Source: Flavivirga algicola
Lineage (GTDB): Bacteria; Bacteroidota; Bacteroidia; Flavobacteriales; Flavobacteriaceae
Reading direction: 5' to 3'
Assembly (NCBI RefSeq): GCF_012910715.1
Contig: NZ_JABBHF010000007.1
Span: forward strand, 253,001 to 317,000
DNA length: 64,000 bases
Shown here: in pieces, positions 1-64,000 of the stretch
Position numbering within the stretch: the stretch's first letter is position 1
How the letters are laid out: each line of letters starts with the position of its first letter
Program-made: the position numbers and the translations under genes
Notes under the pieces: generated by a model
What the model saw: the letters and a program-made list of their open reading frames with translations, nothing else
What the model was told of the DNA's origin: nothing
Database searches by the model: none

Positions 1-469
1 CCTAACAGGAGATTTACTTAAAGATATAGCTAATGTAGAAGGTGATCCTCCTATTAATTTTTATGACGTAGGCATACCAGGTTATACAGGTAGAATAGCT
101 ACACAAAGTGAACGGCGTTTAAGCGAAGCGGGTGTGTTTAAACCGCAAATGTTATTAGGGCTGTTGGGAGGAGGTGTGCCTTTAAACCCTATATTAAATG
201 GTATTTCGGGGCGAACAAAAATGTTAAAAAACCGCGTCATGATTGAAAGAAAAGAATCGTTGATAAACACCATAAAAACGAGATTGTCAAAAGATTTTTT
301 TGCTTCAAACCCATTGGATGAAGACTTAAGAATGGATTTTTTCTATTTCTGTGCTGATGATGAAAATTTTATCAAGTATTGCAAAAACGAAACCGATTTT
401 AAAATACTAATTTTTTTAAGGCATAAGTACAAACAGTATACTGAAAATTTAGAGATTGCAAACGACTAA
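1..469 (+). CDS. C-terminal part of a probable CarboxypepD_reg-like domain protein (5' end outside window)
   Basis: The frame is open from base 2 to a TAA at 467-469, giving about 155 residues of a protein that begins upstream of the window. The visible part reads LTGDLLKDI at the start, then TQSERRLSEAG, then a glycine-rich stretch (LLGLLGGGVPLNP) and INGISGRTKMLKNR-like residues, ending in a charged helical tail. From memory this resembles the C-terminal half of flavobacterial proteins that start with a CarboxypepD_reg-like (transthyretin-fold) domain, but that domain is not visible here. An internal ATG at 134 is unlikely to be the real start because the upstream frame is protein-like and continuous. 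It lies 93 bases before a DUF6702-like gene on the same strand. Family assignment is tentative. Confidence 0.5.
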   Translation, partial: LTGDLLKDIANVEGDPPINFYDVGIPGYTGRIATQSERRLSEAGVFKPQMLLGLLGGGVPLNPILNGISGRTKMLKNRVMIERKESLINTIKTRLSKDFFASNPLDEDLRMDFFYFCADDENFIKYCKNETDFKILIFLRHKYKQYTENLEIAND

Positions 470-562
470 TCTCCTTTTGGAATACTTTTTGAAACATGAT
501 TTAATAACAATTAGGGACAAACTCATGGTGCTAAAATAATTACCTTAGCAAAAAATATTTAG

Positions 563-1066
563 ATGAAATTTATTAAAACATTTTTATTTTTTTTAGTAAT
601 TCCGCTATTTGCATTTACAAGCCTGCATAAGTATTATGTCAGTGTTACTCAAATTAATTTTATAGAAGAGAAGCAATCGGTACAAATAACGACAAGGATT
701 TTTATTGACGATTTTGAAAATTTATTACGTCATCGCTATGATGAATCTATTACATTGGCCATAGAAGATGAACCAAAAACTATAGATAACTACATTGATA
801 GTTATTTAAAGGAAAGCATAAAAGTCAAGATTAACAATGAAGAAGCCCATCTTAATTTTATAGGAAAAAAATACGATCAGGATATTATGCGCTGCTATTT
901 AGAAATAGAAGGTATTCACAGCATTGAATCTTTTGAAATTACCAATAAAGTATTATTCGATTTATTCAAAGAGCAACAAAATATAGTAAAGACAAAAATT
1001 TACTCCAAACAAAAAAGTTTCATACATATTCCAGAAAAGGACAATACATTGTTAAAGTTTAATTAA
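563..1066 (+). CDS. Secreted DUF6702-like protein
   Basis: The 167-residue product starts with a hydrophobic signal peptide (about residues 1-20, ending near FAFTS), followed by the short motif HKYYVSVTQI that I associate with the DUF6702 family of Bacteroidota. The rest is a predicted beta-rich exported domain with regularly spaced charged residues and no enzymatic motif that I can see. It sits about 120 bases upstream of a secreted M1 metallopeptidase on the same strand, an arrangement I recall from related genomes. Its molecular function is unknown. The family name rests on recollection of the sequence pattern, not on a search. Confidence 0.7.
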   Translation: MKFIKTFLFFLVIPLFAFTSLHKYYVSVTQINFIEEKQSVQITTRIFIDDFENLLRHRYDESITLAIEDEPKTIDNYIDSYLKESIKVKINNEEAHLNFIGKKYDQDIMRCYLEIEGIHSIESFEITNKVLFDLFKEQQNIVKTKIYSKQKSFIHIPEKDNTLLKFN

Positions 1067-1188
1067 AAGTAAGTTAAAACTGAGTTAAAACGTTTTAGAA
1101 TTCATTATTTTCGAATGTTTTTTGTGATAAAAAATCAATAATTATTGCTTAATCACTAAATTCATTAAACAAAATATAAAAATTGACA

Positions 1189-3447
1189 ATGAAAAAACTC
1201 AAGTACTATTTCCTTTCTTTGGCTTTTGTTTCGACCAGTATTTTTGCACAAGAACAAGAAAAGGCAAAACCCCAAGGTCACACAGACCAGAACAAATTTA
1301 GGCAAATGAAAGATGTGTTGCCTACACCAAACGACACCAGAACAGCTTCTGGTGCACCTGGTCACCAATACACACAACAAAAAGTCGATTATATAATGGA
1401 TATTCGTTTAGATGAATCTAAAAATCAGATTTATGGAAACGAAAAAATAACATATCATAACAATTCCAAAGATTATTTGGAGTATTTATGGGTGCAGCTT
1501 GACCAAAATATGAGAGCTAAAGATTCCAAAACCCCAGATATCGCAACGGAATCTTTTGATAGTCCTCTAAATGGCCCAAAAAGCTTTACGAAAGCAAATT
1601 TAAAGAAGCCTTTTGATGGTGGTTTTAATATCGATTATGTAAAAAATGCTGATGGTACAGATTTGCCTTTTATGATAAATCAAACCATGATGCGAATTAA
1701 TTTGTCTAAACCATTAGCTCCGGGAGGCGTGTTTAAGTTTCAAATTAAGTGGTGGTATAATGTCAATAATCATATTCTTGATGGTGGGCGGTCTGGTTAC
1801 GAGGCATTTCCAGATGGAAACAGTACCTATGTCATTGCGCAGTTCTATCCCAGACTCTGTGTTTACGATAATGTTGAAGGCTGGCAAAATATGCAATTTT
1901 GGGGACGTAGTGAATTTGCTCTGGAATTTGGGGATTTTGATGTTAAACTAACAGTACCAGCAGATCATAAATTAGAAGCAACTGGAGTATTACAAAATGA
2001 AAAAGATGTATTAACAAAAGAACAACTTAAACGTTTTGAGTTGGCTAAAAAATCATTCAAGGATCCAGTATTTATTGTCACACAAGAAGAAGCTGAAAAA
2101 GCAGAAAAAGAAAGAAGTTCAAAAACGAAAACATGGCATTTTAAGGCCAAAAATGTCAGGGATTTTGCTTTTGCTACTTCTAGGAAGTTTTTATGGGATG
2201 CCATGGCGGTAGATATCAATGGAAAAACTGTCATGGCAATTTCGTTGTACTCAAAAGAGGGAAATCCACTTTGGGAAGAACATTCAACAAGAGTTGTGGC
2301 AAATACATTAGAAGAATATTCTAAACTTACTTTTGATTATCCTTATAATAAGGCGGTCTCTGTACATGCACAGATGGGAATGGAATATCCTATGATTTGT
2401 TTTAACTATGGAAGGCCAAATCCTGATGGAACTTATTCAGAGCGGCTTAAAAGAGGTATGATAGGTGTGATCACCCATGAAGTCGGTCATAACTTTTTTC
2501 CAATGATCGTTAATAGTGATGAACGTCAATGGACATGGATGGATGAAGGATTAAACTCATTTGTGGAAACATTGGCAGAATTAGATTATGATCCTAATTT
2601 CATAACAGGTAATTTACCTAAAGATATGGTGCCGTATATGGGAGGAGACCAGAGCTATATTTCTCCAATTATGTCCCAAGGAGATTATGTACATCAATTT
2701 GGACCTAATGCTTATGCGAAACCAGCAGCAGGACTATATATGTTAAGGCATACTATTATGGGACCAGAATTATTTGATTATGCTTTTAGGACATACTCAA
2801 AAAGATGGATGTTTAAACACCCAACACCAGCAGATTTTTTTAGAAGCATGGAAGATGCCTCTGCCATGGATTTGGATTGGTTTTGGAGAGGATGGTTTTA
2901 TACTACAGACTATACCGATATTGGCGTTAAACAGGTTAAGAGTTACTATTTAACTGATAAGCCAACTGAAAAAGCGAAGGAAGTTGCTAAACTAAATAAT
3001 TTTAATCTAGATGATTATAAAGGCAAGCTGATTTATTATGCAGAAGCCAAAGAAGGAGTCATTCCACAGGATGCCAAGAACCCTTCAGATTTTGATGTTT
3101 TAAATGAGCATTTAAATAGTTTAGATGATGAAGAAAAATCGCGGTTAGGTGATGCACCAAAATATTTTTATGAAGTAACTTTTGAAAAACCAGGTGGGTT
3201 GGTAATGCCTATAATTTTGGAATTAACTTATGAAGATGGCACAAAAGAGAGAAAAACATTCCCAGCACAAATATGGAGGTATAATGAAAATGAAGTAAAA
3301 AAAGTTTTTAAAACCCAAAAAGCGATTACTAATTTGGAAATAGATCCTGATTTAGAGACTGCCGATGTGGATACATCAAACAATTCATGGCCCAAAAAAG
3401 TACAGCAAAGTGATTTTGACCAATTTAAAGAAAAGGTTAAAGGATAA
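1189..3447 (+). CDS. Secreted M1 family zinc metallopeptidase
   Basis: This is a 752-residue gluzincin aminopeptidase-type protein. It has a Sec signal peptide (MKKLKYYFLSLAF...FAQ), an N-terminal beta domain, and the catalytic domain with zinc motif HEVGH at residues 430-434 and the third ligand Glu at 453, the HEXXH-X18-E spacing of the M1 family. A GMEYP segment about 35 residues earlier replaces the canonical GAMEN exopeptidase loop, as in several bacterial M1 proteins. It probably trims peptides in the periplasm or outside the cell. The ATG at 1189 is chosen over an in-frame TTG at 1183 because it begins a standard signal peptide. A strong terminator follows at 3461-3487. Substrate preference cannot be read from the sequence. 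Confidence 0.93.
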   Translation: MKKLKYYFLSLAFVSTSIFAQEQEKAKPQGHTDQNKFRQMKDVLPTPNDTRTASGAPGHQYTQQKVDYIMDIRLDESKNQIYGNEKITYHNNSKDYLEYLWVQLDQNMRAKDSKTPDIATESFDSPLNGPKSFTKANLKKPFDGGFNIDYVKNADGTDLPFMINQTMMRINLSKPLAPGGVFKFQIKWWYNVNNHILDGGRSGYEAFPDGNSTYVIAQFYPRLCVYDNVEGWQNMQFWGRSEFALEFGDFDVKLTVPADHKLEATGVLQNEKDVLTKEQLKRFELAKKSFKDPVFIVTQEEAEKAEKERSSKTKTWHFKAKNVRDFAFATSRKFLWDAMAVDINGKTVMAISLYSKEGNPLWEEHSTRVVANTLEEYSKLTFDYPYNKAVSVHAQMGMEYPMICFNYGRPNPDGTYSERLKRGMIGVITHEVGHNFFPMIVNSDERQWTWMDEGLNSFVETLAELDYDPNFITGNLPKDMVPYMGGDQSYISPIMSQGDYVHQFGPNAYAKPAAGLYMLRHTIMGPELFDYAFRTYSKRWMFKHPTPADFFRSMEDASAMDLDWFWRGWFYTTDYTDIGVKQVKSYYLTDKPTEKAKEVAKLNNFNLDDYKGKLIYYAEAKEGVIPQDAKNPSDFDVLNEHLNSLDDEEKSRLGDAPKYFYEVTFEKPGGLVMPIILELTYEDGTKERKTFPAQIWRYNENEVKKVFKTQKAITNLEIDPDLETADVDTSNNSWPKKVQQSDFDQFKEKVKG

Positions 3448-3460
3448 AAATATTTGAATT

Positions 3461-3487
3461 AAAAGCCGATTTTTATAATCGGCTTTT
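3461..3487 (+). terminator. Rho-independent terminator after the M1 peptidase
   Basis: A perfect 10-bp stem (AAAAGCCGAT at 3461-3470 pairing with ATCGGCTTTT at 3478-3487) with a 7-base loop is followed by a T run. It lies 13 bases after the peptidase stop codon. Confidence 0.9.
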
Positions 3488-3509
3488 TTTATTCTAACAA
3501 AACACTCAC

Positions 3510-3517
3510 TATATTTG
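3510..3517 (+). promoter_or_regulatory. Bacteroidota -7 box for tatA
   Basis: TATATTTG matches the TAnnTTTG element of the Bacteroidota housekeeping sigma factor. Its last base is only 4 bases before the GTG codon at 3522, so transcription would start at or next to the start codon. The -33 element is weak (T-rich, inside the preceding terminator). Confidence 0.55.
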
Positions 3518-3521
3518 CGTT

Positions 3522-3809
3522 GTGATACAACAAGCTACATTTTTATTTATTAGTGGTGCAGAAATAGCATTTATACTATTTATTGTTATCATGGTTTTTG
3601 GTGCAGATAAGTTACCAGAAATTGCTCGCGGTTTAGGTAAAGGCATGCGTACCCTTAAAGACGCTACAAACGATATTAAGCATGAAATTACCAAAACAGC
3701 CGAAAAAAATGGAATCGATACGAGCATTACAGACGACGTTAAAAAAGAGCTCAACAAAGTTAAAGATGACTTAGAGGATTTTACGGGTTCTGTAAAACGT
3801 AAATTCTAA
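3522..3809 (+). CDS. tatA: Sec-independent translocase TatA/E-type protein
   Basis: The 95-residue product has the TatA layout: one short N-terminal transmembrane helix (about residues 8-25), the hinge FGADKLPEIARGLGK, an amphipathic helix, and a charged C-terminal tail. TatA oligomerises in the inner membrane to form the pore of the twin-arginine pathway that exports folded proteins. The gene starts with GTG and is preceded so closely by a -7 box that the mRNA may be leaderless. TatC is not in the window. TatA and TatB cannot be separated with certainty by sequence, but Bacteroidota usually have only TatA-type components. Confidence 0.92.
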   Translation: MIQQATFLFISGAEIAFILFIVIMVFGADKLPEIARGLGKGMRTLKDATNDIKHEITKTAEKNGIDTSITDDVKKELNKVKDDLEDFTGSVKRKF

Positions 3810-3934
3810 TCTTTATGTAAGTTTTACCTTTACTATATACCTGTTAACGTTTAAATTAGGGTTTTCAACGAGTATTTTCATTTTCTCGCGTATTGAAAAA
3901 TATATTGCGAATCCAAATCTATAATCCTAACAAA

Positions 3935-6235
3935 ATGAAAACAATCCTACTTGTATGTTTTCTGTGCATTGTAAACTTGTCTTATTCTCAAGACGATAAG
4001 CACACAATCTTCCAAATAGATAGTTTAAATTCTGAAGCTTTACAGTTTTATGACAATAATGAGATTGTAAATGCATTAGCTTCAATTAACCAGTCCAAAA
4101 GGTTATCGGTATCTATTAATGATGTTTATGGGAGTGCTTTGGCTAATTTCATTCAAGGTCAAATTTATACATCCATAGAAGAATATGATGCAGCCGAGAG
4201 CAGATTTATTACCACACTTAAATCTTCCATAGAAATTGACGATAATTATTTAATAGCAAAATCATATTTAAACTTAGGGAAATTATACAAAAAGGAGAAA
4301 TCGTTTAATCTGGTACGTTCTTATTTTGAGAATGCATTAAAACATGCATCTACAGGTGATGTTAAGGATCATAATAACCTTGACAAGCAACTAAATGTTT
4401 TGTTTGATATTCAAATTAATTTATGCCAATTATATCTGGAGAATAACCTAACCGAAAAGGCATTAATTTATCTTTTACGAGCAGAGGAAAATTTGAATAG
4501 CTATAAGGCAGATTCAAATGCTTATGCATATTTCAAGTATACACAAGGTTTATATTTTATTAAAAAAGAATTGTATACTAATGCCAATAAAAAGTTCAAT
4601 GAAGCTTTAGCTTTTTTAGAACAAAATAATAGTGGTAACAGACAAAATTATAATTTACTTTTACTTAATATCTATAAAAAGCTAGCCTTGTCTTTAGATA
4701 AACAAGATTTAGACAAACAGGCCTACAATGCCCTATTGAAATATAATAATTATTTGTATAAATTTATCAATGAGGCGCAATTTGAACGAAAGTCAATTGC
4801 TGGATCTAAATACCTTATTGAAGATTATAAAAAAGATGCTCAAATAGCGAATACGGAACGTATACAACAAGTTGAAATTACCAATAAAGTAAAAAACTTA
4901 AACATTATTATAACGGTAGCACTATTCCTGTTTTTGGTGTCGTTAATTACAGTTTATAGAAGTTATATTTCTAAAAGAAAATTAACCAATATTTTAAAAG
5001 ACCAGAATGAACAATTAGAAATTGCTCGAAATGAAGCAGTGAAATCATCAGAGTTGAAATCGAAATTTATTTCTAATGTAACCCACGAGTTAAGAACACC
5101 TCTTTATGGTGTTGTTGGTATTACCTCATTGCTTCTTGAAAATAATGATTTAAGCGAAAATGATACGAAGCTTATAAATTCACTTAAATATTCAGGAGAT
5201 TATTTGTTAAATCTTATTAATGATATTTTACAAGTAAGCAAAATTGAATCCCAAAAAATAGAGCTGAAGAACACTTCGGTTAATTTAAAATCATTAATAA
5301 AGAATATTGTAGATTCTTTTGATTTCAGATTAAAAGAAACCAATAATAAAATCAATGTATTAATTGATAAACAACTTCCGCAATACATAAAATGCGATAA
5401 AGTAAGACTGTCTCAAATTCTAATTAATTTAATAGGAAACAGTATAAAATTTACAGCAAATGGATGTATTAATCTTCGCGTGATCATGTTAGATACCAAT
5501 ACAAACGAAGTTAAAATACGTTTTGAAATTGAAGATGATGGTTGTGGTATACCAAAACATAAATTTGATACTGTTTTTGACAACTTTTCTCAATTAGATG
5601 AAAATAATAACATTAACTATCAAGGCACAGGTTTGGGGCTTTCAATAACCAAAAATTTGGTAGAACTATTTAACAGTAAAATTGAACTTGCAAGTGAAGT
5701 AGGGGTTGGAACAACTTTTAGTTTTAATATCACTTTTGAAATAGACGTCGATAAAGTAGAAAAGAATGAGCAGGAATTCAAAAATAAAGTCGGAATAAAA
5801 ACTTTCAATAATAAATACAAGATTTTAGTAGTAGAAGACAATAAGATAAATCAGGTTGTTACACAAAATTTACTTAAGAAAGCGAATTACGAATCTGTTG
5901 TGGTTAATAACGGTTTGGAGGCATTAAATATAGCTAAGATCAATGATTTTGATCTTATTTTAATGGATATTAACATGCCAGTGATGAACGGTAAAGAGGC
6001 AACGCGTCTTATTAGGGAATTCGATACTAATATTCCTATAATAGCCTTAACGGCATCCGATGTCGATAGTATAAAAAAGGACTGTGATGATAATGGTATT
6101 GGTTTTAATGATATTATTTATAAGCCTTTTGATACGTATGAATTTTATCAAGTTATAGAAACAAACATTCAATTAAGTAAATCGTGCAAGCTACCCGATA
6201 ATGATAACCCTGTAAAATCTCTTTTGGCAGTATAA
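3935..6235 (+). CDS. TPR-containing hybrid histidine kinase with receiver domain
   Basis: The 766-residue protein has a signal peptide (MKTILLVCFLCIVNLSYSQ), a periplasmic array of TPR-like helical pairs (about residues 30-300), one transmembrane helix near residue 330, then HisKA with the phospho-accepting His384 (in THELRTPL), a HATPase domain (DDGCGIP and GTGLGLSI boxes), and a C-terminal receiver domain with Asp678 (LMDINMPVMNG) and a KPF signature lysine. There is no DNA-binding or HPt domain, so signal must leave through another protein. The ATG at 3935 is preferred over an upstream TTG at 3893 because it starts the signal peptide. A close architectural paralogue lies at 29079-31316. 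The periplasmic signal is unknown. Confidence 0.93.
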   Translation: MKTILLVCFLCIVNLSYSQDDKHTIFQIDSLNSEALQFYDNNEIVNALASINQSKRLSVSINDVYGSALANFIQGQIYTSIEEYDAAESRFITTLKSSIEIDDNYLIAKSYLNLGKLYKKEKSFNLVRSYFENALKHASTGDVKDHNNLDKQLNVLFDIQINLCQLYLENNLTEKALIYLLRAEENLNSYKADSNAYAYFKYTQGLYFIKKELYTNANKKFNEALAFLEQNNSGNRQNYNLLLLNIYKKLALSLDKQDLDKQAYNALLKYNNYLYKFINEAQFERKSIAGSKYLIEDYKKDAQIANTERIQQVEITNKVKNLNIIITVALFLFLVSLITVYRSYISKRKLTNILKDQNEQLEIARNEAVKSSELKSKFISNVTHELRTPLYGVVGITSLLLENNDLSENDTKLINSLKYSGDYLLNLINDILQVSKIESQKIELKNTSVNLKSLIKNIVDSFDFRLKETNNKINVLIDKQLPQYIKCDKVRLSQILINLIGNSIKFTANGCINLRVIMLDTNTNEVKIRFEIEDDGCGIPKHKFDTVFDNFSQLDENNNINYQGTGLGLSITKNLVELFNSKIELASEVGVGTTFSFNITFEIDVDKVEKNEQEFKNKVGIKTFNNKYKILVVEDNKINQVVTQNLLKKANYESVVVNNGLEALNIAKINDFDLILMDINMPVMNGKEATRLIREFDTNIPIIALTASDVDSIKKDCDDNGIGFNDIIYKPFDTYEFYQVIETNIQLSKSCKLPDNDNPVKSLLAV

Positions 6236-6307
6236 AGTACCGCTATTTGCATATATCATAAACTTCTTTTCATCCAGTGTTTATAAAACCTAGCATAAAT
6301 TAAAAGA

Positions 6308-6336
6308 ATAGCCATTTTTTGACTTAAATGGCTATT
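6308..6336 (+). terminator. Terminator hairpin after the hybrid kinase
   Basis: An 11-bp inverted repeat (AATAGCCATTT at 6308-6318 and AAATGGCTATT at 6326-6336) with a short loop is followed by GG and then a T run. It lies about 70 bases after the kinase stop codon. Confidence 0.75.
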
Positions 6337-6447
6337 TGGTTTTTAATAAAATGTAGTTTGTAAAAACTATATGCAGTTCGTCAGAAATTAGTTTCAGTAA
6401 CCAAACTTTAAAAGTTTCTTTGAGGTATTAATAGTTAAATTTAAACC

Positions 6448-8394
6448 ATGAAGAAAATTATATTACTGACCCTTATTTTATTATGCATTCCCGTAATAGT
6501 ACTAAGAGATTCTTATAACAAAAAAAATAATTACTCCAATTTGCCAAAGGATGAAAAGTGGGAGTATGTTAAGGAAAGAATTTTACCAAAAAATAAATTA
6601 TTTTTTAATGGAGAATTAAGGATTCATAAGTTTAGTGGTCCTATTTTATATAAACTATATAATGCTACATCTGAAGATAGTTTGGCGTTAGAAAACCTTA
6701 TAGAAGAACTTAAGCCATTATTGCCCAATAAAGAGATAAATTATTTTAAGCGTTATACAGGTATGTCACTTGGTGACCCTTTTTTAATAAATGAAAAAGA
6801 TAGCATAGATATAAATGGTTACAATTTTGAACATTTAAAGAAATATACTATTAGACTATTTTTTGGATCAAAAAATCCCTCAATGAGAATAGATTCATCT
6901 CGGTCTAATTTCATTCATGAAAAACCAGGTTTTAGTCATATAACTTATGGGAAAAATATTGAGAGTGGAGTAGCATTTTCGGAAAATCATTATTCATTTG
7001 ATGAAACCATGTCGATAGAGGAACGTCAAAAAATGTTGGAGCCCTTTTTCATTAGAACAATAGCATGTGCAAGTTTTTTTGAGTTAAAGTCAAAAAAAAT
7101 AGTCAACTCCCAAAAGTCTATACTAAACGACAAAGAAACTGTTTTTATAGATTATGAATTTAGTGACTTAGATAAATTCTTATTACAAAAATTATATTCA
7201 CCTACTTTATTGGAAGAGATTAAAGCATACATGAATAATGCTTATCCTTGGAAGTATACTAGTAATTATTTTGATAAGGATAAAACTAGAATAATTGCAA
7301 TTTGGATTTGTTCTATACTGGCTGTTACTTTATTTTCGCTAAGTTTTGGTATTTTTTATAGAAAAAAATATAAGTACCTCTATCTTAGTTATTTCGCACC
7401 CATTTTAATGGGGGTTACGTGTTTGTTTAATGTACTTTACGTTTATGGGTATATTATAGAACCGGCTCTTTTAACAGATGTAACGATATATGTCGTATTA
7501 AGTATTATTTTGATAACAATTGCTTCAATGGCAGCATTTTGTTTAATGCTTTTTGATAAATATGTTATTAAAGATAGTATGCCTTTTACCTTGCAACTTA
7601 TTTTAAAAATGTGTTTTACATTTCTCATTTTTATAATACCTGTTGTTATTGTTTTTATTGCAGAAAATAAGTATGGTAATTGGTTCATGAGAATTAATCC
7701 GTTTATAGCTGCCAGTTTTGTTTTTACTTTAATTAGAGGTGTTTTATTGTATTTAGATTATTTTTCAGATTCTTTAATAAAGCAAAAAGACGTCGAATTA
7801 AGTAAATTAAAAGAAGTTAACGCTCAAGCGGAAGTAAAACTTCTGCAGTCGCAAATTAATCCACATTTTTTATATAATTCGTTAAATTCTATTGCTACTT
7901 TAGCATCTACAGATACTGCTAAGACAGAAAAAATGGCATTATCCTTATCCGATTTGTTTAAATATACCATCAATAGAAAAGGAAAAAAGGAAAGCTCCAT
8001 TAGTGATGAGGTACAGATGGTCAAGAACTATTTAGAAGTTGAGCAAATTCGTTTTGGTGATCGCTTAAATTTTGATATCGAAGTAGATAGGGGTCTGGAG
8101 CGTATAAAAATACCAATGTTTCTTATTCAGCCTTTAATAGAAAATGCTGTAAAACATGGCATCTCTAAAATCGAAGAAGAGGGTGTAATAAAATTGATAA
8201 TTTCTAAAAGTCGGTCTGGTGTCGCGATTACAGTTATAGATAATGGTCCACAATTTCCTGATGGATTAGTCAGTGGTCATGGTTTGCAAACTGTTTACGA
8301 TTTATTAAGGCTAAGTTATGGTGATAATGCATTGCTAAGTTGGGAAAATACGCCAGAAAAAAGAATTATGATTACTATTAATAACATTGCTTAA
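6448..8394 (+). CDS. LytS/YehU-type sensor histidine kinase
   Basis: The 648-residue membrane kinase starts with a signal anchor, has an extracytoplasmic region of about 260 residues that I do not recognise, then five or six transmembrane helices (about residues 285-440), a short coiled linker, and a His_kinase domain with His473 in the motif QINPHFLYNSLNS. The ATP-binding part shows PLIENAVKHG and DNGPQFPDG. This is the LytS/YehU class, which phosphorylates LytTR response regulators. The partner regulator begins 1 base after its stop codon, so the two are co-transcribed. The large N-terminal domain is unusual, since many Bacteroidota members have only TPR or transmembrane sensors. The ligand is unknown. 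Confidence 0.93.
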   Translation: MKKIILLTLILLCIPVIVLRDSYNKKNNYSNLPKDEKWEYVKERILPKNKLFFNGELRIHKFSGPILYKLYNATSEDSLALENLIEELKPLLPNKEINYFKRYTGMSLGDPFLINEKDSIDINGYNFEHLKKYTIRLFFGSKNPSMRIDSSRSNFIHEKPGFSHITYGKNIESGVAFSENHYSFDETMSIEERQKMLEPFFIRTIACASFFELKSKKIVNSQKSILNDKETVFIDYEFSDLDKFLLQKLYSPTLLEEIKAYMNNAYPWKYTSNYFDKDKTRIIAIWICSILAVTLFSLSFGIFYRKKYKYLYLSYFAPILMGVTCLFNVLYVYGYIIEPALLTDVTIYVVLSIILITIASMAAFCLMLFDKYVIKDSMPFTLQLILKMCFTFLIFIIPVVIVFIAENKYGNWFMRINPFIAASFVFTLIRGVLLYLDYFSDSLIKQKDVELSKLKEVNAQAEVKLLQSQINPHFLYNSLNSIATLASTDTAKTEKMALSLSDLFKYTINRKGKKESSISDEVQMVKNYLEVEQIRFGDRLNFDIEVDRGLERIKIPMFLIQPLIENAVKHGISKIEEEGVIKLIISKSRSGVAITVIDNGPQFPDGLVSGHGLQTVYDLLRLSYGDNALLSWENTPEKRIMITINNIA

Positions 8395-8395
8395 C

Positions 8396-9157
8396 ATGCA
8401 GAAACCATATACAACATTAATTATTGATGATGAGCCTTTAGCAAGAGAACGTTTAAATAAATTACTCATTAATTTTCCTGAGACTATCAACATCATAGGT
8501 TCTGCAAAAAACGGTACAGATGCAAAACAAAAGATTAAAGCGTTAAGCCCAGATTTAATATTTCTGGATATTGAAATGCCAGGACTTACAGGTTTTCAGT
8601 TAATAGAAAGTCTGGAAACCATACCGCTAATTGTTTTTTGTACGGCTTACGATACATATTCATTAAAGGCTTTTGAAACGAATAGTATCGATTATTTAGT
8701 GAAACCTGTAAGATTAGAACGTTTAGAGAAAACGATGGGTAAATTGAAACAGTTTAATACAAGAAGTACTTCACAAGACATTTTAGATGTTATAAAGAAC
8801 ATAACTGTAGCTAAAGAAGAAAGGAAGATGACATCTATTGCTGTTAAAAAGGGAGATAAATTAATATTTTTAAAATTAGACGATATATTTTATTTTGAAG
8901 CTAGTGATAAATATGTAACCATAAATACAGATAAAGAGGGCTTTATAACAGAAAAGTCGTTATCCCAATTAGAATCCAGATTACCAGATTATTTTTTAAG
9001 AGTACATAGGAGCTTTATTGTTAACATTAACTGTGTTAAAGAGATTCAAAAGTATTTTAATAGTAAATATGTTATAAGTCTCAATAATAAAAAACGAACA
9101 AATATAACGACAGGAAGAAGCTATAAAGAAAAAATAAAAGAGTGGATCGATATGTAA
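8396..9157 (+). CDS. LytTR family response regulator
   Basis: The 253-residue regulator has an N-terminal receiver domain (acidic pair Asp11/Asp12, phospho-acceptor Asp58 in FLDIEMPG, and a conserved Lys in YLVKPVR) and a C-terminal LytTR DNA-binding domain from about residue 145 (FYFEASDKYV, LPDYFLRVHRSFIVN). It is the cognate partner of the upstream LytS-type kinase. The ATG at 8396 begins 1 base after the kinase stop codon and is preferred over the in-frame TTG at 8387 that overlaps it. LytTR regulators bind paired direct repeats upstream of their targets. Its targets cannot be assigned from this window. Confidence 0.93.
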   Translation: MQKPYTTLIIDDEPLARERLNKLLINFPETINIIGSAKNGTDAKQKIKALSPDLIFLDIEMPGLTGFQLIESLETIPLIVFCTAYDTYSLKAFETNSIDYLVKPVRLERLEKTMGKLKQFNTRSTSQDILDVIKNITVAKEERKMTSIAVKKGDKLIFLKLDDIFYFEASDKYVTINTDKEGFITEKSLSQLESRLPDYFLRVHRSFIVNINCVKEIQKYFNSKYVISLNNKKRTNITTGRSYKEKIKEWIDM

Positions 9158-9257
9158 CTTTTATTACAAGTAATATACTAACTTTAGCGAGGTGTAGAAT
9201 TTGTGATTTTTATGGAATTAAGGATAAAAAAATATATCATTATTAAAACATAGTCGT

Positions 9258-9935
9258 ATGAAAAAAATAAGCATAATTATAATTTTTACTTTGGTACTAG
9301 TTTCTTGTCATGTTAGAGTTGAATCTGTTAGGGAGACCTATACTAATGATGCTAGCTTAAGCGAAGAAATTAAGGATCGACGATCGCTTACACAAATCGC
9401 TTATCACGGTAAAGATATAGAGGAGAGGAGATCGGCAGTAAGCAAATTGGAGAACCAAAGTTCACTTGCGCATGTCGCTTATCATGATAAAGATGCCGAG
9501 ATAAGGAAATTGGCAGTTGGTAAGTTGGTCAATCAAAGTTCGCTTGCACACGTGGCGTATCATGACAAAAATATGGAGGTAAGAAAATTGGCTATAAGTA
9601 AGCTGGCCAATCAAAGTTCACTTGCTCATGTCGCTTATCATGATAAAGATGTCCAGATAAGGGAAATAGCAGTTAATAGGTTAGCCAATCAAAGTTCGCT
9701 TGCACACGTGGCATATCATGACAGAGATGCACAGATAAGGAAATTAGCGGTTGGTAGGTTGACTAATCAAAGCTCGCTTGCTCATGTCGCTTATCATGAT
9801 AAGGATATCCAAGTAAGGAAACTCGCTGTTGGTAAATTAACAAATCGAAATTCTCTTTTACATGTGGTTAATCACGATAAAGATATGCAAGTAAGGGCAT
9901 TAGCCAAAAAAGTGTTGGAGCAGGTTTTGTATTAA
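9258..9935 (+). CDS. Lipoprotein made of seven 26-residue HEAT/LRV-like repeats
   Basis: The 225-residue product has a lipoprotein signal peptide (lipobox LVSC at residues 14-17) and a linker, followed by seven tandem 26-residue units covering codons from 9375 to 9920. The consensus is NQSSLAHVAYHDKD then xxxRKLAVGKL. The first and last units are the most diverged. The pattern of a helix with AVxKL, followed by a break and a DKDxxxR helix, resembles leucine-rich-repeat-variant or HEAT-type solenoids, so an elongated protein-binding surface anchored in the envelope is likely. It lies 100 bases after the LytTR regulator on the same strand and may be a target or accessory of that system. No enzymatic motif is seen. 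Confidence 0.85.
   Translation: MKKISIIIIFTLVLVSCHVRVESVRETYTNDASLSEEIKDRRSLTQIAYHGKDIEERRSAVSKLENQSSLAHVAYHDKDAEIRKLAVGKLVNQSSLAHVAYHDKNMEVRKLAISKLANQSSLAHVAYHDKDVQIREIAVNRLANQSSLAHVAYHDRDAQIRKLAVGRLTNQSSLAHVAYHDKDIQVRKLAVGKLTNRNSLLHVVNHDKDMQVRALAKKVLEQVLY
9375..9920 (+). repeat. Seven in-frame 78-bp tandem repeats
   Basis: Units begin at 9375, 9453, 9531, 9609, 9687, 9765 and 9843 with an exact 78-base period and no indels. Units at 9453, 9609 and 9765 carry the codon version CATGTCGCTTATCATGAT. Units at 9531 and 9687 carry CACGTGGC(G/A)TATCATGAC. The block therefore also has a 156-base higher-order period. The first and last units are diverged. Confidence 0.95.
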
Positions 9936-9993
9936 TCTTTTGGTGGTTCTATTTAGGAAATAAAATATCTAAGTAAAAAGGTATTTGTTTACC

Positions 9994-10638
9994 TCATTTT
10001 ACCTTTCTGCTTATAGTCAATCCGTCCCTAATAGGTAAGACAACGGTTTCAACTCGATCATCATTTTTTAGAAGGATATTATATTCTAAAAGTGCTTTAG
10101 TGGCCATATCATCAGGTTTTAGGTCTTCAAGTATTTTACCGCTCCAAAGAACATTGTCTGATAAGATAATACCTCCAGGGTTTAGTTTGTCAATAACTAT
10201 ATTAAAATAACTGGGATAGTTTTCTTTATCGGCATCAATGAACACCAAATCGAAAATTGTATTTAGGGTTGGAATGATTTCTAGGGCATCACCAATATGC
10301 TGAAAAATTTGATTACCATGATCTGATTTGTTGAAATATTTTCGTTGGAAGTCCGCTAATTCTTCATTGATATCTATGGTATGTAATGCTCCAGAAGCTT
10401 GCATGCCTTCAGCTAAACATAAAGCAGAATATCCTGTGTAAGTACCTATTTCTAAGATGTTCTTTGGATTTACTAGCTTAGATATTATGCTTAGAACACG
10501 ACCTTGGTAATGCCCGCTAAGCATGCGTGGCTGTAATATTTTTTGATAGGTTTCTCTACCAAGTTGCTGTAATAATTCAGGTTCATTTTCAGAATGTTTT
10601 ACAACGTAGTCATCTAATTCTTCAGGTATAAAATGCAT
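9994..10638 (-). CDS. SAM-dependent O-methyltransferase (COG4122 type)
   Basis: The 214-residue class I methyltransferase shows the SAM-binding motif ILEIGTYTGYSALCLAEG, the acidic ribose-binding segment LHTIDINEE, and FIDADKENYPSYF followed by GGIILSDNVLWSG, which match the catechol O-methyltransferase-like cation-dependent family. The Asp residues of FIDADK and SDN are the expected metal ligands. It follows the kynurenine operon on the same strand, but 90 bases separate it from the decarboxylase gene and a -7 box lies in that gap, so it probably has its own promoter. A role in methylating an aromatic catabolite is possible but not shown. Confidence 0.9.
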   Translation of the reverse strand: MHFIPEELDDYVVKHSENEPELLQQLGRETYQKILQPRMLSGHYQGRVLSIISKLVNPKNILEIGTYTGYSALCLAEGMQASGALHTIDINEELADFQRKYFNKSDHGNQIFQHIGDALEIIPTLNTIFDLVFIDADKENYPSYFNIVIDKLNPGGIILSDNVLWSGKILEDLKPDDMATKALLEYNILLKNDDRVETVVLPIRDGLTISRKVK

Positions 10639-10696
10639 GGATATTGGTTAATGAATGCCAGATCGGATATTTTGATAACTGGCGAAATTAGTATTA

Positions 10697-10704
10697 CAAA
10701 TATA
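10697..10704 (-). promoter_or_regulatory. Candidate -7 box for the O-methyltransferase
   Basis: On the minus strand this reads TATATTTG, an exact TAnnTTTG match, about 58 bases upstream of the methyltransferase ATG. I do not see a clear -33 element. Confidence 0.45.
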
Positions 10705-10728
10705 CCAACAATAGATGTTTAAGACATT

Positions 10729-11814
10729 TTAATTAGCTAAAATTCGATTTACTAATTTTTGTTTCTCAGTTTCATCGTTACCAAATAACCAGCGTAATAC
10801 ATTGTCTTCCCATATATCCTCGTATTGTTTTTTGTCGATAATATTTTTATTGATGGCCAGATCCAATAATTTCCCAGGGTAAGAAGATTGGGCATCGCTT
10901 TCCATTTCACCAAGAGGGTAGGGGTCGTCTAATCCCATAATAACTTGATTGCTGCCTTGCCGGTCTATCATAAGTTTTAGCGAATCGGTATCGTGAACCA
11001 AGGTGTCAAAATAAATATTTGGATGACCGACGGCTTTTCTTGGGTGGTGTTTTCCTTTAAATAAATCGGGTCTGCCATCAAACCCTTGAATACGTCTTCC
11101 TAAATTCATTTGGGCCAGTTGTCCACCATGCGCAAAACAGGTTCTTATATTAGGAAAACGTTCTTGCATGCCATTCAAAGTATAAAAATGATAAGCGTCT
11201 CCGCACTGCGCAAGCATCCATATTAAATGGAACCGCCATGAAGAATTTTCTAGATTTATCATTTTGTCTCCATCATAAGGATGTATTTCAATAGCTAATT
11301 TATATGTGTCAGCCAATTCAAAGATAGCATCGTTTTCTTGGTCGAAAACAGATCGCCATTGTCCAATAGAATCCATGAAATGTGTTGGTAAACATAATAC
11401 TTTCATATCTAATTGTTCCACACAGCGTTCGATTTCATATAGAGCACCATGAATAAAGCCAGGGTGTACTACAAAACCACAAGTGAATTTTTTGGGGTGG
11501 TCATGCTGTATTTTAGCATTAAAATCATTTTGAAACCGGAGTGCTTTTTTCATTTCTTCTAAGCGTAGTCCGTTACCATAAAGTTGTGATAAGTTTAAAA
11601 CAACAGCATGGTCTAATTTGTTACGTTCCATCCATTCTAATTTTTCATGTAAGAAAAAACTAGAATCTGTTACAGGTCTTCTCCAGCCTTTTTGAAGCAT
11701 GTATTTACGTTCGTCATCCACCCAGAAAATTTCTTTTTCTTTCATGAATTGGGGAATTTCCTCAGGGTAAGGAAGTAAATGCGAATGCCCGTTGATGCGG
11801 AGTTTACGTGCCAT
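10729..11814 (-). CDS. nbaD: 2-amino-3-carboxymuconate-6-semialdehyde decarboxylase (ACMSD)
   Basis: The 361-residue amidohydrolase-fold protein has the metal ligands expected of ACMSD: His10 and His12 (in NGHSHLLP), His177 (EIHPYD), the catalytic His228 (FAHGG) and Asp295 (GLDDPYPLGE). These positions correspond closely to the Pseudomonas enzyme (His9, His11, His177, His228, Asp294). It decarboxylates the unstable product of 3-hydroxyanthranilate dioxygenase to 2-aminomuconate semialdehyde, preventing spontaneous closure to quinolinate. The gene is the last of the minus-strand kynurenine operon, 9 bases after the dioxygenase gene, which supports the assignment strongly. Confidence 0.92.
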   Translation of the reverse strand: MARKLRINGHSHLLPYPEEIPQFMKEKEIFWVDDERKYMLQKGWRRPVTDSSFFLHEKLEWMERNKLDHAVVLNLSQLYGNGLRLEEMKKALRFQNDFNAKIQHDHPKKFTCGFVVHPGFIHGALYEIERCVEQLDMKVLCLPTHFMDSIGQWRSVFDQENDAIFELADTYKLAIEIHPYDGDKMINLENSSWRFHLIWMLAQCGDAYHFYTLNGMQERFPNIRTCFAHGGQLAQMNLGRRIQGFDGRPDLFKGKHHPRKAVGHPNIYFDTLVHDTDSLKLMIDRQGSNQVIMGLDDPYPLGEMESDAQSSYPGKLLDLAINKNIIDKKQYEDIWEDNVLRWLFGNDETEKQKLVNRILAN

Positions 11815-11823
11815 ATTTTTTAT

Positions 11824-12348
11824 TTAAATTTTTTTAGGGGCCTCCATTTTTGTGTCACATTTTTTGCAAGTGCATTTTTCCTCGCTAGAGTAGTACTTGT
11901 CAAAAATCTTGGGCATATCTGTTTCTATATTATCAAGCTTGAATTTCTTTCTATACAATAAATTATTGCAGTTTTCACAATACCATTCTAAAGCATCTTT
12001 CATTTTTTTAGAGCGAGGATATTCAATAACCAATCCAACTGTATTAGCAATACGTTGTGGCGAATGCGGTACTTTTGGAGGCAATAGGTAAATATCACCT
12101 TCTTTTATATGTACATCCTCTGGCTGTCCATTATTTATAATTTTTAAGACCATATCACCTTCTACCTGATAGAAAAATTCTGGAGTTTCATTATAATGAT
12201 AGTCTTTTCTATTATTGGGACCGCCAACAACCATCACAATAAAATCACCATCCTTCCAAACACATTTGTTCCCAACAGGTGGTTTTAAAAGATGCCTATT
12301 TTCTTCTATCCAAGCTTTAAAATTTAAGGGAGAAACTAGTTTACTCAT
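11824..12348 (-). CDS. nbaC: 3-hydroxyanthranilate 3,4-dioxygenase
   Basis: The 174-residue cupin opens the ring of 3-hydroxyanthranilate. Catalytic iron ligands His51, Glu57 and His95 are in the canonical places, with substrate-binding Arg47 and Arg99 and Glu109. The C-terminus carries a second, rubredoxin-like iron site made by CxxC pairs Cys124/Cys127 and Cys161/Cys164, typical of the bacterial form. The ATG at 12348 (MSKLVSPLNF) is chosen because upstream in-frame sequence is not protein-like and would overlap the SDR gene. It lies 55 bases after the SDR gene and 9 before the ACMSD gene in the kynurenine operon. Confidence 0.95.
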   Translation of the reverse strand: MSKLVSPLNFKAWIEENRHLLKPPVGNKCVWKDGDFIVMVVGGPNNRKDYHYNETPEFFYQVEGDMVLKIINNGQPEDVHIKEGDIYLLPPKVPHSPQRIANTVGLVIEYPRSKKMKDALEWYCENCNNLLYRKKFKLDNIETDMPKIFDKYYSSEEKCTCKKCDTKMEAPKKI

Positions 12349-12403
12349 GTTTTTGTATTTTTTGGTGAACACTTCTAATTTTAGGGTTTTACTTGTTATA
12401 AAG

Positions 12404-13186
12404 TTACAAACTTTTTGTCCTTCCACCATCAACAGGGAGGTTTATTCCATTAACATAACTTGCAGCCTCACTTGCCAAAAAAGTAACCACATTTGCAGTC
12501 TCTTCAGGTTTGGCAAAACGTTTTGCGGGTGTATGGTTTTTCATAATTTTAGTCATTTCTTCAACTGAAATATCTGTTCCTTTTGCTTTAATGGTGATAA
12601 TTTCTGTTAAGCGTTCAGTATCGGTAAATCCAGGTAACACATTATTTACGGTAATACCAAAAGCCGCTACCTCGTTTGATAGCGTTTTGCTCCAATTACC
12701 TACAGCACCTCTAATGGTATTACTAACACCAAGGCCAGGAATAGGCTCCTTTACTGATGTTGAAATAATATTGATAATCCTTCCAAAACCTTCATCTTTC
12801 ATAAATGGAATTGTAGCTTGAGCTAACACATGATTACATTTAAGGTGTTGTACAAAAGCATTTTCAAACTCATCTAAACTAGCTGTTAAAATGTTCCCGC
12901 TCCTTGGTCCGCCAGTATTATTAACTAGAATATGAAACCCATGATTACTATTAATAAATTTGATAACCTGTTCTTGTAAATCCCTGGGATTCGAAAAATC
13001 TGCTACAATAAGGCTATGGTTTCCGTGTTCGGGTAATTCATTTAAAACAGCCTTGAGTTTTTCCCGGTTTCTGGCTACTAAAGTTACGTTAACACCTTCT
13101 TGTGCTAATGCAATAGCAGTTGCTTTACCAATGCCTTGCGTGCTTCCACAAACCAGAGCATTTTTATTGTTTAAGTTTAGATTCAT
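12404..13186 (-). CDS. Short-chain dehydrogenase-like protein lacking the Tyr-Lys catalytic pair
   Basis: The 260-residue Rossmann protein has the SDR cofactor motif CGSTQGIG (residues 13-20), a VNNTGGPRSG segment in place of NNAG, and the serine region IISTS at 141-144. At the place where YxxxK is expected it reads Ser155-Asn-Thr-Ile-Arg159, so the catalytic Tyr and Lys are missing. This matches the SDR-like subgroup annotated as BKR-like that is known to lack a complete catalytic tetrad. It sits inside the kynurenine operon, 1 base after the GNAT gene, so a role with a kynurenine-derived intermediate is inferred, but neither reaction nor cofactor can be assigned. Calling it a 3-oxoacyl-ACP reductase would be unsafe. 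Confidence 0.88.
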   Translation of the reverse strand: MNLNLNNKNALVCGSTQGIGKATAIALAQEGVNVTLVARNREKLKAVLNELPEHGNHSLIVADFSNPRDLQEQVIKFINSNHGFHILVNNTGGPRSGNILTASLDEFENAFVQHLKCNHVLAQATIPFMKDEGFGRIINIISTSVKEPIPGLGVSNTIRGAVGNWSKTLSNEVAAFGITVNNVLPGFTDTERLTEIITIKAKGTDISVEEMTKIMKNHTPAKRFAKPEETANVVTFLASEAASYVNGINLPVDGGRTKSL

Positions 13187-13187
13187 A

Positions 13188-13628
13188 TTATTCGTATATT
13201 ATTTTAGCACGTGGGCTTAATTTTTCCATTAATTTTTCAGGGCTCTTTACGGTGTTAAACCCAAATTTTTCGTATAACTTATGTGCGTCTTTTGTTGCTA
13301 ACATCCACTTGTCTATACTTTTCAGTTCGGGGTAGTTTAAAATCTTATCTATTAACAGTTTTGAGTATCCTTTACCTTGGTGCGACTCAATAACAAAAAC
13401 ATCTAAAAGATATGCGAAAAAGACCTTATCGGTCATGACCCTAGCATAAGCGATTTGGTTTCCATTGAGAAAGAGGCCAAAGTTGATGGTGTTTTCCATA
13501 GCTGTTTTCTGCTCTTTCAAGGTTCTTGATGTTCCCCAATAAGAGTTTTTAACAAATGAATAGATAAGATTTAAATCCATATCATTGGTTTCGGATGAAA
13601 AATAAATATTGTTTTCTAAAGCTACCAT
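13188..13628 (-). CDS. GNAT family N-acetyltransferase
   Basis: The 146-residue product shows the GNAT core: the beta4 segment FAYLLDVFVI, the acetyl-CoA loop HQGKGYSKLLID (Q/RxxGxG/A), and the C-terminal LYEKFGF motif. Substrate residues are not recognisable. It is placed between the aldehyde dehydrogenase (12 bases) and the SDR (1 base) in the kynurenine operon and is almost certainly co-transcribed, which hints that it acts on a pathway amine or detoxifies one. Family assignment is secure and substrate is unknown. Confidence 0.92.
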   Translation of the reverse strand: MVALENNIYFSSETNDMDLNLIYSFVKNSYWGTSRTLKEQKTAMENTINFGLFLNGNQIAYARVMTDKVFFAYLLDVFVIESHQGKGYSKLLIDKILNYPELKSIDKWMLATKDAHKLYEKFGFNTVKSPEKLMEKLSPRAKIIYE

Positions 13629-13640
13629 GCCGTCATAGAA

Positions 13641-15083
13641 TTAATATTTTATACACACATTTTTGGCTTCAGTGAAAAAACGTAATGCTTCAAAACCCCC
13701 TTCACGACCTACACCAGAAGCTTTAATCCCGCCAAAGGGTGTTCTTAAGTCACGTAGCATCCAAGTATTAACCCAAACGATGCCAGATTGTAATTGGTTG
13801 CTCATACTCATAGTGCGTTTTAAGCTATTTGTCCACAATGTTGCCGATAATCCATATTTAACCTTATTGGCCATTTGTAATACGTCATCTTCTGTATTAA
13901 AGGGCATGATCGTTACAATAGGGCCAAAAATTTCTTCCTGATTGACTCTACATGCATCTGTTGTCACTTCAATAACTGTAGGTTCTAAATAGTACCCGTC
14001 TTGGTGACCAGTAACGGTAACTTTATTTCCTCCACAAAGAATGGTTCCGTTTTCCTCTTTAGCAATGCCAATATATTGCATGACTTTCTCAAGATGCGAT
14101 TTAGAAACCAAAGCGCCAATGTCTGTATCTTTTTTTGAAGGATGTCCCACCTTGAGCTGTTTCGTTTTTTCAACAAAATCAGTTTTGAATTTTTCATAAA
14201 TGCTTGCCTCTACAAAAATACGGCTACCACATAAACAAATTTGACCTTGGTTGGCAAAGGATGAACGAACAGTTGTTTCTAGCATATCATTATAATTGCA
14301 ATCCGCAAAGATGATATTAGGGTTTTTGCCACCGAGTTCTAATGATAATTTTTTAAACATTGGTGCTGCTACCTTGGCAATATGAGCTCCTGTTTCGGTA
14401 CCTCCCGTAAATGAAATCGCTTTAATATCTGGGTGTTCTATAATAGCTTGTCCAGTCGTACTGCCTAATCCGTGAATAATGTTTAAAACGCCTTTTGGCA
14501 GTCCTGCTTCTGAGCAAATCTCTCCAAATAAATAAGCAGTCATGGGTGTTACTTCGCTTGGCTTAGCAATAACACAATTTCCTGCTGCAATGGCTGGAGC
14601 AATTTTCCAGGTGAAGAGGTAGAGCGGTAGGTTCCAGGGAGATATACAACCAACAACTCCTATAGGTTGACGCAGTGTATAATTTATAGCATCATGGCCA
14701 ATACTTTCATGGCTTTCACTTGCAAATTGTGTAATGGCGTTTCCAAAAAAACGAAAATTACTTGCGGCTCTGGGAATATCAACAGCTTTTGCTAGGCTTA
14801 TAGGTTTGCCAGTGTCTTTACTTTCGACTTCTGCAAAGCGTTGTAAATGAACTTCTAGTAATTCTGAGATTCTGATTAAAATTCTGCTCCGTTCTTCTAA
14901 AGTGGTTTGCGACCAGCTTGGAAAAGCTGATTTAGCGGCAATGTACGCATTTTCTACATCTGCTTTTGAAGAGTTAGGGGTTTGCCCATACACTTTACCG
15001 TCAGCAGGGCAATAGTTGTCTATCCAATTGTTTGATGATGGATTTAGAAATTGACCGTTTATGTAGTTTTTTATTTGCTTCAT
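13641..15083 (-). CDS. Aldehyde dehydrogenase, probable 2-aminomuconate semialdehyde dehydrogenase
   Basis: The 480-residue NAD-dependent aldehyde dehydrogenase has catalytic Cys283 (NQGQICLCGSR), general base Glu249 (LELGGKNPN), oxyanion Asn151 (SPWNLPLYLF) and the cofactor motif FTGGTETG. The neighbouring ring-cleavage dioxygenase and ACMSD make 2-aminomuconate semialdehyde the likely substrate, which it would oxidise to 2-aminomuconate. The ATG at 15083 is preferred. An in-frame ATG at 15092 also exists but comes from an inserted palindromic repeat (15088-15112), and MKQIKNYINGQF matches the usual N-terminus of this family. Confidence 0.9.
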   Translation of the reverse strand: MKQIKNYINGQFLNPSSNNWIDNYCPADGKVYGQTPNSSKADVENAYIAAKSAFPSWSQTTLEERSRILIRISELLEVHLQRFAEVESKDTGKPISLAKAVDIPRAASNFRFFGNAITQFASESHESIGHDAINYTLRQPIGVVGCISPWNLPLYLFTWKIAPAIAAGNCVIAKPSEVTPMTAYLFGEICSEAGLPKGVLNIIHGLGSTTGQAIIEHPDIKAISFTGGTETGAHIAKVAAPMFKKLSLELGGKNPNIIFADCNYNDMLETTVRSSFANQGQICLCGSRIFVEASIYEKFKTDFVEKTKQLKVGHPSKKDTDIGALVSKSHLEKVMQYIGIAKEENGTILCGGNKVTVTGHQDGYYLEPTVIEVTTDACRVNQEEIFGPIVTIMPFNTEDDVLQMANKVKYGLSATLWTNSLKRTMSMSNQLQSGIVWVNTWMLRDLRTPFGGIKASGVGREGGFEALRFFTEAKNVCIKY

Positions 15084-15087
15084 TTTT

Positions 15088-15112
15088 GTCATTCCTGCGT
15101 AGGCAGGAATCT
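15088..15112. repeat. REP-like palindrome
   Basis: The 25-base element begins GTCATTCCTGC and ends GGCAGGAATCT. It contains an 8-bp perfect stem (15091-15098 with 15103-15110) and a 4-base loop. A related pair of palindromes occurs at 62191-62269. It ends 5 bases from the aldehyde dehydrogenase start and supplies an extra in-frame ATG. Confidence 0.75.
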
Positions 15113-15178
15113 AATCTTTTAGTTCTGTTTTTTTACTATATTTTTCTCAATGCCATTTATAAACAATTAAATTTCATT

Positions 15179-15592
15179 CTATTTCTTTAGTGGTTTATAA
15201 GCCATTACCTTAATCTCCACAACCAAATCTGGATGTGGTAATTGATGGACTGCGACAGTGGTTCGTGTTGGTCCGGTTTTTGCATCAAAGAACTCGGCAT
15301 ATGCTTTGTTATAGCTAGCAAAATCATTCATGTTTACTAAAAAAGATGTGACATCAACAATATCTTTTAAAGTAGCACCTTCTTTAGCTAAATTCTTTTC
15401 TATATTCTTTATAACCTCGCGAGTTTGTACTTCAATGTTTAAGCGTTTGGAGCCCATCTCGTCAATAATATCAACGCCTGCTATAGTGTTATCTGGTCTA
15501 CGGGAACTGGTCCCCGATACAAATATAAAATCGCCAACACGTTTGGTATGTGGGTAAGCACCTCGTGGTGTAACTTGTTTCTTTTCACTCAT
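15179..15592 (-). CDS. RidA family protein, probable 2-aminomuconate deaminase
   Basis: The 137-residue YjgF/YER057c/UK114 fold protein shows the family features: an early [17 protein letters not shown] strand pair, a central RNIEKNL-like helix, and the C-terminal GPTRTTVAV segment with the conserved Arg that binds imine or enamine carboxylates. In kynurenine and nitrobenzoate clusters a RidA-type protein of this size is 2-aminomuconate deaminase, which releases ammonia to give 4-oxalocrotonate. Its position 2 bases after kmo, with the semialdehyde dehydrogenase gene next after it, supports that function. A general RidA imine-hydrolysis role is the alternative. Confidence 0.87.
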
Positions 15593-15594
15593 AG

Positions 15595-17007
15595 TTATTG
15601 TTTTAATCCTGCGATTCTATCATCTTCAAGAATATTATTGGTTTCTTGCTGGACGCTTTTTAAGATGACCTTTAATTCCTCTTTTGTCATATCTGATGTT
15701 GGGATACTTTTATCTGCTATCATGTTTAAAATAGCTTTATCTTGTGCTCGCCCTCTTGTCATCGCTTCATGATAACCAATGTTTTCATGAAAGGTAACCA
15801 AAGAATATTTTGATGAATATGCGTTAGGAAAATTTTGTTCCAAAGCCATTTCTAATTTACGTTTTTCCTGAAATATAGGGTTGGCAACATGGTCTTTCAT
15901 TTCATGAAAGTTATCTATAGCTAAGTCAGCAATGGCATCAGTGTCTTTTTTACGAGTTGCCTCATAGGCCTTAAATACAGCTTCCCAGTTTCCTGAATTC
16001 TGATCTAAAATAGCGTCAAATTCAACAACATCTTCAAAAGAAGCATTCATGCCTTGACCGTAAAATGGAACAATAGCATGCGCAGAATCTCCCATTAATA
16101 AGGTATTGCCCTTATAATGCCAAGGCGAGCATTTTACAGTTCCTAGTGGTGCTGTTGGGTTTTTAAAGAAATCTTCAATAAGATTTGGCATTAGGCTTAA
16201 AGCATCAGGAAACTCTTTTTGAAAGAATTCTGAAACAATTTCTGGAGTTGTTAAATTATTGAAATTATACACACCTTCATCATAACTTAAAAATAGCGTC
16301 ACTGTAAAACTACCATCTAAATTTGGAAGGGCAATAAGCATGAAAGAACCACGAGGCCATATGTGCAATGCGTTTTTATAAGTTTTATAATCACCTGTTT
16401 TAGTTGGTAGAATACTTAATTCTTTGTAACCATGTGTTAAATAGTCTTGGGAAAAACTGAACAAGAATTTTTTTGCTAAATAATAACTCTTGCGCATTGC
16501 AGATCCTGCACCATCTGTAGCGATAATAACATCTGCATCTTCAACAAATTCCGATTTCGTTTCATAATCTTTAAACAGGGCTGTTGTCTTTTTAAAATTG
16601 ACCGATTTACATTTTTTATTAAAATAAATAGACACATTTTCATGCTTTTCGGCTTCATCCAAAAGTAAGGCATTCAACCCGCCACGGGACACCGAGTTGA
16701 TGTACTCATGATCGCGTCCGCTATAATTTGATAAAAAAGTATGACCTTCTTTATCATGAATCATACGACCATTCATAGGAATGCAAAGTGCCTTTACTTT
16801 CTCTTCTATACCAACAAGCTTCATGGCCTTGTTACCACGGTCTGAAAATGCTAAGTTTATAGAACGACCAGCACTAATATCTACTTTGCGCAAGTCTGGA
16901 CGCATCTCATAAACCGAAACATTATAACCTCTTTGTCCCAAACGTAAAGCCAAGAGCGATCCACAAAGTCCAGCACCTATAATGAGTATGTTTTGTTGTT
17001 TTTTCAT
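15595..17007 (-). CDS. kmo: Kynurenine 3-monooxygenase
   Basis: The 470-residue FAD aromatic hydroxylase has the N-terminal dinucleotide motif [15 protein letters not shown], a KMO-typical [12 protein letters not shown] segment that holds substrate-contacting residues, the DG motif [10 protein letters not shown], and the second FAD motif [18 protein letters not shown]. It hydroxylates L-kynurenine at position 3 with NADPH and oxygen. A C-terminal helical region of about 90 residues matches the family, whose C-terminus helps shape the active site. It is the second gene of the operon, 45 bases after kynU, with a palindromic repeat in the gap. Confidence 0.96.
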
Positions 17008-17014
17008 GTTAATC

Positions 17015-17035
17015 GTCCTGAACCTGTTTCAGGAC
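17015..17035. repeat. Palindromic intergenic repeat between kynU and kmo
   Basis: An 8-bp perfect inverted repeat (GTCCTGAA at 17015-17022 and TTCAGGAC at 17028-17035) encloses CCTGT. It resembles, from memory, a palindrome that is scattered between genes in many Bacteroidota genomes. It could also act as an mRNA stability or processing hairpin within the operon. Confidence 0.6.
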
Positions 17036-17052
17036 TTCATTTTAATTTAAAA

Positions 17053-18315
17053 TCAATTTAATATGCTTTTTAACTTATCAACCATATGATAAACATCTTG
17101 AAATGAATTATAAAGCGGTGTGGGAGCACAACGAATAACATCAGGTTCTCTCCAATCACTTATAACGCCAACTTCGGTTAATTTATCATGCAGTGTTTTA
17201 TCGGCATTTAAAACCTGAATGGAGAGTTGACAACCACGTTCTTCAGGGTTGGCTGGTGTAATTATTTTAATAGTGCCTTCTCCTAATTGCTTTAACAAAA
17301 ATTCAAAATAACCTGTTAGTCTTTTAGATTTGTCGATCAACTTTTTTATGCCTATTTCATTAAAAATGTCCAAAGATGCTTTAATGGCAGCCATAGATAG
17401 TATTGGCGGATTACTAAGTTGCCAACCTTCAGCACCAGGAAGTACATCGAATTCCTGACGCATATTAAAACGTGTTTGTTTGTTATGGCTCCACCAACCT
17501 GTAAAACGATTTAAATCTTTGTTGTATGCATGCCTTTCATGAACAAAACAGCCAGCCAGACTTCCAGGGCCTGAATTTAAATATTTATAGGTACACCATA
17601 CGGCAAAGTCTGCTCCAGAATCGTGTAAATTAAGAGCTACATTACCAGCGCCATGGGCGCAATCAAATCCAACCATGCATTGGTATTTATGCCCCAGGCT
17701 TGTGATGCGCTTTAGATCGAAATATTGACCTGTGTAGTAGTTCACACCGCCAATCATTATTAATGAGACTTCGCTACCATGTTTTTCGAGAATATCTTCC
17801 AAATCTTCATAACGTAATAATTCTTCATCTTTTCTAGGTTTCCAAAGGATTAAACCTTCTTTGTCATCAAAACCATGATGCCGTAATTGAGATTCTACAG
17901 CATATTTATCTGAAGGAAAGGCATCACTTTCTATAATTATTTTGTAACGTGTTTTTGTTGGCTTATAAAATGATACCATCATAAAATGCAAATTACCAGT
18001 TAATGTGTTCATGGTAACAACTTCAATAGGTTTTGCACCAACAACATTTGCCATGCTTTCGGCTAAAAACTCATGATAAGGTAGCCAAGGGTTTTTTGCC
18101 TCGGTATGCCCTTCTACTCCCAAATTAGCCCAATCTTCCAATTCTTGATTTATGTATGTTTTTGTTTGCTTTGGTTGAAGCCCAAGGGAATTTCCTGTCA
18201 TATAAATCAATTCATTTCCTTTTTTGTCTTTAGGAATATGAAATCGATTACGGTAATTAGAAAGTTCATCTAATACATCTTGTTGCTTTGCGTAATCTAA
18301 GGTTGCTTTATACAT
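17053..18315 (-). CDS. kynU: Kynureninase
   Basis: The 420-residue PLP-dependent fold-type I enzyme cleaves kynurenine or 3-hydroxykynurenine to (3-hydroxy)anthranilate and alanine. The PLP lysine is Lys244 in WCTYKYLNSGPG, the pyridine-binding Asp218 is in GFDCAHGAG, and the family motif YMTGNSLGLQPK is at residues 38-49. With kmo next to it, the in vivo substrate is probably 3-hydroxykynurenine. It is the first gene of the minus-strand operon. Upstream lies a palindromic element (18395-18419) and then the divergent IclR gene. Confidence 0.97.
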   Translation of the reverse strand: MYKATLDYAKQQDVLDELSNYRNRFHIPKDKKGNELIYMTGNSLGLQPKQTKTYINQELEDWANLGVEGHTEAKNPWLPYHEFLAESMANVVGAKPIEVVTMNTLTGNLHFMMVSFYKPTKTRYKIIIESDAFPSDKYAVESQLRHHGFDDKEGLILWKPRKDEELLRYEDLEDILEKHGSEVSLIMIGGVNYYTGQYFDLKRITSLGHKYQCMVGFDCAHGAGNVALNLHDSGADFAVWCTYKYLNSGPGSLAGCFVHERHAYNKDLNRFTGWWSHNKQTRFNMRQEFDVLPGAEGWQLSNPPILSMAAIKASLDIFNEIGIKKLIDKSKRLTGYFEFLLKQLGEGTIKIITPANPEERGCQLSIQVLNADKTLHDKLTEVGVISDWREPDVIRCAPTPLYNSFQDVYHMVDKLKSILN

Positions 18316-18394
18316 GTTAAAGCCAATGGTTTAATGTTAAAATTTATGATTATGCTGATGAAAAGATTGTTTTTTTACAAAAAAATCCAAAATC

Positions 18395-18419
18395 GTTTCA
18401 TTATACGAAACACTGTTTC
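18395..18419. promoter_or_regulatory. Probable IclR operator between kynU and the regulator gene
   Basis: Three alternating arms, GTTTC (18395), GAAAC (18407) and GTTTC (18415), form two overlapping inverted repeats with 7-base and 3-base spacers. The element lies in the divergent intergenic region 80 bases from kynU and just upstream of a -7 box (18432-18439) for the regulator, overlapping where its -33 element would be. That position fits autorepression and control of the catabolic operon. Confidence 0.6.
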
Positions 18420-18431
18420 AAAATTAATACT

Positions 18432-18439
18432 TATTTTTG
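18432..18439 (+). promoter_or_regulatory. -7 box for the IclR regulator gene
   Basis: TATTTTTG matches TAnnTTTG. Transcription would start near 18444, which rules out the in-frame TTG at 18437 as a start codon and points to the ATG at 18497. Confidence 0.5.
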
Positions 18440-18496
18440 AATAACAAAAATTATTCTACCTCTCAAAATAAAAGAAAATTTGATTATAAAGCTTGT

Positions 18497-19267
18497 ATGG
18501 AAGATGTTAATAAAGATTTAAATTTATCAGTTATCAAAGCTTTTAGGCTTTTAGATACTTATTTAAATGATAAACAAGAATGGGGTGTCCGCGAATTGGC
18601 AAAAAAGACAGGTTATAACAAAACAACTACCTACCGTTTACTAAGTACATTAGAGTATTTAGATGTTGTGCAAAAGAATGATAACGATAAGTATATTTTA
18701 GGACTAAAATTATTTGAATTAGGGAATTTGGTTTCTATACACAAATCATTAAGGAGTTATTCTCGAATTCCTTTGGAGAATATTGCTAAAGAAATTAAAG
18801 AAACAGTGCATTTAGGAGTCTTAAGAAACGATCAGGTATTATATTTGAACAAGGCAGAAAGCCCATTAGGTTTGAAGGTTAGTACGCAAATAGGATCATA
18901 TCAGGAGGCTTATTGTACGGCCTTAGGAAAAATACTTCTAGCTTTTTCGTCCACAAATCAAATTTCAGATTATTTAAAAAATGTCAAACTAAAAGCGCGT
19001 ACTTCAAATACTATAACCAATTCTGAGGATTTATTGCTTGAACTTAAAAAGGTAAAAGAAAAGGTATATGCATTAGATATGGAAGAGCTTGAATTAGGAC
19101 TTATTTGTATTGCTATACCTGTGTTTAACAAAAAGAAAGAAGTTATTGCCAGCATTAGTGTTTCTGGACCGTCTAGTAGATTTAAACCAGAAAATATAAC
19201 GTCTTATTTGTCTATTATAAAGAAAGGAGCTTTGGAAATAGAGGAGCATATATCCGATTATAATTAA
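18497..19267 (+). CDS. IclR family transcriptional regulator
   Basis: The 256-residue regulator has an N-terminal winged helix-turn-helix (about residues 10-70, with WGVRELAKKTGYNKTTTYRLL) and a C-terminal IclR effector domain (GVLRNDQVLYLNK, AYCTALGKILLAF, CIAIPVF). Members of this family bind small aromatic or carboxylic acids and control adjacent catabolic operons. It is transcribed away from the kynurenine operon, and a likely operator lies between them, so it probably senses a kynurenine pathway metabolite. An in-frame TTG at 18437 would add 20 low-complexity residues, but it lies inside the predicted -7 box. Confidence 0.93.
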   Translation: MEDVNKDLNLSVIKAFRLLDTYLNDKQEWGVRELAKKTGYNKTTTYRLLSTLEYLDVVQKNDNDKYILGLKLFELGNLVSIHKSLRSYSRIPLENIAKEIKETVHLGVLRNDQVLYLNKAESPLGLKVSTQIGSYQEAYCTALGKILLAFSSTNQISDYLKNVKLKARTSNTITNSEDLLLELKKVKEKVYALDMEELELGLICIAIPVFNKKKEVIASISVSGPSSRFKPENITSYLSIIKKGALEIEEHISDYN

Positions 19268-19314
19268 GCCCTATGCATAATCATTTTTTGTACCTTTAGT
19301 GAAAACTACATATT

Positions 19315-19734
19315 ATGGGCAAGATCAAAGAATACTCAAACGGGGAAACTACGGTTGTTTGGGAAGCTGAAAAATGCATTCATTCGGCAATTTGTGCTAA
19401 AGGTTTACCAGAAGTTTTCCAGCCAAAAGTACGACCGTGGGTTAAAATAGATGCGGCATCAACAGATGCTATTGTAAATCAAGTCAAACAATGTCCTTCT
19501 GGGGCATTACGTTATTATATGAATGCCGAGGGAGATAAAACAGCAGAAGCATTAGAAACCAAAGTTGAGGTTCTAGAAAATGGACCGCTTTTGGTTTACG
19601 GGACACTAAAGGTCACTTATAAAGATGGTACAGAAGAAACAAAAAATAAAACAACCGCGTTTTGTAGGTGCGGAGCTTCGGCAAACAAACCTTTTTGTGA
19701 TGGTACACATGTAACTAATAAATTTAAAGGCTAA
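19315..19734 (+). CDS. YjdI-type 4Fe-4S domain fused to a CDGSH iron-sulfur domain
   Basis: The 139-residue product joins two iron-sulfur modules. The first (about residues 12-68) is the divergent single-cluster ferredoxin domain of the YjdI/Fer4_19 family, with CIHSAIC and a distal QCPSGALR. The second (about 108-136) is a CDGSH domain with the signature FCRCGASANKPFCDGTH, which ligates a 2Fe-2S cluster through three cysteines and one histidine. It probably works as an electron carrier or redox sensor in the cytoplasm. It follows the IclR gene by 47 bases and is closed by a strong terminator. A link to kynurenine breakdown is not supported beyond proximity. Confidence 0.9.
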   Translation: MGKIKEYSNGETTVVWEAEKCIHSAICAKGLPEVFQPKVRPWVKIDAASTDAIVNQVKQCPSGALRYYMNAEGDKTAEALETKVEVLENGPLLVYGTLKVTYKDGTEETKNKTTAFCRCGASANKPFCDGTHVTNKFKG

Positions 19735-19753
19735 AAAGAAGCATAAATAAAAG

Positions 19754-19789
19754 AAAAGCGCTTCAATTTCTAATAATTGAAGCGCTTTT
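19754..19789 (+). terminator. Strong terminator after the iron-sulfur fusion gene
   Basis: A perfect 15-bp stem (19754-19768 with 19775-19789) built around AGCGCTT with a 6-base loop and terminal T residues lies 20 bases after the stop codon. It could work in both directions. Confidence 0.9.
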
Positions 19790-19914
19790 GATATATATAG
19801 ACGCAAATGCGGAAAGTTCTATTTATACTTTATATACGATTTAAGTCGAAGACTGGATCTTTTCATTACACAAAATCTAAAAAATATTTGAAAATTTGCT
19901 GTAAAATAAGATGA

Positions 19915-20589
19915 CTAGTGAGTAAAGTCGATTTTTATATTAGTGAAATTAAGGTTCCAATTAGTGCCTGCTTTTTTGTGATCTAAAGCAATCTTAATAC
20001 CTCCGAAATCTTGATAATTTTCAAAAGTTGTGATCATGGACGGTTCGTTGGTGTTTCCTTTTCTAAAAATCCATTCTTTAATTAAGAAGTCATTTCCGTA
20101 AAAAATATCGTAAGCGTCTCCAGGTGTATAACCACCTTCACTAGAATAAGTCAAGGTTATTTTGTTCATTTCGGTTTTACTAATTGGGGCAATTTCTTTT
20201 ACTGGCTCCGAAATGCTCAGTCCTTCATCCCAAATTAATTGAAATGGTACTAACAACCAGTATTTATCATTTATAAAATTACCATCTAGCTTTGTTTTTG
20301 TTGAATCGATTTTACTTCTATTGTATAAAACTATGGAGTCGCCTCCTGTTGAAAAATTAACCTCATTTATTTTGGGTTTCCAGGCCCAAATTCTTTCAAA
20401 ATGACTACTGTCTTTGTCTACATTAAAAGTGAAATTAATTTTATCGACGTGTTTCCAGTTTTTGTAACCGTGGGCATTTGCTATTTTTTCGGCTATGGTA
20501 AGAGGCTTTATCTCTAATATTTTTTCTTCCTTTTGTTTGCATGAAAGGCTTAGCAAGAGAAGAAACATGATAAGGGTGAACTTTTTCAT
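19915..20589 (-). CDS. Lipoprotein of unknown function (DUF6503-like)
   Basis: The product of 224 residues from the ATG at 20589 has a lipoprotein signal (MKKFTLIMFLLLLSLSC) and then the segment AEKIANAHGYKNWKHVDKINFTFNVD. I associate this with a Bacteroidota family of beta-rich exported proteins (DUF6503, from memory). The remaining sequence has alternating strands with many aromatic residues (WAWKP, YWLLVPFQLIWD, FENYQDFGG), as in LolA/LppX-like or outer membrane lipid-binding folds, but this is only a resemblance. An upstream ATG at 20625 is less likely because the signal peptide begins at 20589. It is divergent from the methyltransferase at 20660. Confidence 0.7.
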   Translation of the reverse strand: MKKFTLIMFLLLLSLSCKQKEEKILEIKPLTIAEKIANAHGYKNWKHVDKINFTFNVDKDSSHFERIWAWKPKINEVNFSTGGDSIVLYNRSKIDSTKTKLDGNFINDKYWLLVPFQLIWDEGLSISEPVKEIAPISKTEMNKITLTYSSEGGYTPGDAYDIFYGNDFLIKEWIFRKGNTNEPSMITTFENYQDFGGIKIALDHKKAGTNWNLNFTNIKIDFTH

Positions 20590-20659
20590 AATAGAAATTT
20601 TTGGTAAAGATATTGAACATTCCATAAGAAGTTTTATCTTGATGAATTAAATTTTTATA

Positions 20660-21460
20660 ATGGATAATAATGATATCTATTTTAATACCAATAAGGCTAC
20701 CTGGAATGATAAAGTAAGGGTGCATGCTCAAAGTGACATGTATCATTTAGATGATTTTAAAAAAGGGAAATCTTCTTTAAAGCCTTATGAATTAGAAGCT
20801 TTGGGAGGTGTAAAAGGGAAATCACTTTTACACTTACAATGTCATTTTGGTCAGGATACGTTGAGTTGGAGTAGGTTAGGAGCTAAATGTACTGGTGTCG
20901 ATTTAAGTGATGAAGGTATTAAGCTGGCAAAAAGCCTAAACAAGGAATTGAATTTAGATGCTGAATTTGTTTGCTGCAATGTTTTAAATACTTCCGATTT
21001 TATAAAGGAAACATTTGATATCGTTTTTACAAGTTATGGTGTGATTGGTTGGTTGCCTGATTTAAAACCCTGGGGACAAATGATCGCTGAACGTTTAAAA
21101 AAAGGAGGTACATTTTTTATGGCAGAATTTCACCCTATTGTTTGGATGTTCGATTATTTAGAGGGGAAGCCTGTTATGAAATACGGATATATGCAGGCCG
21201 ATGTGATTTATGAAGAATATGAAGGTACATATGCCAACCAGGGAGCAAAGATGGTGAGTAAAGAATATGGTTGGAATCATGGTTTGGGCGAAGTGGTTTC
21301 TGCTTTAACGGAAGCTGGTTTACGTATTGAATATTTAAAGGAGTATGACGAAAGTCCTTATAATGTCTTACCGGATTTGGAGAAAACGGAGTCTGGAATG
21401 TATGCGACCAAAGACAAATTCTATCCTTTGATTTTTACATTAAAAGCGACCAAATTGTAG
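20660..21460 (+). CDS. Class I SAM-dependent methyltransferase
   Basis: The 266-residue protein has the SAM-binding core with motif I LLHLQCHFGQDTLSWSRLGA, an acidic strand end in CTGVDLSDEGI, and FDIVFTSYGVIGWLPD with a later GGTFFMAEFHPIVWM. This form (HLQCHFGQDT, GVDLS) is common in bacteria, with substrate undetermined. It stands alone between a divergent lipoprotein gene and a convergent SUKH-like gene. Confidence 0.9.
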   Translation: MDNNDIYFNTNKATWNDKVRVHAQSDMYHLDDFKKGKSSLKPYELEALGGVKGKSLLHLQCHFGQDTLSWSRLGAKCTGVDLSDEGIKLAKSLNKELNLDAEFVCCNVLNTSDFIKETFDIVFTSYGVIGWLPDLKPWGQMIAERLKKGGTFFMAEFHPIVWMFDYLEGKPVMKYGYMQADVIYEEYEGTYANQGAKMVSKEYGWNHGLGEVVSALTEAGLRIEYLKEYDESPYNVLPDLEKTESGMYATKDKFYPLIFTLKATKL

Positions 21461-21522
21461 ATTTTAAGTGGTTTTTTAAATGAAGGAAGGTGTTTGCTTA
21501 GTGAAAAAGACTATTACAGTAT

Positions 21523-22938
21523 TTAAATAGAAATTAAAGAATTAAAGTTATTATCTAACCCTTTTAAGGATAGTTTTTTGTTAATTTTATATCCTCTAAA
21601 AATAGGAGATTTATTTTGCTTGAGAGATCCATTTATTGTTGTTAAATAATTCAGAATTTTGAGCAGGTGACAATAATTCTGTTTGTTATAATTAAGTTCA
21701 TATTCATCAATACCCAAAGAGATTGACTTAATATCTCCAGATATCAAGTCAAATTTTTCTTGAATATTGTTAGTCAATTTATACTCAGGATTTTGATGTT
21801 TTTTTTCCTTTAATAATATAGCAATACCACCAATTAAATTATAAGCTAATGCGAAATATGCAAATCCGTAGGAGCGTTTTCTAATTTTAAATTTCCCTTT
21901 CTTTTCTTTGAAATCATGTTTTTCGTAGAATCCACTTTTACTTAATACGGCCCATTGACTAATTATTGAATATGACCATTCAATAAAATCGTCAAAATTC
22001 ATATTTCTAAATATTGCATAAATATGGTATGAACTTTCTAAAATAGTAAGGTCATTCAGTGAAATGGTACTTTTAGGTTCGATATGATAAAAGGTAATAT
22101 CTTTTAAAAGCATTGCGGTTTCTTCTGCATTACAAGATTTTAAATAAAGTAGGAAATCATCTGATTTGATAAGGATTTTATCATGTGGTTCTAATTGTTT
22201 TCCTCGTTTATCTAATGCGTAAGCAGGTGCCCATAAAGGATTTTCCATTCCATCAAAATCGACCAAAGCCCATATATTTGAATTTTTCACGCTCTCAGTA
22301 AGTGTAACCAACCTTATAATTGAGCCTTTTGGTCCAAATCGTTTAAACTGAACTCTTGCACCTACAAAAAAAATAGATGACCTTACATCAGGCTGAGAAA
22401 TTCGTCTCCTAACTGATTGGGATTGACTTTTAAATTGACTAGAGAACCAAAAAATAGACAAATTAAATTGAATTGCTTTTTCGATGAATTCACCCAAATT
22501 GGAATATGTTCTTATTGATTCATATTCTTGACCAGCCCAACAGCTTACTAACTTTGCCTGATTGATGTTCTTGTCTCCTTTTCTAATAGTAAAAGATGTT
22601 GTAGCGGTTGGGTCAATAAATTCTACTGGTAAGAAAGATATTTCAGAACTAAAATTGTAATCTATAGTATCCGAAACAAAAGTTCCTACTTTGTCAAGTG
22701 ACGGTATCTTAATCCCAATTTCTAGATGACTATCTTCTGTAAAGAAAGCCTTGAACTCACACCCATTCATAACAGAATAGAAGTCAAGTAGCGACTCAGG
22801 TAAAACGCCTTTATTGATATCTATGTCATTTTTTGATAAAGGTTCATTCACTTGATAATCAAGAATGGTTAAATCTTTTCTTTCATTAAGAGAAATTAGT
22901 AAGTCCTTTAAGTCTTTTGTGGCTTCAATTGTGCTCAT
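21523..22938 (-). CDS. SUKH (SMI1/KNR4)-like protein with extra C-terminal domains, function unknown
   Basis: The 471-residue cytoplasmic protein begins with a region resembling the SMI1/KNR4 (SUKH) fold: LPESLLDFYSVMNGCEFK at about residues 42-59 is the typical helix and asparagine-glycine turn, and LGEFIEKAI near 147 is the usual closing helix. A middle segment (about 185-260, with VGARVQFKRFGPKGSIIRLV and WALVDFDG) looks like a small SH3 or KOW-type beta barrel. The last 200 residues are helical and charged and I do not recognise them. SUKH domains include immunity proteins of contact-dependent toxins, but no toxin gene is adjacent and this protein is much longer than typical immunity proteins. 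It is divergent from the kinase at 23222. Confidence 0.65.
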   Translation of the reverse strand: MSTIEATKDLKDLLISLNERKDLTILDYQVNEPLSKNDIDINKGVLPESLLDFYSVMNGCEFKAFFTEDSHLEIGIKIPSLDKVGTFVSDTIDYNFSSEISFLPVEFIDPTATTSFTIRKGDKNINQAKLVSCWAGQEYESIRTYSNLGEFIEKAIQFNLSIFWFSSQFKSQSQSVRRRISQPDVRSSIFFVGARVQFKRFGPKGSIIRLVTLTESVKNSNIWALVDFDGMENPLWAPAYALDKRGKQLEPHDKILIKSDDFLLYLKSCNAEETAMLLKDITFYHIEPKSTISLNDLTILESSYHIYAIFRNMNFDDFIEWSYSIISQWAVLSKSGFYEKHDFKEKKGKFKIRKRSYGFAYFALAYNLIGGIAILLKEKKHQNPEYKLTNNIQEKFDLISGDIKSISLGIDEYELNYNKQNYCHLLKILNYLTTINGSLKQNKSPIFRGYKINKKLSLKGLDNNFNSLISI

Positions 22939-22959
22939 CCTAATTAATTATATTGCAAT

Positions 22960-23145
22960 TGTAGGGTTCCGTTTCAATTAATTTCATCTATTTTAAATAA
23001 GCTGCAATTAATTACTTTTTGTAATCAATTTTCAATCAATCTATATCACAAATCAACCAATTTCATCCTACAATCTGTTTTGCCAAATAGCAAAATGTCA
23101 CAAATGAGTCAACCAACGTCACAAATTGGTCATTATCACATTTTA
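22960..23145. promoter_or_regulatory. Repeat-rich divergent regulatory region
   Basis: The region between the SUKH-like gene and the kinase/AraC hybrid holds TCACAAAT at 23046, 23098 and 23119 and TCACATTT at 23136. Two of these are paired with CAACCAA (23054-23060 and 23110-23116), and ACCAA/TTGGT arms flank the third. CAATTAATT occurs twice nearer the minus-strand gene. The spacing and number suggest operator sites for a DNA-binding protein, possibly the adjacent AraC-type hybrid regulator. Confidence 0.45.
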
Positions 23146-23221
23146 CACTTGTTTTAGAGCAAAAACTTACTTTGGATTTTTATTTTTGGAGCGTATATTA
23201 AAAATTTCTCAAACTCTCTAT

Positions 23222-25291
23222 ATGTTGAAAAAAATACTTAATCTACTAACAACTTATTTCACGCTTGGTGCAGATGAAAATACCAGCATAAATGATTTAA
23301 AAAAAATCACTTTGTTACATATTTTTTGTAATACCTGGCATTTATTTACCATACTTACTTTTATAGGGGATTTTTATAATAATCAACTGTTGCTGATGAG
23401 TTATGCTGTTATGTTATCTTTTGTTATTAGTGTACAGGTTCTGCTCTATCTAAAAAAACTTTTAGCCGCTAGTCTTTTGTTTATTTTTAACCTGTCTGTT
23501 ACTGCCTTCATTTTTTCTAATTATTTATATGTAGGAGAGCTTTTGGAATATTATTTTTTGTTGCCTCCAGCAATAGCGCTCATTTATATTGATAATCGAA
23601 AATTGAATATTGCCATATTGGTTATTTGTTTATTAGGCTTATATGTCCCCAATTTATATTTCGATCATTATCCACATTCTGTTCTAAACAATAAAAACCC
23701 ACCTTTTTTGTTTTTCAGCATTTTTATAGTGATTAGTTATTTTAAAAACCTCAATATCCGCAATGAGAAAATACTGAAAGCTAAAACGGAACAATTGGAG
23801 GAGTTGGATAAGTTTAAATCACAATTTTTTACCAATATCTCTCATGAAATACGCACACCATTGGCTTTGATTAATGGGCATATTTCTGATCTGGATCTAG
23901 TTCCCAATTCTCCTAGAACGCAAGAAATTCAGCAAAACGTAAAAAAACAGATTCATAAGATTACCGATATGGTAGATAGTGTGTTGGATTTAGCCAAAAT
24001 ACAATCTTCTAACTTTAGCTTACAGTTAAAACTTACCAATGTCTCCAATCTAATTAGAAAACAATACATGTATTTTGAGCCTTTGTTCAGTCAGAAAAAT
24101 ATTGCTTTCCATATTTCTGATAATACAACAGATTATTATTCTTTTATAGATACCGTATTTTTTGAAAAAGCAATGAATAATCTTATTATAAATGCTTTAA
24201 AATATACGCATGAAGGGAAAGTTGCTATTGATAGCTATGAGGAAAACGGACAATTGGTTCTTAAAATTTCAGATACAGGTATTGGTATAGCTAACAGCGA
24301 GTTTGAGAGTATTTTTAATAGGTTTTACCAAATTAATAACGACATTAATAAATCTGGCGGTAGTGGTGTTGGTTTGGCTTTTTGTAAAGAAATTATTGAG
24401 CTGCATCAGGGCAAGATTTCTCTGAAAAGTGAACTGAACAAAGGGAGTATATTTACCATTGTTTTGCCATTGGAAAAAAGTTTACCCAATGTTATTGTAC
24501 AGGATAAGGTTTCGATTAAAAAAGCAGAAAAAACCAAAGTAACAGAAAACGTGCTTGTCAATAATTCTAGATATCGTTTTTTAATTGTTGATGATAATTA
24601 TGATATGCGAAAATACTTGATATCCATTTTAGAGAATCATTTTTGTTTAGAAGCTTCAAATGGTTTAGAAGCACTAGAAATTATTGCTCAAAATACTATA
24701 GATTTTATTATTACAGACTATATGATGCCAAAATTAAACGGCTATGACTTGGTTTCTGAACTAAACCGAAACAACAGTCATATACCTGTTATTATGCTAA
24801 CAGCAAAAACCAACATGGATGCCAAATTAGATGTTTTAAAATTGGGCATTGACGACTATATTACAAAGCCTTTTGATAAAGGAGAATTGTTAACACGTAT
24901 TGATAACTGTATTAAAAACTATGCTTCCAGAAGTTTATATAATAAAGAGCACGATATTAACGTAGAGGATTTAAAAAAGGATTTATTTATTGACCAACTA
25001 AAGGAATATATTATGGAAAATTCAAACAGCACGTTTTTAAACCAAGATATGATTGCTCTTGAATTTAATATTTCCAAAAGCTCTTTTTACAGAAAAATCA
25101 AAAGCAATACAGGGTTGAGTCCTAATAATTTTATACGCGAAATAAAACTTCAAAAAGCAAGAGGGATTTTGCAGAATAATCAGAACATTTCACTTAAGGA
25201 ACTTTCTTTTGAAGTTGGGTTTAACCATATTAGTTATTTTTCTAAGATATATGAAAGGCGTTTCGGTGTAAAGCCTTTGAATGATAGGTGA
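23222..25291 (+). CDS. One-piece sensor kinase / response regulator with AraC-type DNA-binding output
   Basis: The 689-residue protein has about six transmembrane helices (residues 20-185) without a large periplasmic domain, a HisKA domain with His208 (NISHEIRTPLALING), a HATPase domain (DTGIGI, GSGVGLAF), a receiver domain with Asp499 (ITDYMMPKLNG), and a C-terminal AraC/XylS helix-turn-helix (about 590-689, ending in FEVGFNHISYFSKIYERRFG). It resembles Bacteroidota hybrid two-component systems but lacks the beta-propeller and Y_Y_Y sensor. It would sense a membrane-linked signal and bind DNA directly. The ATG at 23222 is chosen over the longer frame from 23126, which would lie within the repeat-rich control region. 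Confidence 0.92.
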   Translation: MLKKILNLLTTYFTLGADENTSINDLKKITLLHIFCNTWHLFTILTFIGDFYNNQLLLMSYAVMLSFVISVQVLLYLKKLLAASLLFIFNLSVTAFIFSNYLYVGELLEYYFLLPPAIALIYIDNRKLNIAILVICLLGLYVPNLYFDHYPHSVLNNKNPPFLFFSIFIVISYFKNLNIRNEKILKAKTEQLEELDKFKSQFFTNISHEIRTPLALINGHISDLDLVPNSPRTQEIQQNVKKQIHKITDMVDSVLDLAKIQSSNFSLQLKLTNVSNLIRKQYMYFEPLFSQKNIAFHISDNTTDYYSFIDTVFFEKAMNNLIINALKYTHEGKVAIDSYEENGQLVLKISDTGIGIANSEFESIFNRFYQINNDINKSGGSGVGLAFCKEIIELHQGKISLKSELNKGSIFTIVLPLEKSLPNVIVQDKVSIKKAEKTKVTENVLVNNSRYRFLIVDDNYDMRKYLISILENHFCLEASNGLEALEIIAQNTIDFIITDYMMPKLNGYDLVSELNRNNSHIPVIMLTAKTNMDAKLDVLKLGIDDYITKPFDKGELLTRIDNCIKNYASRSLYNKEHDINVEDLKKDLFIDQLKEYIMENSNSTFLNQDMIALEFNISKSSFYRKIKSNTGLSPNNFIREIKLQKARGILQNNQNISLKELSFEVGFNHISYFSKIYERRFGVKPLNDR

Positions 25292-25374
25292 TTAATGGGG
25301 GGTGTCTGTTTATTGGTTAGACTAAAACGAGGTAATTTAAAAATATTTACAAACTTTGTTTGGGCTAAAAAGGC

Positions 25375-26031
25375 TCAATGATTGTCTTTCAATAGTTCTG
25401 GAAATTTAGCTTTAAACCTATTTAATCTGGGAATAGACACATTTCTTATATAGCTATTATTGGGATGGAGCCTTTCATAATTTTGATGATAATCTTCTGC
25501 AACCCAGAATTTTCGGAATGGATAGACTTCGGCAGCAATTTTAACACCTAGTTTTTTTGTTAAAGCTTCTTTTTTCTTTAAAATAATTTGTTTTTGAGCA
25601 TCGTCTTGATAAAAAATAATAGAACGGTATTGAGATCCTCTGTCATTGCCTTGTCCGTTTACTTGCGTGACATTTTGAGATCCAAAATACACGTCTACTA
25701 AAGTTTCAAAGCTTACAATTTTCGGATCGTAAATAATTTCTACAGCTTCGGCATGGCCTGTTCTCCCTGTATTACTTGCTGCGTAGGTTGGGTTCTCTGT
25801 GTGGCCACCAGAATATCCAGAAATAGATTCTTCAACACCTTTTACGCTTTCGTAAATGGCTTCTACGCACCAAAAACAACCACTGGCAAAATAGGCCCTG
25901 GCCTTTCCATCTTTTAAAGGAACTTTAATGGGCTTAGCGTTGATAACCGCTTGCTGTTTTGAATTGACTTGCGCTGTGTTTTGACAACTAAACAAAATGG
26001 CTAAGATGAATAAAGGCAGTATCTTTTTCAT
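25375..26031 (-). CDS. msrA: Peptide methionine sulfoxide reductase MsrA, lipoprotein form
   Basis: The 218-residue enzyme reduces S-methionine sulfoxide in proteins. The active site GCFWC has catalytic Cys52 with Cys55, followed by the family segments GVEESISGYSGGHTENPTY, GHAEAV and YDP. An N-terminal lipoprotein signal with Cys16 (LFSC) puts it in the envelope, where it would repair oxidised periplasmic proteins. No further cysteine is present, so recycling must use Cys55 or an external thiol. It is a single gene with its own upstream region. Confidence 0.95.
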   Translation of the reverse strand: MKKILPLFILAILFSCQNTAQVNSKQQAVINAKPIKVPLKDGKARAYFASGCFWCVEAIYESVKGVEESISGYSGGHTENPTYAASNTGRTGHAEAVEIIYDPKIVSFETLVDVYFGSQNVTQVNGQGNDRGSQYRSIIFYQDDAQKQIILKKKEALTKKLGVKIAAEVYPFRKFWVAEDYHQNYERLHPNNSYIRNVSIPRLNRFKAKFPELLKDNH

Positions 26032-26108
26032 GGCTTTGATTTTTTTTATAATAGACGAATAAAAATACGAAACCTTAAAAATAAGGAGGGAAAAGTTTAT
26101 GTAATAAA

Positions 26109-26132
26109 AAAGCCTTCATTGGTGAAGGCTTT
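26109..26132 (-). terminator. Terminator after the coiled-coil gene
   Basis: A 10-bp stem (AAAGCCTTCA at 26109-26118 and TGAAGGCTTT at 26123-26132) with a 4-base loop is followed on the minus strand by a T run. It lies 22 bases past the stop codon. Confidence 0.85.
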
Positions 26133-26154
26133 AAAATGTATTTCGGATAATGGA

Positions 26155-26934
26155 TTATAGTTTTGCAAACATTTTTTCCATTTTTATTTTTTGTTCTTCA
26201 GCTAATACTGCATCTACTAGAATTCTACCACTATGTTCATCTGTAATTACTTTTTTACGAGAGGCAATTTCAACTTGTATTTGTGGAGGAATAGTAAAGA
26301 AAGATCCGCCAGAAGCACCTCTTTCAATTGGCACAACCGCTAAACCGTTTTTTACATTTTGACGAATTCTATTGTAAGCAGCTACTAATCGTTCTTCAAT
26401 TTGAGTTTTGTAAGCTTCAGATTTTTCAATTAAGGCTTGTTCTTCTTTTTCAGTTTCGGCTAAAATGGCATCTAATTCACCTTTTTTGTGTTTTAAATGC
26501 GTTTCACGCTCTTTTAAACGCTCTTTTGTTTCAGAAATAACTTCTTTTTTCTGCTCTATTTGAGCTTTGAATTCTTTAATATGCTTTTCAGCCAATTGAA
26601 TTTCTAATTCTTGAAATTCAACTTCTTTTGTTAAAGAATTGTATTCTCTGTTATTTCTAACATTTTTTTGTTGTTCACTGTACTTTTTTATTAAAGCTTT
26701 AGATTCCTCAATAAGGTTTTTCTTTGAAGCTATATCATTGTCTATAACTTCTAAACTTGCAACAAGTTTTTCTAATCTTATGTTTAATCCAGCAACTTCA
26801 TCTTCTAAATCACGAACTTCTAAAGGAAGTTCTCCACGGACATTTCTGATTTCATCTATGCGAGAATCGATTAGTTGTAAATCGTATAAAGCTCTTAAGC
26901 GCTCTTCTACAGTTACTTCTTTCTTTTTAGCCAT
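26155..26934 (-). CDS. Coiled-coil protein of the C4 zinc-ribbon family, without the zinc cysteines
   Basis: The 259-residue protein is mostly a long antiparallel coiled coil (residues 10-190) and matches the COG1579 / zf-RING_7 layout, including NNREYNSLTKEVE and the C-terminal IPPQIQVEIASRKK followed by GRILVD. In typical members the C-terminal zinc ribbon has two CxxC pairs. Here the positions read Ser208-Gly-Gly-Ser211 and Asp232-Glu-His-Ser235, and the protein contains no cysteine at all. The fold may persist without metal. It begins 3 bases after the NIF3 gene on the same strand, an arrangement common in bacteria. Function of the family is not settled. Confidence 0.9.
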   Translation of the reverse strand: MAKKKEVTVEERLRALYDLQLIDSRIDEIRNVRGELPLEVRDLEDEVAGLNIRLEKLVASLEVIDNDIASKKNLIEESKALIKKYSEQQKNVRNNREYNSLTKEVEFQELEIQLAEKHIKEFKAQIEQKKEVISETKERLKERETHLKHKKGELDAILAETEKEEQALIEKSEAYKTQIEERLVAAYNRIRQNVKNGLAVVPIERGASGGSFFTIPPQIQVEIASRKKVITDEHSGRILVDAVLAEEQKIKMEKMFAKL

Positions 26935-26937
26935 ACT

Positions 26938-28032
26938 TTAAAAATACTTAACAGGATTGGTATTTGTCTTTGATAAAATGATTGCAAAATTAGTGATTTT
27001 TTTTGTAAGATAAGCTACTAAAAGATTTTTTGTGAATTGTTCGCTTTCATAATGTCCAATATCTGCTAAAAGAATACGGTTTTCTGCTGTAAAAAAATCA
27101 TGATATTTTAAATCTGCAGTTATAAAAGCATTAGCTCCAGACGCTTTAGCAGCTTCAATGGCAAAACTACCAGATCCTCCTAAAACAGCGACCTTTTTTA
27201 ATGGTTTGTTTAAAAACGATGAATGTCTAATACATCCTGTATTCATTTTAGATTTTAGATGATTTAAGAAGTCAGGCGCATCCATAGGCTCATTTAGTTC
27301 ACCAATCATGCCCATACCTATGTGTTGGTTTTTATTTTCAAGCGTCGTAATTTCATAAGCAACTTCTTCATAGCTATGCGAATCAAAAAGGGTTTTAATA
27401 ACTTTCGATTCTAAATGTTTAGAATAGGTAACCGTAACCTTAGTTTCTATTTCGGTATGGGTGTGGCCTTTTTTTCCTTTAGTAGGGTTGGAGTTTTCGC
27501 CACCATTAAAAGTACCATAGCCTTCTACATTAAAGCTACAGTTATTATAATTACCTATACTTCCTGCTCCTACATTAAATAAGGCAGTTCGTAATTGTTC
27601 GGCTTCATCTTTTGGAACATAAGTCGTTAGTTTTTTTATAGTTTCAGATTGTGGAATTAAGATACGTTTATTAGTAAGCTCTAATTGATTGCAAATCATA
27701 TCATTTACACCTTGCATGGCATTATCTAAAGCCGTATGCATGCTGTAAATGGCTATGTCATGCTTAATAGCCTTTATAACTACGCGTTCCACATAGTTCT
27801 TGCCTGTAAGTTTTTTTAAACCCTTAAAAATAATGGGATGAAAACTAACTATAAGGTTGCAGTTTTTTTTTATAGCTTCATCTACAACAGTTTCAAGTGT
27901 ATCTAAAGTAACAAGAACACCCGTTAGTTTTTCATTTTTATTACCAACTAAAAGCCCAACATTGTCAAAATCTTCTGCATAAGCTAGTGGTGACAATTCT
28001 TCTAAGTGGTTAATAACGTCTTGAACAATCAT
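26938..28032 (-). CDS. NIF3-like dinuclear metal-center protein
   Basis: The 364-residue protein is a NIF3/YbgI/DUF34 family member of the long (YqfO-type) form with an inserted CutA1-like domain (about residues 125-225). Metal-binding motifs are visible: SFHPIIFKG, SMHTALDNA, and near the end LADIGHYESEQ. It probably forms a toroidal hexamer. GTP cyclohydrolase I type 2 is a frequent but unproven database name. The ATG at 28032 (MIVQDVINHLEE) is preferred. A -7 box, TATCTTTG on the minus strand at 28051-28058, lies about 20 bases upstream, which excludes the longer frame from 28053. Confidence 0.92.
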   Translation of the reverse strand: MIVQDVINHLEELSPLAYAEDFDNVGLLVGNKNEKLTGVLVTLDTLETVVDEAIKKNCNLIVSFHPIIFKGLKKLTGKNYVERVVIKAIKHDIAIYSMHTALDNAMQGVNDMICNQLELTNKRILIPQSETIKKLTTYVPKDEAEQLRTALFNVGAGSIGNYNNCSFNVEGYGTFNGGENSNPTKGKKGHTHTEIETKVTVTYSKHLESKVIKTLFDSHSYEEVAYEITTLENKNQHIGMGMIGELNEPMDAPDFLNHLKSKMNTGCIRHSSFLNKPLKKVAVLGGSGSFAIEAAKASGANAFITADLKYHDFFTAENRILLADIGHYESEQFTKNLLVAYLTKKITNFAIILSKTNTNPVKYF

Positions 28033-28050
28033 AGTATTTGTGTTTAAATT

Positions 28051-28058
28051 CAAAGATA
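28051..28058 (-). promoter_or_regulatory. -7 box for the NIF3 gene
   Basis: The minus strand reads TATCTTTG, an exact TAnnTTTG match, giving a leader of roughly 15 bases before the ATG at 28032. Confidence 0.55.
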
Positions 28059-28078
28059 AAATAATTACATTCGTTGTG

Positions 28079-29089
28079 ATGATTTTTTTGCGTTACATTT
28101 TATTTCCCGTTGTCCCTATTTATTATTTAATAACATGGTTAAGGAACAAGTTATATGATATTGGAATTAAAAAATCCATGTCTCATAACCTGCCCGTAAT
28201 TTGTGTTGGTAATTTGAGTGTTGGTGGCACTGGCAAGACTCCTATGATTGAGTATCTCATTAACCTTTTAAAAGACGATTACCTTGTGGCTACTTTAAGT
28301 AGGGGCTATAAACGTAAAACAAAAGGATTTCAATTAGCAAATAAAGGGACTACAGTAGAATCGATAGGAGATGAGCCTTTTCAGTTTTACAATAAGTTTA
28401 AAAAAGAAATACTTGTAGCTGTTGACACCAATAGAAATAATGGTATTGAACAATTGCAATCAAATGATAATCCGCCCGAAATTATTTTACTTGATGATGC
28501 TTTCCAGCATAGAAAGGTAGAAGCAGGGTTTAATATTTTGCTTACGACCTATGGTAATCCGTATTTTGAAGATATTGTTTTGCCCACTGGTAATTTACGG
28601 GAACCTAGAAATGGTGCTAAACGCGCTAATATTATTGTTGTTACCAAATGCCCAAAGGATTTAAGTGATAGTGAAAGAAGTAATCTGTTACGCCAAATAG
28701 ACCCACAAGTGAATCAACATGTGTTCTTTAGCTCAATTAGTTATTCGAATCGGGTTATTTCCAGTGATATGACTAGAAGTATTAAAGATTTACAGAATTT
28801 TACTTTAGTCACTGGTATCGCCAATGCATCACCCTTGGTTTGTTTTTTAAATGAGAACGGGTTAACGTTTGAACATTTAAATTTTAAAGACCATCATGAA
28901 TTTTCAAAAGAAGACATCCTAGAGTTGAATAAAAGAGAATCGATTATAACTACCGAAAAGGATTTTATGCGTTTAAAACAACATGAATCTTTGAGGAAAA
29001 AACTCTTCTATTTACCAATTAGCGTTGTAATTAATGATGAAGCAAAAATAAATGAATTGATAAAAGATTTTATAAAAACTAAGCTGTAG
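28079..29089 (+). CDS. lpxK: Tetraacyldisaccharide 4'-kinase
   Basis: The 336-residue membrane-associated P-loop kinase phosphorylates the 4' position of the lipid A precursor. It shows an N-terminal hydrophobic helix, the Walker A variant NLSVGGTGKTPMIEYL, LSRGYKRKTKG, DEPFQFYNKF, and the Walker B region LLDDAFQHRKV. The ATG at 28079 is chosen; the longer frame from 28040 overlaps the divergent NIF3 promoter. A near-match -7 box (TACATTCG, 28066-28073) ends 5 bases before this ATG, so the message may be nearly leaderless. Its 3' end overlaps the convergent kinase gene by 11 bases. Confidence 0.95.
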   Translation: MIFLRYILFPVVPIYYLITWLRNKLYDIGIKKSMSHNLPVICVGNLSVGGTGKTPMIEYLINLLKDDYLVATLSRGYKRKTKGFQLANKGTTVESIGDEPFQFYNKFKKEILVAVDTNRNNGIEQLQSNDNPPEIILLDDAFQHRKVEAGFNILLTTYGNPYFEDIVLPTGNLREPRNGAKRANIIVVTKCPKDLSDSERSNLLRQIDPQVNQHVFFSSISYSNRVISSDMTRSIKDLQNFTLVTGIANASPLVCFLNENGLTFEHLNFKDHHEFSKEDILELNKRESIITTEKDFMRLKQHESLRKKLFYLPISVVINDEAKINELIKDFIKTKL

Positions 29090-31316
29090 CAGGTTTATCT
29101 TTGTTGGTAGCTAAGGCGTTGTAAAGTTTTTTCTCGAATTCTTCTTGTTTAAATGGCTTAGGAATAATATCTGTAAAACCAGCTTCGTCAAATTCATGCA
29201 TTTTATCTTCAATAGTAACTGCGGTTAAAGCAAAAATGGTTAGTTCCTTATCAAAAGCTCGGACTCTTTTGGTCGCTTCCATACCACTAATACCAGGCAT
29301 ATGAATATCCATTAAAATAATATCATATTTGTTGGCCTTAATCATTTCAACAGCTTCTTCACCGTTATCAACAATATCACATTTAAGTTTCATTTTAGTA
29401 AGAATCTTTTTGGTGATCATCTGATTGATTTTATTGTCTTCAACAACCAAAATCTTAACATTGGTTAGATCTAGTGTACTGGCATCGCCATCAAAATAGG
29501 TAGCTTTATTGTCTTTTGCTTCTTCTACCGATGTGTATTCAAGGGGTATTTCGAAGTAGAACGTGGTACCTTTGTCCAGCTCACTTTTCACATAGATTTT
29601 TCCTTTTAAAATATCAATGAGCCCTTTTACAATTGATAATCCTAAACCAGTACCACCATATTTGCGATTTATTTGAATAGAACCCTGTGAAAAGCTCTCA
29701 AACATATTGTCCTGCTTTTCTTGACTGATACCTATACCATTATCCTCAACTTCAAAGCGCAAGGTGTAAGTGTTATCTTTTATGTCTATTTTGTATACTC
29801 TAATCCAGATATCACCATCTTTGGTAAACTTAATGGAGTTGCCAATTAAATTAATGAGGATTTGAGATATTTTTAGTTGGTCGGCAATAAAATTCTCTGG
29901 TAGATCGGCATCGTACTCAGAATGAATTTTAACATTGTTGTCAAGAGCAGAATTATTGAGGGCTAAAACAATATTTTGTATTTTCTTTTTTAAGTTAAAC
30001 GATTCAGGTTCAATATCGACTTTATTTGCTTCAATTTTATTTATTTGAAGTATATCGTTAATAAAGGTTAAAAGGTAATCGCCAGAAAATTTTAAAGACT
30101 TTAAATGCTGAACTTGTTCTGGTTTTGGGTTTTCGTCCAGTAGCATATTACTTAATCCAGTTACAGCGTAAAGAGGTGTACGTAGCTCATGTGTTACCGT
30201 AGATAGGAAATTAGCTTTGGTTTTTGATGCCAATTCTGCTTTTTCTTTTGCAATAATAAGTTCTCCATTTTTTTTATGAAGCATATTATTGGTTTTAAGT
30301 CTTATGTTATTGTTTTTGTAAAGTGATAAAGTTAAAAGCGATAAAATAGTGATTAAGGCGACACTTAAAATAGAAATTAAAGTTCCTAAGTTTTTATCAT
30401 CTTCAGCTTTTTCCAATTGTTCTTCTATTTCAATATTTTTTTCATTAGCCTCGTTTAACAGGTATTGTGTTTCTTGGTCTTTTGAATAATTTAATCGTGT
30501 TAGATTCCTTATGGAATCAGAAAGCCTTGAATGTTCCTTTAAATATTCTCTGGAAATTTTGAAATCTTCGGTATCAAAATAGATATCACTAATAACCGAA
30601 TAGGCTTCATTAAGTATGCTTATAAAATCATTTTGTTTAGCAATCTCTATCCCTTCAATAGTAGAAGCTAAGGCTTTTTCATTATCATTTAAATTATTAT
30701 ATATAATCCCATGATTGATTAGGGCTTCACTTAGAATTTTTTTGTAATCACCCTTTTTTGCTTGCGCCAAAGTTTGCTCAATAATGTCTCTCGCTTTTCT
30801 GTAATTATTAAGAAACATATAAGTTTTGCCTTCAGATAAAAGCACTTCAGCTAAATTTTCATTTAAATCTTCTTCTTGAAATTTTGATTTTGCTGCTCTA
30901 TAAGAGTCTAAAGCTTGATGATAGTCTTTTTTTGTTAAATAAACATCTCCAAAAATCTTATAAGATTTCCCTAGGTTTTTGTTGTCATTAATGATTCTTT
31001 GTACTTCAATGGCCTTATTAAGTGACTTTATGGCATTATCTTCTTCTTCAATGATGAGTTGAAGCTTTCCTTTAATAGCATAAATAATCCCAATACTTTT
31101 TTTGTTATCCGAATTTTCAGCCAATTTCAGGGCCTCATCTAAGTTTTTTTGAACATCGTAATAATTGTATTTCTCCAATTCTACTAGAGCTTGCTCAATA
31201 CGGTAGTTGATGTTGTTTTGTCTAATTTCAGGATCATCATCAATGGTTTTTTGAGATGAAACACACAGACTGAATAACATGGCTAGGATGTATATGTAGT
31301 TCTTAACTTGGGACAT
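29079..31316 (-). CDS. TPR-containing hybrid histidine kinase with receiver domain (second copy)
   Basis: The 745-residue protein has the same design as the kinase at 3935: signal peptide (ending CVSSQ), periplasmic TPR units (about residues 40-260), a coiled segment and a transmembrane helix near 315, HisKA with His376 (THELRTPLYAVTG), HATPase (DNGIGI, GTGLGLSI), and a receiver domain with DIILMDIHMPGISG and KPF. No DNA-binding domain is present. The ATG at 31316 is chosen for the signal peptide. It lies 27 bases after the gap gene on the same strand and converges on lpxK with an 11-base overlap. Signal and output partner are unknown. Confidence 0.93.
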   Translation of the reverse strand: MSQVKNYIYILAMLFSLCVSSQKTIDDDPEIRQNNINYRIEQALVELEKYNYYDVQKNLDEALKLAENSDNKKSIGIIYAIKGKLQLIIEEEDNAIKSLNKAIEVQRIINDNKNLGKSYKIFGDVYLTKKDYHQALDSYRAAKSKFQEEDLNENLAEVLLSEGKTYMFLNNYRKARDIIEQTLAQAKKGDYKKILSEALINHGIIYNNLNDNEKALASTIEGIEIAKQNDFISILNEAYSVISDIYFDTEDFKISREYLKEHSRLSDSIRNLTRLNYSKDQETQYLLNEANEKNIEIEEQLEKAEDDKNLGTLISILSVALITILSLLTLSLYKNNNIRLKTNNMLHKKNGELIIAKEKAELASKTKANFLSTVTHELRTPLYAVTGLSNMLLDENPKPEQVQHLKSLKFSGDYLLTFINDILQINKIEANKVDIEPESFNLKKKIQNIVLALNNSALDNNVKIHSEYDADLPENFIADQLKISQILINLIGNSIKFTKDGDIWIRVYKIDIKDNTYTLRFEVEDNGIGISQEKQDNMFESFSQGSIQINRKYGGTGLGLSIVKGLIDILKGKIYVKSELDKGTTFYFEIPLEYTSVEEAKDNKATYFDGDASTLDLTNVKILVVEDNKINQMITKKILTKMKLKCDIVDNGEEAVEMIKANKYDIILMDIHMPGISGMEATKRVRAFDKELTIFALTAVTIEDKMHEFDEAGFTDIIPKPFKQEEFEKKLYNALATNKDKPATA

Positions 31317-31343
31317 TTTATTCAATATTACCAGCAAATATAA

Positions 31344-32360
31344 TTATTTTATCGATAAAATACACTTTTTTTCCGACAAATTGCATATTAGATCAATGAT
31401 TCGTTTAGAATAACCACTCTCATTATCGTACCACCCAATGATCTTTACCATATTTCCAATTACAGATGTCATACCTGAGTCAAAAATACAAGAATGGGTG
31501 TTTCCCACTATGTCAATAGAAACGATAGGATCTGCAGTATATTCTAAAATACCTTTATAATGATTTTCGGAAGCTTCTTTAAAAGCACTATTTACATCGT
31601 TTATAGAGACATTCTTTTTTACATTAAAAGTGATATCGGTTAAAGAGCCATTTATTACGGGAACTCTTATACCACAGCCTCCTATAACGTCTGAGAGATC
31701 CGGGAATATTTTAGTCAGCGCTTTTGCAGCTCCTGTTGTAGTAGGTACAATGGATTGACTGGCCGCTCTTGAGCGACGTAGATCACGGTGCGGTTGGTCA
31801 TGTAAGCTTTGATCGGTCGTATAAGAATGCACTGTAGTAATGTAAGCTTGATTGATACCACAAAGTTTATTAACAACATCAATCATAGGAGCAGCATTAT
31901 TGGTTGTGCATGATGCATTGGATATAATAGTTTCAGAACCATCTATAATGCTATCATTAACGCCCAGAACAATAGTTTTAATAGCATCTTCTGAAGGTGG
32001 AACACTTAATACAACATGTCTTGCCCCATTATCTATATGATTATGCAGTTCTGAAGCTGTTTTGAACTTTCCAGTGGCTTCAATAACAAAATCTACATTA
32101 TATGGTTTCCAATTAATAGTTTTAGGGTGACTGCAATTTAGTAAGGGGATTTTTTCGTAATCAACAATAATGTTATTGCCATTATAGGATATATTACCTT
32201 TAAACATCCCATGAACACTATCGTACTTAAGAAGGTGGCTTAACGTTTTGGCATTGGCTAAATCGTTAATAGCAACAACTTTTATGTTTTTATAATCTTG
32301 AATTAATCTAAAAACACGTCTGCCTATTCTCCCAAAACCATTGATCGCAACAGTAATCAT
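31344..32360 (-). CDS. gap: Type I glyceraldehyde-3-phosphate dehydrogenase
   Basis: The 338-residue enzyme shows the NAD motif INGFGRIGRRVFRL, the acidic residue in AINDLA, the catalytic cysteine in SNASCTTNN, the arginine-rich segment HRDLRRSRAASQSIVPTTTGAAKA, and the C-terminal WYDNESGYSKRIIDL. It interconverts glyceraldehyde 3-phosphate and 1,3-bisphosphoglycerate. Genes for other glycolytic steps are not adjacent. It lies 1 base after lipA, so the two are co-transcribed. Flavobacteria often have more than one GAPDH, and whether this one is glycolytic or gluconeogenic is not evident. Confidence 0.95.
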   Translation of the reverse strand: MITVAINGFGRIGRRVFRLIQDYKNIKVVAINDLANAKTLSHLLKYDSVHGMFKGNISYNGNNIIVDYEKIPLLNCSHPKTINWKPYNVDFVIEATGKFKTASELHNHIDNGARHVVLSVPPSEDAIKTIVLGVNDSIIDGSETIISNASCTTNNAAPMIDVVNKLCGINQAYITTVHSYTTDQSLHDQPHRDLRRSRAASQSIVPTTTGAAKALTKIFPDLSDVIGGCGIRVPVINGSLTDITFNVKKNVSINDVNSAFKEASENHYKGILEYTADPIVSIDIVGNTHSCIFDSGMTSVIGNMVKIIGWYDNESGYSKRIIDLICNLSEKKCILSIK

Positions 32361-32361
32361 A

Positions 32362-33240
32362 TTAATCGATGTGTTTTTGTGCTCGGTAAGATGATCTTAC
32401 TAAAGCACTACTTTCAACATGGCGGAAACCTAGTTCAAGACCAATCTCTTCGTATTCTTTAAATTGATCAGGATTTATAAATTGTTTAACAGGTAAGTGC
32501 TTTTTGCTTGGTTGAAGATATTGGCCAATAGTCACTACATCAACATCATGAGCTTTTAAATCGTGAAGTGTTTCGATAACTTCTTCCCTGGTTTCACCTA
32601 AACCAAGCATAATACCAGACTTTGTACGCCTTTGACCTTGTTGTTTTAAATATTTTAAAACCCCCATGCTTCTATCGTATTGGGCTTGTATACGAACTTC
32701 TCTAGTTAGGCGTCTTACCGTTTCAATATTATGAGATACGACTTCTGGAGCTACATCAATAATTCGATCCATATGCTGCTCTATGCCTTGAAAATCCGGA
32801 ATTAGAGTTTCAAGCGTCGTTTCTGGGTTCATCCTACGCACTGCTTTAACAGTTTCAGACCACATAATGCTTCCCATATCTTTCAAATCATCTCTGTCAA
32901 CACTTGTTAAAACAGCATGTTTGATTTTCATGATTTTTATGGAGCGTGCTACTTTTTCGGGCTCATCCCAATCTACGGTTTCTGGTCTTCCAGTTTTTAC
33001 ACCACAAAAACCACAGGAACGCGTGCAAACATTTCCTAATATCATAAACGTTGCGGTACCTTCTCCCCAGCATTCACCCATATTTGGGCAACTTCCAGAA
33101 GTACAAATCGTATTTAATTTATATTTATCTACCAAACCTCTAAGCTCGGTATACTTTTTACCTGTAGGAAGCTTAACACGGAGCCATTTTGGCTTTGCTT
33201 GTCGTTCTGGTAATATATTTGAAGCAGTTTCTGAATTCAT
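32362..33240 (-). CDS. lipA: Lipoyl synthase
   Basis: The 292-residue radical SAM enzyme inserts two sulfur atoms into protein-bound octanoate. The auxiliary-cluster cysteines are in [12 protein letters not shown] and the radical SAM cluster motif is CTRSCGFC, with the C-terminal RSSY that supplies the serine ligand to the auxiliary cluster. Length and motif order are standard. It has its own -7 box upstream (33258-33265) and is followed 1 base later by gap. Confidence 0.97.
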
Positions 33241-33257
33241 ATATTAAAAATAAAGCG

Positions 33258-33265
33258 CAAAGATA
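33258..33265 (-). promoter_or_regulatory. -7 box for lipA-gap
   Basis: The minus strand reads TATCTTTG, an exact TAnnTTTG match about 18 bases upstream of the lipA ATG. It would separate lipA-gap-kinase transcription from the upstream Nramp-like operon. Confidence 0.5.
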
Positions 33266-33288
33266 CAAATAATGCTTTTAAAAGCACC

Positions 33289-34533
33289 CTATAAAGTAGT
33301 GAGGTACCAGATGCTGAATCCTATTAAAAAAGCAATTCCTAACCAGCTTAAAACATGAAGTTGCTTTGAGGGTTGCCAGTCTTTAGGTGTGTGTTTGCTT
33401 GAAATTAAACGATAATTAATAATAGCATAAAAAGGTGCTGTTATGAAGGATAAAATGGTTGCCACTTTTATAAGAAAACTCATTTTTGAAGCAAAAAAGA
33501 AAAAGATACCAATGGTTCCAATAGCTAATAAAGATATCCATAACGTGTAGTTGAGTTTTGAAGATGTACTAAAGAGTAACTGAGTAGTTTTGGCCATGGA
33601 CCTAGGCGATGCATCTAATGTGGTTAATGTTGTACTAAACATGGTTGTAAAAGCTGCGATACCAATAATTATGTAAGCCCAATCCCCCAGGTTACTCGTA
33701 TACATTTCAATTAGCTGATTGGCAAATACGCCTGCTTTACCACTGAAAGTTTCGCCGTTATTAAACATAACCAATGCGCCTAATAAAAGGAAACCAATAC
33801 CTAAAATAATAGTGCTTATATAACCAACATTAAAATCGAATAAGGCCGATTTAGGATTGTATTGTTTTGCATCTTTCTTTTTTTCAATACACCAAAGCGA
33901 TTGCCATACGGAAATGTCTAATGGTGCTGGCATCCAACCCATAAATGCTATTAAAAAAGCTATTTCTAAAGTATTGCTTGGTAATGTTTGAGTAAAAGAT
34001 AATACCTCGGTATTATTAGATAAAGCCATACTTACGGCCACTATCGTACTAATAGTTAATGTGATAATAATAACCTTCATCAACTTATCTAATAGTTTAT
34101 ACTTGCCAACCAATAGTAATAATAAACAAAGGCATGTAATAATTACAGTCCAAATCTCAGTGCTGTTTATAGCTCTGTTTCCAATTTCAAAAGTTGGAAA
34201 ATGACCAAAAAGAGTTGAAGCTAAACCTGCAGTTACTATGGTTACTGCGGTTTGTATAGTAAACATAGTTACTAAGTTTAATATGTAATAAGTTGCTAAA
34301 ACACCTTTTCCTAATTTATTATAGCCATCTAGTAAACTTTCACCAGTAGCGGTAGCATATCGTGGGGCAAATTGAAAAAAAGGGTATTTAAATATATTTA
34401 CCAAGAGTAAGGCCCAAAGTAACCCTAAACCAAAATCGGCACCAGCTCTGGTAGATTGTACCAAGTGAGATACACCAATAGCTGCGCCAGCAAACAATAA
34501 ACCGGGCCCTAAATTTTTAAGTTTGGTAATCAT
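33289..34533 (-). CDS. Nramp-related membrane transporter with altered metal-site motifs
   Basis: The 414-residue protein has about eleven transmembrane helices and the Nramp/SLC11 layout, starting GPGLLFAGAAIGVSHLV. In metal-transporting Nramps helix 1 carries DPGN. Here the aligned residues are Gly20-Val-Ser-His23. In helix 6 the MPH motif reads WMPAPLD, so the histidine is lost while the methionine is kept. Classical manganese or iron transport is therefore doubtful, and substrate is open. Its start overlaps the end of the ECF sigma gene by 4 bases, so the two are translationally coupled. Confidence 0.88.
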   Translation of the reverse strand: MITKLKNLGPGLLFAGAAIGVSHLVQSTRAGADFGLGLLWALLLVNIFKYPFFQFAPRYATATGESLLDGYNKLGKGVLATYYILNLVTMFTIQTAVTIVTAGLASTLFGHFPTFEIGNRAINSTEIWTVIITCLCLLLLLVGKYKLLDKLMKVIIITLTISTIVAVSMALSNNTEVLSFTQTLPSNTLEIAFLIAFMGWMPAPLDISVWQSLWCIEKKKDAKQYNPKSALFDFNVGYISTIILGIGFLLLGALVMFNNGETFSGKAGVFANQLIEMYTSNLGDWAYIIIGIAAFTTMFSTTLTTLDASPRSMAKTTQLLFSTSSKLNYTLWISLLAIGTIGIFFFFASKMSFLIKVATILSFITAPFYAIINYRLISSKHTPKDWQPSKQLHVLSWLGIAFLIGFSIWYLTTL

Positions 34534-35078
34534 CTATTTTTTCGAATAATTTCTGCAAGTAATTTTTTTGCACGCAGTAACTTAACCTTGACGTTGTTTA
34601 TAGGTTCGTCCAGTTCTTTAGAAATTTCCTTATAGCTTAATTCTTGAAAATAACGCAAATTTATAACTTCTTGATAATGTGGTTTTAATTTTTTAATATC
34701 TCGTAGCAATTTTGCCAAATGTTGTTCGGTTATTAGTTTGTCTTCAGGTGAAGGCGATTCGTCTAAAACTTGAAAAACATCGCCATCATTTTTAGAAATG
34801 ACTTGGGCAATAGAGTTTTTTTCTTTCCTAAGTAAATCAATATGGATATTTTTGGAGATTGTAATCAGCCAGGTTTTAAACTTGAAATCATCATCAAAAG
34901 TTTCAATTTTATCAAATGCTTTGGAGAAAGTTTGAATGGTAATATCCTCTGCATCGTTTTCATTTTGAATACGTTTTAATTGAAACCCATATACATCATC
35001 CCAAAAGAGATCTAATAAGTAGTTAAAAGCCTTTTGGTCGTTTTCTTTAGCTCGTTTAATGGCTTCGCTTATTTCCAA
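34530..35078 (-). CDS. ECF-type RNA polymerase sigma factor
   Basis: The 182-residue sigma-70 family protein has region 2 (about residues 10-85, with DAEDITIQTFSKAF and FKTWLITISKN) and region 4 (about 120-180, with YQEVINLRYFQELSYKEIS and the recognition helix EPINNVKVKLLRAKK). No anti-sigma gene is adjacent. The gene overlaps the glycosyltransferase upstream by 10 bases and the Nramp-like gene downstream by 4 bases, so it is embedded in a tight operon. It differs from the sigma/anti-sigma pair at 37414-38745. Confidence 0.95.
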   Translation of the reverse strand: MEISEAIKRAKENDQKAFNYLLDLFWDDVYGFQLKRIQNENDAEDITIQTFSKAFDKIETFDDDFKFKTWLITISKNIHIDLLRKEKNSIAQVISKNDGDVFQVLDESPSPEDKLITEQHLAKLLRDIKKLKPHYQEVINLRYFQELSYKEISKELDEPINNVKVKLLRAKKLLAEIIRKNR

Positions 35079-36181
35079 TAATTAGGTTTTGATATAAGAT
35101 TAGTTATAAAGATAGTTAATTGCATAATAATTAAAAAAACTTCTAAGAAAGGTAATAATACTAGCAGATCATTTTCTTTTAACTTCTTAGAAGGTTTTCC
35201 AAATATAACATATTGTATGATAATTCTGAATAAAAATAGTGCCAAAACTATTAACCAATGATGCATTGTTATAAATAAAGTAATTGCAAAAGCCCAAAAT
35301 AATAATTGTGAACTGTAAATTAGGGTTAGCAAAATTTTATGCTTTAATTTATAGTGTTTTGCTGTTGAAACATGACGTCTTTTTTGTTTGAACCAAGCTT
35401 TGAAAGTAGTTTTTGGAACAGACTCTGTAAAACCGTTTTTTGAAAAGCAGATGGCTGTATTTTTTTGGTTTGCTACTTGATTAACAAATAAATCATCATC
35501 ACCAGAACGTAGTTTTATATGATTAATGAAGCCATTATTTTTAAAAAATGTCGTTTTTGTATAGGCTAAATTTCTACCAACTCCCATATATGGGATTCCT
35601 AACTTTGCAAAAGAAAAGTACTGCATCGCTGTTACTAATGTTTCGAAACGAATGAGTTTATTTAATAAGGAGTTTTTAATTTTTGAATAGCCACTATAAC
35701 CCAAAACAAGTTGTTTTCCTTTAGTAAAATGGCTGCTCATGTTCCTAATCCAGTATTTAGAAACAGGTTTACAGTCGGCATCAGTGAATAAAAGGAATTC
35801 ATTCTTTGAAGCTTTAATACCAAGTGTTAATGCATATTTTTTATTTCCCCAAAATGCTTCGGTATTTTTAACATTTACAATTTTAATGTTTTCGTGCTGA
35901 TTTGCAAATTGTTCCATAACTTCCAATGTTTTATCATTAGAAGCATCGTTAATTAAAACAATTTCAAAATTTGGATAATCTTGCTTAATTACCGAAGGCA
36001 AAAAGTTTTGTAAATTCTCAGCCTCATTTTTAGCGCAGATAATAACCGAAACGTCCATGTTTTTACGAGATTTCTTTTCTTGTTTAAGAAAAGTAAATCT
36101 TGTAAAGAAAAAAATATAAAAGATTGCTTGAATAATAACTACAGCAATAAATGCGTAGAAAATAAAATCAAGAAATATCAT
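35069..36181 (-). CDS. Membrane-bound family 2 glycosyltransferase
   Basis: The 370-residue protein has an N-terminal transmembrane helix, a GT-A catalytic domain with VSVIICAKNEAENL, LINDASNDKTLEV and the metal-binding FTDADCKPVS, the acceptor region with RSGDDDLFVNQ and a KRRHVSTAKHY segment in place of QxxRW, and three C-terminal transmembrane helices. This is the processive or polyprenol-type GT2 arrangement used for polysaccharide or glycolipid synthesis at the inner membrane. Donor and acceptor are unknown. It is 6 bases after the small cysteine-rich gene and overlaps the sigma factor gene by 10 bases. Confidence 0.92.
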   Translation of the reverse strand: MIFLDFIFYAFIAVVIIQAIFYIFFFTRFTFLKQEKKSRKNMDVSVIICAKNEAENLQNFLPSVIKQDYPNFEIVLINDASNDKTLEVMEQFANQHENIKIVNVKNTEAFWGNKKYALTLGIKASKNEFLLFTDADCKPVSKYWIRNMSSHFTKGKQLVLGYSGYSKIKNSLLNKLIRFETLVTAMQYFSFAKLGIPYMGVGRNLAYTKTTFFKNNGFINHIKLRSGDDDLFVNQVANQKNTAICFSKNGFTESVPKTTFKAWFKQKRRHVSTAKHYKLKHKILLTLIYSSQLLFWAFAITLFITMHHWLIVLALFLFRIIIQYVIFGKPSKKLKENDLLVLLPFLEVFLIIMQLTIFITNLISKPNYWK

Positions 36182-36187
36182 AAACGA

Positions 36188-36391
36188 TTATGAATGTTGA
36201 GGTTCGTTACAATCGCTAAATTGATCTGGAGTTTTTCCACAAAATCCACAAGCTTCTCCGTCTTTATTGAGCATTGGGTTTTGGCTAGCACAAGTACCAG
36301 CAAATTTGCCATCTTTTTTTGACCAAATTTTAATAGCAATTCCAGCAATTCCTAACCCTAGTAAAACGATAGTTATTAAAAGAAGTTTCAT
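36188..36391 (-). CDS. Small membrane protein with cysteine-rich tail
   Basis: The 67-residue product has one N-terminal transmembrane helix (about residues 3-22) followed by a short tail with four cysteines: one in GTCASQNP, the CGFC pair, and one in FSDCNEP. The tail also carries Asn-Pro and Asp residues and ends in histidine. The CxxC arrangement could bind a metal or form disulfides in the periplasm. I do not recognise a named family, though similar short proteins occur in flavobacteria. It is the first gene of the operon that continues with the glycosyltransferase, sigma factor and Nramp-like gene. Confidence 0.75.
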   Translation of the reverse strand: MKLLLITIVLLGLGIAGIAIKIWSKKDGKFAGTCASQNPMLNKDGEACGFCGKTPDQFSDCNEPQHS

Positions 36392-36619
36392 GTGATAATA
36401 TTTATTGTTTATCAGAAAATCATACAGAGAACTTAAATAGCCCTGTTATCAAATTAAAAGGGCTTTATAAAAGATATTTCACTATGATTTACTTTTCCAC
36501 AAAGATAATGCTTTTCATTAAAAATGATGCCGAATAATGGTAGGGAAATACGATAGAATGAGTGACGTACTATATTGTTTCGTGTCTAATAAAAATACTA
36601 ACTAATTAAATTCATATTT

Positions 36620-37306
36620 ATGAAAAAATTATTTGCAGAGTTTTTTGGAACATTTTGGCTGGTTTTTGGAGGTTGTGGCAGTGCTGTTTTTGCAGCAGGT
36701 TATCCAGAATTAGGAATCGGTTTTGTTGGTGTAGCACTAGCATTTGGGCTTACTGTGTTAACTATGGCTTATGCTGTTGGACACATTTCTGGCGGACATT
36801 TTAACCCAGCAGTATCTCTAGGTTTATGGGCAGGAGGGAAGTTTGACGCGAAAAATTTATTAGGCTATATTTTGGCTCAGTTAACTGGAGCTTTAGTAGC
36901 GGCAGGTGCTTTGTATTTAATTGTAACAAATAAAGCTGATTTTGTCACTGTTGGTGGTTTTGCAGCTAATGGTTATGGTGATTTATCACCAGACGGTTAC
37001 ACCATGACAGCTGCATTAATAGCAGAGTTTTTACTAACAGCTTTTTTCTTGTTAATCATTTTAGGAAGTACTCATGCAAAGGCTCCAAAAGGATTTGCAC
37101 CTATAGCTATTGGTTTGGGGTTAACTTTAATACATTTAATAAGTATTCCAATAACAAATACATCGGTTAATCCAGCGCGTTCTACCAGTCAGGCATTATT
37201 TGCCGAAGGCCATTTTACATCACAGCTTTGGTTATTTTGGCTTGCTCCAATTGCAGGTGCGATAGTTGCAGGTTTTGTGCATAAGGCATTATTTGATAAA
37301 GAATAA
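36620..37306 (+). CDS. aqpZ: Aquaporin Z
   Basis: The 228-residue channel has six transmembrane helices and the two NPA boxes, [11 protein letters not shown] (about residue 63) and [13 protein letters not shown] (about 185), each followed by the expected residues of water-selective AqpZ. The selectivity-filter Arg follows the second NPA. The N-terminus [23 protein letters not shown] is the typical first helix. It is a single gene with an intergenic region of 228 bases upstream and a bidirectional terminator downstream. Confidence 0.96.
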
Positions 37307-37349
37307 TTAAGAAATTAGACAAAAGTGATTTGATATTTCTAGTATTCAA

Positions 37350-37384
37350 GAAAGCCTCGTTTTTATATTAAAAACGAGGCTTTC
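37350..37384. terminator. Bidirectional terminator between aqpZ and the anti-sigma gene
   Basis: GAAAGCCTCGTTTTTA at 37350 pairs with the AAAAACGAGGCTTTC arm that ends at 37384. The long stem with A/T flanks serves the two convergent genes. Confidence 0.85.
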
Positions 37385-37413
37385 GACTTATTAATTATGA
37401 TGTATTGTTTATT

Positions 37414-38202
37414 TTATTGTAAGCTAATTTCTGCTACTTTATTTTCTATAGAAGCAATAGTGTTTCCACCTTTTGGTTCTATGGTAATATTTAAAGCAAG
37501 TGCATCTTCAGCATAAGGAATAGACATAAGCTGTCTGTCTGCTTCATTCAATATTCCTAAGCTTACCATTTGTCCTTGCAAATCAGCCCATATTTGGTAG
37601 CATTGCTCTTCAGGTAATTTAGGTAATGAAACAACATCAATCATCGATGTTTTTTCTTTCGGATTAATGTAAGCAACTGTTTTTAAATCCTTAGCTCGCT
37701 CGTTTCCTTTGATGATGTATTTTTCAGTCTCAGGATTGTTAAGCTTTAACAACTGCCTCATGACATTATCAAGCATTAGATTGTTTTTTTCAATATCATT
37801 TCGTAAATCAAAAATTTCATCAACGACTATCTGGTTTTCTTGAGATAGCTTTTGTTTTTGGGAATAGAAATGATAAGAAGTACCAGCAAAAATTAAAGCA
37901 GCAATACTAGCAGCTATGCTGAATTTATACCACGATTTGTATTTTTTTCGTGCGTTTAAATCAACAACTGGAGCTTCATCAAGTTCATCTAAAATATTAT
38001 TTAAGATGCTTTTAGGGGCTTCAACGGCATTGCTTTTGGCAACAATTTCTAAATTGTACTGCAATGTGTTGTAGGCGTTCTGTACTTCTGGATATTTTGA
38101 AATATAAGATTCAACCATTTCTGTTTCTGCAGAAGTAGTTTCACCTAATAGATATTTTTCTAAAAGGCCAGAACTTAAAAAAGTAGTTATTTTCTCATTC
38201 AT
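37414..38202 (-). CDS. Anti-sigma factor with RskA-type C-terminal domain
   Basis: The 262-residue protein has a cytoplasmic N-terminal zinc-less anti-sigma-like helical domain (LLEKYLLGETTSAETEMVESYI), a single transmembrane helix near residues 90-110, a coiled segment, and an extracytoplasmic RskA/anti-sigma-K domain (VSLPKLPEEQCYQIWADLQGQ, then MVSLGIL and FAED-like residues near the end). It should hold the sigma factor encoded 12 bases upstream at the membrane. The signal that releases it is unknown. It is co-transcribed with that sigma gene. Confidence 0.93.
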   Translation of the reverse strand: MNEKITTFLSSGLLEKYLLGETTSAETEMVESYISKYPEVQNAYNTLQYNLEIVAKSNAVEAPKSILNNILDELDEAPVVDLNARKKYKSWYKFSIAASIAALIFAGTSYHFYSQKQKLSQENQIVVDEIFDLRNDIEKNNLMLDNVMRQLLKLNNPETEKYIIKGNERAKDLKTVAYINPKEKTSMIDVVSLPKLPEEQCYQIWADLQGQMVSLGILNEADRQLMSIPYAEDALALNITIEPKGGNTIASIENKVAEISLQ

Positions 38203-38214
38203 GACTTTGTTTAG

Positions 38215-38745
38215 TTAAGGATTATAAATTTTTTTCAATTCTCGTAATCCAATTTTTAATCTTGACTTTATGGTTCCCAGCGGAATTTCTAATTCATCAC
38301 TGGCTTCTTGTTGTGTCATGCCCTCAAAAAAGAGCGCATTGATCACTATTTGATATTTTTCATCAAGCCTTTTTAGATGGGTTTTTATATCTAAAACATC
38401 TTGATTTAATTCATTTGATTTTATCTTATATACGGACGAAGTCTCTATTTGGACTTCTTTGCCACTTTTGTTCTTTAACGATCTAACTTTATCGATAGCC
38501 GTATTATAGGCAATTCGATACAGCCAAGTAAATAATTTTGCTTTGTTGGGATCGTATTTTTTAGAGTATCTCCATATTTTTACGAAGCTTTCTTGAAGCA
38601 CGTCTTGTGCAATATCATCATCGGTTATTATTTTTTTAATAACACCAAACAGTGAATCTGAGTAGCTTTCATAAAGTAGGGTAATGGCTTTTTTGTCGCC
38701 ATTTTTTAGGAAGTGAATTATTTCTTTTTCTGTGGATGAAATCAA
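38215..38745 (-). CDS. ECF sigma factor partnered with the RskA-type anti-sigma factor
   Basis: The 176-residue sigma factor has region 2 (DDIAQDVLQESFVKIWRYSKKYDP, LFTWLYRIAYN) and region 4 (YQIVINALFFEGMTQQEASDELEIPLGTIKSRLKIG) as in the SigK/SigJ-like ECF groups. The frame begins with TTG at 38745; no early ATG is available, so the start is either this TTG or a nearby alternative. A -7 box, TAACTTTG, lies 46 bases upstream. It is followed after 12 bases by its anti-sigma gene. Confidence 0.93.
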   Translation of the reverse strand: MISSTEKEIIHFLKNGDKKAITLLYESYSDSLFGVIKKIITDDDIAQDVLQESFVKIWRYSKKYDPNKAKLFTWLYRIAYNTAIDKVRSLKNKSGKEVQIETSSVYKIKSNELNQDVLDIKTHLKRLDEKYQIVINALFFEGMTQQEASDELEIPLGTIKSRLKIGLRELKKIYNP

Positions 38746-38790
38746 AGCAAATTTGGTTTTAACGAAAAATCGATATGGTCGTAATTATGC

Positions 38791-38798
38791 CAAAGTTA
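38791..38798 (-). promoter_or_regulatory. -7 box for the sigma/anti-sigma operon
   Basis: The minus strand reads TAACTTTG, an exact TAnnTTTG match, giving a leader of about 40 bases before the TTG at 38745. A housekeeping promoter element rather than an obvious autoregulated ECF promoter is what I can see. Confidence 0.45.
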
Positions 38799-38813
38799 GA
38801 AATTTCTTTTAGA

Positions 38814-39827
38814 TTACAATATATTTACTTCGGCTTCAATAGAAATATCAAAAATCCGTTTGACTGTTTTTTGTATTAATTTTGAAAGATTTAAGATGTC
38901 AGAACCTTTAGCATTACCATAATTGACAAGCACTAGAGCTTGATTTTTATGCACGCCATATTTGCCAAACTGCTTGCCTTTAAATCCAGCTTTTTCGATA
39001 AGCCAACCTGCAGGGACTTTCACTAGGTCTTTAGAAACAGGATAGCTCGGAATATCAGAAAAATTCTTCGATAAAATGTCGAAATTAGATTTTGAGATTA
39101 CTGGGTTTTTGAAAAAACTGCCACTATTTCCTATTTCTTCTGGGTTGGGTAGCTTACTTTCTCTAATTGCTATAACAGCTTTCGATACATCTTGAATTGT
39201 TGGTTGACTAACCTGCATGGTTTCAAGTTGAGATGTAATGGCCCCATAGCTAACGTGAAGTTTATGATTTTTTTTGCTAAGAAGAAATGTAACACTTGTT
39301 ATAATATATTTCCCTTTAGCACCTTGCTTGAAAATAGAGTTTCTGTAATCAAAATTACAATCGGTTTTTGTAAATGTTTTTACAGTTTGTGTTTCTAATG
39401 ATATGGCTTCGCATGACACAAAAGTGTCTTTTAATTCAACACCATATGCTCCGATATTTTGAATAGGTGCTGTGCCTACATTACCTGGGATTAATGATAA
39501 GTTTTCAATACCTCCAAAATCATTATTGATACACCAGATTACGAATTCGTGCCAATTTTCACCTGCACTAGCTTTAATAGTAACAAAATTATCGTCTTCG
39601 GAGACGATTTTAATACCTTTTATATTAATATGTATAACAAGACCTTCAAAATTTTTTGTGAGTAACATATTGCTGCCACCACCCAAAATAAGCTTATTGG
39701 AATGGTTTTTAAGAGCTAAAACTTGTTTTAATTCATCTGTACTGGAAACAGAAATGAAAAAATTTGCAGTAACATCAATACCAAAAGTATTGTATGGTTT
39801 TAAGGATATGTTTTGTTCTATACGCAC
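38814..39827 (-). CDS. murB: UDP-N-acetylenolpyruvoylglucosamine reductase
   Basis: The 337-residue FAD enzyme reduces the enolpyruvyl group to make UDP-MurNAc. Features include NISLKPYNTFGIDVTA at the N-terminus, the FAD-binding LGGGSNMLL, GIENLSLIPGNVGTAPIQNIGAYG, and the catalytic serine region GNSGSFFKNP. Length and motifs fit the E. coli-type (type I) enzyme. The start is GTG at 39827, inside the end of the aminotransferase gene (10-base overlap), so the two genes are coupled. Confidence 0.95.
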   Translation of the reverse strand: MRIEQNISLKPYNTFGIDVTANFFISVSSTDELKQVLALKNHSNKLILGGGSNMLLTKNFEGLVIHINIKGIKIVSEDDNFVTIKASAGENWHEFVIWCINNDFGGIENLSLIPGNVGTAPIQNIGAYGVELKDTFVSCEAISLETQTVKTFTKTDCNFDYRNSIFKQGAKGKYIITSVTFLLSKKNHKLHVSYGAITSQLETMQVSQPTIQDVSKAVIAIRESKLPNPEEIGNSGSFFKNPVISKSNFDILSKNFSDIPSYPVSKDLVKVPAGWLIEKAGFKGKQFGKYGVHKNQALVLVNYGNAKGSDILNLSKLIQKTVKRIFDISIEAEVNIL

Positions 39828-41017
39828 GAATCGTTGTAAGCTTTTAAAGCCTTTTTTAAAATATTAACTGCTTTAACCAAACTTTCTTTTTTTAATACGT
39901 AAGCAATCCGTACTTGGTTTAGACCAACCTCAGAAGTAGAGTAAAAACCGCCAGCTGGAGCAACCATTATGGTTTCGCCGTCAACATCAAAATGTTCTAA
40001 AATCCATTGAGCAAAATCATCAGAATTGTTTATTGGAAGTTCGGCTATACAATAAAAAGCGCCTTTAGGTTTTGCCACTTTAACACCCTCTATTTTTTGC
40101 AGTTCTACTATTAAAGTATTTCTTCTGGAGACATATTCTTCAATAACATCATCAAAATAACTTTGTGGTGTTTCCAAGGCAGCTTCACTCGCTATTTGCG
40201 CTAGTGTTGGCGGGCTTAAACGTGCTTGAGCAAATTTTAAAACGGTTTGTATTACTGTTTTGTTTTTTGATATAAGGCATCCTACTCTAGCTCCGCACAT
40301 ACTGTATCTTTTAGAAACAGAATCTATAATAATTGCATGATTTTCAAGTCCAGTTTCTTGCATGATAGAATAGTGTACATGATCATCATACACGAATTCC
40401 CGGTAGACTTCATCAGCAACTAAAAATAAATCATGTTTTTTAACAATTGCAGCTAGCTTTTGTATTTCTTCTTTAGAATATAAATAACCTGTGGGGTTAT
40501 TTGGGTTGCAAATTAAAATGGCCTTTGTTTTTGGGGTAATCAACTTTTCAAACGCATCAATAGAAGGTAAAGCAAAATCGTTTTCAATTTTGGAAATTAC
40601 AGGGACAATTTCAACTCCAGATGCAGTTGAAAAACCAGTGTAGTTAGCATAAAATGGTTCTGGGACAATAACTTCATCACCCACGTCCATAATGCTTCCA
40701 AAAGTAAAAAGAAGTGCTTCGCTACCACCAGTAGTAACTACAATATCATCATAGGAAATATCAATGTTATGCTTGGCATAGTATGATGCGATTTTTTGTC
40801 TATATACTTCTGATCCTTCCGATCTTGAATATGCCAATACATCTATATTGCTTTCTTTTACTGCTTGTAAGGCAATTTTAGGCGTTTTAATATCAGGTTG
40901 TCCAATATTTAAGTAATAAATACGCTTTCCTTTTTTTTCAGCCTCTTCGGCGTAAGGAACTAACTTGCGTATTGGAGAAGCAGGCATTTGCTGCCCTTTT
41001 TTAGATATTGATGGCAT
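39818..41017 (-). CDS. PLP-dependent class I/II aminotransferase
   Basis: The 399-residue fold-type I aminotransferase shows the substrate segment YLNIGQPDIKTP, the PLP-contacting CNPNNPTGYLYS, the Asp-x-x-Tyr pair ADEVYREF, and the PLP lysine in SVSKRYSMCGARVG. It belongs to the aspartate/prephenate aminotransferase-like subgroup (I-gamma). The exact amino donor cannot be fixed from sequence. It is first in an operon with murB and has a near-match -7 box (CAACTTTG on the minus strand, 41037-41044) 20 bases upstream. Confidence 0.92.
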   Translation of the reverse strand: MPSISKKGQQMPASPIRKLVPYAEEAEKKGKRIYYLNIGQPDIKTPKIALQAVKESNIDVLAYSRSEGSEVYRQKIASYYAKHNIDISYDDIVVTTGGSEALLFTFGSIMDVGDEVIVPEPFYANYTGFSTASGVEIVPVISKIENDFALPSIDAFEKLITPKTKAILICNPNNPTGYLYSKEEIQKLAAIVKKHDLFLVADEVYREFVYDDHVHYSIMQETGLENHAIIIDSVSKRYSMCGARVGCLISKNKTVIQTVLKFAQARLSPPTLAQIASEAALETPQSYFDDVIEEYVSRRNTLIVELQKIEGVKVAKPKGAFYCIAELPINNSDDFAQWILEHFDVDGETIMVAPAGGFYSTSEVGLNQVRIAYVLKKESLVKAVNILKKALKAYNDSCV

Positions 41018-41121
41018 TGACGATAAATTAATCCTGCAAAGTTGAGAAAATTATCTTAAAGTTTTTTTAAAAAACAGCACTAAATAAGTAAGTTGATATA
41101 AAAGATTCGTAATTTCATTAT

Positions 41122-42477
41122 ATGAAAATTGTATTTCTCTCAATAAACAAGCTATTATGCCTTGTTTTAGTTTTTTTTTGTTTTAGTGGCCTTGGTTTCT
41201 CTCAGGGTAAGTTTATTATAGAAAATAAAAAGCAGACAGATAAGGTTAAATTTAAACTAATAAATAATTTAATTATCATTCCAGTTGAAGTTAATGGTGT
41301 TAAACTATCGTTTTTATTGGATACAGGAGTGAGCAAACCTATTATTTTTAATTTTTTAAATGTATCGGATACGCTAAAAATAAAAGAAACAGAGACCATT
41401 TTTTTAAAAGGTTTAGGGGAAGGAGAATCTGTAGAAACTTTAAGATCTAGGAATAATGTTTTTAAAATAGGAGATGCTATTAAGCTAAATCAAGACCTGT
41501 ATGCGGTATATAATTCCAATCTCAATTTTGCTCCCAGGTTAGGGTTTCCCGTTCATGGGATTATTGGCTTTGATTTGTTTAAGGATTTAGTGGTTGAAAT
41601 AAACTATTCGAAAAAAATTTTAAAATTAACAACACCAGAAAAATATACGTACAAGAAATGTAAAAAATGTGAAAGGCTAAATTTAGAGTTTTATAATAAT
41701 AAACCATATATAAATGCAGATGTAGCTATAAATAGAGTCATAACTCCTGTAAAATTATTAATAGACTCTGGGGGTAGTGACGCCTTATGGCTGTTTGAAG
41801 ATAACTCTTTAGGAATTAAATCCAATAACAAATACTTTTATGATTTTCTTGGTCATGGCTTGAGTGGAAGTGTATATGGGAAGCGTTCTAAAGCCAGAAG
41901 CTTTTTCTTAAGAAGTTTTGAACTTAATAATGTTAATGTTTCGTATCCAGATTCAACGTATATATTGCATGCAAGAAAACTCAAGGGGCGTAATGGTAGC
42001 TTGTCTGGTAATATTTTAAAACGATTTAATATTGTTTTTGATTATCGGAGGGCAAAAATTACCCTAACTAAGAATCATTATTTTAACGAAAAATTTCAGT
42101 ATAATAAAAGTGGTATAGAATTGGCTCACAATGGACTTAGATTAGTACAGGAACGAGATAATTTCATTGGAAATGATAATTATGGAAACTCTCAAGAGCA
42201 AAGTGGTACGAGAATTATGATAAACCCTCAATATAAATTATCGTTAAAGCCAGCTTATACTATAGTAGAATTAAGGGAAGGTTCTCCTGCGGAAAAAGCT
42301 GGTTTGTTAAAAGGAGATGTGATTTTGAGTATAAATAATAAGAGTACGTATCATTTTAAGCTGCAAGAGTTGATTATAATGTTTTATGGCGATTCGGGCA
42401 AACGTATCAAGTTAAAAGTTGAAAGAGGTGATAAGATTTTAACTTTTGAGTTTCGTCTAGAAAACCTTTTTCAATAA
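41122..42477 (+). CDS. Secreted retropepsin-like aspartyl protease with PDZ domain
   Basis: The 451-residue protein has a signal peptide (ending GLGFSQG), two retropepsin-like halves each with an active-site motif (FLLDTGVSKPI near residue 70, LLIDSGGSDALW near 213), and a C-terminal PDZ domain (about 360-445, with REGSPAEKAGLLKGDVILSIN). Two Asp-Thr/Ser-Gly motifs in one chain suggest a pseudo-dimeric protease, working in the periplasm or on the cell surface. The PDZ domain would bind substrate C-termini or regulate activity. A bidirectional terminator follows. Related proteins are common in Bacteroidota but little characterised. Confidence 0.9.
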   Translation: MKIVFLSINKLLCLVLVFFCFSGLGFSQGKFIIENKKQTDKVKFKLINNLIIIPVEVNGVKLSFLLDTGVSKPIIFNFLNVSDTLKIKETETIFLKGLGEGESVETLRSRNNVFKIGDAIKLNQDLYAVYNSNLNFAPRLGFPVHGIIGFDLFKDLVVEINYSKKILKLTTPEKYTYKKCKKCERLNLEFYNNKPYINADVAINRVITPVKLLIDSGGSDALWLFEDNSLGIKSNNKYFYDFLGHGLSGSVYGKRSKARSFFLRSFELNNVNVSYPDSTYILHARKLKGRNGSLSGNILKRFNIVFDYRRAKITLTKNHYFNEKFQYNKSGIELAHNGLRLVQERDNFIGNDNYGNSQEQSGTRIMINPQYKLSLKPAYTIVELREGSPAEKAGLLKGDVILSINNKSTYHFKLQELIIMFYGDSGKRIKLKVERGDKILTFEFRLENLFQ

Positions 42478-42480
42478 AAA

Positions 42481-42510
42481 AGCCTAAACTAATTAATTTA
42501 AGTTTAGGCT
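42481..42510. terminator. Bidirectional terminator
   Basis: A perfect 10-bp stem (AGCCTAAACT at 42481-42490 with AGTTTAGGCT at 42501-42510) is flanked by an A run on the left and T-rich sequence on the right. It serves the convergent retropepsin-PDZ and DUF1573 genes. Confidence 0.88.
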
Positions 42511-42535
42511 ATTTATTTTTTATTAGTTGAGCATT

Positions 42536-42961
42536 TTACTGCTGTACAATACTTTTGTCTTTCTTTTCTAAAACATTCTTTTTGCTTGGGTCTACTACTA
42601 AACCTTTTATTTTTAAAGCCACAGTAGGTGTTTCTGCATTCGATATAACAGTTATTGTTTTTCTAATAGGATTTACTCTATTTGTGTCATATTTAACCTC
42701 AATTTCTCCAGTTTTTCCTGGTAAAATAGGGTCTTTTGGTTTTTTAGGAATCGTACAGCCACAACTAGATGAAACTTTGGAAATTATAAGCGGCGCATCT
42801 CCTGTGTTTGTGAATTTAAAAACGCGCACCCCATTCGATCCTTTGTCAATAGTTCCATAATCGATAGTCTCAGACTCAAATTTTATTTTTGCTACTTTGT
42901 CTTGAGCATTTACAGATAAACTTATTAATCCGATAAATAAAATTGTAATTAATTGTTTCAT
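42536..42961 (-). CDS. Secreted DUF1573 domain protein
   Basis: The 141-residue protein has a signal peptide (ending SVNAQ) and one DUF1573 domain, an immunoglobulin-like ASPM/SPD-2/Hydin fold, with the family motif FTNTGDAPLIISKVSSSCGC and the later VKYDTNRVNPIRKTITV. DUF1573 proteins are abundant in Bacteroidota and are thought to act outside the inner membrane, but no reaction is known. It is convergent with the retropepsin-PDZ gene, and a gene-free stretch of about 430 bases separates it from valS. Confidence 0.92.
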   Translation of the reverse strand: MKQLITILFIGLISLSVNAQDKVAKIKFESETIDYGTIDKGSNGVRVFKFTNTGDAPLIISKVSSSCGCTIPKKPKDPILPGKTGEIEVKYDTNRVNPIRKTITVISNAETPTVALKIKGLVVDPSKKNVLEKKDKSIVQQ

Positions 42962-43388
42962 TTGTCTATTTTTTATTGTTTTTATCAGGTCAAATACTGA
43001 GCATTTCTAACATTATTTTAGCTTTAAAATGCTCATTTTTATTAATTCTAATTTCATGTCAAACATACTTACTTTTTCTACAATCTACAAAAATATTAGA
43101 CATAATGCAGGCATGTTAAGATATTCAACTGGGTTAAAAGTACGTACAACTTTTTCGAAATAGGTTTATATTTTGTTAAAATATTCAATAATCATTATTT
43201 TACAATTGTCACGATACATTTTACCTGTTAAAATTCATTTTTATACTACCAGAGCTGCTTGTAAGCAGATAAGGTGTCATTTCTCACACTAAAATTTCAT
43301 TTATCAGTGAAATAATGGTTAAGCACATTTCACAGAAAAAGAAATATAAGTACTTTTGCACATCAATGTTCAAAAACTATTCCAAAGT
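42962..43388. other. Gene-free region between the DUF1573 gene and valS
   Basis: No convincing coding frame is present. A short stem CTGCTT/AAGCAG lies near 43256-43270 and a weaker TTTCA/TGAAA pair near 43299-43315. I see no T-box-like or riboswitch-like conserved element. The right end holds the valS promoter. Confidence 0.6.
43351..43358 (+). promoter_or_regulatory. -7 box for valS
   Basis: TACTTTTG matches TAnnTTTG. A start site near 43362 would give a leader of about 27 bases. The same sequence contains the TTG that begins a longer valS frame, so that TTG cannot be the start codon. Confidence 0.6.
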
Positions 43389-46025
43389 ATGCAAATACCT
43401 TCAAAATATGAGGCTAACCAGGTAGAAAGTAAGTGGTATGATTACTGGATGAAACATAATTATTTTCATTCAGAACCAGATGAAAGAGAACCATACACTA
43501 TAGTAATTCCTCCGCCAAACGTAACGGGAGTTTTACATATGGGACATATGCTTAATAACACCATTCAAGATGTATTGATTCGCCGAGCACGTTTACAAGG
43601 AAAAAATGCTTGTTGGGTACCTGGTACAGATCATGCATCTATTGCTACAGAGGCAAAAGTGGTTGCAAAATTAAAAGAACAAGGTGTTGATAAAAATGAT
43701 TTGTCTCGCGAGGAATTTTTAAAACATGCTTGGGAGTGGACACATGAATATGGAGGTGTTATTTTAGAGCAACTTAAAAAACTAGGCTGTTCTTGTGATT
43801 GGGAACGGACCAAATTTACCATGGATGATGATATGAGTGAAGCTGTCATCAAGGTATTTGTAGATTTGTATAATAAAGGCTTGATTTATCGTGGCTACCG
43901 TATGGTAAACTGGGATCCTGAAGCAAAAACGACTTTGTCTGATGAAGAAGTTATTCATGAAGAGCGTCAAGGGAATTTATATTATCTTCAATATAAAATT
44001 GAAGGTAGCGATGATGCTTTAACCATAGCAACAACACGACCTGAAACTATTTTTGGAGATACAGCAATTTGTATCAATCCTAATGATGAAAGGTTTCAAC
44101 ACTTACGTGGAAAAAAAGCCATTGTGCCTATATGTAATCGTGTAATTCCTATTATTGAAGATGAGTATGTAGATGTTGAGTTTGGTACTGGTTGTCTTAA
44201 AGTAACCCCGGCGCACGATGAAAATGACAAGAATTTAGGCGACAAGCATAAGCTAGAGGTTATCGATATTTTTAATGAAGATGCTTCATTAAATAGTTAC
44301 GGACTTCATTTTGAAGGCCAAGACCGTTTTGTAGCTAGAAAAGCTGTTGCTAAAGAATTAGAAGAAACGGGTGTTTTAGTAAAAACGGAAACTCATATTA
44401 ATAAAGTGGGAACCTCCGAAAGAACAAAAGCCGTTATAGAGCCACGTTTAAGCGATCAGTGGTTTCTAAAAATGGAAGATTTAGCAAAACCAGCAATTAA
44501 GGCAGTTTTAGGTGAAGATTCTGAAATTAATTTATTTCCTAAAAAGTTTGAAAATACCTATCGTCATTGGATGGAGAATATTCGCGATTGGAATATTTCA
44601 CGTCAATTACTTTGGGGGCAGCAAATTCCAGCTTATTACTATGGTGAAAGGAAAGAAGATTTTGTTGTAGCAGAAACTATAGAGGATGCGTTAGAATTAG
44701 CTAAGAAGAAGGCTTCAAACTCCGAACTTCAGGCTTCAGACTTAAAACAGGATACAGATGCTCTGGATACATGGTTTAGCTCATGGTTATGGCCGATAAG
44801 TGTTTTTGATGGTATAAGAAACCCCGAAAATAAAGACATTAAATACTACTATCCTACAAATGACCTTGTAACAGGACCAGATATTTTATTCTTTTGGGTA
44901 GCGCGTATGATAGTTTCAGGCTACGAATATAAAGGTGAAAAACCATTTAATAATGTGTATTTAACGGGCTTGGTCCGCGATAAGCAACGCCGAAAAATGT
45001 CCAAACAGCTTGGTAATTCACCAGATGCTTTAAAACTTATTGAAACTTATGGTGCCGGCGGTGTACGTGTTGGATTGTTGTTGAGTTCTGCAGCAGGAAA
45101 CGACCTGATGTTTGATGAAGCATTATGCCAACAAGGAAAAGGTTTTGGAAATAAAATTTGGAATGCTTATCGTTTAGTTGATGGGTGGCAAGTTGATGAA
45201 AGCATCCAGCAACCTGAATCAAGTAAAATAGCGATAGATTGGTATGAATCTAAATTTCAGAAAGTTTTAATTGAGATTGAAGACCATTTTAGTAAATATA
45301 GATTGAGTGATGCGTTAATGGCTATTTATAAGCTTATTTTTGATGATTTCTGCGGATGGTTTTTGGAAATGATCAAACCTGGATACCAACAGCCAATAGA
45401 TGCTAAAACTTTAAAACGTGTTATTGCCATTTTTGAAGATAATTTAAAAATAGTACATCCTTTTATGCCATTTTTAACCGAAGATATCTGGCATTATATA
45501 GCTAAAAGAACTCCAGAAGAAGCTTTAATTGTTGCAAAATGGCCAGAGTCTAAGCCTGTGAACGAAGCTTTAATTAACGAATTTGAATTCGCTTCGGAAG
45601 TTATTTCGGGGATTAGAAATATTAGGAAGCAAAAAAATATAGCTTTTAAGGATGCTATTGAATTTTCGGTGATTAACAATGAAAAGGCTAATAAAGTATT
45701 CGATAGTATTATTTCTAAATTAGGCAATTTAGAGGCTATCGATTATGTTTCTGATGCTGTAGATGGAGCTTTAACCTTTAGAGTAAAATCTAATGAGTAT
45801 TTTATACCAATGGCAGGTAGTATTGATGTGGAAGCTGAGATTAAAAAATTAACAGAAGAGTTAAATTATACTGAAGGCTTTTTAAAATCTGTACAAAAGA
45901 AACTTGCTAACGAACGTTTTGTAACTGGTGCGCCAGAACAGGTAGTGGCTAGTGAGAAGAAAAAAGAGGCAGATGCTTTGGCAAAAATAGAAACCCTTAA
46001 AGCCAGCTTGGCTAGTTTGGGGTAG
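43389..46025 (+). CDS. valS: Valine--tRNA ligase
   Basis: The 878-residue class I synthetase charges tRNA-Val. The HIGH motif is HMGH in [14 protein letters not shown], the KMSKS motif is KMSKQ in [13 protein letters not shown], and an editing (CP1) domain lies between them with [12 protein letters not shown] and the [16 protein letters not shown] segment. The C-terminal anticodon-binding domain is followed by the ValRS coiled coil (about 815-878). The ATG at 43389 is chosen because the upstream TTG at 43356 lies inside the promoter box. A 19-codon frame from an ATG at 43366 overlaps this start out of frame. Confidence 0.97.
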
Positions 46026-46029
46026 TTTT

Positions 46030-46050
46030 CAGTGTTCAGTAGGCAGTGTT
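46030..46050. repeat. Heptamer repeat array downstream of valS
   Basis: Three adjacent 7-base units, CAGTGTT, CAGTAGG and CAGTGTT, begin 4 bases after the valS stop. A related five-unit array lies at 61188-61222. Confidence 0.7.
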
Positions 46051-46155
46051 ATTGAGAGCGATCCGTACTAAGGCGTAGCCGAAGTAAGCGAAGCATGCCT
46101 ATTTTACATGTGTTCAGATTAATCAGTCGTAATTTCTTCTGAAGGCAGGAGGACT
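46051..46155. repeat. Probable decayed repeat sequence between convergent genes
   Basis: The segment 46054-46100 is clearly richer in G and C than its surroundings (GCGTAGCCGAAGTAAGCGAAGC). It is followed at 46129-46150 by GTAATTTCTTCTGAAGGCAGGA, which looks like a degenerate copy of the REP-like palindrome at 15088. No coding frame is visible. Confidence 0.35.
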
Positions 46156-46189
46156 CTATCTATTTGAAAGGTTAATACTAGTGTTAATA

Positions 46190-46684
46190 TCAGTTTGTGG
46201 TATAGCTTATGCTATCTCCAATAGAAATATTCCAGGTATCGACTAACCCTGCGTTAATTTCCAGTACATATTTTGCAGGAAATTTAGAAGGTAATGAGCT
46301 TTCATCAAATGGTTTGGCATTTTTTTGAAAGCTTACAATATTTTTATCACCTCCTATATAAATCAAATCTAAAGGGAATTTGGTATTTTTCATATAAAAG
46401 AAACGCGCTTTTATATCATCAAATACGAACAGCATTCCTTGATTAGTATCCATTGAATTTCTGTACATAAGCCCTGTTTGAATATCAAAATCTGTATCGG
46501 CTATTTCAATATCAAGTTTTACTTGCGTAGAGTCGACGGACTTAAATATTGTAAGGGCTCCTTCTTTTTTAAAAGTCACTTCGGTTTGTTTAATAACTTT
46601 TTTGTTTTCTTTACATGATGCCAAGTTTAAAAGGATACCGCTCGAAATTATAAAGACCAATATAGAGAAACGTTTAAAAAACAT
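46190..46684 (-). CDS. DUF192 lipoprotein
   Basis: The 164-residue product from the ATG at 46684 has a lipoprotein signal (ending LNLASC) and a DUF192 domain with the family motifs GLMYRNSMDTNQGMLFVFD, MKNTKFPLDLIYIGGD and YVLEINAG. DUF192 proteins form a small beta barrel of unknown function. The start lies 1 base after the lgt stop codon, so the genes are translationally coupled. A longer frame reaching 46735 would overlap lgt and lacks a signal peptide at its start. Confidence 0.92.
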   Translation of the reverse strand: MFFKRFSILVFIISSGILLNLASCKENKKVIKQTEVTFKKEGALTIFKSVDSTQVKLDIEIADTDFDIQTGLMYRNSMDTNQGMLFVFDDIKARFFYMKNTKFPLDLIYIGGDKNIVSFQKNAKPFDESSLPSKFPAKYVLEINAGLVDTWNISIGDSISYTTN

Positions 46685-46685
46685 T

Positions 46686-47615
46686 TTATTTAACAGTTGT
46701 TTTGGGTTTGTAAACAAACATAAAATATAAACCAATGAGAATAAATGGAATACTAAGCCATTGCCCTGTATTTAGATTGGCCCAATTAATGTATTCGTCA
46801 CCTTGCGGTTCTTTTGTGAACTCTACAAAGAAACGGATGGTCCATAATAAGACTAAAAATAATCCAAACAAAAAGCCTGTTTGCTCGCTTTTTTTAGTTT
46901 TGGAGTAGAAATACCATAAAAGTATAAATACAACTATGTAGCATAAAGATTCGTATAATTGCGCAGGGTGTCTGTATGGTACTTTTTCTAATAATTCTGA
47001 AAATTGAGGATTATCTGCTACGGCATTATAGGCCTGTTGCACATCTTTAATTCCAGTAAGTTGTGTGATCTGACTTTTGTGGTATTGATCTTGAATAAAA
47101 CGCACGCCTAAACTAGATTCTGTAACTTTTCCGATAATTTCGGAGTTGATAAAATTCCCAATTCTTATAAAGACAGCACCTGAAGCAACCGTTATAACAA
47201 CACGATCTAAAATCCATAATAGTGATTTGTATTTATATTTTTTACGATATAAATACATGCCTATAATAACACCAATGGCAGCACCATGACTTGCTAATCC
47301 TTGAAAGCCCGTAAATTCAAAACCTCCTTTGAACTTGAATGGGAGAAAAATGCTAAAAAAGTCTTGGGAAATTAGTTCCGATTGATAAAATAAAACATGC
47401 CCTAAGCGTGCTCCTAGCATGGTTGCCAATACTGTATAAATAAATAAAGGGTCTAAATAGTCTAAAGAAATTTTTTCTTTAGTAAAAATACGTTTCATAA
47501 TGTACCAACCTAGTATAAAGGCAATAACCCACATAAGGCTATAGAAGTGCAATTTGAAATTTCCAACAATGTCAATGCCAGTTACAGGATTCCAATCAAA
47601 TTTTAGTGCATGCAT
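46686..47615 (-). CDS. lgt: Prolipoprotein diacylglyceryl transferase
   Basis: The 309-residue inner membrane enzyme transfers diacylglycerol to the lipobox cysteine of prolipoproteins. Seven transmembrane helices are predicted. The conserved segment GARLGHVLFYQ, the Lgt signature region FQGLASHGAAIG and FIRIGNFINSEIIG are present, as is RHPAQLYES. The many lipoproteins in this window are likely substrates. It lies 12 bases after the immunophilin gene and is followed by the DUF192 lipoprotein gene. Confidence 0.95.
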   Translation of the reverse strand: MHALKFDWNPVTGIDIVGNFKLHFYSLMWVIAFILGWYIMKRIFTKEKISLDYLDPLFIYTVLATMLGARLGHVLFYQSELISQDFFSIFLPFKFKGGFEFTGFQGLASHGAAIGVIIGMYLYRKKYKYKSLLWILDRVVITVASGAVFIRIGNFINSEIIGKVTESSLGVRFIQDQYHKSQITQLTGIKDVQQAYNAVADNPQFSELLEKVPYRHPAQLYESLCYIVVFILLWYFYSKTKKSEQTGFLFGLFLVLLWTIRFFVEFTKEPQGDEYINWANLNTGQWLSIPFILIGLYFMFVYKPKTTVK

Positions 47616-47627
47616 ACGTTTTGTTTT

Positions 47628-48755
47628 TTACTTTAAAAGTTCTAGGACTTCAACCTCAAAAATGATATTAGATTTTCCTGGAATACCTCTAGTGCCAGCT
47701 TCTCCGTAAGCTAAATGATATGGGATAAACAAAGTGGCCTTATCTCCAACACTTAATTGTCGTAACCCTTCTTTAAAACCTGGGATCATACTGGCATTTG
47801 GACCAATATCGGCAGTAATAGGTTGATATCCATTAGCAGCTTTGCGTTTTTCATTTACAGCATCTAAAGCTTCGGCAATTTCTAGTTTACTGGTTTGAAG
47901 CAACTTTCCACTTTCAAAATATACGGCATAATGCGTGAGTACTGTAGCATTTTCTGTTAATTTTTCTCCAGTTCCTTTTTCGGTAACGAAAAATTGCAGT
48001 CCAGAAGATAGGGTTGTGGCCTTGGCTTGTTGCTCATCGAACTTCTCTTTAGTTGCTTTTAGTATGGCTTCTTTTTTAGCCTTTCTTTCCTTTTCTTTGC
48101 GTTCTGCCTCAGCGAAATGATTATTAAATATGTTAGGAGCGTCAAAAGATTTAGCGACTTTTCCTTTTCTAATAATATTCAATTCTTTAATAATAACATC
48201 TTCAATGGGTCTGTCACCAGCTGCAGTTTTTACATTAGAAATACTATCTTGAATCTCTAAACCAATAACCAATTCACCAAAAATATTATAGCCGTTATCT
48301 AAATGCGGTTTTGGTACTTCGGTGATAAAAAATTGACTGCCATTTGTGTTGCGTCCAGAGTTTGCCATAGATAAAATACCAGGTTTGTCATGTTTTAAAT
48401 CTGGATGAAACTCATCCATAAACTTATAACCAGGACTCCCAGAACCAGTTCCGGTAGGATCCCCTCCTTGAATCATGAATTGATCAATAACCCGATGAAA
48501 AATAAGTCCGTTATAAAATTTTTTTCCTTTATAGATACTATCTACCATGGTATTGGTGCCTTCAGCTAACGATACAAAATTAGCAACAGTTACAGGTGCT
48601 TTTTCATGTTCTAATTTTGCTACCATAACGCCTTCAGTGGTGATAAACTCAGCATATAATCCATCTTCAAGATCTGGATATTGTGCCTTGCATGAAGCTA
48701 AAAATATTGAAAAAGTAATTAATGAAATTTTGATTGCGTTTTTTAAAAGAGTCAT
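47628..48755 (-). CDS. Dual immunophilin lipoprotein: cyclophilin plus FKBP domains
   Basis: The 375-residue protein has a lipoprotein signal (FLASC), an N-terminal cyclophilin domain (about residues 30-200, with FHRVIDQFMIQGGDPTGTG and NGSQFFIT), a charged helical linker rich in Lys and Glu (about 215-245), and a C-terminal FKBP domain (about 255-375, with GFKEGLRQLSVGDKATLFIP and YGEAG). Both are peptidyl-prolyl isomerase folds, so it probably assists folding of exported proteins. Such cyclophilin-FKBP fusions are known from flavobacteria. It begins 1 base after the gldI gene. Confidence 0.94.
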   Translation of the reverse strand: MTLLKNAIKISLITFSIFLASCKAQYPDLEDGLYAEFITTEGVMVAKLEHEKAPVTVANFVSLAEGTNTMVDSIYKGKKFYNGLIFHRVIDQFMIQGGDPTGTGSGSPGYKFMDEFHPDLKHDKPGILSMANSGRNTNGSQFFITEVPKPHLDNGYNIFGELVIGLEIQDSISNVKTAAGDRPIEDVIIKELNIIRKGKVAKSFDAPNIFNNHFAEAERKEKERKAKKEAILKATKEKFDEQQAKATTLSSGLQFFVTEKGTGEKLTENATVLTHYAVYFESGKLLQTSKLEIAEALDAVNEKRKAANGYQPITADIGPNASMIPGFKEGLRQLSVGDKATLFIPYHLAYGEAGTRGIPGKSNIIFEVEVLELLK

Positions 48756-48756
48756 T

Positions 48757-49299
48757 TTAATTAGTTTGATTTTGGGTAATAGAGTTTACTGTAACTTCAC
48801 AAATTATAGGAGTATTGCTGCCTATTTTATTTTCATCTCCATAGTAACCGTATGCTTTTTGCGATGGGAAAATAAAGGTCACGGTTTCGCCAGTTTTCAT
48901 GAGTTTTAAACCCTCACGTAAACCAGTAAAGAGTTCTTGCTTATCCATCGTATAGGTTTGAGTTTTGAGATCTTCTTTAGAATATATTAGGTTGCCACTT
49001 AATGATTTTACATTATAATCATAGTTTATAATATCTCCAAAAAAAGGCGTTTTTAAAGAATCTATTTCTATTTTATTGTTGTAGTAATACCAGAAGCCAC
49101 TTTCTGAAGCGATATAGTTATTGTCTTGCTTCTCCATAAGTTTCTCTATAGTAACTTGTTCTTGAGCAATAAGTTTTTTGTTGCGTTCTACAGAAGCATC
49201 TATGAAGGAACCTGTTTTTACTGAAATGGGGCGTCGTGCTTCGGGTGTTTTGCAATTTATAGCCAGTAAAACAATGGCCAATGTTAGTAATTTATTCAT
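48757..49299 (-). CDS. gldI: Gliding motility-associated FKBP-type lipoprotein GldI
   Basis: The 180-residue product has a lipoprotein signal with Cys16 (LLAINC) and a FKBP-type isomerase domain (about residues 65-178, with FGDIINYDYNVKSLSG, FTGLREGLKLMKTGETVTFIFPSQKAYGYYG). The N-terminal TPEARRPIS segment is typical of GldI, which is needed for gliding and for the type IX secretion-dependent motility machinery in Flavobacterium. It overlaps the NrnA-like gene by 8 bases and is followed by the dual immunophilin gene, a gene order I recall from other flavobacteria. Confidence 0.92.
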   Translation of the reverse strand: MNKLLTLAIVLLAINCKTPEARRPISVKTGSFIDASVERNKKLIAQEQVTIEKLMEKQDNNYIASESGFWYYYNNKIEIDSLKTPFFGDIINYDYNVKSLSGNLIYSKEDLKTQTYTMDKQELFTGLREGLKLMKTGETVTFIFPSQKAYGYYGDENKIGSNTPIICEVTVNSITQNQTN

Positions 49300-50311
49300 T
49301 ATTTAGGGCTTTATTATAACTAGGCAATATACTAATAAATTTAGCAACTGTATCTTCTAATGATAAATGACTTTTTCCACCAGCAGCATTGGTATGGCCA
49401 CCACCATTAAAATGTGCTCTGGATAATTCATTAACTGAGAAATTACCCTTTGAGCGTAAAGAAATCTTTATAATACCTTCTTGTTTATCTTCAATAAAAA
49501 TAGCAGCCAGTATCGTGTTTTTTAAAGATAAAGCATAATTTACAACCCCTTCTGTATCTCCTTTTTTATAATCATATTTATGTAATTCTTCTTGAGAAAG
49601 TGTTATGTATGCTGTTCTTAGTTCTGGAATAACTTTTAAATTGCTTAGTGCGCACCCTAGAAGCTGCAAGCGGTTATAGCTATTAGTATCATAAACATTA
49701 TTATGAATTTCTGTATTATTAGCTCCTTTTTCAATGAGTTGGGCTATTATTCGATGAGTTGTGCTAGTCGTAGATAAAAACCTAAATGAGCCTGTATCAG
49801 TCATAATGCCAACATACAAACAAGTTGAGATATTAGTGTCTATTAGATTGGTATCGCCTAGCATATCAATAAAATGATACACCATTTCACAAGTAGAACT
49901 CATGCTAACGTCGCTAAACATATATGTAGCATAATCATCAGGTGCTTGATGATGGTCAATCATAATTTTTAAGGCGCTACTTTCTGCAAGTACAGTTTCC
50001 ATATCACCAGTTCTATGAAATGCGTTAAAATCTAGGGTAAATAAAATATCGGCAGCTTCAATGAGAGCATCACATGTTTCATTTTGGGAATCATATTTTA
50101 ATATGGTGTCATTTCCTGGAATCCACTTTAAGAAAGTAGGGTAGTCATTAGGAACTAAAACATTTACTTGGTGGTTGCTCTTTGTAAGATAATGATACAA
50201 GCCGAGCGTTGAGCCAATAGCATCTCCATCTGGGTTTTTATGTGGTACAATTACAATCTTTTTTTTAGAAGATAATAGTTGTTTTATACTCAATATATCT
50301 TGTTTGTTCAT
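49292..50311 (-). CDS. DHH/DHHA1 phosphoesterase, NrnA-like
   Basis: The 339-residue protein has the DHH domain metal motifs (HKNPDGDAIGSTLG, LDFNAFHRTG, MIDHHQAPDDY, TDTGSFRF) and a C-terminal DHHA1 domain with FNGGGHTNAAGG. This is the NrnA group, which degrades short oligoribonucleotides from the end and dephosphorylates 3'-phosphoadenosine 5'-phosphate. It is the first gene of the minus-strand envelope cluster and divergent from ndk, with 88 bases between them. Confidence 0.92.
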   Translation of the reverse strand: MNKQDILSIKQLLSSKKKIVIVPHKNPDGDAIGSTLGLYHYLTKSNHQVNVLVPNDYPTFLKWIPGNDTILKYDSQNETCDALIEAADILFTLDFNAFHRTGDMETVLAESSALKIMIDHHQAPDDYATYMFSDVSMSSTCEMVYHFIDMLGDTNLIDTNISTCLYVGIMTDTGSFRFLSTTSTTHRIIAQLIEKGANNTEIHNNVYDTNSYNRLQLLGCALSNLKVIPELRTAYITLSQEELHKYDYKKGDTEGVVNYALSLKNTILAAIFIEDKQEGIIKISLRSKGNFSVNELSRAHFNGGGHTNAAGGKSHLSLEDTVAKFISILPSYNKALNNE

Positions 50312-50370
50312 AGTTGACGAAGATACAACTTTTTAAAATTGGATAAACTTGTTTTTAATTAGAAATGCAT

Positions 50371-50378
50371 TACTTTTG
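50371..50378 (+). promoter_or_regulatory. Promoter of ndk
   Basis: TACTTTTG (-7 box) follows a CTTG element ending at 50351 by 19 bases, close to the Bacteroidota TTTG-N19-TAnnTTTG consensus. It gives a leader of about 18 bases before the ATG at 50401. Confidence 0.65.
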
Positions 50379-50399
50379 CAGCAAAATTAAAACAATAAA

Positions 50400-50819
50400 A
50401 TGGCAACAAATAGAACATTTACAATGCTTAAGCCAGATGCTGTTGAAAAAGGGCACATTGGCGCAATATTAGAAAAAATTTCAGCTTCAGGATTTAGAAT
50501 CGTAGCAATGAAATTAACGCAAATGACAAAGGCAGACGCTGAAGCATTTTATGCAATCCACAATGAGCGTCCATTTTTTGCAGACTTAGTTGAATATATG
50601 ACGCGTGGTCCTATTGTTGCGGCTATTTTAGAAAAAGACAATGCTGTTGAAGATTTTAGAACATTAATAGGAGCAACGAATCCTGCAGATGCAGCCGAAG
50701 GAACGATTCGTAAATTATATGCAGCCTCTATTGGAGAAAATGCTGTACATGGTAGTGATAGTGATGATAATGCAGCTATAGAAGGGGCTTTTCATTTTTC
50801 TGGAAGAGAGATGTTTTAA
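50400..50819 (+). CDS. ndk: Nucleoside-diphosphate kinase
   Basis: The 139-residue enzyme equalises nucleoside triphosphate pools by a phospho-histidine mechanism. The active-site His is in [12 protein letters not shown], and [16 protein letters not shown], the Kpn-loop region and [15 protein letters not shown] are all present. Length is typical of the bacterial tetrameric type. It is a single gene with its own promoter and terminator. Confidence 0.97.
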
Positions 50820-50848
50820 ATCATTAAAAAACCATAAATAAAAAGAAG

Positions 50849-50867
50849 CCCGTAACATTGTTGCGGG
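50849..50867 (+). terminator. Terminator of ndk
   Basis: CCCGTAAC at 50849 pairs with GTTGCGGG (one mismatch) over a 3-base loop and is followed by a T run. Confidence 0.85.
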
Positions 50868-50892
50868 TTTTTTGTTTAAAAATAGATAACAA

Positions 50893-51678
50893 CTACTTTT
50901 TTACAGCTTCCTCAACGATATTTCCTTTTTCTCGAACGACCATTTTAGTAACTTTTCCCGAACTATTTTTAATAAATTCGAAAGTTAAAGGGCGTTCTTT
51001 ACTAAAAAATAGTGATTCAGACTGAGGGTAAGCCGTCGCTAACATTTTACCTGCTTTAATTTGAAGCATGCTCTTCTTTCTGGTAATCGTTATAGTTTCT
51101 TTATTTGATGCTAGATATTTACCGATTAAAGAATCGAGCAATTCATAAGTTAATGAAATTTCTTTTTTATCAGTGTTTTGTGGTGGTGCTTTATGGTTAT
51201 AGCTCAAAACACGTGTCATTTTCCATAAACCATCTTTTAATTGCCATATATGTGTAAATTTGGCAACTCCATCTAAGCATTCTGGTTTGTTGTTTTCAGT
51301 GATGTAGAATAGGTGGTTGCCAGATATAATACCACCATAATTATTTATTGGGTATATTTTTATACTGCTTTGAACTGCTTCTCGCCTTAATTTCCAATTA
51401 TTTTTTGAACTGCATAAGTTCTTCTCCGATATTTTTAAAAATGCTTCGGCTCCTTTTGTTAATCCATTTTTATCATGATAAAATTCTAAATCATCCGACA
51501 CATATTTTTTTAATATGTTTAAATTACACGAATTAAAACCTTTCCAGAAGATGCTATCATGATATGAGATAATAGCCTGCAGCTCTTTGTTGGTATTGTT
51601 CTGGTTTTGTGAATTTGAAATAGTTGTTGCTAATAGAAATACGACAAGCAGAAGTATTGTTGTTTTGATTTTTGTCAT
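50893..51678 (-). CDS. Secreted protein with NTF2-like (DUF4440) domain
   Basis: The 261-residue product has a signal peptide (ending TISNSQ) and an NTF2-like domain of DUF4440 type (about residues 30-165, with YHDSIFWKGFNSCNLN, DDLEFYHDKNGLTKG and FTHIWQLKDGLWKMTRVLSYNH). A separate C-terminal part (about 185-260) is beta-rich and resembles the small DUF3471-like domain that follows serine hydrolases, which is only an impression. No catalytic residues are evident. It is convergent with ndk. Confidence 0.85.
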   Translation of the reverse strand: MTKIKTTILLLVVFLLATTISNSQNQNNTNKELQAIISYHDSIFWKGFNSCNLNILKKYVSDDLEFYHDKNGLTKGAEAFLKISEKNLCSSKNNWKLRREAVQSSIKIYPINNYGGIISGNHLFYITENNKPECLDGVAKFTHIWQLKDGLWKMTRVLSYNHKAPPQNTDKKEISLTYELLDSLIGKYLASNKETITITRKKSMLQIKAGKMLATAYPQSESLFFSKERPLTFEFIKNSSGKVTKMVVREKGNIVEEAVKK

Positions 51679-51737
51679 TTTGATTGATTAATGTTTATGT
51701 TAGACGATTTAATAGGTTAATTGGTTACATCAAATGA

Positions 51738-51765
51738 AAAATCCCATAAAATGTTATGGGATTTT
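51738..51765. terminator. Second hairpin in the cold shock to NTF2-like gap
   Basis: A perfect 12-bp stem (AAAATCCCATAA at 51738-51749 and TTATGGGATTTT at 51754-51765) with a 4-base loop lies 52 bases beyond the cold shock gene terminator. It may be a backup terminator or the end of an unannotated short transcript. Confidence 0.6.
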
Positions 51766-51816
51766 GTATTAAAAAGTATTTGTTTAGAGGGTGAATGCAA
51801 AATTAATTCCACAAAA

Positions 51817-51846
51817 AAAAGTCTATCAAATACATGATAGACTTTT
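51817..51846 (-). terminator. Terminator of the cold shock gene
   Basis: A perfect 12-bp stem (51817-51828 with 51835-51846) and 6-base loop are followed on the minus strand by eight T residues, 25 bases after the stop codon. Confidence 0.9.
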
Positions 51847-51871
51847 AATTGTAATTGTTAAAGTATATGTG

Positions 51872-52063
51872 TTAGACTACTTTTACGTTTACGGCGTTTA
51901 ATCCTTTTCTACCTTCTTGTAGATCGAATTCTACTGTGTCACCTTCACGAATTTCATCGATAAGTCCTGAAATGTGTACGAAGTGTTCTTTGTTGTTGTC
52001 TTCTTCAATGATGAATCCAAAACCTTTAGAGTCATTGAAAAATTTTACGGTACCTTTACTCAT
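51872..52063 (-). CDS. Cold shock domain protein
   Basis: The 63-residue product is a single cold shock domain with RNP1 (KGFGFI) and RNP2 (HFVHIS) motifs, beginning GTVKFFNDSKG. It binds single-stranded RNA or DNA and would act as an RNA chaperone. A -7 box (minus-strand TATATTTG at 52090-52097) gives a short leader rather than the long structured one of E. coli cspA, so it may be constitutively expressed. Confidence 0.96.
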   Translation of the reverse strand: MSKGTVKFFNDSKGFGFIIEEDNNKEHFVHISGLIDEIREGDTVEFDLQEGRKGLNAVNVKVV

Positions 52064-52089
52064 GTTATGTTTTATAAAAAATTAAGTCA

Positions 52090-52097
52090 CAAATATA
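52090..52097 (-). promoter_or_regulatory. -7 box for the cold shock gene
   Basis: The minus strand reads TATATTTG, an exact TAnnTTTG match, with a leader of about 20 bases. A palindrome TACAAAA-A-TTTTGTA lies upstream at 52127-52141. Confidence 0.55.
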
Positions 52098-52159
52098 AGA
52101 CAAATAATAATAGCATTTCTGTTTTGTACAAAAATTTTGTATAAAATCTGTTTTTGTAA

Positions 52160-52456
52160 TTATCGGATTACCAGTTTTTTAATGATTTCTTTGCCTAGTT
52201 CTTCATTAAGCATATTGATTATTTTTTTTTTGCCATAACTCAGCTCTTCCCTTAGTACACTGGAAGTTAGCTGTACATAAAGCGTGTCACGCTCTAAGTT
52301 TACCGATGCCGTATAATTGTTCACACCATTACCCATTAGGTTTGCCCAAGCGTCTGCTACGTTAACTTTGTTTAAACCTTTTTCTAACTTGTTGGTTTCT
52401 ACAAATTCTTTTAATGCATCTTGTATGCTAATATGTTCGTTGTGTCGTTTTGCCAT
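52160..52456 (-). CDS. DUF721 / DciA-like protein
   Basis: The 98-residue product matches the DUF721 family: IQDALKEFVETNKLEKGLNKV, then VADAWANLMGNGVNNYT and a C-terminal beta-alpha part with LYVQLTSSVLREELSY. DUF721 includes DciA, the ancestral loader of replicative helicase in bacteria without DnaC, so a replication role is plausible. It lies 3' of the recF and 2H phosphoesterase genes on the same strand, consistent with that. Confidence 0.9.
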   Translation of the reverse strand: MAKRHNEHISIQDALKEFVETNKLEKGLNKVNVADAWANLMGNGVNNYTASVNLERDTLYVQLTSSVLREELSYGKKKIINMLNEELGKEIIKKLVIR

Positions 52457-52491
52457 TGGGTTTGGTGCTATTTTGTTAAGTTATTAGAAAT

Positions 52492-53172
52492 TTAAAGATT
52501 AAAACTAAATAGATTTTTTACATGTTTTTGTTTTTGATACCAGTCATTATATACTAATTCTAGAGTTTTTATTTTAAAACTTCCAAAATTATGGTCTTTA
52601 TGGTTCTCAATTAGATTTAAAAAATCTGATTTTTTACTTAAGTTTTCTGTAAAACGAACCACGGTAGCATGTGCCGTTTGTATAGCGTAGCGTTTGTCAA
52701 TACTTTGTTCTAAGGTACTGTTTTTAAAGTTATCCCTCAATTTATTTCTTATTTTATTTAATGATTCATTGTTCATAAAACCCTGAATCATAACGCATGA
52801 AGGGGATGCTGTTATTCCTTTAAATTTAATTTCAATATTCGAATCATCAATTAAACTATCATTGATGTGTTTAATATACTCAGGTAATTCAATGTCCTTT
52901 AACATAAAACCATCGTAACACGATATTATAGACATAACAGTTATATGAATATCGGAATTGGCATAATAATACTGATTGGGTTCTATAGTTTTAAGTTTAC
53001 TAAGAAATTTTTGGATTTCATTTTTAACTTTTTTTGAAGGTCTGGCTAAAAGTGTAATACCAAATCTATTGTCTAAAGGCGAATGAATTAAATCATCAAT
53101 TTGATAGTCATCGTTAGAAATTTTTTGGATGGATTCCTCGTATAGATTTTTATAGTGTGCTTCTAAATTCAT
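52492..53172 (-). CDS. 2H phosphoesterase superfamily protein (2'-5' RNA ligase-like)
   Basis: The 226-residue protein has the two HxT/Sx motifs of the 2H fold, HITV near residue 76 (NSDIHITVMSI) and HATV near 168 (QTAHATVVRF), which provide the paired catalytic histidines. Related enzymes cleave or form 2'-5' or cyclic phosphodiesters in RNA, tRNA splicing intermediates or small nucleotides. The substrate is unknown. It begins 16 bases after the recF stop codon and ends 35 bases before the DUF721 gene. Confidence 0.85.
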   Translation of the reverse strand: MNLEAHYKNLYEESIQKISNDDYQIDDLIHSPLDNRFGITLLARPSKKVKNEIQKFLSKLKTIEPNQYYYANSDIHITVMSIISCYDGFMLKDIELPEYIKHINDSLIDDSNIEIKFKGITASPSCVMIQGFMNNESLNKIRNKLRDNFKNSTLEQSIDKRYAIQTAHATVVRFTENLSKKSDFLNLIENHKDHNFGSFKIKTLELVYNDWYQKQKHVKNLFSFNL

Positions 53173-53188
53173 TAAATTTTATTAAAAC

Positions 53189-54268
53189 TTATAGTTTAAA
53201 AATCTCATAAGATTGGTGTACTTGTTTCACTGCAGCTTCGGTACGTTCTGCATGGGTATCACTTATAAATAACTGCCCGAAATTTTCATCATCGACCAAT
53301 TTAATGATTTGAGCTACACGATTCTCATCTAATTTATCAAAAATATCATCAAGTAATAAAATAGGATTTACGCCACTTTGCGCTTTAATAAAGTCGAATT
53401 GGGCTAATTTTAAAGCAATTAAGAATGATTTTTGCTGACCCTGGCTACCAAACTTTTTAATAGGATGTTCTTCAATATTAAAATGTAAATCATCTTTATG
53501 AATACCAACACTTGTGTATTGCAGAGCTTTATCTTTATTGATAATATTTTTTAAAAGGGTATTTAAATCGGTTTCAAATAAATCACTATGATACTTCAAA
53601 TCAACTATTTCCTTGCCATTGCTAATAGCTTCATAACGAGATTTGAAAATGGGGATAAATTCTTTTAAAAAAGCATCTCGTTTTTCAAATATACGCGTTC
53701 CAAAGTCTGTTAATTGATCGTTATAAACCTCTAAAGTATCATTATTAAAGGTGTGGTTTAAAGCAAAATACTTTAACAAGGCATTACGTTGAGCCAGTAT
53801 TTTATTGTAATTAATTAAATCGTTTAAATAGGTTTTATCGCTTTGAGAAATAACGCTATCTATAAACTTTCTCCGAGTATCGCTACCTTCAATGATTAAA
53901 TTTCTATCAGCAGGTGAAATAATTACAAGGGGTAAAAAACCGATGTGCTCACTAAATTTTTCATAAACCTTAGCATTGCGCTTAATAACTTTTTTTTTGC
54001 CTCGTTTTAAACTAATAATTATTTTTTCGGTTTTAGCCTCTTTTTCATAATCGCCATTGATGACAAAAAAGTCTTCATCATGCTTTATGTTTTGAGTTGC
54101 TACTGGGTTAAAATAGCTTTTTCCAAAAGATAAATGATAAATGGCGTCCAGTACATTGGTTTTTCCAATGCCATTATTTCCAACAATACAATTTATTTTA
54201 TCATTGAAAGTAAACGATTTACTATCAAAGTTTTTGTAATTAAGTAATGAAAGTGATTTTAAAATCAT
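53189..54268 (-). CDS. recF: DNA replication and repair protein RecF
   Basis: The 359-residue SMC-like ATPase has Walker [15 protein letters not shown] (about residues 30-37), the ABC signature region [19 protein letters not shown], and Walker [16 protein letters not shown]. RecF with RecO and RecR loads RecA at single-stranded gaps. Length is normal. It is divergent from the TPR membrane protein gene and leads a minus-strand group with the 2H phosphoesterase and DUF721 genes. Confidence 0.97.
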
Positions 54269-54373
54269 AAAAAAAGCGACTTAAAGGCTATTTAGTTGCT
54301 AAACTCTTTAAAAAGAAGTGCAAATTATTGAAAAATATCAAATAAATACCCTTTTAGTTATGAAGAAAAATTA

Positions 54374-54381
54374 TATTTTTG
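54374..54381 (+). promoter_or_regulatory. -7 box for the TPR protein-ribH operon
   Basis: TATTTTTG matches TAnnTTTG, with a T-rich -33 region about 18 bases upstream. The leader to the ATG at 54407 would be about 20 bases. Confidence 0.5.
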
Positions 54382-54406
54382 CGGCGCATAAATATAGATA
54401 GAATAC

Positions 54407-55177
54407 ATGGCGACTTATAATAAAAGAGGATATAAACCTAAAAATAAAGTAGAGAAAGAACAAAACATAGAAGTAGACTCTACAACGGCAGAAGTTTTTA
54501 ATACCCTTGACGAAACGGCTTCTAAAACAGAAGCATTTGTAGCGAAGAACCAAAAATATATTTATATAGTAATAGGGCTTGTTGCTGTTATTGTTTTAGG
54601 GTCTTTAGGATATAAGGAATTTATAGCAAAGCCTAAACAAATATCTGCAATGAACGATATGTTTCAGGCTCAAAAATATTTTGATCAGGCTGTTACTGGA
54701 GTGGAAAAAGACTCCTTGTATAATTTGGCCTTAAATGGAGGAGAAGGGAAATTTGGAATGCTGGATATTATTGAAGAGTACAGTGGAACACCTTCTGCTA
54801 ATCTAGCAAGTTATTATGCTGGTACTGCCTATTTAAGATTGAAAGATTATAAAAAGGCCGTTGAGCATTTAGAGAATTTTAAAAGTGATGATGAAATATT
54901 AGCACCTATAGCAAAAGGTAATATAGGTGACGCTTTTGTACAATTAAACCAGCAAGAAGAAGCTCTAGGATTTTATGAAGAAGCGGCCGAAATGCGCAAT
55001 AACGAATATACAACACCTATGTATTTGTTTAAAGCAGGTGCTATTGCCTTAGATTTAGGAAAAGCAGATAAGGCTCTGGGGTATTTTGAGAGAATTAAAG
55101 AAGACTTCCCTAGTTCAAATGAAGCTTCTAAAGTGGATGTGTTTATAGGTAAAGCGCAAGTATTGGCTGGCAAATAG
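54407..55177 (+). CDS. Membrane-anchored TPR protein (YfgM-like)
   Basis: The 256-residue protein has a charged cytoplasmic N-terminus (about 45 residues), one transmembrane helix (about 51-70, YIYIVIGLVAVIVLGSLGY) and a periplasmic TPR domain with recognisable units (ASYYAGTAYLRLKDYKKAVEHL, GNIGDAFVQLNQQEEALGFYEEA, KAGAIALDLGKADKALGYFERI). It resembles YfgM, which works with SecYEG and periplasmic chaperones, but that function is only inferred. It is followed 5 bases later by ribH. Confidence 0.88.
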   Translation: MATYNKRGYKPKNKVEKEQNIEVDSTTAEVFNTLDETASKTEAFVAKNQKYIYIVIGLVAVIVLGSLGYKEFIAKPKQISAMNDMFQAQKYFDQAVTGVEKDSLYNLALNGGEGKFGMLDIIEEYSGTPSANLASYYAGTAYLRLKDYKKAVEHLENFKSDDEILAPIAKGNIGDAFVQLNQQEEALGFYEEAAEMRNNEYTTPMYLFKAGAIALDLGKADKALGYFERIKEDFPSSNEASKVDVFIGKAQVLAGK

Positions 55178-55182
55178 ATAAT

Positions 55183-55668
55183 ATGGCTACGGAAAATAAA
55201 AACTTATCCGATTACGATAAAACAACAATCCCAAACGCGAGTAAATTTCGGTTTGGGATTGTTGTTTCAGAATGGAATGATACCATTACAGAGGGACTCT
55301 ATGACGGTGCTTATAATACTTTGGTAGAAAATGGCGTACAGCCAAATAACATTATTAGATGGAACGTTCCAGGTAGTTATGAGCTTATCTATGGCTGTAA
55401 AAAAATGCAAGAGCAGATGGTCAATGCTGTTATTGCAGTAGGAAGTGTTATACAGGGAGAAACGAAACATTTCGATTTTGTTTGTGAAGCTGTATCTCAA
55501 GGAATAAAAGATTTAAATGTTACTCGAGAAACGCCCGTAATATTTTGTGTGCTTACAGATAATAATATGCAACAAGCCGTAGAGCGTTCTGGCGGTAAGC
55601 ATGGTAATAAAGGAACTGAAGCTGCTGTTGCTGCTATTAAGATGGCCGAATTGCGTGAAAATAGTTAG
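55183..55668 (+). CDS. ribH: 6,7-dimethyl-8-ribityllumazine synthase
   Basis: The 161-residue enzyme performs the penultimate step of riboflavin synthesis. Expected features are FRFGIVVSEWNDTITEGLYDGA, the VPGSYELIYG loop, AVGSVIQGETKHFDFVCEAV with the catalytic His, and VIFCVLTDNNMQQA. It is co-transcribed with the TPR membrane protein gene (5-base gap), not with other rib genes. Codons 13-29 contain a perfect 17-bp inverted repeat, which is unusual. No FMN riboswitch fits in front of it. Confidence 0.97.
   Translation: MATENKNLSDYDKTTIPNASKFRFGIVVSEWNDTITEGLYDGAYNTLVENGVQPNNIIRWNVPGSYELIYGCKKMQEQMVNAVIAVGSVIQGETKHFDFVCEAVSQGIKDLNVTRETPVIFCVLTDNNMQQAVERSGGKHGNKGTEAAVAAIKMAELRENS
55220..55267 (+). 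repeat. Perfect 17-bp inverted repeat inside ribH
   Basis: Arm 55220-55236 (AAACAACAATCCCAAAC) is the exact reverse complement of arm 55251-55267, separated by 14 bases. It lies 38 bases into the coding sequence and would fold into a very stable hairpin in the mRNA. Confidence 0.9.
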
Positions 55669-55796
55669 TTTGGTGGTTGCTAATCAGTGATTGGTTGAGT
55701 TTTTTACTTCTAATTTCAAACTCCAAGCATCTTGCTTTGTTAGACTCTGTTAACAATTTTTGACATTCCAACAGCTGTTTTCTGTCTATTTTTAAG

Positions 55797-55804
55797 TATT
55801 TTTG
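55797..55804 (+). promoter_or_regulatory. -7 box for the small-protein/mutL operon
   Basis: TATTTTTG matches TAnnTTTG 21 bases upstream of the TTG start at 55825. Confidence 0.45.
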
Positions 55805-55824
55805 AACAAAGCGTTTTATAGATT

Positions 55825-56058
55825 TTGTTTAAGCAACGTAAAAATAGAACTTTTAAATATGAGCCTAGATTTTCTAAGGAAAATCAAACAGGCTCAAATC
55901 CAAAAGAAGATTTTGATTCTGAAGACTTTGTTTCAAAATGGAAGCGACAAAGAGGAAACAATGTACGAGTTAAAGGAGCCCTGCCTGTGAAAACATTAAT
56001 TTTAGTTTTGGTATTATTATTGCTTTGTATGTATGTATTAGAGAAAAAATACATGTAA
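55825..56058 (+). CDS. Small single-pass membrane protein A (paired with the next gene)
   Basis: The 77-residue product has a basic N-terminus (MFKQRKNRTFKYEPRF), a charged acidic middle, and a C-terminal transmembrane helix (about 53-70, VKTLILVLVLLLLCMYVLE). The start must be TTG at 55825 because an in-frame TAG ends at 55821 and no early ATG exists. The N-terminus is clearly related to that of the next gene (KNRTFKYEPRF versus KNKKFSYTPRYF), which supports both frame and start. An overlapping frame from 55802 is not supported. Function is unknown. Both genes precede mutL by short gaps. Confidence 0.75.
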   Translation: MFKQRKNRTFKYEPRFSKENQTGSNPKEDFDSEDFVSKWKRQRGNNVRVKGALPVKTLILVLVLLLLCMYVLEKKYM

Positions 56059-56076
56059 CCTTAAAGCTTAAAAACT

Positions 56077-56364
56077 ATGGGAATTTTAAAAATACGGAAA
56101 AACAAAAAGTTTAGTTATACACCACGTTATTTTGATGATAAAGGTCAAGGCAACCCTTTTGAAATTAAACACAAATTTGACGAATACAGGACAACTGTAG
56201 GTAGTAATAAGGGCTTAAAAACAAAGTTTAATAATGCTTTAGACGATTTTAAAAATAATCCAGATAAAGAGGTTAACAGACGTGTTTTAATAATAGTTGG
56301 AATCCTTGTTTTAATATTTCTTTTTATCATCGATTTCGATTTATCTATATTCTTTTCTAAGTAA
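56077..56364 (+). CDS. Small single-pass membrane protein B
   Basis: The 95-residue product has a basic N-terminus (MGILKIRKNKKFSYTPRYF), a charged linker (about 20-65) and a C-terminal transmembrane helix (about 69-90, VLIIVGILVLIFLFIIDF). It is a paralogue of the upstream small gene. I recall similar short proteins directly before mutL in flavobacterial genomes. It ends 3 bases before the mutL ATG, so the two are probably translationally coupled. Function is unknown. Confidence 0.85.
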   Translation: MGILKIRKNKKFSYTPRYFDDKGQGNPFEIKHKFDEYRTTVGSNKGLKTKFNNALDDFKNNPDKEVNRRVLIIVGILVLIFLFIIDFDLSIFFSK

Positions 56365-56367
56365 TAC

Positions 56368-58221
56368 ATGGCAGACATCATCCAGCTTTTACCCGATCAT
56401 GTCGCTAATCAAATAGCGGCAGGAGAAGTTGTACAACGCCCAGCATCGGTTGTAAAAGAGTTGCTTGAAAACGCTATTGATGCGGGAGCGACAACGATTA
56501 AACTTATTGTAAAAGACGCTGGAAAAACATTGGTTCAAGTTATCGATGACGGTAAGGGGATGAGTGTCACCGATGCCCGTTTGAGTTTTGAACGTCATGC
56601 GACTTCTAAAATTAGGACTGCAGATGATTTATTCCAATTGCATACCAAAGGATTTCGTGGAGAAGCTTTAGCAAGTATAGCGGCAATTGCTCATGTAGAG
56701 CTAAAAACGAAGCAAGAGCAAGATGATGTCGGTACGGCCATTGTGATTGAAGGTAGCAATGTGGTATCGCAAGACGTTGTAGTTACACCAAAAGGAACGT
56801 CTATTTCTGTCAAAAATCTTTTTTTTAATATTCCTGCGCGACGTAATTTTTTAAAATCGAATACGGTTGAATTACGTCATGTTATTGATGAGTTTCAGCG
56901 TGTGGCATTGGCGCATTCTAATATTAGTTTTGCTTTGTACAACAACGGAAGTGAGTCTTTTAATTTACCAATAAGTAACTATAGGCAACGTATTGTAAAT
57001 ATTTTTGGAAACAAAACCAATGAAAAGTTGGTGCCCGTTGAAGAGGATACCGAGGTTCTTAAAATTTCAGGATTTGTTGGTAAGCCCGAATTTGCTAAGA
57101 AAACAAGGGGTGAACAATACTTTTTTGTAAATAATCGCTTTATTAAAAGTGCTTATTTAAATCATGCGATAACTTCTGCATTCGACGGGTTATTAAAAAG
57201 TGGAACGCACCCAAGTTATTTTTTAAACTTGGAGGTAGACCCACAAACAATAGATATTAATATACACCCCACTAAGACAGAAATTAAGTTTGATGATGAG
57301 CATACGCTGTATGCTTTGTTGCGTTCTGCAGTTAAGCATAGCCTGGGACAATTTAATATTGCGCCTGTTTTAGATTTTGAGCGTGATCCAAACCTTGATA
57401 CGCCGTATGCGTATAAAAATAAAAACACAGATGTACCAAAAGTAGAAGTAGATCGAACTTTTAATCCTTTTCAGGAAGAAAAACAATCTAAGGCTACGAT
57501 GACAACATCTTATAAAAAAGAGCCTGCTGCTAATTGGGAAGGCTTGTATGTTGGATTAGAGTCTAAAGGCACTAAGACAGATCAGGATTTTAGTGAAGTG
57601 TATTTTGAAAGTGAAGAGTCTACACCTTCAATTTTTGATGAAGAAAAGCAGATAGACACTGTAAATACAACGTATCAGCTTCATAATAAATACATTGTTA
57701 GCACTATTAAATCTGGGATGTTGGTTATCGATCAGCACCGTGCACACCAACGAATTTTATATGAAGAGCTTCTTAAAAATATGACTATTAAAGAAGCGGT
57801 AAGTCAGCAGTTATTGTTCCCACTTCAATTGCATTTTTCAACACAAGAAATCACTATTGTTAAGCAATTAAAAGACGATTTAGAAAATACAGGGTTTGTG
57901 TTTTCAAACTTTGATGATGAATCTCTTGAAATTACGGGAGTTCCAATATCGGTTCCAGAGAGTGAGGTATCTATTATTTTAGAACAATTAATTAGCGATG
58001 TAGAAAATGAAGTGCCAGATAGTCATTTTAGTGCTACGGATTTATTAGCAAAATCAATGGCTAAAAGTTTAGCTATAAAAACAGGGCAATCCTTACAAAA
58101 GGACGAACAGGAACATTTAGTAAATAAGCTGTTTGCTTGTAAAGAACCAAATATTACACCAACTAACAGGTCAACATTCATTACATTAAGTGTAGACGAG
58201 TTAGATAAAAAATTTATATAG
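56368..58221 (+). CDS. mutL: DNA mismatch repair protein MutL
   Basis: The 617-residue protein has the N-terminal GHKL ATPase (ENAIDAGAT, DDGKGM, GFRGEAL, FFNIPARRNFL), a transducer domain, a long flexible linker (about 330-430) and a C-terminal dimerisation domain. In nuclease-active MutL the C-terminal metal motif is DQHA(X)2E(X)4E. Here the aligned residues read DQHRAHQRILYE, so the Ala and first Glu are replaced by Arg and Gln, and no CPHGRP-like motif is visible at the end. It works with MutS; a dam-type strand signal is not expected. Confidence 0.96.
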   Translation: MADIIQLLPDHVANQIAAGEVVQRPASVVKELLENAIDAGATTIKLIVKDAGKTLVQVIDDGKGMSVTDARLSFERHATSKIRTADDLFQLHTKGFRGEALASIAAIAHVELKTKQEQDDVGTAIVIEGSNVVSQDVVVTPKGTSISVKNLFFNIPARRNFLKSNTVELRHVIDEFQRVALAHSNISFALYNNGSESFNLPISNYRQRIVNIFGNKTNEKLVPVEEDTEVLKISGFVGKPEFAKKTRGEQYFFVNNRFIKSAYLNHAITSAFDGLLKSGTHPSYFLNLEVDPQTIDINIHPTKTEIKFDDEHTLYALLRSAVKHSLGQFNIAPVLDFERDPNLDTPYAYKNKNTDVPKVEVDRTFNPFQEEKQSKATMTTSYKKEPAANWEGLYVGLESKGTKTDQDFSEVYFESEESTPSIFDEEKQIDTVNTTYQLHNKYIVSTIKSGMLVIDQHRAHQRILYEELLKNMTIKEAVSQQLLFPLQLHFSTQEITIVKQLKDDLENTGFVFSNFDDESLEITGVPISVPESEVSIILEQLISDVENEVPDSHFSATDLLAKSMAKSLAIKTGQSLQKDEQEHLVNKLFACKEPNITPTNRSTFITLSVDELDKKFI

Positions 58222-58225
58222 AATT

Positions 58226-58984
58226 ATGATGAGGATTTCAGAAACCGTTAAACATTTAATTATTATTAATGTGATTATGTTTATTGGTAGCATGTTTATT
58301 GGGGAGGGCATGTTGTTTAAAGAGTGGTTTTCAATGTATTTCCCAAAAAATGAATTATTCCAGCCCTGGCAAATACTCACACATATGTTCATGCATGGAG
58401 GAGGGATGCATATTTTTTTCAATATGTTTGCACTTTGGATGTTTGGTACACCTGTTGAGCAGGTTTTAGGTTCTAAACGATTCTTATTTGTCTATTTCTC
58501 CGCAGGATTAGGAGCTGTAGGACTGCAGATATTATATTCCTATTTTATATATCAGAGTGATTTATCTATATTGGTTAATGCAGGTTTCGATACCACTCAA
58601 ATACTTGAGACTTTAAATTCGGGTTTTGGAATGAGGGATACGCGCTGGGACACTTTTCTTCCTGGAGATAAACTTAAAAACTTTTTGGAGGCTTTTCATG
58701 TGCCAATGGTAGGTGCTTCGGGATGTATTATGGGAATTATGGCAGCATTTGCTATGATGAATCCCAATGCTGAACTTATGATGTTATTCTTACCAATACC
58801 TATTAAAGCGAAGTATTTTATCCCAGGTATCATTATCTTGGATCTAATTTCGGGTTTAACAGGGCAGTCCTTTTTTAGCCCGAGTAATACAGCATACATG
58901 GCGCATGTTGGAGGTGCGGTTGTAGGCTTTCTAATTATGTGGTATTGGAAAAAAACACAGTTTAATAGAAATCGTTGGAACTAA
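58226..58984 (+). CDS. Rhomboid family intramembrane serine protease (first)
   Basis: The 252-residue protein has six transmembrane helices, HMFMHGGGMHIFFNMFALWMFG in the L1/helix 2 region, the catalytic Ser in GASGCIMG (GxSG) and the catalytic His in AHVGGAVVG. It should cleave single-pass membrane proteins within the bilayer. It starts 4 bases after mutL and its stop codon overlaps the start of the second rhomboid gene (TAATG). Confidence 0.93.
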   Translation: MMRISETVKHLIIINVIMFIGSMFIGEGMLFKEWFSMYFPKNELFQPWQILTHMFMHGGGMHIFFNMFALWMFGTPVEQVLGSKRFLFVYFSAGLGAVGLQILYSYFIYQSDLSILVNAGFDTTQILETLNSGFGMRDTRWDTFLPGDKLKNFLEAFHVPMVGASGCIMGIMAAFAMMNPNAELMMLFLPIPIKAKYFIPGIIILDLISGLTGQSFFSPSNTAYMAHVGGAVVGFLIMWYWKKTQFNRNRWN

Positions 58985-59850
58985 TGACTTCGCTTTCTCA
59001 AGACATAAAAGATAAATTGTCCAGACTTAATGTTCTGGAAAAGGTTATAGTTATAAACTTGATTGTTTTTGTGCTTGGATTACTTTTAAAGTCTAATATA
59101 GGCTGGCTTGAATTACCAAGTGATTTGTCGGATTTTATAGTGCAACCATGGGCTATTATAACCTATGCTTTTTTACATTACGATTTTTGGCATTTTTTCT
59201 TTAACATGCTGTGGTTATATTTTATTGGGCGTATGTTTTTAAACCTATTCAGTCCTAAAATGGCACTAAATATTTATTTTTTAGGGGCCATGGCAGGCGG
59301 CTTGTTGTATATGCTATGTTATATCATGTTTCCTAATGTGTTTCAAGCAAACTCCCGATTATTAGGGGCTTCGGCTGCGGTTAGGGCCTTGTTAATATTT
59401 CTTTGTGCCTATATGCCAAATCAGGAACTGCGTTTTTTTACATTTAATTTGAAATTATGGTATGTAGGTGTTGCTATTGTAATAATTGATGTTATTGGTG
59501 TGTTTTCTGGAATCAATAATCCAGTGGGTAATTCTGGTGGTAATCTGGCACATTTAGGAGGTGTGCTGTTAGGTTATTTTTATGCAAAACAATTAACGAA
59601 AGGGCAAGATATAGGTAGAGGTTTTGAGAGTATTATGGACGCTGTTTTTAATATGTTTAAGCGAACAAAAAAAGGCCCATTGAAAACAGTGCATAGAAAC
59701 AAATCAAAAATTGGGGGGTATACTAAAGCCGATTTTAAGGAGTTTAATAATCAGAAGAAAATAGATGTTATTCTAGATAAAATTAGTAAGAGTGGTTATG
59801 ATAGTCTAACTGCCGAAGAAAAGGAGTTTTTGTTTAGAGCAGGAAAGTAA
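58984..59850 (+). CDS. Rhomboid family intramembrane serine protease (second)
   Basis: The 288-residue protein has six transmembrane helices, HYDFWHFFFNMLWLYFIGRMF near helix 2, Ser in RLLGASAAVRALL and His in NLAHLGGVLLGY. The serine motif is GASA rather than GASG, so the active site is kept with a changed following residue. A cytoplasmic C-terminal tail of about 80 residues ends with SLTAEEKEFLFRAGK, seen in Bacteroidota rhomboids from memory. The ATG at 58984 shares one base with the previous stop codon. A longer frame from 58975 is not needed. Confidence 0.92.
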   Translation: MTSLSQDIKDKLSRLNVLEKVIVINLIVFVLGLLLKSNIGWLELPSDLSDFIVQPWAIITYAFLHYDFWHFFFNMLWLYFIGRMFLNLFSPKMALNIYFLGAMAGGLLYMLCYIMFPNVFQANSRLLGASAAVRALLIFLCAYMPNQELRFFTFNLKLWYVGVAIVIIDVIGVFSGINNPVGNSGGNLAHLGGVLLGYFYAKQLTKGQDIGRGFESIMDAVFNMFKRTKKGPLKTVHRNKSKIGGYTKADFKEFNNQKKIDVILDKISKSGYDSLTAEEKEFLFRAGK

Positions 59851-60152
59851 TTCTATTGGAGGGTATAGAATAAAATTATACATCTTATAATCATGTATTT
59901 TAGAGAAGAAATTTGTTATTTTAACGAATAAATTCTTACAAATTAATGTTTGCTATTTATCTTCTCAATAATTATTAAGGACTTCATCTTTTGAAGTTGT
60001 AATATTTTAGAGGGGTTCAATTGATTGGCTTAATCCAGAATGAAATTGATTTATTGGATATTCTACATTCTCTAGCAGAAGTTGTAAAACCAATAGAAAA
60101 ATTTAAATGGTATTTATGTATGAATAAATGGATATAGCCTTTGAATGGTAAT
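59851..60152. other. Intergenic region between the second rhomboid and the EEP gene
   Basis: About 300 bases without an established gene. The only protein-like part is the short frame at 60021-60137, listed separately. I see no clear hairpin or promoter box. Confidence 0.5.
60021..60137 (+). pseudogene. Short orphan frame, possible gene remnant
   Basis: A 38-residue frame (beginning LIGLIQNEIDLLDIL and ending WYLCMNKWI) has a balanced, protein-like composition with amphipathic helix periodicity but no ATG start, since the frame opens from a stop codon at 60000-60002. It could be a fragment of a lost gene. No family is recognised. Confidence 0.2.
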
Positions 60153-61175
60153 ATGAAAAAATTAAGTTTTATAAATAAAATTATCTATTATATAAATGTT
60201 ATAGTGGCAATTTTGCTATTATTGTCATTTGCTTTACCATTTTTACCCCCAAAAACATTTTCTATCTTATCAGTACTTAATTTGGGTGTTTCCTTTTTAA
60301 TTCTGGTTAACGTATTGTTCTTTTTATATTGGTTGGTGAAGCTTAAAAAACAATTAATGTTATCATTGTTTGTACTTTTTATTGGATACATCTCTTTTGG
60401 TTCTCTATATAAGTTTTCATCTTCAAAAAAGATAGAAAGCCCTAATAATATAAAGGTTATGAATTATAATGTTAGATTATTTAATCTTTATAATTGGATT
60501 ACTGAAAAGCATGTTGAAAACAAAATTGTTGACTTTATTAAGGCAGAAGCTCCTGAAATTTTGAGTATTCAGGAATATCATCCTCATGAGAATATTGATC
60601 TTTCTTTTTTTAAGTATAAATATGAAAAGCTTTCTGGGAATAAGACAAAATATGGTCAGGCCATTTTTTCGCAATTCCCGATTGTAAATTCTGGATCTAT
60701 TGAGTTTCCAGACACAGGCAACAATGCTATTTTTGCCGATATTTTAAAAGGGAGTGATACGGTTAGGGTTTATAATATTCATTTGGAGTCGTTACGTATC
60801 AATACCAATGTAGAGACTCTTAAGAATGAAGATTCCGAGCGTCTTTTTAAGCGTATTGGAGAGACGTTTAAGATGCAACAGTTTCAAACAGAGCTATTTT
60901 TAATGCATAAAAAACAGTGTACTTATAAAATGATTATTTGTGGTGACTTTAATAATACGGCATTTTCTTATGTATATAGTAAAATTAAAGGTGATTTAAA
61001 CGATACGTTCAAAGAAGCAGGAAACGGATTTGGGCGTACTTACAATTTTAAATTTTTTCCAGTGCGTATCGATTTTATTTTTGCGGAAGAATCCTTTTCT
61101 GTAAATGGTTTTAAAGCTTATAATGAGTGCTATTCTGATCATTATCCCATTATGGCTACGCTTGGTTTGAAGTAG
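60153..61175 (+). CDS. Endonuclease/exonuclease/phosphatase family protein with N-terminal membrane helices
   Basis: The 340-residue protein has two or three N-terminal transmembrane helices (about residues 8-85) and an EEP domain with MNYNVRLFN, SIQEYHP (metal-binding Glu), HLESLRI, GDFNNTAF and the closing YSDHYPIMATL with the catalytic Asp-His. The domain probably faces the periplasm. Members cleave nucleic acid, inositol phosphates or sphingomyelin; the substrate cannot be told. The ATG at 60153 is chosen over a TTG at 60141. Confidence 0.92.
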   Translation: MKKLSFINKIIYYINVIVAILLLLSFALPFLPPKTFSILSVLNLGVSFLILVNVLFFLYWLVKLKKQLMLSLFVLFIGYISFGSLYKFSSSKKIESPNNIKVMNYNVRLFNLYNWITEKHVENKIVDFIKAEAPEILSIQEYHPHENIDLSFFKYKYEKLSGNKTKYGQAIFSQFPIVNSGSIEFPDTGNNAIFADILKGSDTVRVYNIHLESLRINTNVETLKNEDSERLFKRIGETFKMQQFQTELFLMHKKQCTYKMIICGDFNNTAFSYVYSKIKGDLNDTFKEAGNGFGRTYNFKFFPVRIDFIFAEESFSVNGFKAYNECYSDHYPIMATLGLK

Positions 61176-61187
61176 CTGTTTAAGGAA

Positions 61188-61222
61188 CAGTAGTCAGTAA
61201 ATAGTGTTCAGTATACAGTAAT
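61188..61222. repeat. Heptamer repeat array downstream of the EEP gene
   Basis: Five consecutive 7-base units (CAGTAGT, CAGTAAA, TAGTGTT, CAGTATA, CAGTAAT) follow the stop codon by 12 bases. They share the CAGT core with the array at 46030-46050. Confidence 0.75.
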
Positions 61223-61254
61223 CATTCATTATAGTTTATGAATCAAGGGTAAGT

Positions 61255-61563
61255 TTACATGAACGAACAATCTACAAGGTCTGATACAATATGTATAACC
61301 AATCCCAGACCAATTAAACGTGTTTTTTTAGGGAGCAAAAGCATAAAGTATACAGCCATAGCATAATAAGAATGAAGTGGATGAAAATTAATGCTACATC
61401 TGTTGGGATTGAAAATGGGATTTGCTAGTAAGTGGTCTAAATCGATCCACATACCAGAAAACATGATTAAAAATGCTAATTTCCAGTTGGTTTTATACCA
61501 GATTAAGGCCACTACTAACGGGATTAGGATATGGCACCCATAATGAACAATGGTTTGTAACAT
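61255..61563 (-). CDS. DUF6122-like small membrane protein
   Basis: The 102-residue product has three or four transmembrane helices and conserved polar motifs within them (HYGCHILIP, WIDLDHLLANPIFNPNRCSINFHPLHSYYA, HIVSDLVDC). The histidine and aspartate pattern recalls membrane-bound metal-dependent hydrolases. I associate it with DUF6122, from memory. Its start overlaps the WbqC gene by 1 base, so the two are coupled. Confidence 0.8.
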   Translation of the reverse strand: MLQTIVHYGCHILIPLVVALIWYKTNWKLAFLIMFSGMWIDLDHLLANPIFNPNRCSINFHPLHSYYAMAVYFMLLLPKKTRLIGLGLVIHIVSDLVDCSFM

Positions 61564-62186
61564 TAAGGAGTTATTAGGGTTTGAGATTCTAAATAATTTA
61601 AAGCATTGGGGCCTTCATTAAAAAGCAGGTCTAAAATGCTTAGATTGGGTATAAAACCATGCTTGTTACCAAATACCTGTGTATAAGTATCAAATTGATA
61701 GACTTGTTCTTTCTTGGCATTTACTAGATATCTAAAATCTGTTTTGTTTTGAATTGATTTTTGATAAGTTTCAGATTTTAAAGTATGTAATTCCAATTGT
61801 AAACAATTACAAATAACTTCGATACATTTTAGGTTATAATCTAAAATATAATCTGCTTTTGTATTGAATAAAGGGAGAAGTTCATCTTCATAATATTCAA
61901 AAAAAGGGGATGTCCTGTAGGCTGAAAGTAACGATTTCCAATGGAGGCTTTGCCATTTTTCTTCGTTAAATATTTTCACATCACGGTATTTTTGACGATT
62001 CTTTTGCGAATGTATTACAGGAATGTTTAAAGCAAGTTTGCCATTGGCTCCATAAATATAGCAGCGGTTTCTATAAGTTTGCTTTAAAAAGTTATCGTTG
62101 ATCTCGTACATGACTTCTTTTGCTTTTGCCATGGCAACAAAATGTGCGATGTTGGGGAAGTAAGTCGGATGTATTATAATGCTCAT
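61563..62186 (-). CDS. WbqC family protein
   Basis: The 207-residue protein shows the WbqC pattern: PTYFPNIAHFVAMAKAKEV, TYRNRCYIYGANGKLALNIPVIH, YRDVKIFNEEKWQSLHWKSLLSAYRTSPFFEYYEDEL. The family takes its name from O-antigen clusters and its reaction is unknown. It lies between lepB and the DUF6122 gene on the same strand, an order I recall from flavobacteria. A REPIN-like element lies between it and lepB. Confidence 0.92.
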   Translation of the reverse strand: MSIIIHPTYFPNIAHFVAMAKAKEVMYEINDNFLKQTYRNRCYIYGANGKLALNIPVIHSQKNRQKYRDVKIFNEEKWQSLHWKSLLSAYRTSPFFEYYEDELLPLFNTKADYILDYNLKCIEVICNCLQLELHTLKSETYQKSIQNKTDFRYLVNAKKEQVYQFDTYTQVFGNKHGFIPNLSILDLLFNEGPNALNYLESQTLITP

Positions 62187-62190
62187 TACT

Positions 62191-62269
62191 GTTATTCCTA
62201 CAAAGGCAGGAATCTCATTAATTAAAATGTTATTTTGTTTATGTGGATTTCTGCTTTTGCAGAAATGAC
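62191..62269. mobile_element. REPIN-like pair of inverted palindromes
   Basis: Two related palindromic units face each other: GTTATTCCTACAAAGGCAGG (from 62191) and the minus-strand GTCATTTCTGCAAAAGCAGA (ending 62269), matching at most positions, with about 30 bases of AT-rich DNA between. This is the doublet layout of REPINs, short sequences mobilised in trans by RAYT transposases. No RAYT gene is in the window. Confidence 0.65.
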
Positions 62270-62273
62270 AAAT

Positions 62274-63860
62274 TTAACTATTAGCTTTTTTGCGTTTTTT
62301 CCATTTATTAAATCCAATCCACCCAAATAATAAAACAAGAAATGGGATAAAATAAGAGCTGGCCTTACCGCTGCCACTCACCGTTGTAAAGAAACGCTCC
62401 CAACGTGGGTTTTTTATACCATCCCAACTCATCCAAATAAAGACAGGTTTACCAACAACATGGTCAAAAGGTACAAAGCCCCAAGCACGGGCATCAATAG
62501 AGTTATGACGGTTGTCACCCATCATCCAATAATAATTTTGTTTGAAGGTATATGTATTTGCAACTTCACCATTGATTAAAATCTGATTTCCTTTTACTTC
62601 TAACGAGTTGCCCTCGTATTCGGTAATGACACGCTTATACAATGGCAAAACCTCTAGATTTATATCAATCGTTTTTCCTTCTTCTGGTATGTATAAAGGT
62701 CCAAAGAAATCAACATTCCAGTTATAGTTAGGATCATGTGGAAAAATATTGGGATCTCTTACACCTTTTTTCTTCTTAATAGGTGTTATACTGGCAACAT
62801 TAGGATGGTTTTTAAACTTTGCCAAGGCTTCATCTGAAATCGCCGAAAAGTAGTAAGTGTTATTAGTATTTGGTATAATTCCAAAACCATCCGTAATATC
62901 GTAACGTTCTTTGAGGTATTTTGGACTAAATTGATTGGTTTTTGGTTGTACGTGGTAGCTAAACTGCAAATGAGCTCTGTCTGGCAATACATTTTGTTTT
63001 CCATTTATATACACATAACCATTGCGAACCTCTAATGAATCTCCAGCAACGGCAACACAGCGTTTTACTAAATTGGTTTTTTTGTCAATAGGTTTGTAAT
63101 AGTTTCTATCTGGATGAAAATCGTTCATATCCAGTAAAGTATCGGCAGGCTGGTTAAAAACGACGATTTCATTCCTGTCTATTTTTTCAAATCCAGGAAG
63201 TCTTAAATAGGGTAATTGAAATTTGTTGATCCAAGAGGTTTTTCTTTCTTCAAAATTGTCATTAAATAAGTATGATTTATTCCCTAATTTAGGAATGGTA
63301 TCATGTACCATAGGAGCAGCAACAGTCGTCATGGGTATCCTGGCACCATAATGAAACTTGCTTACAAAAAGGAAATCGCCAACTAATAAAGACTTTTCTA
63401 ACGATGATGACGGTATGGTAAAAGGTTGTATAAAATAGGTATGAACAATAGTAGCAGCAACGATTGCAAATAAGATAGAACTTACCCAATCACCTCCAGA
63501 TGTTTTTGGCTGCAAGCTTCTATTTTCAACATAGCTAAGATCTGCCATGTAGTTTAAGTAGTAATTGTAGAAACCTAGTGTAATTACTGCTAAAAAAGTA
63601 TCTAAAGGTTTGTTTTTGCCAAAACTTCTGGCAGTTTCAACCCAAACAACAGGAAACATGATAAGGTTTACTATGGGCAAAAATAATAAGATAACCCACC
63701 ACCAAGGGCGATTTATAATTTTCATTAAAACAACACCATTATAAACAGGTACAAAAGCTTCCCATGCCTGTTTACCAGCTTTTACATAAAGCTTCCAGGT
63801 ACCCAAGCCATGAATTACTTGAATAATCAATATGAATATAAACCATTGCAAAAGTGTCAT
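62274..63860 (-). CDS. lepB: Signal peptidase I, long Bacteroidota form
   Basis: The 528-residue protein has N-terminal membrane helices (about residues 1-105), a further helix near 127-145, and the catalytic core: Ser153 in IPSSSLEKSLLVGDFLFVSK, the catalytic Lys region NLVKRCVAVAGDSLEV, and GDNRHNSIDARAWGFVP near 445. It has a large insertion between the core boxes and an extra C-terminal transmembrane helix (about 500-520). It removes Sec signal peptides at the outer face of the inner membrane. It follows the dapB end by 66 bases on the same strand. Confidence 0.95.
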   Translation of the reverse strand: MTLLQWFIFILIIQVIHGLGTWKLYVKAGKQAWEAFVPVYNGVVLMKIINRPWWWVILLFLPIVNLIMFPVVWVETARSFGKNKPLDTFLAVITLGFYNYYLNYMADLSYVENRSLQPKTSGGDWVSSILFAIVAATIVHTYFIQPFTIPSSSLEKSLLVGDFLFVSKFHYGARIPMTTVAAPMVHDTIPKLGNKSYLFNDNFEERKTSWINKFQLPYLRLPGFEKIDRNEIVVFNQPADTLLDMNDFHPDRNYYKPIDKKTNLVKRCVAVAGDSLEVRNGYVYINGKQNVLPDRAHLQFSYHVQPKTNQFSPKYLKERYDITDGFGIIPNTNNTYYFSAISDEALAKFKNHPNVASITPIKKKKGVRDPNIFPHDPNYNWNVDFFGPLYIPEEGKTIDINLEVLPLYKRVITEYEGNSLEVKGNQILINGEVANTYTFKQNYYWMMGDNRHNSIDARAWGFVPFDHVVGKPVFIWMSWDGIKNPRWERFFTTVSGSGKASSYFIPFLVLLFGWIGFNKWKKRKKANS

Positions 63861-63926
63861 AATCTTAAAATTTTAGTTTTTTGTTAGTAGCCAAATTTAT
63901 TAATGCTGTTACAGATTTATTTGGCA

Positions 63927-64000
63927 TTAACCAATATTTAACACATCATTCATTGTAAACACACCTGTTTTTCCTGCTATCCATTCTGCTGCAATGACTG
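63927..64000 (-). CDS. dapB: 4-hydroxy-tetrahydrodipicolinate reductase, C-terminal end (continues past window)
   Basis: On the minus strand the frame ends VIAAEWIAGKTGVFTMNDVL-NIG and a TAA at 63927-63929. AAEWI and the GVFTMNDVL ending are characteristic of DapB, the diaminopimelate and lysine pathway reductase. Only 23 residues are visible. Its position upstream of lepB is the usual flavobacterial order, from memory. Confidence 0.8.
   Translation of the reverse strand, partial: VIAAEWIAGKTGVFTMNDVLNIG

Follow-up and report, generated by a model that had tools for sequence, protein, structure and literature searches.

The closest known system to the element reported here is a set of protective structures embedded in the coding sequences of differentially decaying E. 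coli operons (PMC5927463). In the available text of that study, 17 of 26 operon structures fall within the coding sequence of the downstream gene, 107 ± 56 nt into it, wobble conservation is enhanced over the structures, and gene pairs separated by intrinsic terminators were excluded. As far as the accessible text of PMC7815308 describes them, intrinsic terminators, including premature terminators internal to open reading frames, share with our element a G-C-rich stem, an A-rich 5' side and a U-rich 3' side, a combination that is also seen in several intergenic palindromes of the same genome. The FMN riboswitch (RF00050) is alike in that it would control riboflavin genes. The element described below lies within ribH, the second gene of a tightly spaced pair. 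It differs from the E. coli cases, so far as these are given in the available part of PMC5927463, in belonging to another phylum, in being family-wide and partly present beyond the family, in its conserved U-rich tail and its alternative registers, and in being known here from sequence alone; it differs from intrinsic terminators (PMC7815308, same restriction) in that its tail is interrupted by G, it lies in a coding region and its sequence is strongly conserved. Among the matches listed in a search of open PMC texts, the ribH element was not found in titles or abstract openings. Transcripts of Flavobacterium psychrophilum have been mapped (PMC9723704), and the available main text of that paper contains neither "ribH" nor "riboflavin".

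The gene pair and the parts of the hairpin are as follows; coordinates are those of the window, by which we mean the whole stretch of 64,000 nucleotides that was analysed.

54407..55177, + strand: TPR-repeat gene, first of the pair (open reading frame; Pfam TPR families)
55183..55668, + strand: ribH, 6,7-dimethyl-8-ribityllumazine synthase, 161 aa (PF00885, E 5.4e-52, residues 22-158; TIGR00114)
55220..55236, + strand: 5' arm, codons 13-18 (K-T-T-I-P-N), A-rich at its outer end (inverted repeat, fold, covariation)
55237, + strand: bulged G, first base of the Ala19 codon (fold)
55238..55241, + strand: inner stem, 5' side, CGAG (fold, covariation analysis)
55242..55246, + strand: apical loop, 5 nt (fold)
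55247..55250, + strand: inner stem, 3' side, TTCG (fold, covariation analysis)
55251..55267, + strand: 3' arm, Arg23 wobble base followed by F-G-I-V-V (inverted repeat, fold, covariation)
55258..55268, + strand: U-rich tail ATTGTTGTTTC, after the G-C core (T at the wobble bases of V27 and V28)

The first-pass annotation had reported a perfect 17-bp inverted repeat with a 14-base spacer, 38 bases into ribH, and had judged it unlikely to occur by chance. The two arms (55220-55236 and 55251-55267, bases 38-85 of ribH) are indeed 100% complementary over 17 of 17 pairs with 14 nt between them, and the repeat is more than had been claimed for it: the spacer folds further, with G55237 bulged and four pairs (CGAG/TTCG) leaving a loop of 5 nt. 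That inner pairing, the U-rich tail and the link to the upstream gene had all been missed, and conservation in the family lay beyond that annotation's view. A segment of 151 nt folds at -43.3 kcal/mol (z -4.82), and none of 200 shuffles folds equally well. The window was surveyed together with another 400 kb of the same genome (464 kb in all) for perfect inverted repeats with arms of at least 15 and gaps of 3-30; twelve were found, and only the one in ribH lies wholly within an open reading frame of 150 or more amino acids. In the same 464 kb the ribH hairpin has the lowest folding energy among 21435 coding windows of 57 nt, and, among the windows that fold at -14 kcal/mol or lower, the only ones for which z against synonymous recodings was computed, just three have a more extreme value than its -5.84. 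The shuffles, the inverted-repeat survey and the rank in folding energy together reject a chance origin. The site is not a copy of a repeated element, being the only one in the genome (a further match at E 1 or better is to the opposite strand of this site). Rfam 15 gave no family above its gathering score at the site, and the sub-threshold matches, which were of microRNA type only, were dismissed since such models fit any long stem.

The FMN riboswitch was also considered as the identity of the element and rejected: RF00050 has no match above its gathering score in the window, and none was found in 40 relatives' genomes of the order, while a control search recovered it in 7 of 14 known genomes. 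The earlier statement that no such riboswitch is possible stands as to the result, but the argument given for it, that ribH starts five bases after the upstream gene, is weak because a riboswitch might lie upstream of the operon as a whole. A single stem-loop is in any case no FMN aptamer. Riboflavin synthesis in this group may be controlled by means other than the FMN riboswitch.

The relatives' set comprised 205 ribH loci, reduced to 201 distinct genes by removing one with a gap in the element and three repeats. A hairpin was called, from an alignment anchored at F24, when at least 17 of 21 pairs were present and the fold was in the best 5% of synonymous recodings. By this rule it is present in 143 of the 201, which is no unbiased frequency because the loci came from similarity-ranked lists, mostly one or a few per genus. 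Mean folding energy is -22.0 kcal/mol, against -10.4 in the synonymous null. For identities of 74% and above, all 106 ribH genes have folds within the best 5% of recodings, and below 74% this share drops with distance (18/25, 18/24, 14/30 and 2/16). In 40 sampled hairpin genes the mean z is -4.06 at the hairpin and between -0.73 and +0.28 in other ribH windows. The stem is built with codons that are rare elsewhere in the same genes: GCG at a frequency of 0.78 against 0.09 in the rest of the genes, CGG at 0.68 against 0.05, GGG at 0.78 against 0.11 and ATC at 0.92 against 0.17. Third codon positions within the structure show conservation, and different species retain the hairpin. A covariance model (R1) finds the element on the coding strand in all of the closest 80 named ribH loci, at 51.6 bits or more, and at a single site in the window's genome. 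Across the class 44 of 395 genomes match it at E 0.01 or better, many of them weakly, and the ribH hairpin is not general in the class; even in the same family, 42 of 178 genes have neither the hairpin nor an intergenic terminator.

The wobble bases of codons 13-18 pair with the wobble bases of codons 23-28, so silent changes are able to compensate for one another. Covariation was measured on 76 dereplicated sequences, which were picked as hairpin-bearing. In these, 93.0% of cells are paired, seven pairs have changed on both sides, and none of 500 shuffles is as high on any of five measures; the swap seen most often is from AAC/CGG to AAT/CGA. On a tree built from RibH and the TPR protein (129 rows), the wobble pair of N18 and R23 has co-changed at least 15 times, where 1350 simulations gave 4.4 co-changes on average and never more than 10. 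This branch simulation was used since a sign test is underpowered (median p 0.125 on well-supported branches, a small sample). The alignment of ribH among relatives that the first-pass annotation had proposed as a check reveals, then, both retained pairing and compensatory synonymous changes. Its view that synonymous codon choice builds the structure, a selected one, is strongly supported by the rare codons, the synonymous null, the covariation and the tree.

These data also bear on two explanations that would deprive the pairing of a role in RNA. The pairing might be a functionless coincidence of the conserved protein motifs TIPN and FGIVV and of shared ancestry, and it is true that the protein segment is conserved and that codon positions 1 and 2 of T-T-I-P-N and F-G-I-V-V pair whatever codon is used, which accounts for about two thirds of the pairs. 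The remaining pairs, at wobble positions, are where codon bias, the synonymous null, covariation on the tree and re-pairing in other lineages all speak against it. As a sole explanation it is refuted by the synonymous null, the covariation and the tree simulation, and we give it almost no credence. The amino acids of the 5' arm themselves follow the hairpin: among 242 relatives (ribH codons 14-24), I16 has a frequency of 0.95 with the hairpin and 0.32 without, and N18 of 0.82 and 0.31, as if RNA pairing constrained these residues, a relation that is confounded by descent. The repeat might instead act in the DNA, as the target of a dimeric DNA-binding protein or as a cruciform, and a nearly perfect palindrome kept over a family would suit such a role. 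Among wobble-wobble pairs, G-U combinations number 37 (59 expected) and A-C combinations 4 (26 expected). G-U is tolerated far more than A-C, which indicates that selection has acted on RNA of one strand, the mRNA (coding) strand; in addition the bulge shifts the half sites out of register, and there is one site in the genome. A role in the DNA is accordingly very improbable, if a shade less so than coincidence. Comparison among relatives shows selection, as read from these substitution patterns, on the hairpin and its U-rich tail as coding-strand RNA.

Outside the family the hairpin is in part rebuilt. In another family of the same class (f48), two genomes retain this hairpin, four of its pairs having changed on both sides. 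Further lineages combine the same 3' arm (the codons around F-G-I) with different 5' codons, as in AATGCC...GGCATT or, in a second re-paired case, CCCGATGC...GCATCGGG, and the tail ATTGTTGTTT is common to these alternatively paired lineages. A few ribH hairpins below the threshold are in the same register with fewer pairs. In the window's genome the U-rich tail is mostly paired, its partner being the A-rich 5' end. The wobble base of V27 is T in 142 of 144 hairpin genes and that of V28 in 144 of 144; V27 has its wobble T in 30 of the 32 genes in which it is unpaired in the fold (expected frequency 0.46), so the tail seems to be kept for itself.

Sixty further loci extended this comparison; seven lacked the anchor pattern, leaving 53 usable, and removal of identical segments gave a total of 242. 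Twenty of the 60 (L221-L240) were picked with the covariance model and form a sample skewed in its favour, and among the other 33 usable ones seven have a fold in the best 5%. In genes below the 17-pair threshold a significant hairpin is present in 17 of 26 with the tail and in 16 of 81 without it (p 4e-5). The association holds when the model-chosen loci are left out (11/15 and 14/76, p 6e-5), and outside the family the figures are 14 of 23 and 7 of 39. In all, 28 of 109 below-threshold genes pass the 5% folding test; some of these, lacking the tail or having an unpaired Gly codon (4 of 28), may do so by chance.

Five nucleotides separate the end of the TPR gene (55177) from the start of ribH (55183), and ribH is preceded by a TPR-protein match at all 201 loci (239 of 242 in the wider set). 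At 140 of the 201 the distance from the end of the nearest upstream open reading frame to ribH is between -1 and +6 nt. We infer that the two genes share one transcript. Gene order as the cause of the hairpin's presence was rejected, as a TPR gene precedes ribH whether the hairpin is present or absent. We note that the TPR protein has a hydrophobic stretch near its N-terminus, as read from its sequence.

Eight genomes from seven other families lack the ribH hairpin and have a terminator-like hairpin with a T-run between the TPR gene and ribH (L199, L206, L207, L240, L251, L252, L268 and L270); in L199, L206 and L207 it nearly touches the ribH start codon. Such intergenic terminators occur in 0 of 152 hairpin genes and 8 of 90 others, a comparison in which the hairpin genes are mostly of one family, and outside the main family in 0 of 16 and 8 of 48. 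This is suggestive of mutual exclusion between the two kinds of structure, confounded as it is by family. The ribH stem itself is of the stable, G-C-rich type found in intrinsic terminators, and its tail has 7 T in 11 with a longest run of 3, interrupted by G. A terminator scan did not call it, which is weak evidence as its rule admits loops of 3-8 and no bulges. Given the G-broken tail and the absence of a call, any termination here would be partial. For comparison, in 36 convergent gaps of the same genome 6 of the 18 best hairpins have 7-9 T in 11, and the simple finder missed the ribH hairpin. Elsewhere in the window, perfect palindromes of 16 bp (37350-37384) and 15 bp (19754-19789) lie in intergenic gaps and are likely terminators.

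We consider it somewhat probable that the element is a cis-acting mRNA hairpin which serves the TPR-ribH operon junction from within the first ribH codons. The hairpin would form just after the TPR stop codon and so place a 3' end there in a share of the transcripts. This could come about if transcription is partly terminated at the U-rich tail, or if 3'-to-5' exonucleases are halted at the hairpin after decay of the ribH part, which would protect the 3' end of the TPR message; by either route the TPR message would be more abundant than the ribH message. Translation of ribH itself would melt the hairpin. Partial termination gains support from the tail and from the intergenic terminators found in other lineages, and the E. 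coli precedent, to the extent that the available text of PMC5927463 describes it, makes decay protection a known possibility. The choice between termination and a decay barrier is close to even, with termination slightly ahead for ribH because of the U-rich tail. Among the roles suggested in the first-pass annotation (slowing early translation, attenuation, protein binding), an attenuator-like one fits best as a candidate.

The hairpin might instead regulate ribH alone, through binding of a protein (RibH itself or another RNA-binding protein) or a small RNA, or by tuning ribosome progress or the use of the start site, so that translation follows the need for flavin. Within the family the stem sequence is more conserved than base pairing by itself would seem to require, as might be the case if a protein binds it; the element travels with ribH, beginning at about base 32-38 of the gene in the rows examined; and with no FMN riboswitch found in 40 relatives, that known means of control is missing from the pathway there. 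The stems of other lineages differ and have the same tail, though, and so provide no fixed binding sequence at the class level, and the terminator-like hairpins that precede the start codon in eight genomes do not fit a role at the ribosome. Regulation of this kind is unlikely, while being a reading to take seriously. More doubtful again is a wider reading in which the ribH hairpin would be a regulated attenuator answering the flavin state or RibH, and would belong to a class of coding-embedded junction hairpins by which tight operons fix their gene ratios and which even influence the choice of amino acids in the downstream protein. For the junction hairpin that we favour, the structure is well established by comparison and the mode of action is a prediction.

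A vitamin gene here carries a second, RNA-level message in its code, one that is kept family-wide and rebuilt with other pairs in some relatives. The hairpin offers an entry to riboflavin control in a group in which no FMN riboswitch was detected (40 genomes). If it sets the TPR:ribH ratio, such elements are discoverable by comparative genomics alone, and coding-embedded operon stoichiometry extends beyond the enterobacteria covered in the available text of PMC5927463.

Other junctions in the same genome give a similar signal. Windows with z of -4 or less make up 10 of 980 at junctions and 34 of 26337 in gene bodies, which is only a lead since the windows overlap and the open reading frame starts were set mechanically, some of them wrongly. 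Three genes of contig C12 have early-coding hairpins. In a presumed glycosyltransferase-like gene (L282:16484-17524, + strand) the hairpin beats all 100 recodings in 13 of 25 loci; its letters are almost unchanged in 11 of 12 congeneric genomes and in two further genera, and more distant relatives have lost it. In what we take to be a glyoxalase-like gene (L286:11744-12118, + strand), which overlaps its upstream gene, it beats all 100 recodings in 13 of 23 loci and is kept with sequence changes in relatives. A presumably cytochrome-oxidase-like gene (L297:18550-19998, + strand) has a weaker one, with 3 of 30 loci beating all recodings and 20 of 30 in the best 5%. The L282 and L286 hairpins have no U-rich tail, which for that group favours decay or translation over termination. 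On the same contig, the likely start of a gene that we take to be exosortase-like (L291:15689-16321, - strand) overlaps the upstream gene, and its first codons contain a perfect 14-bp inverted repeat followed by a T-rich stretch.
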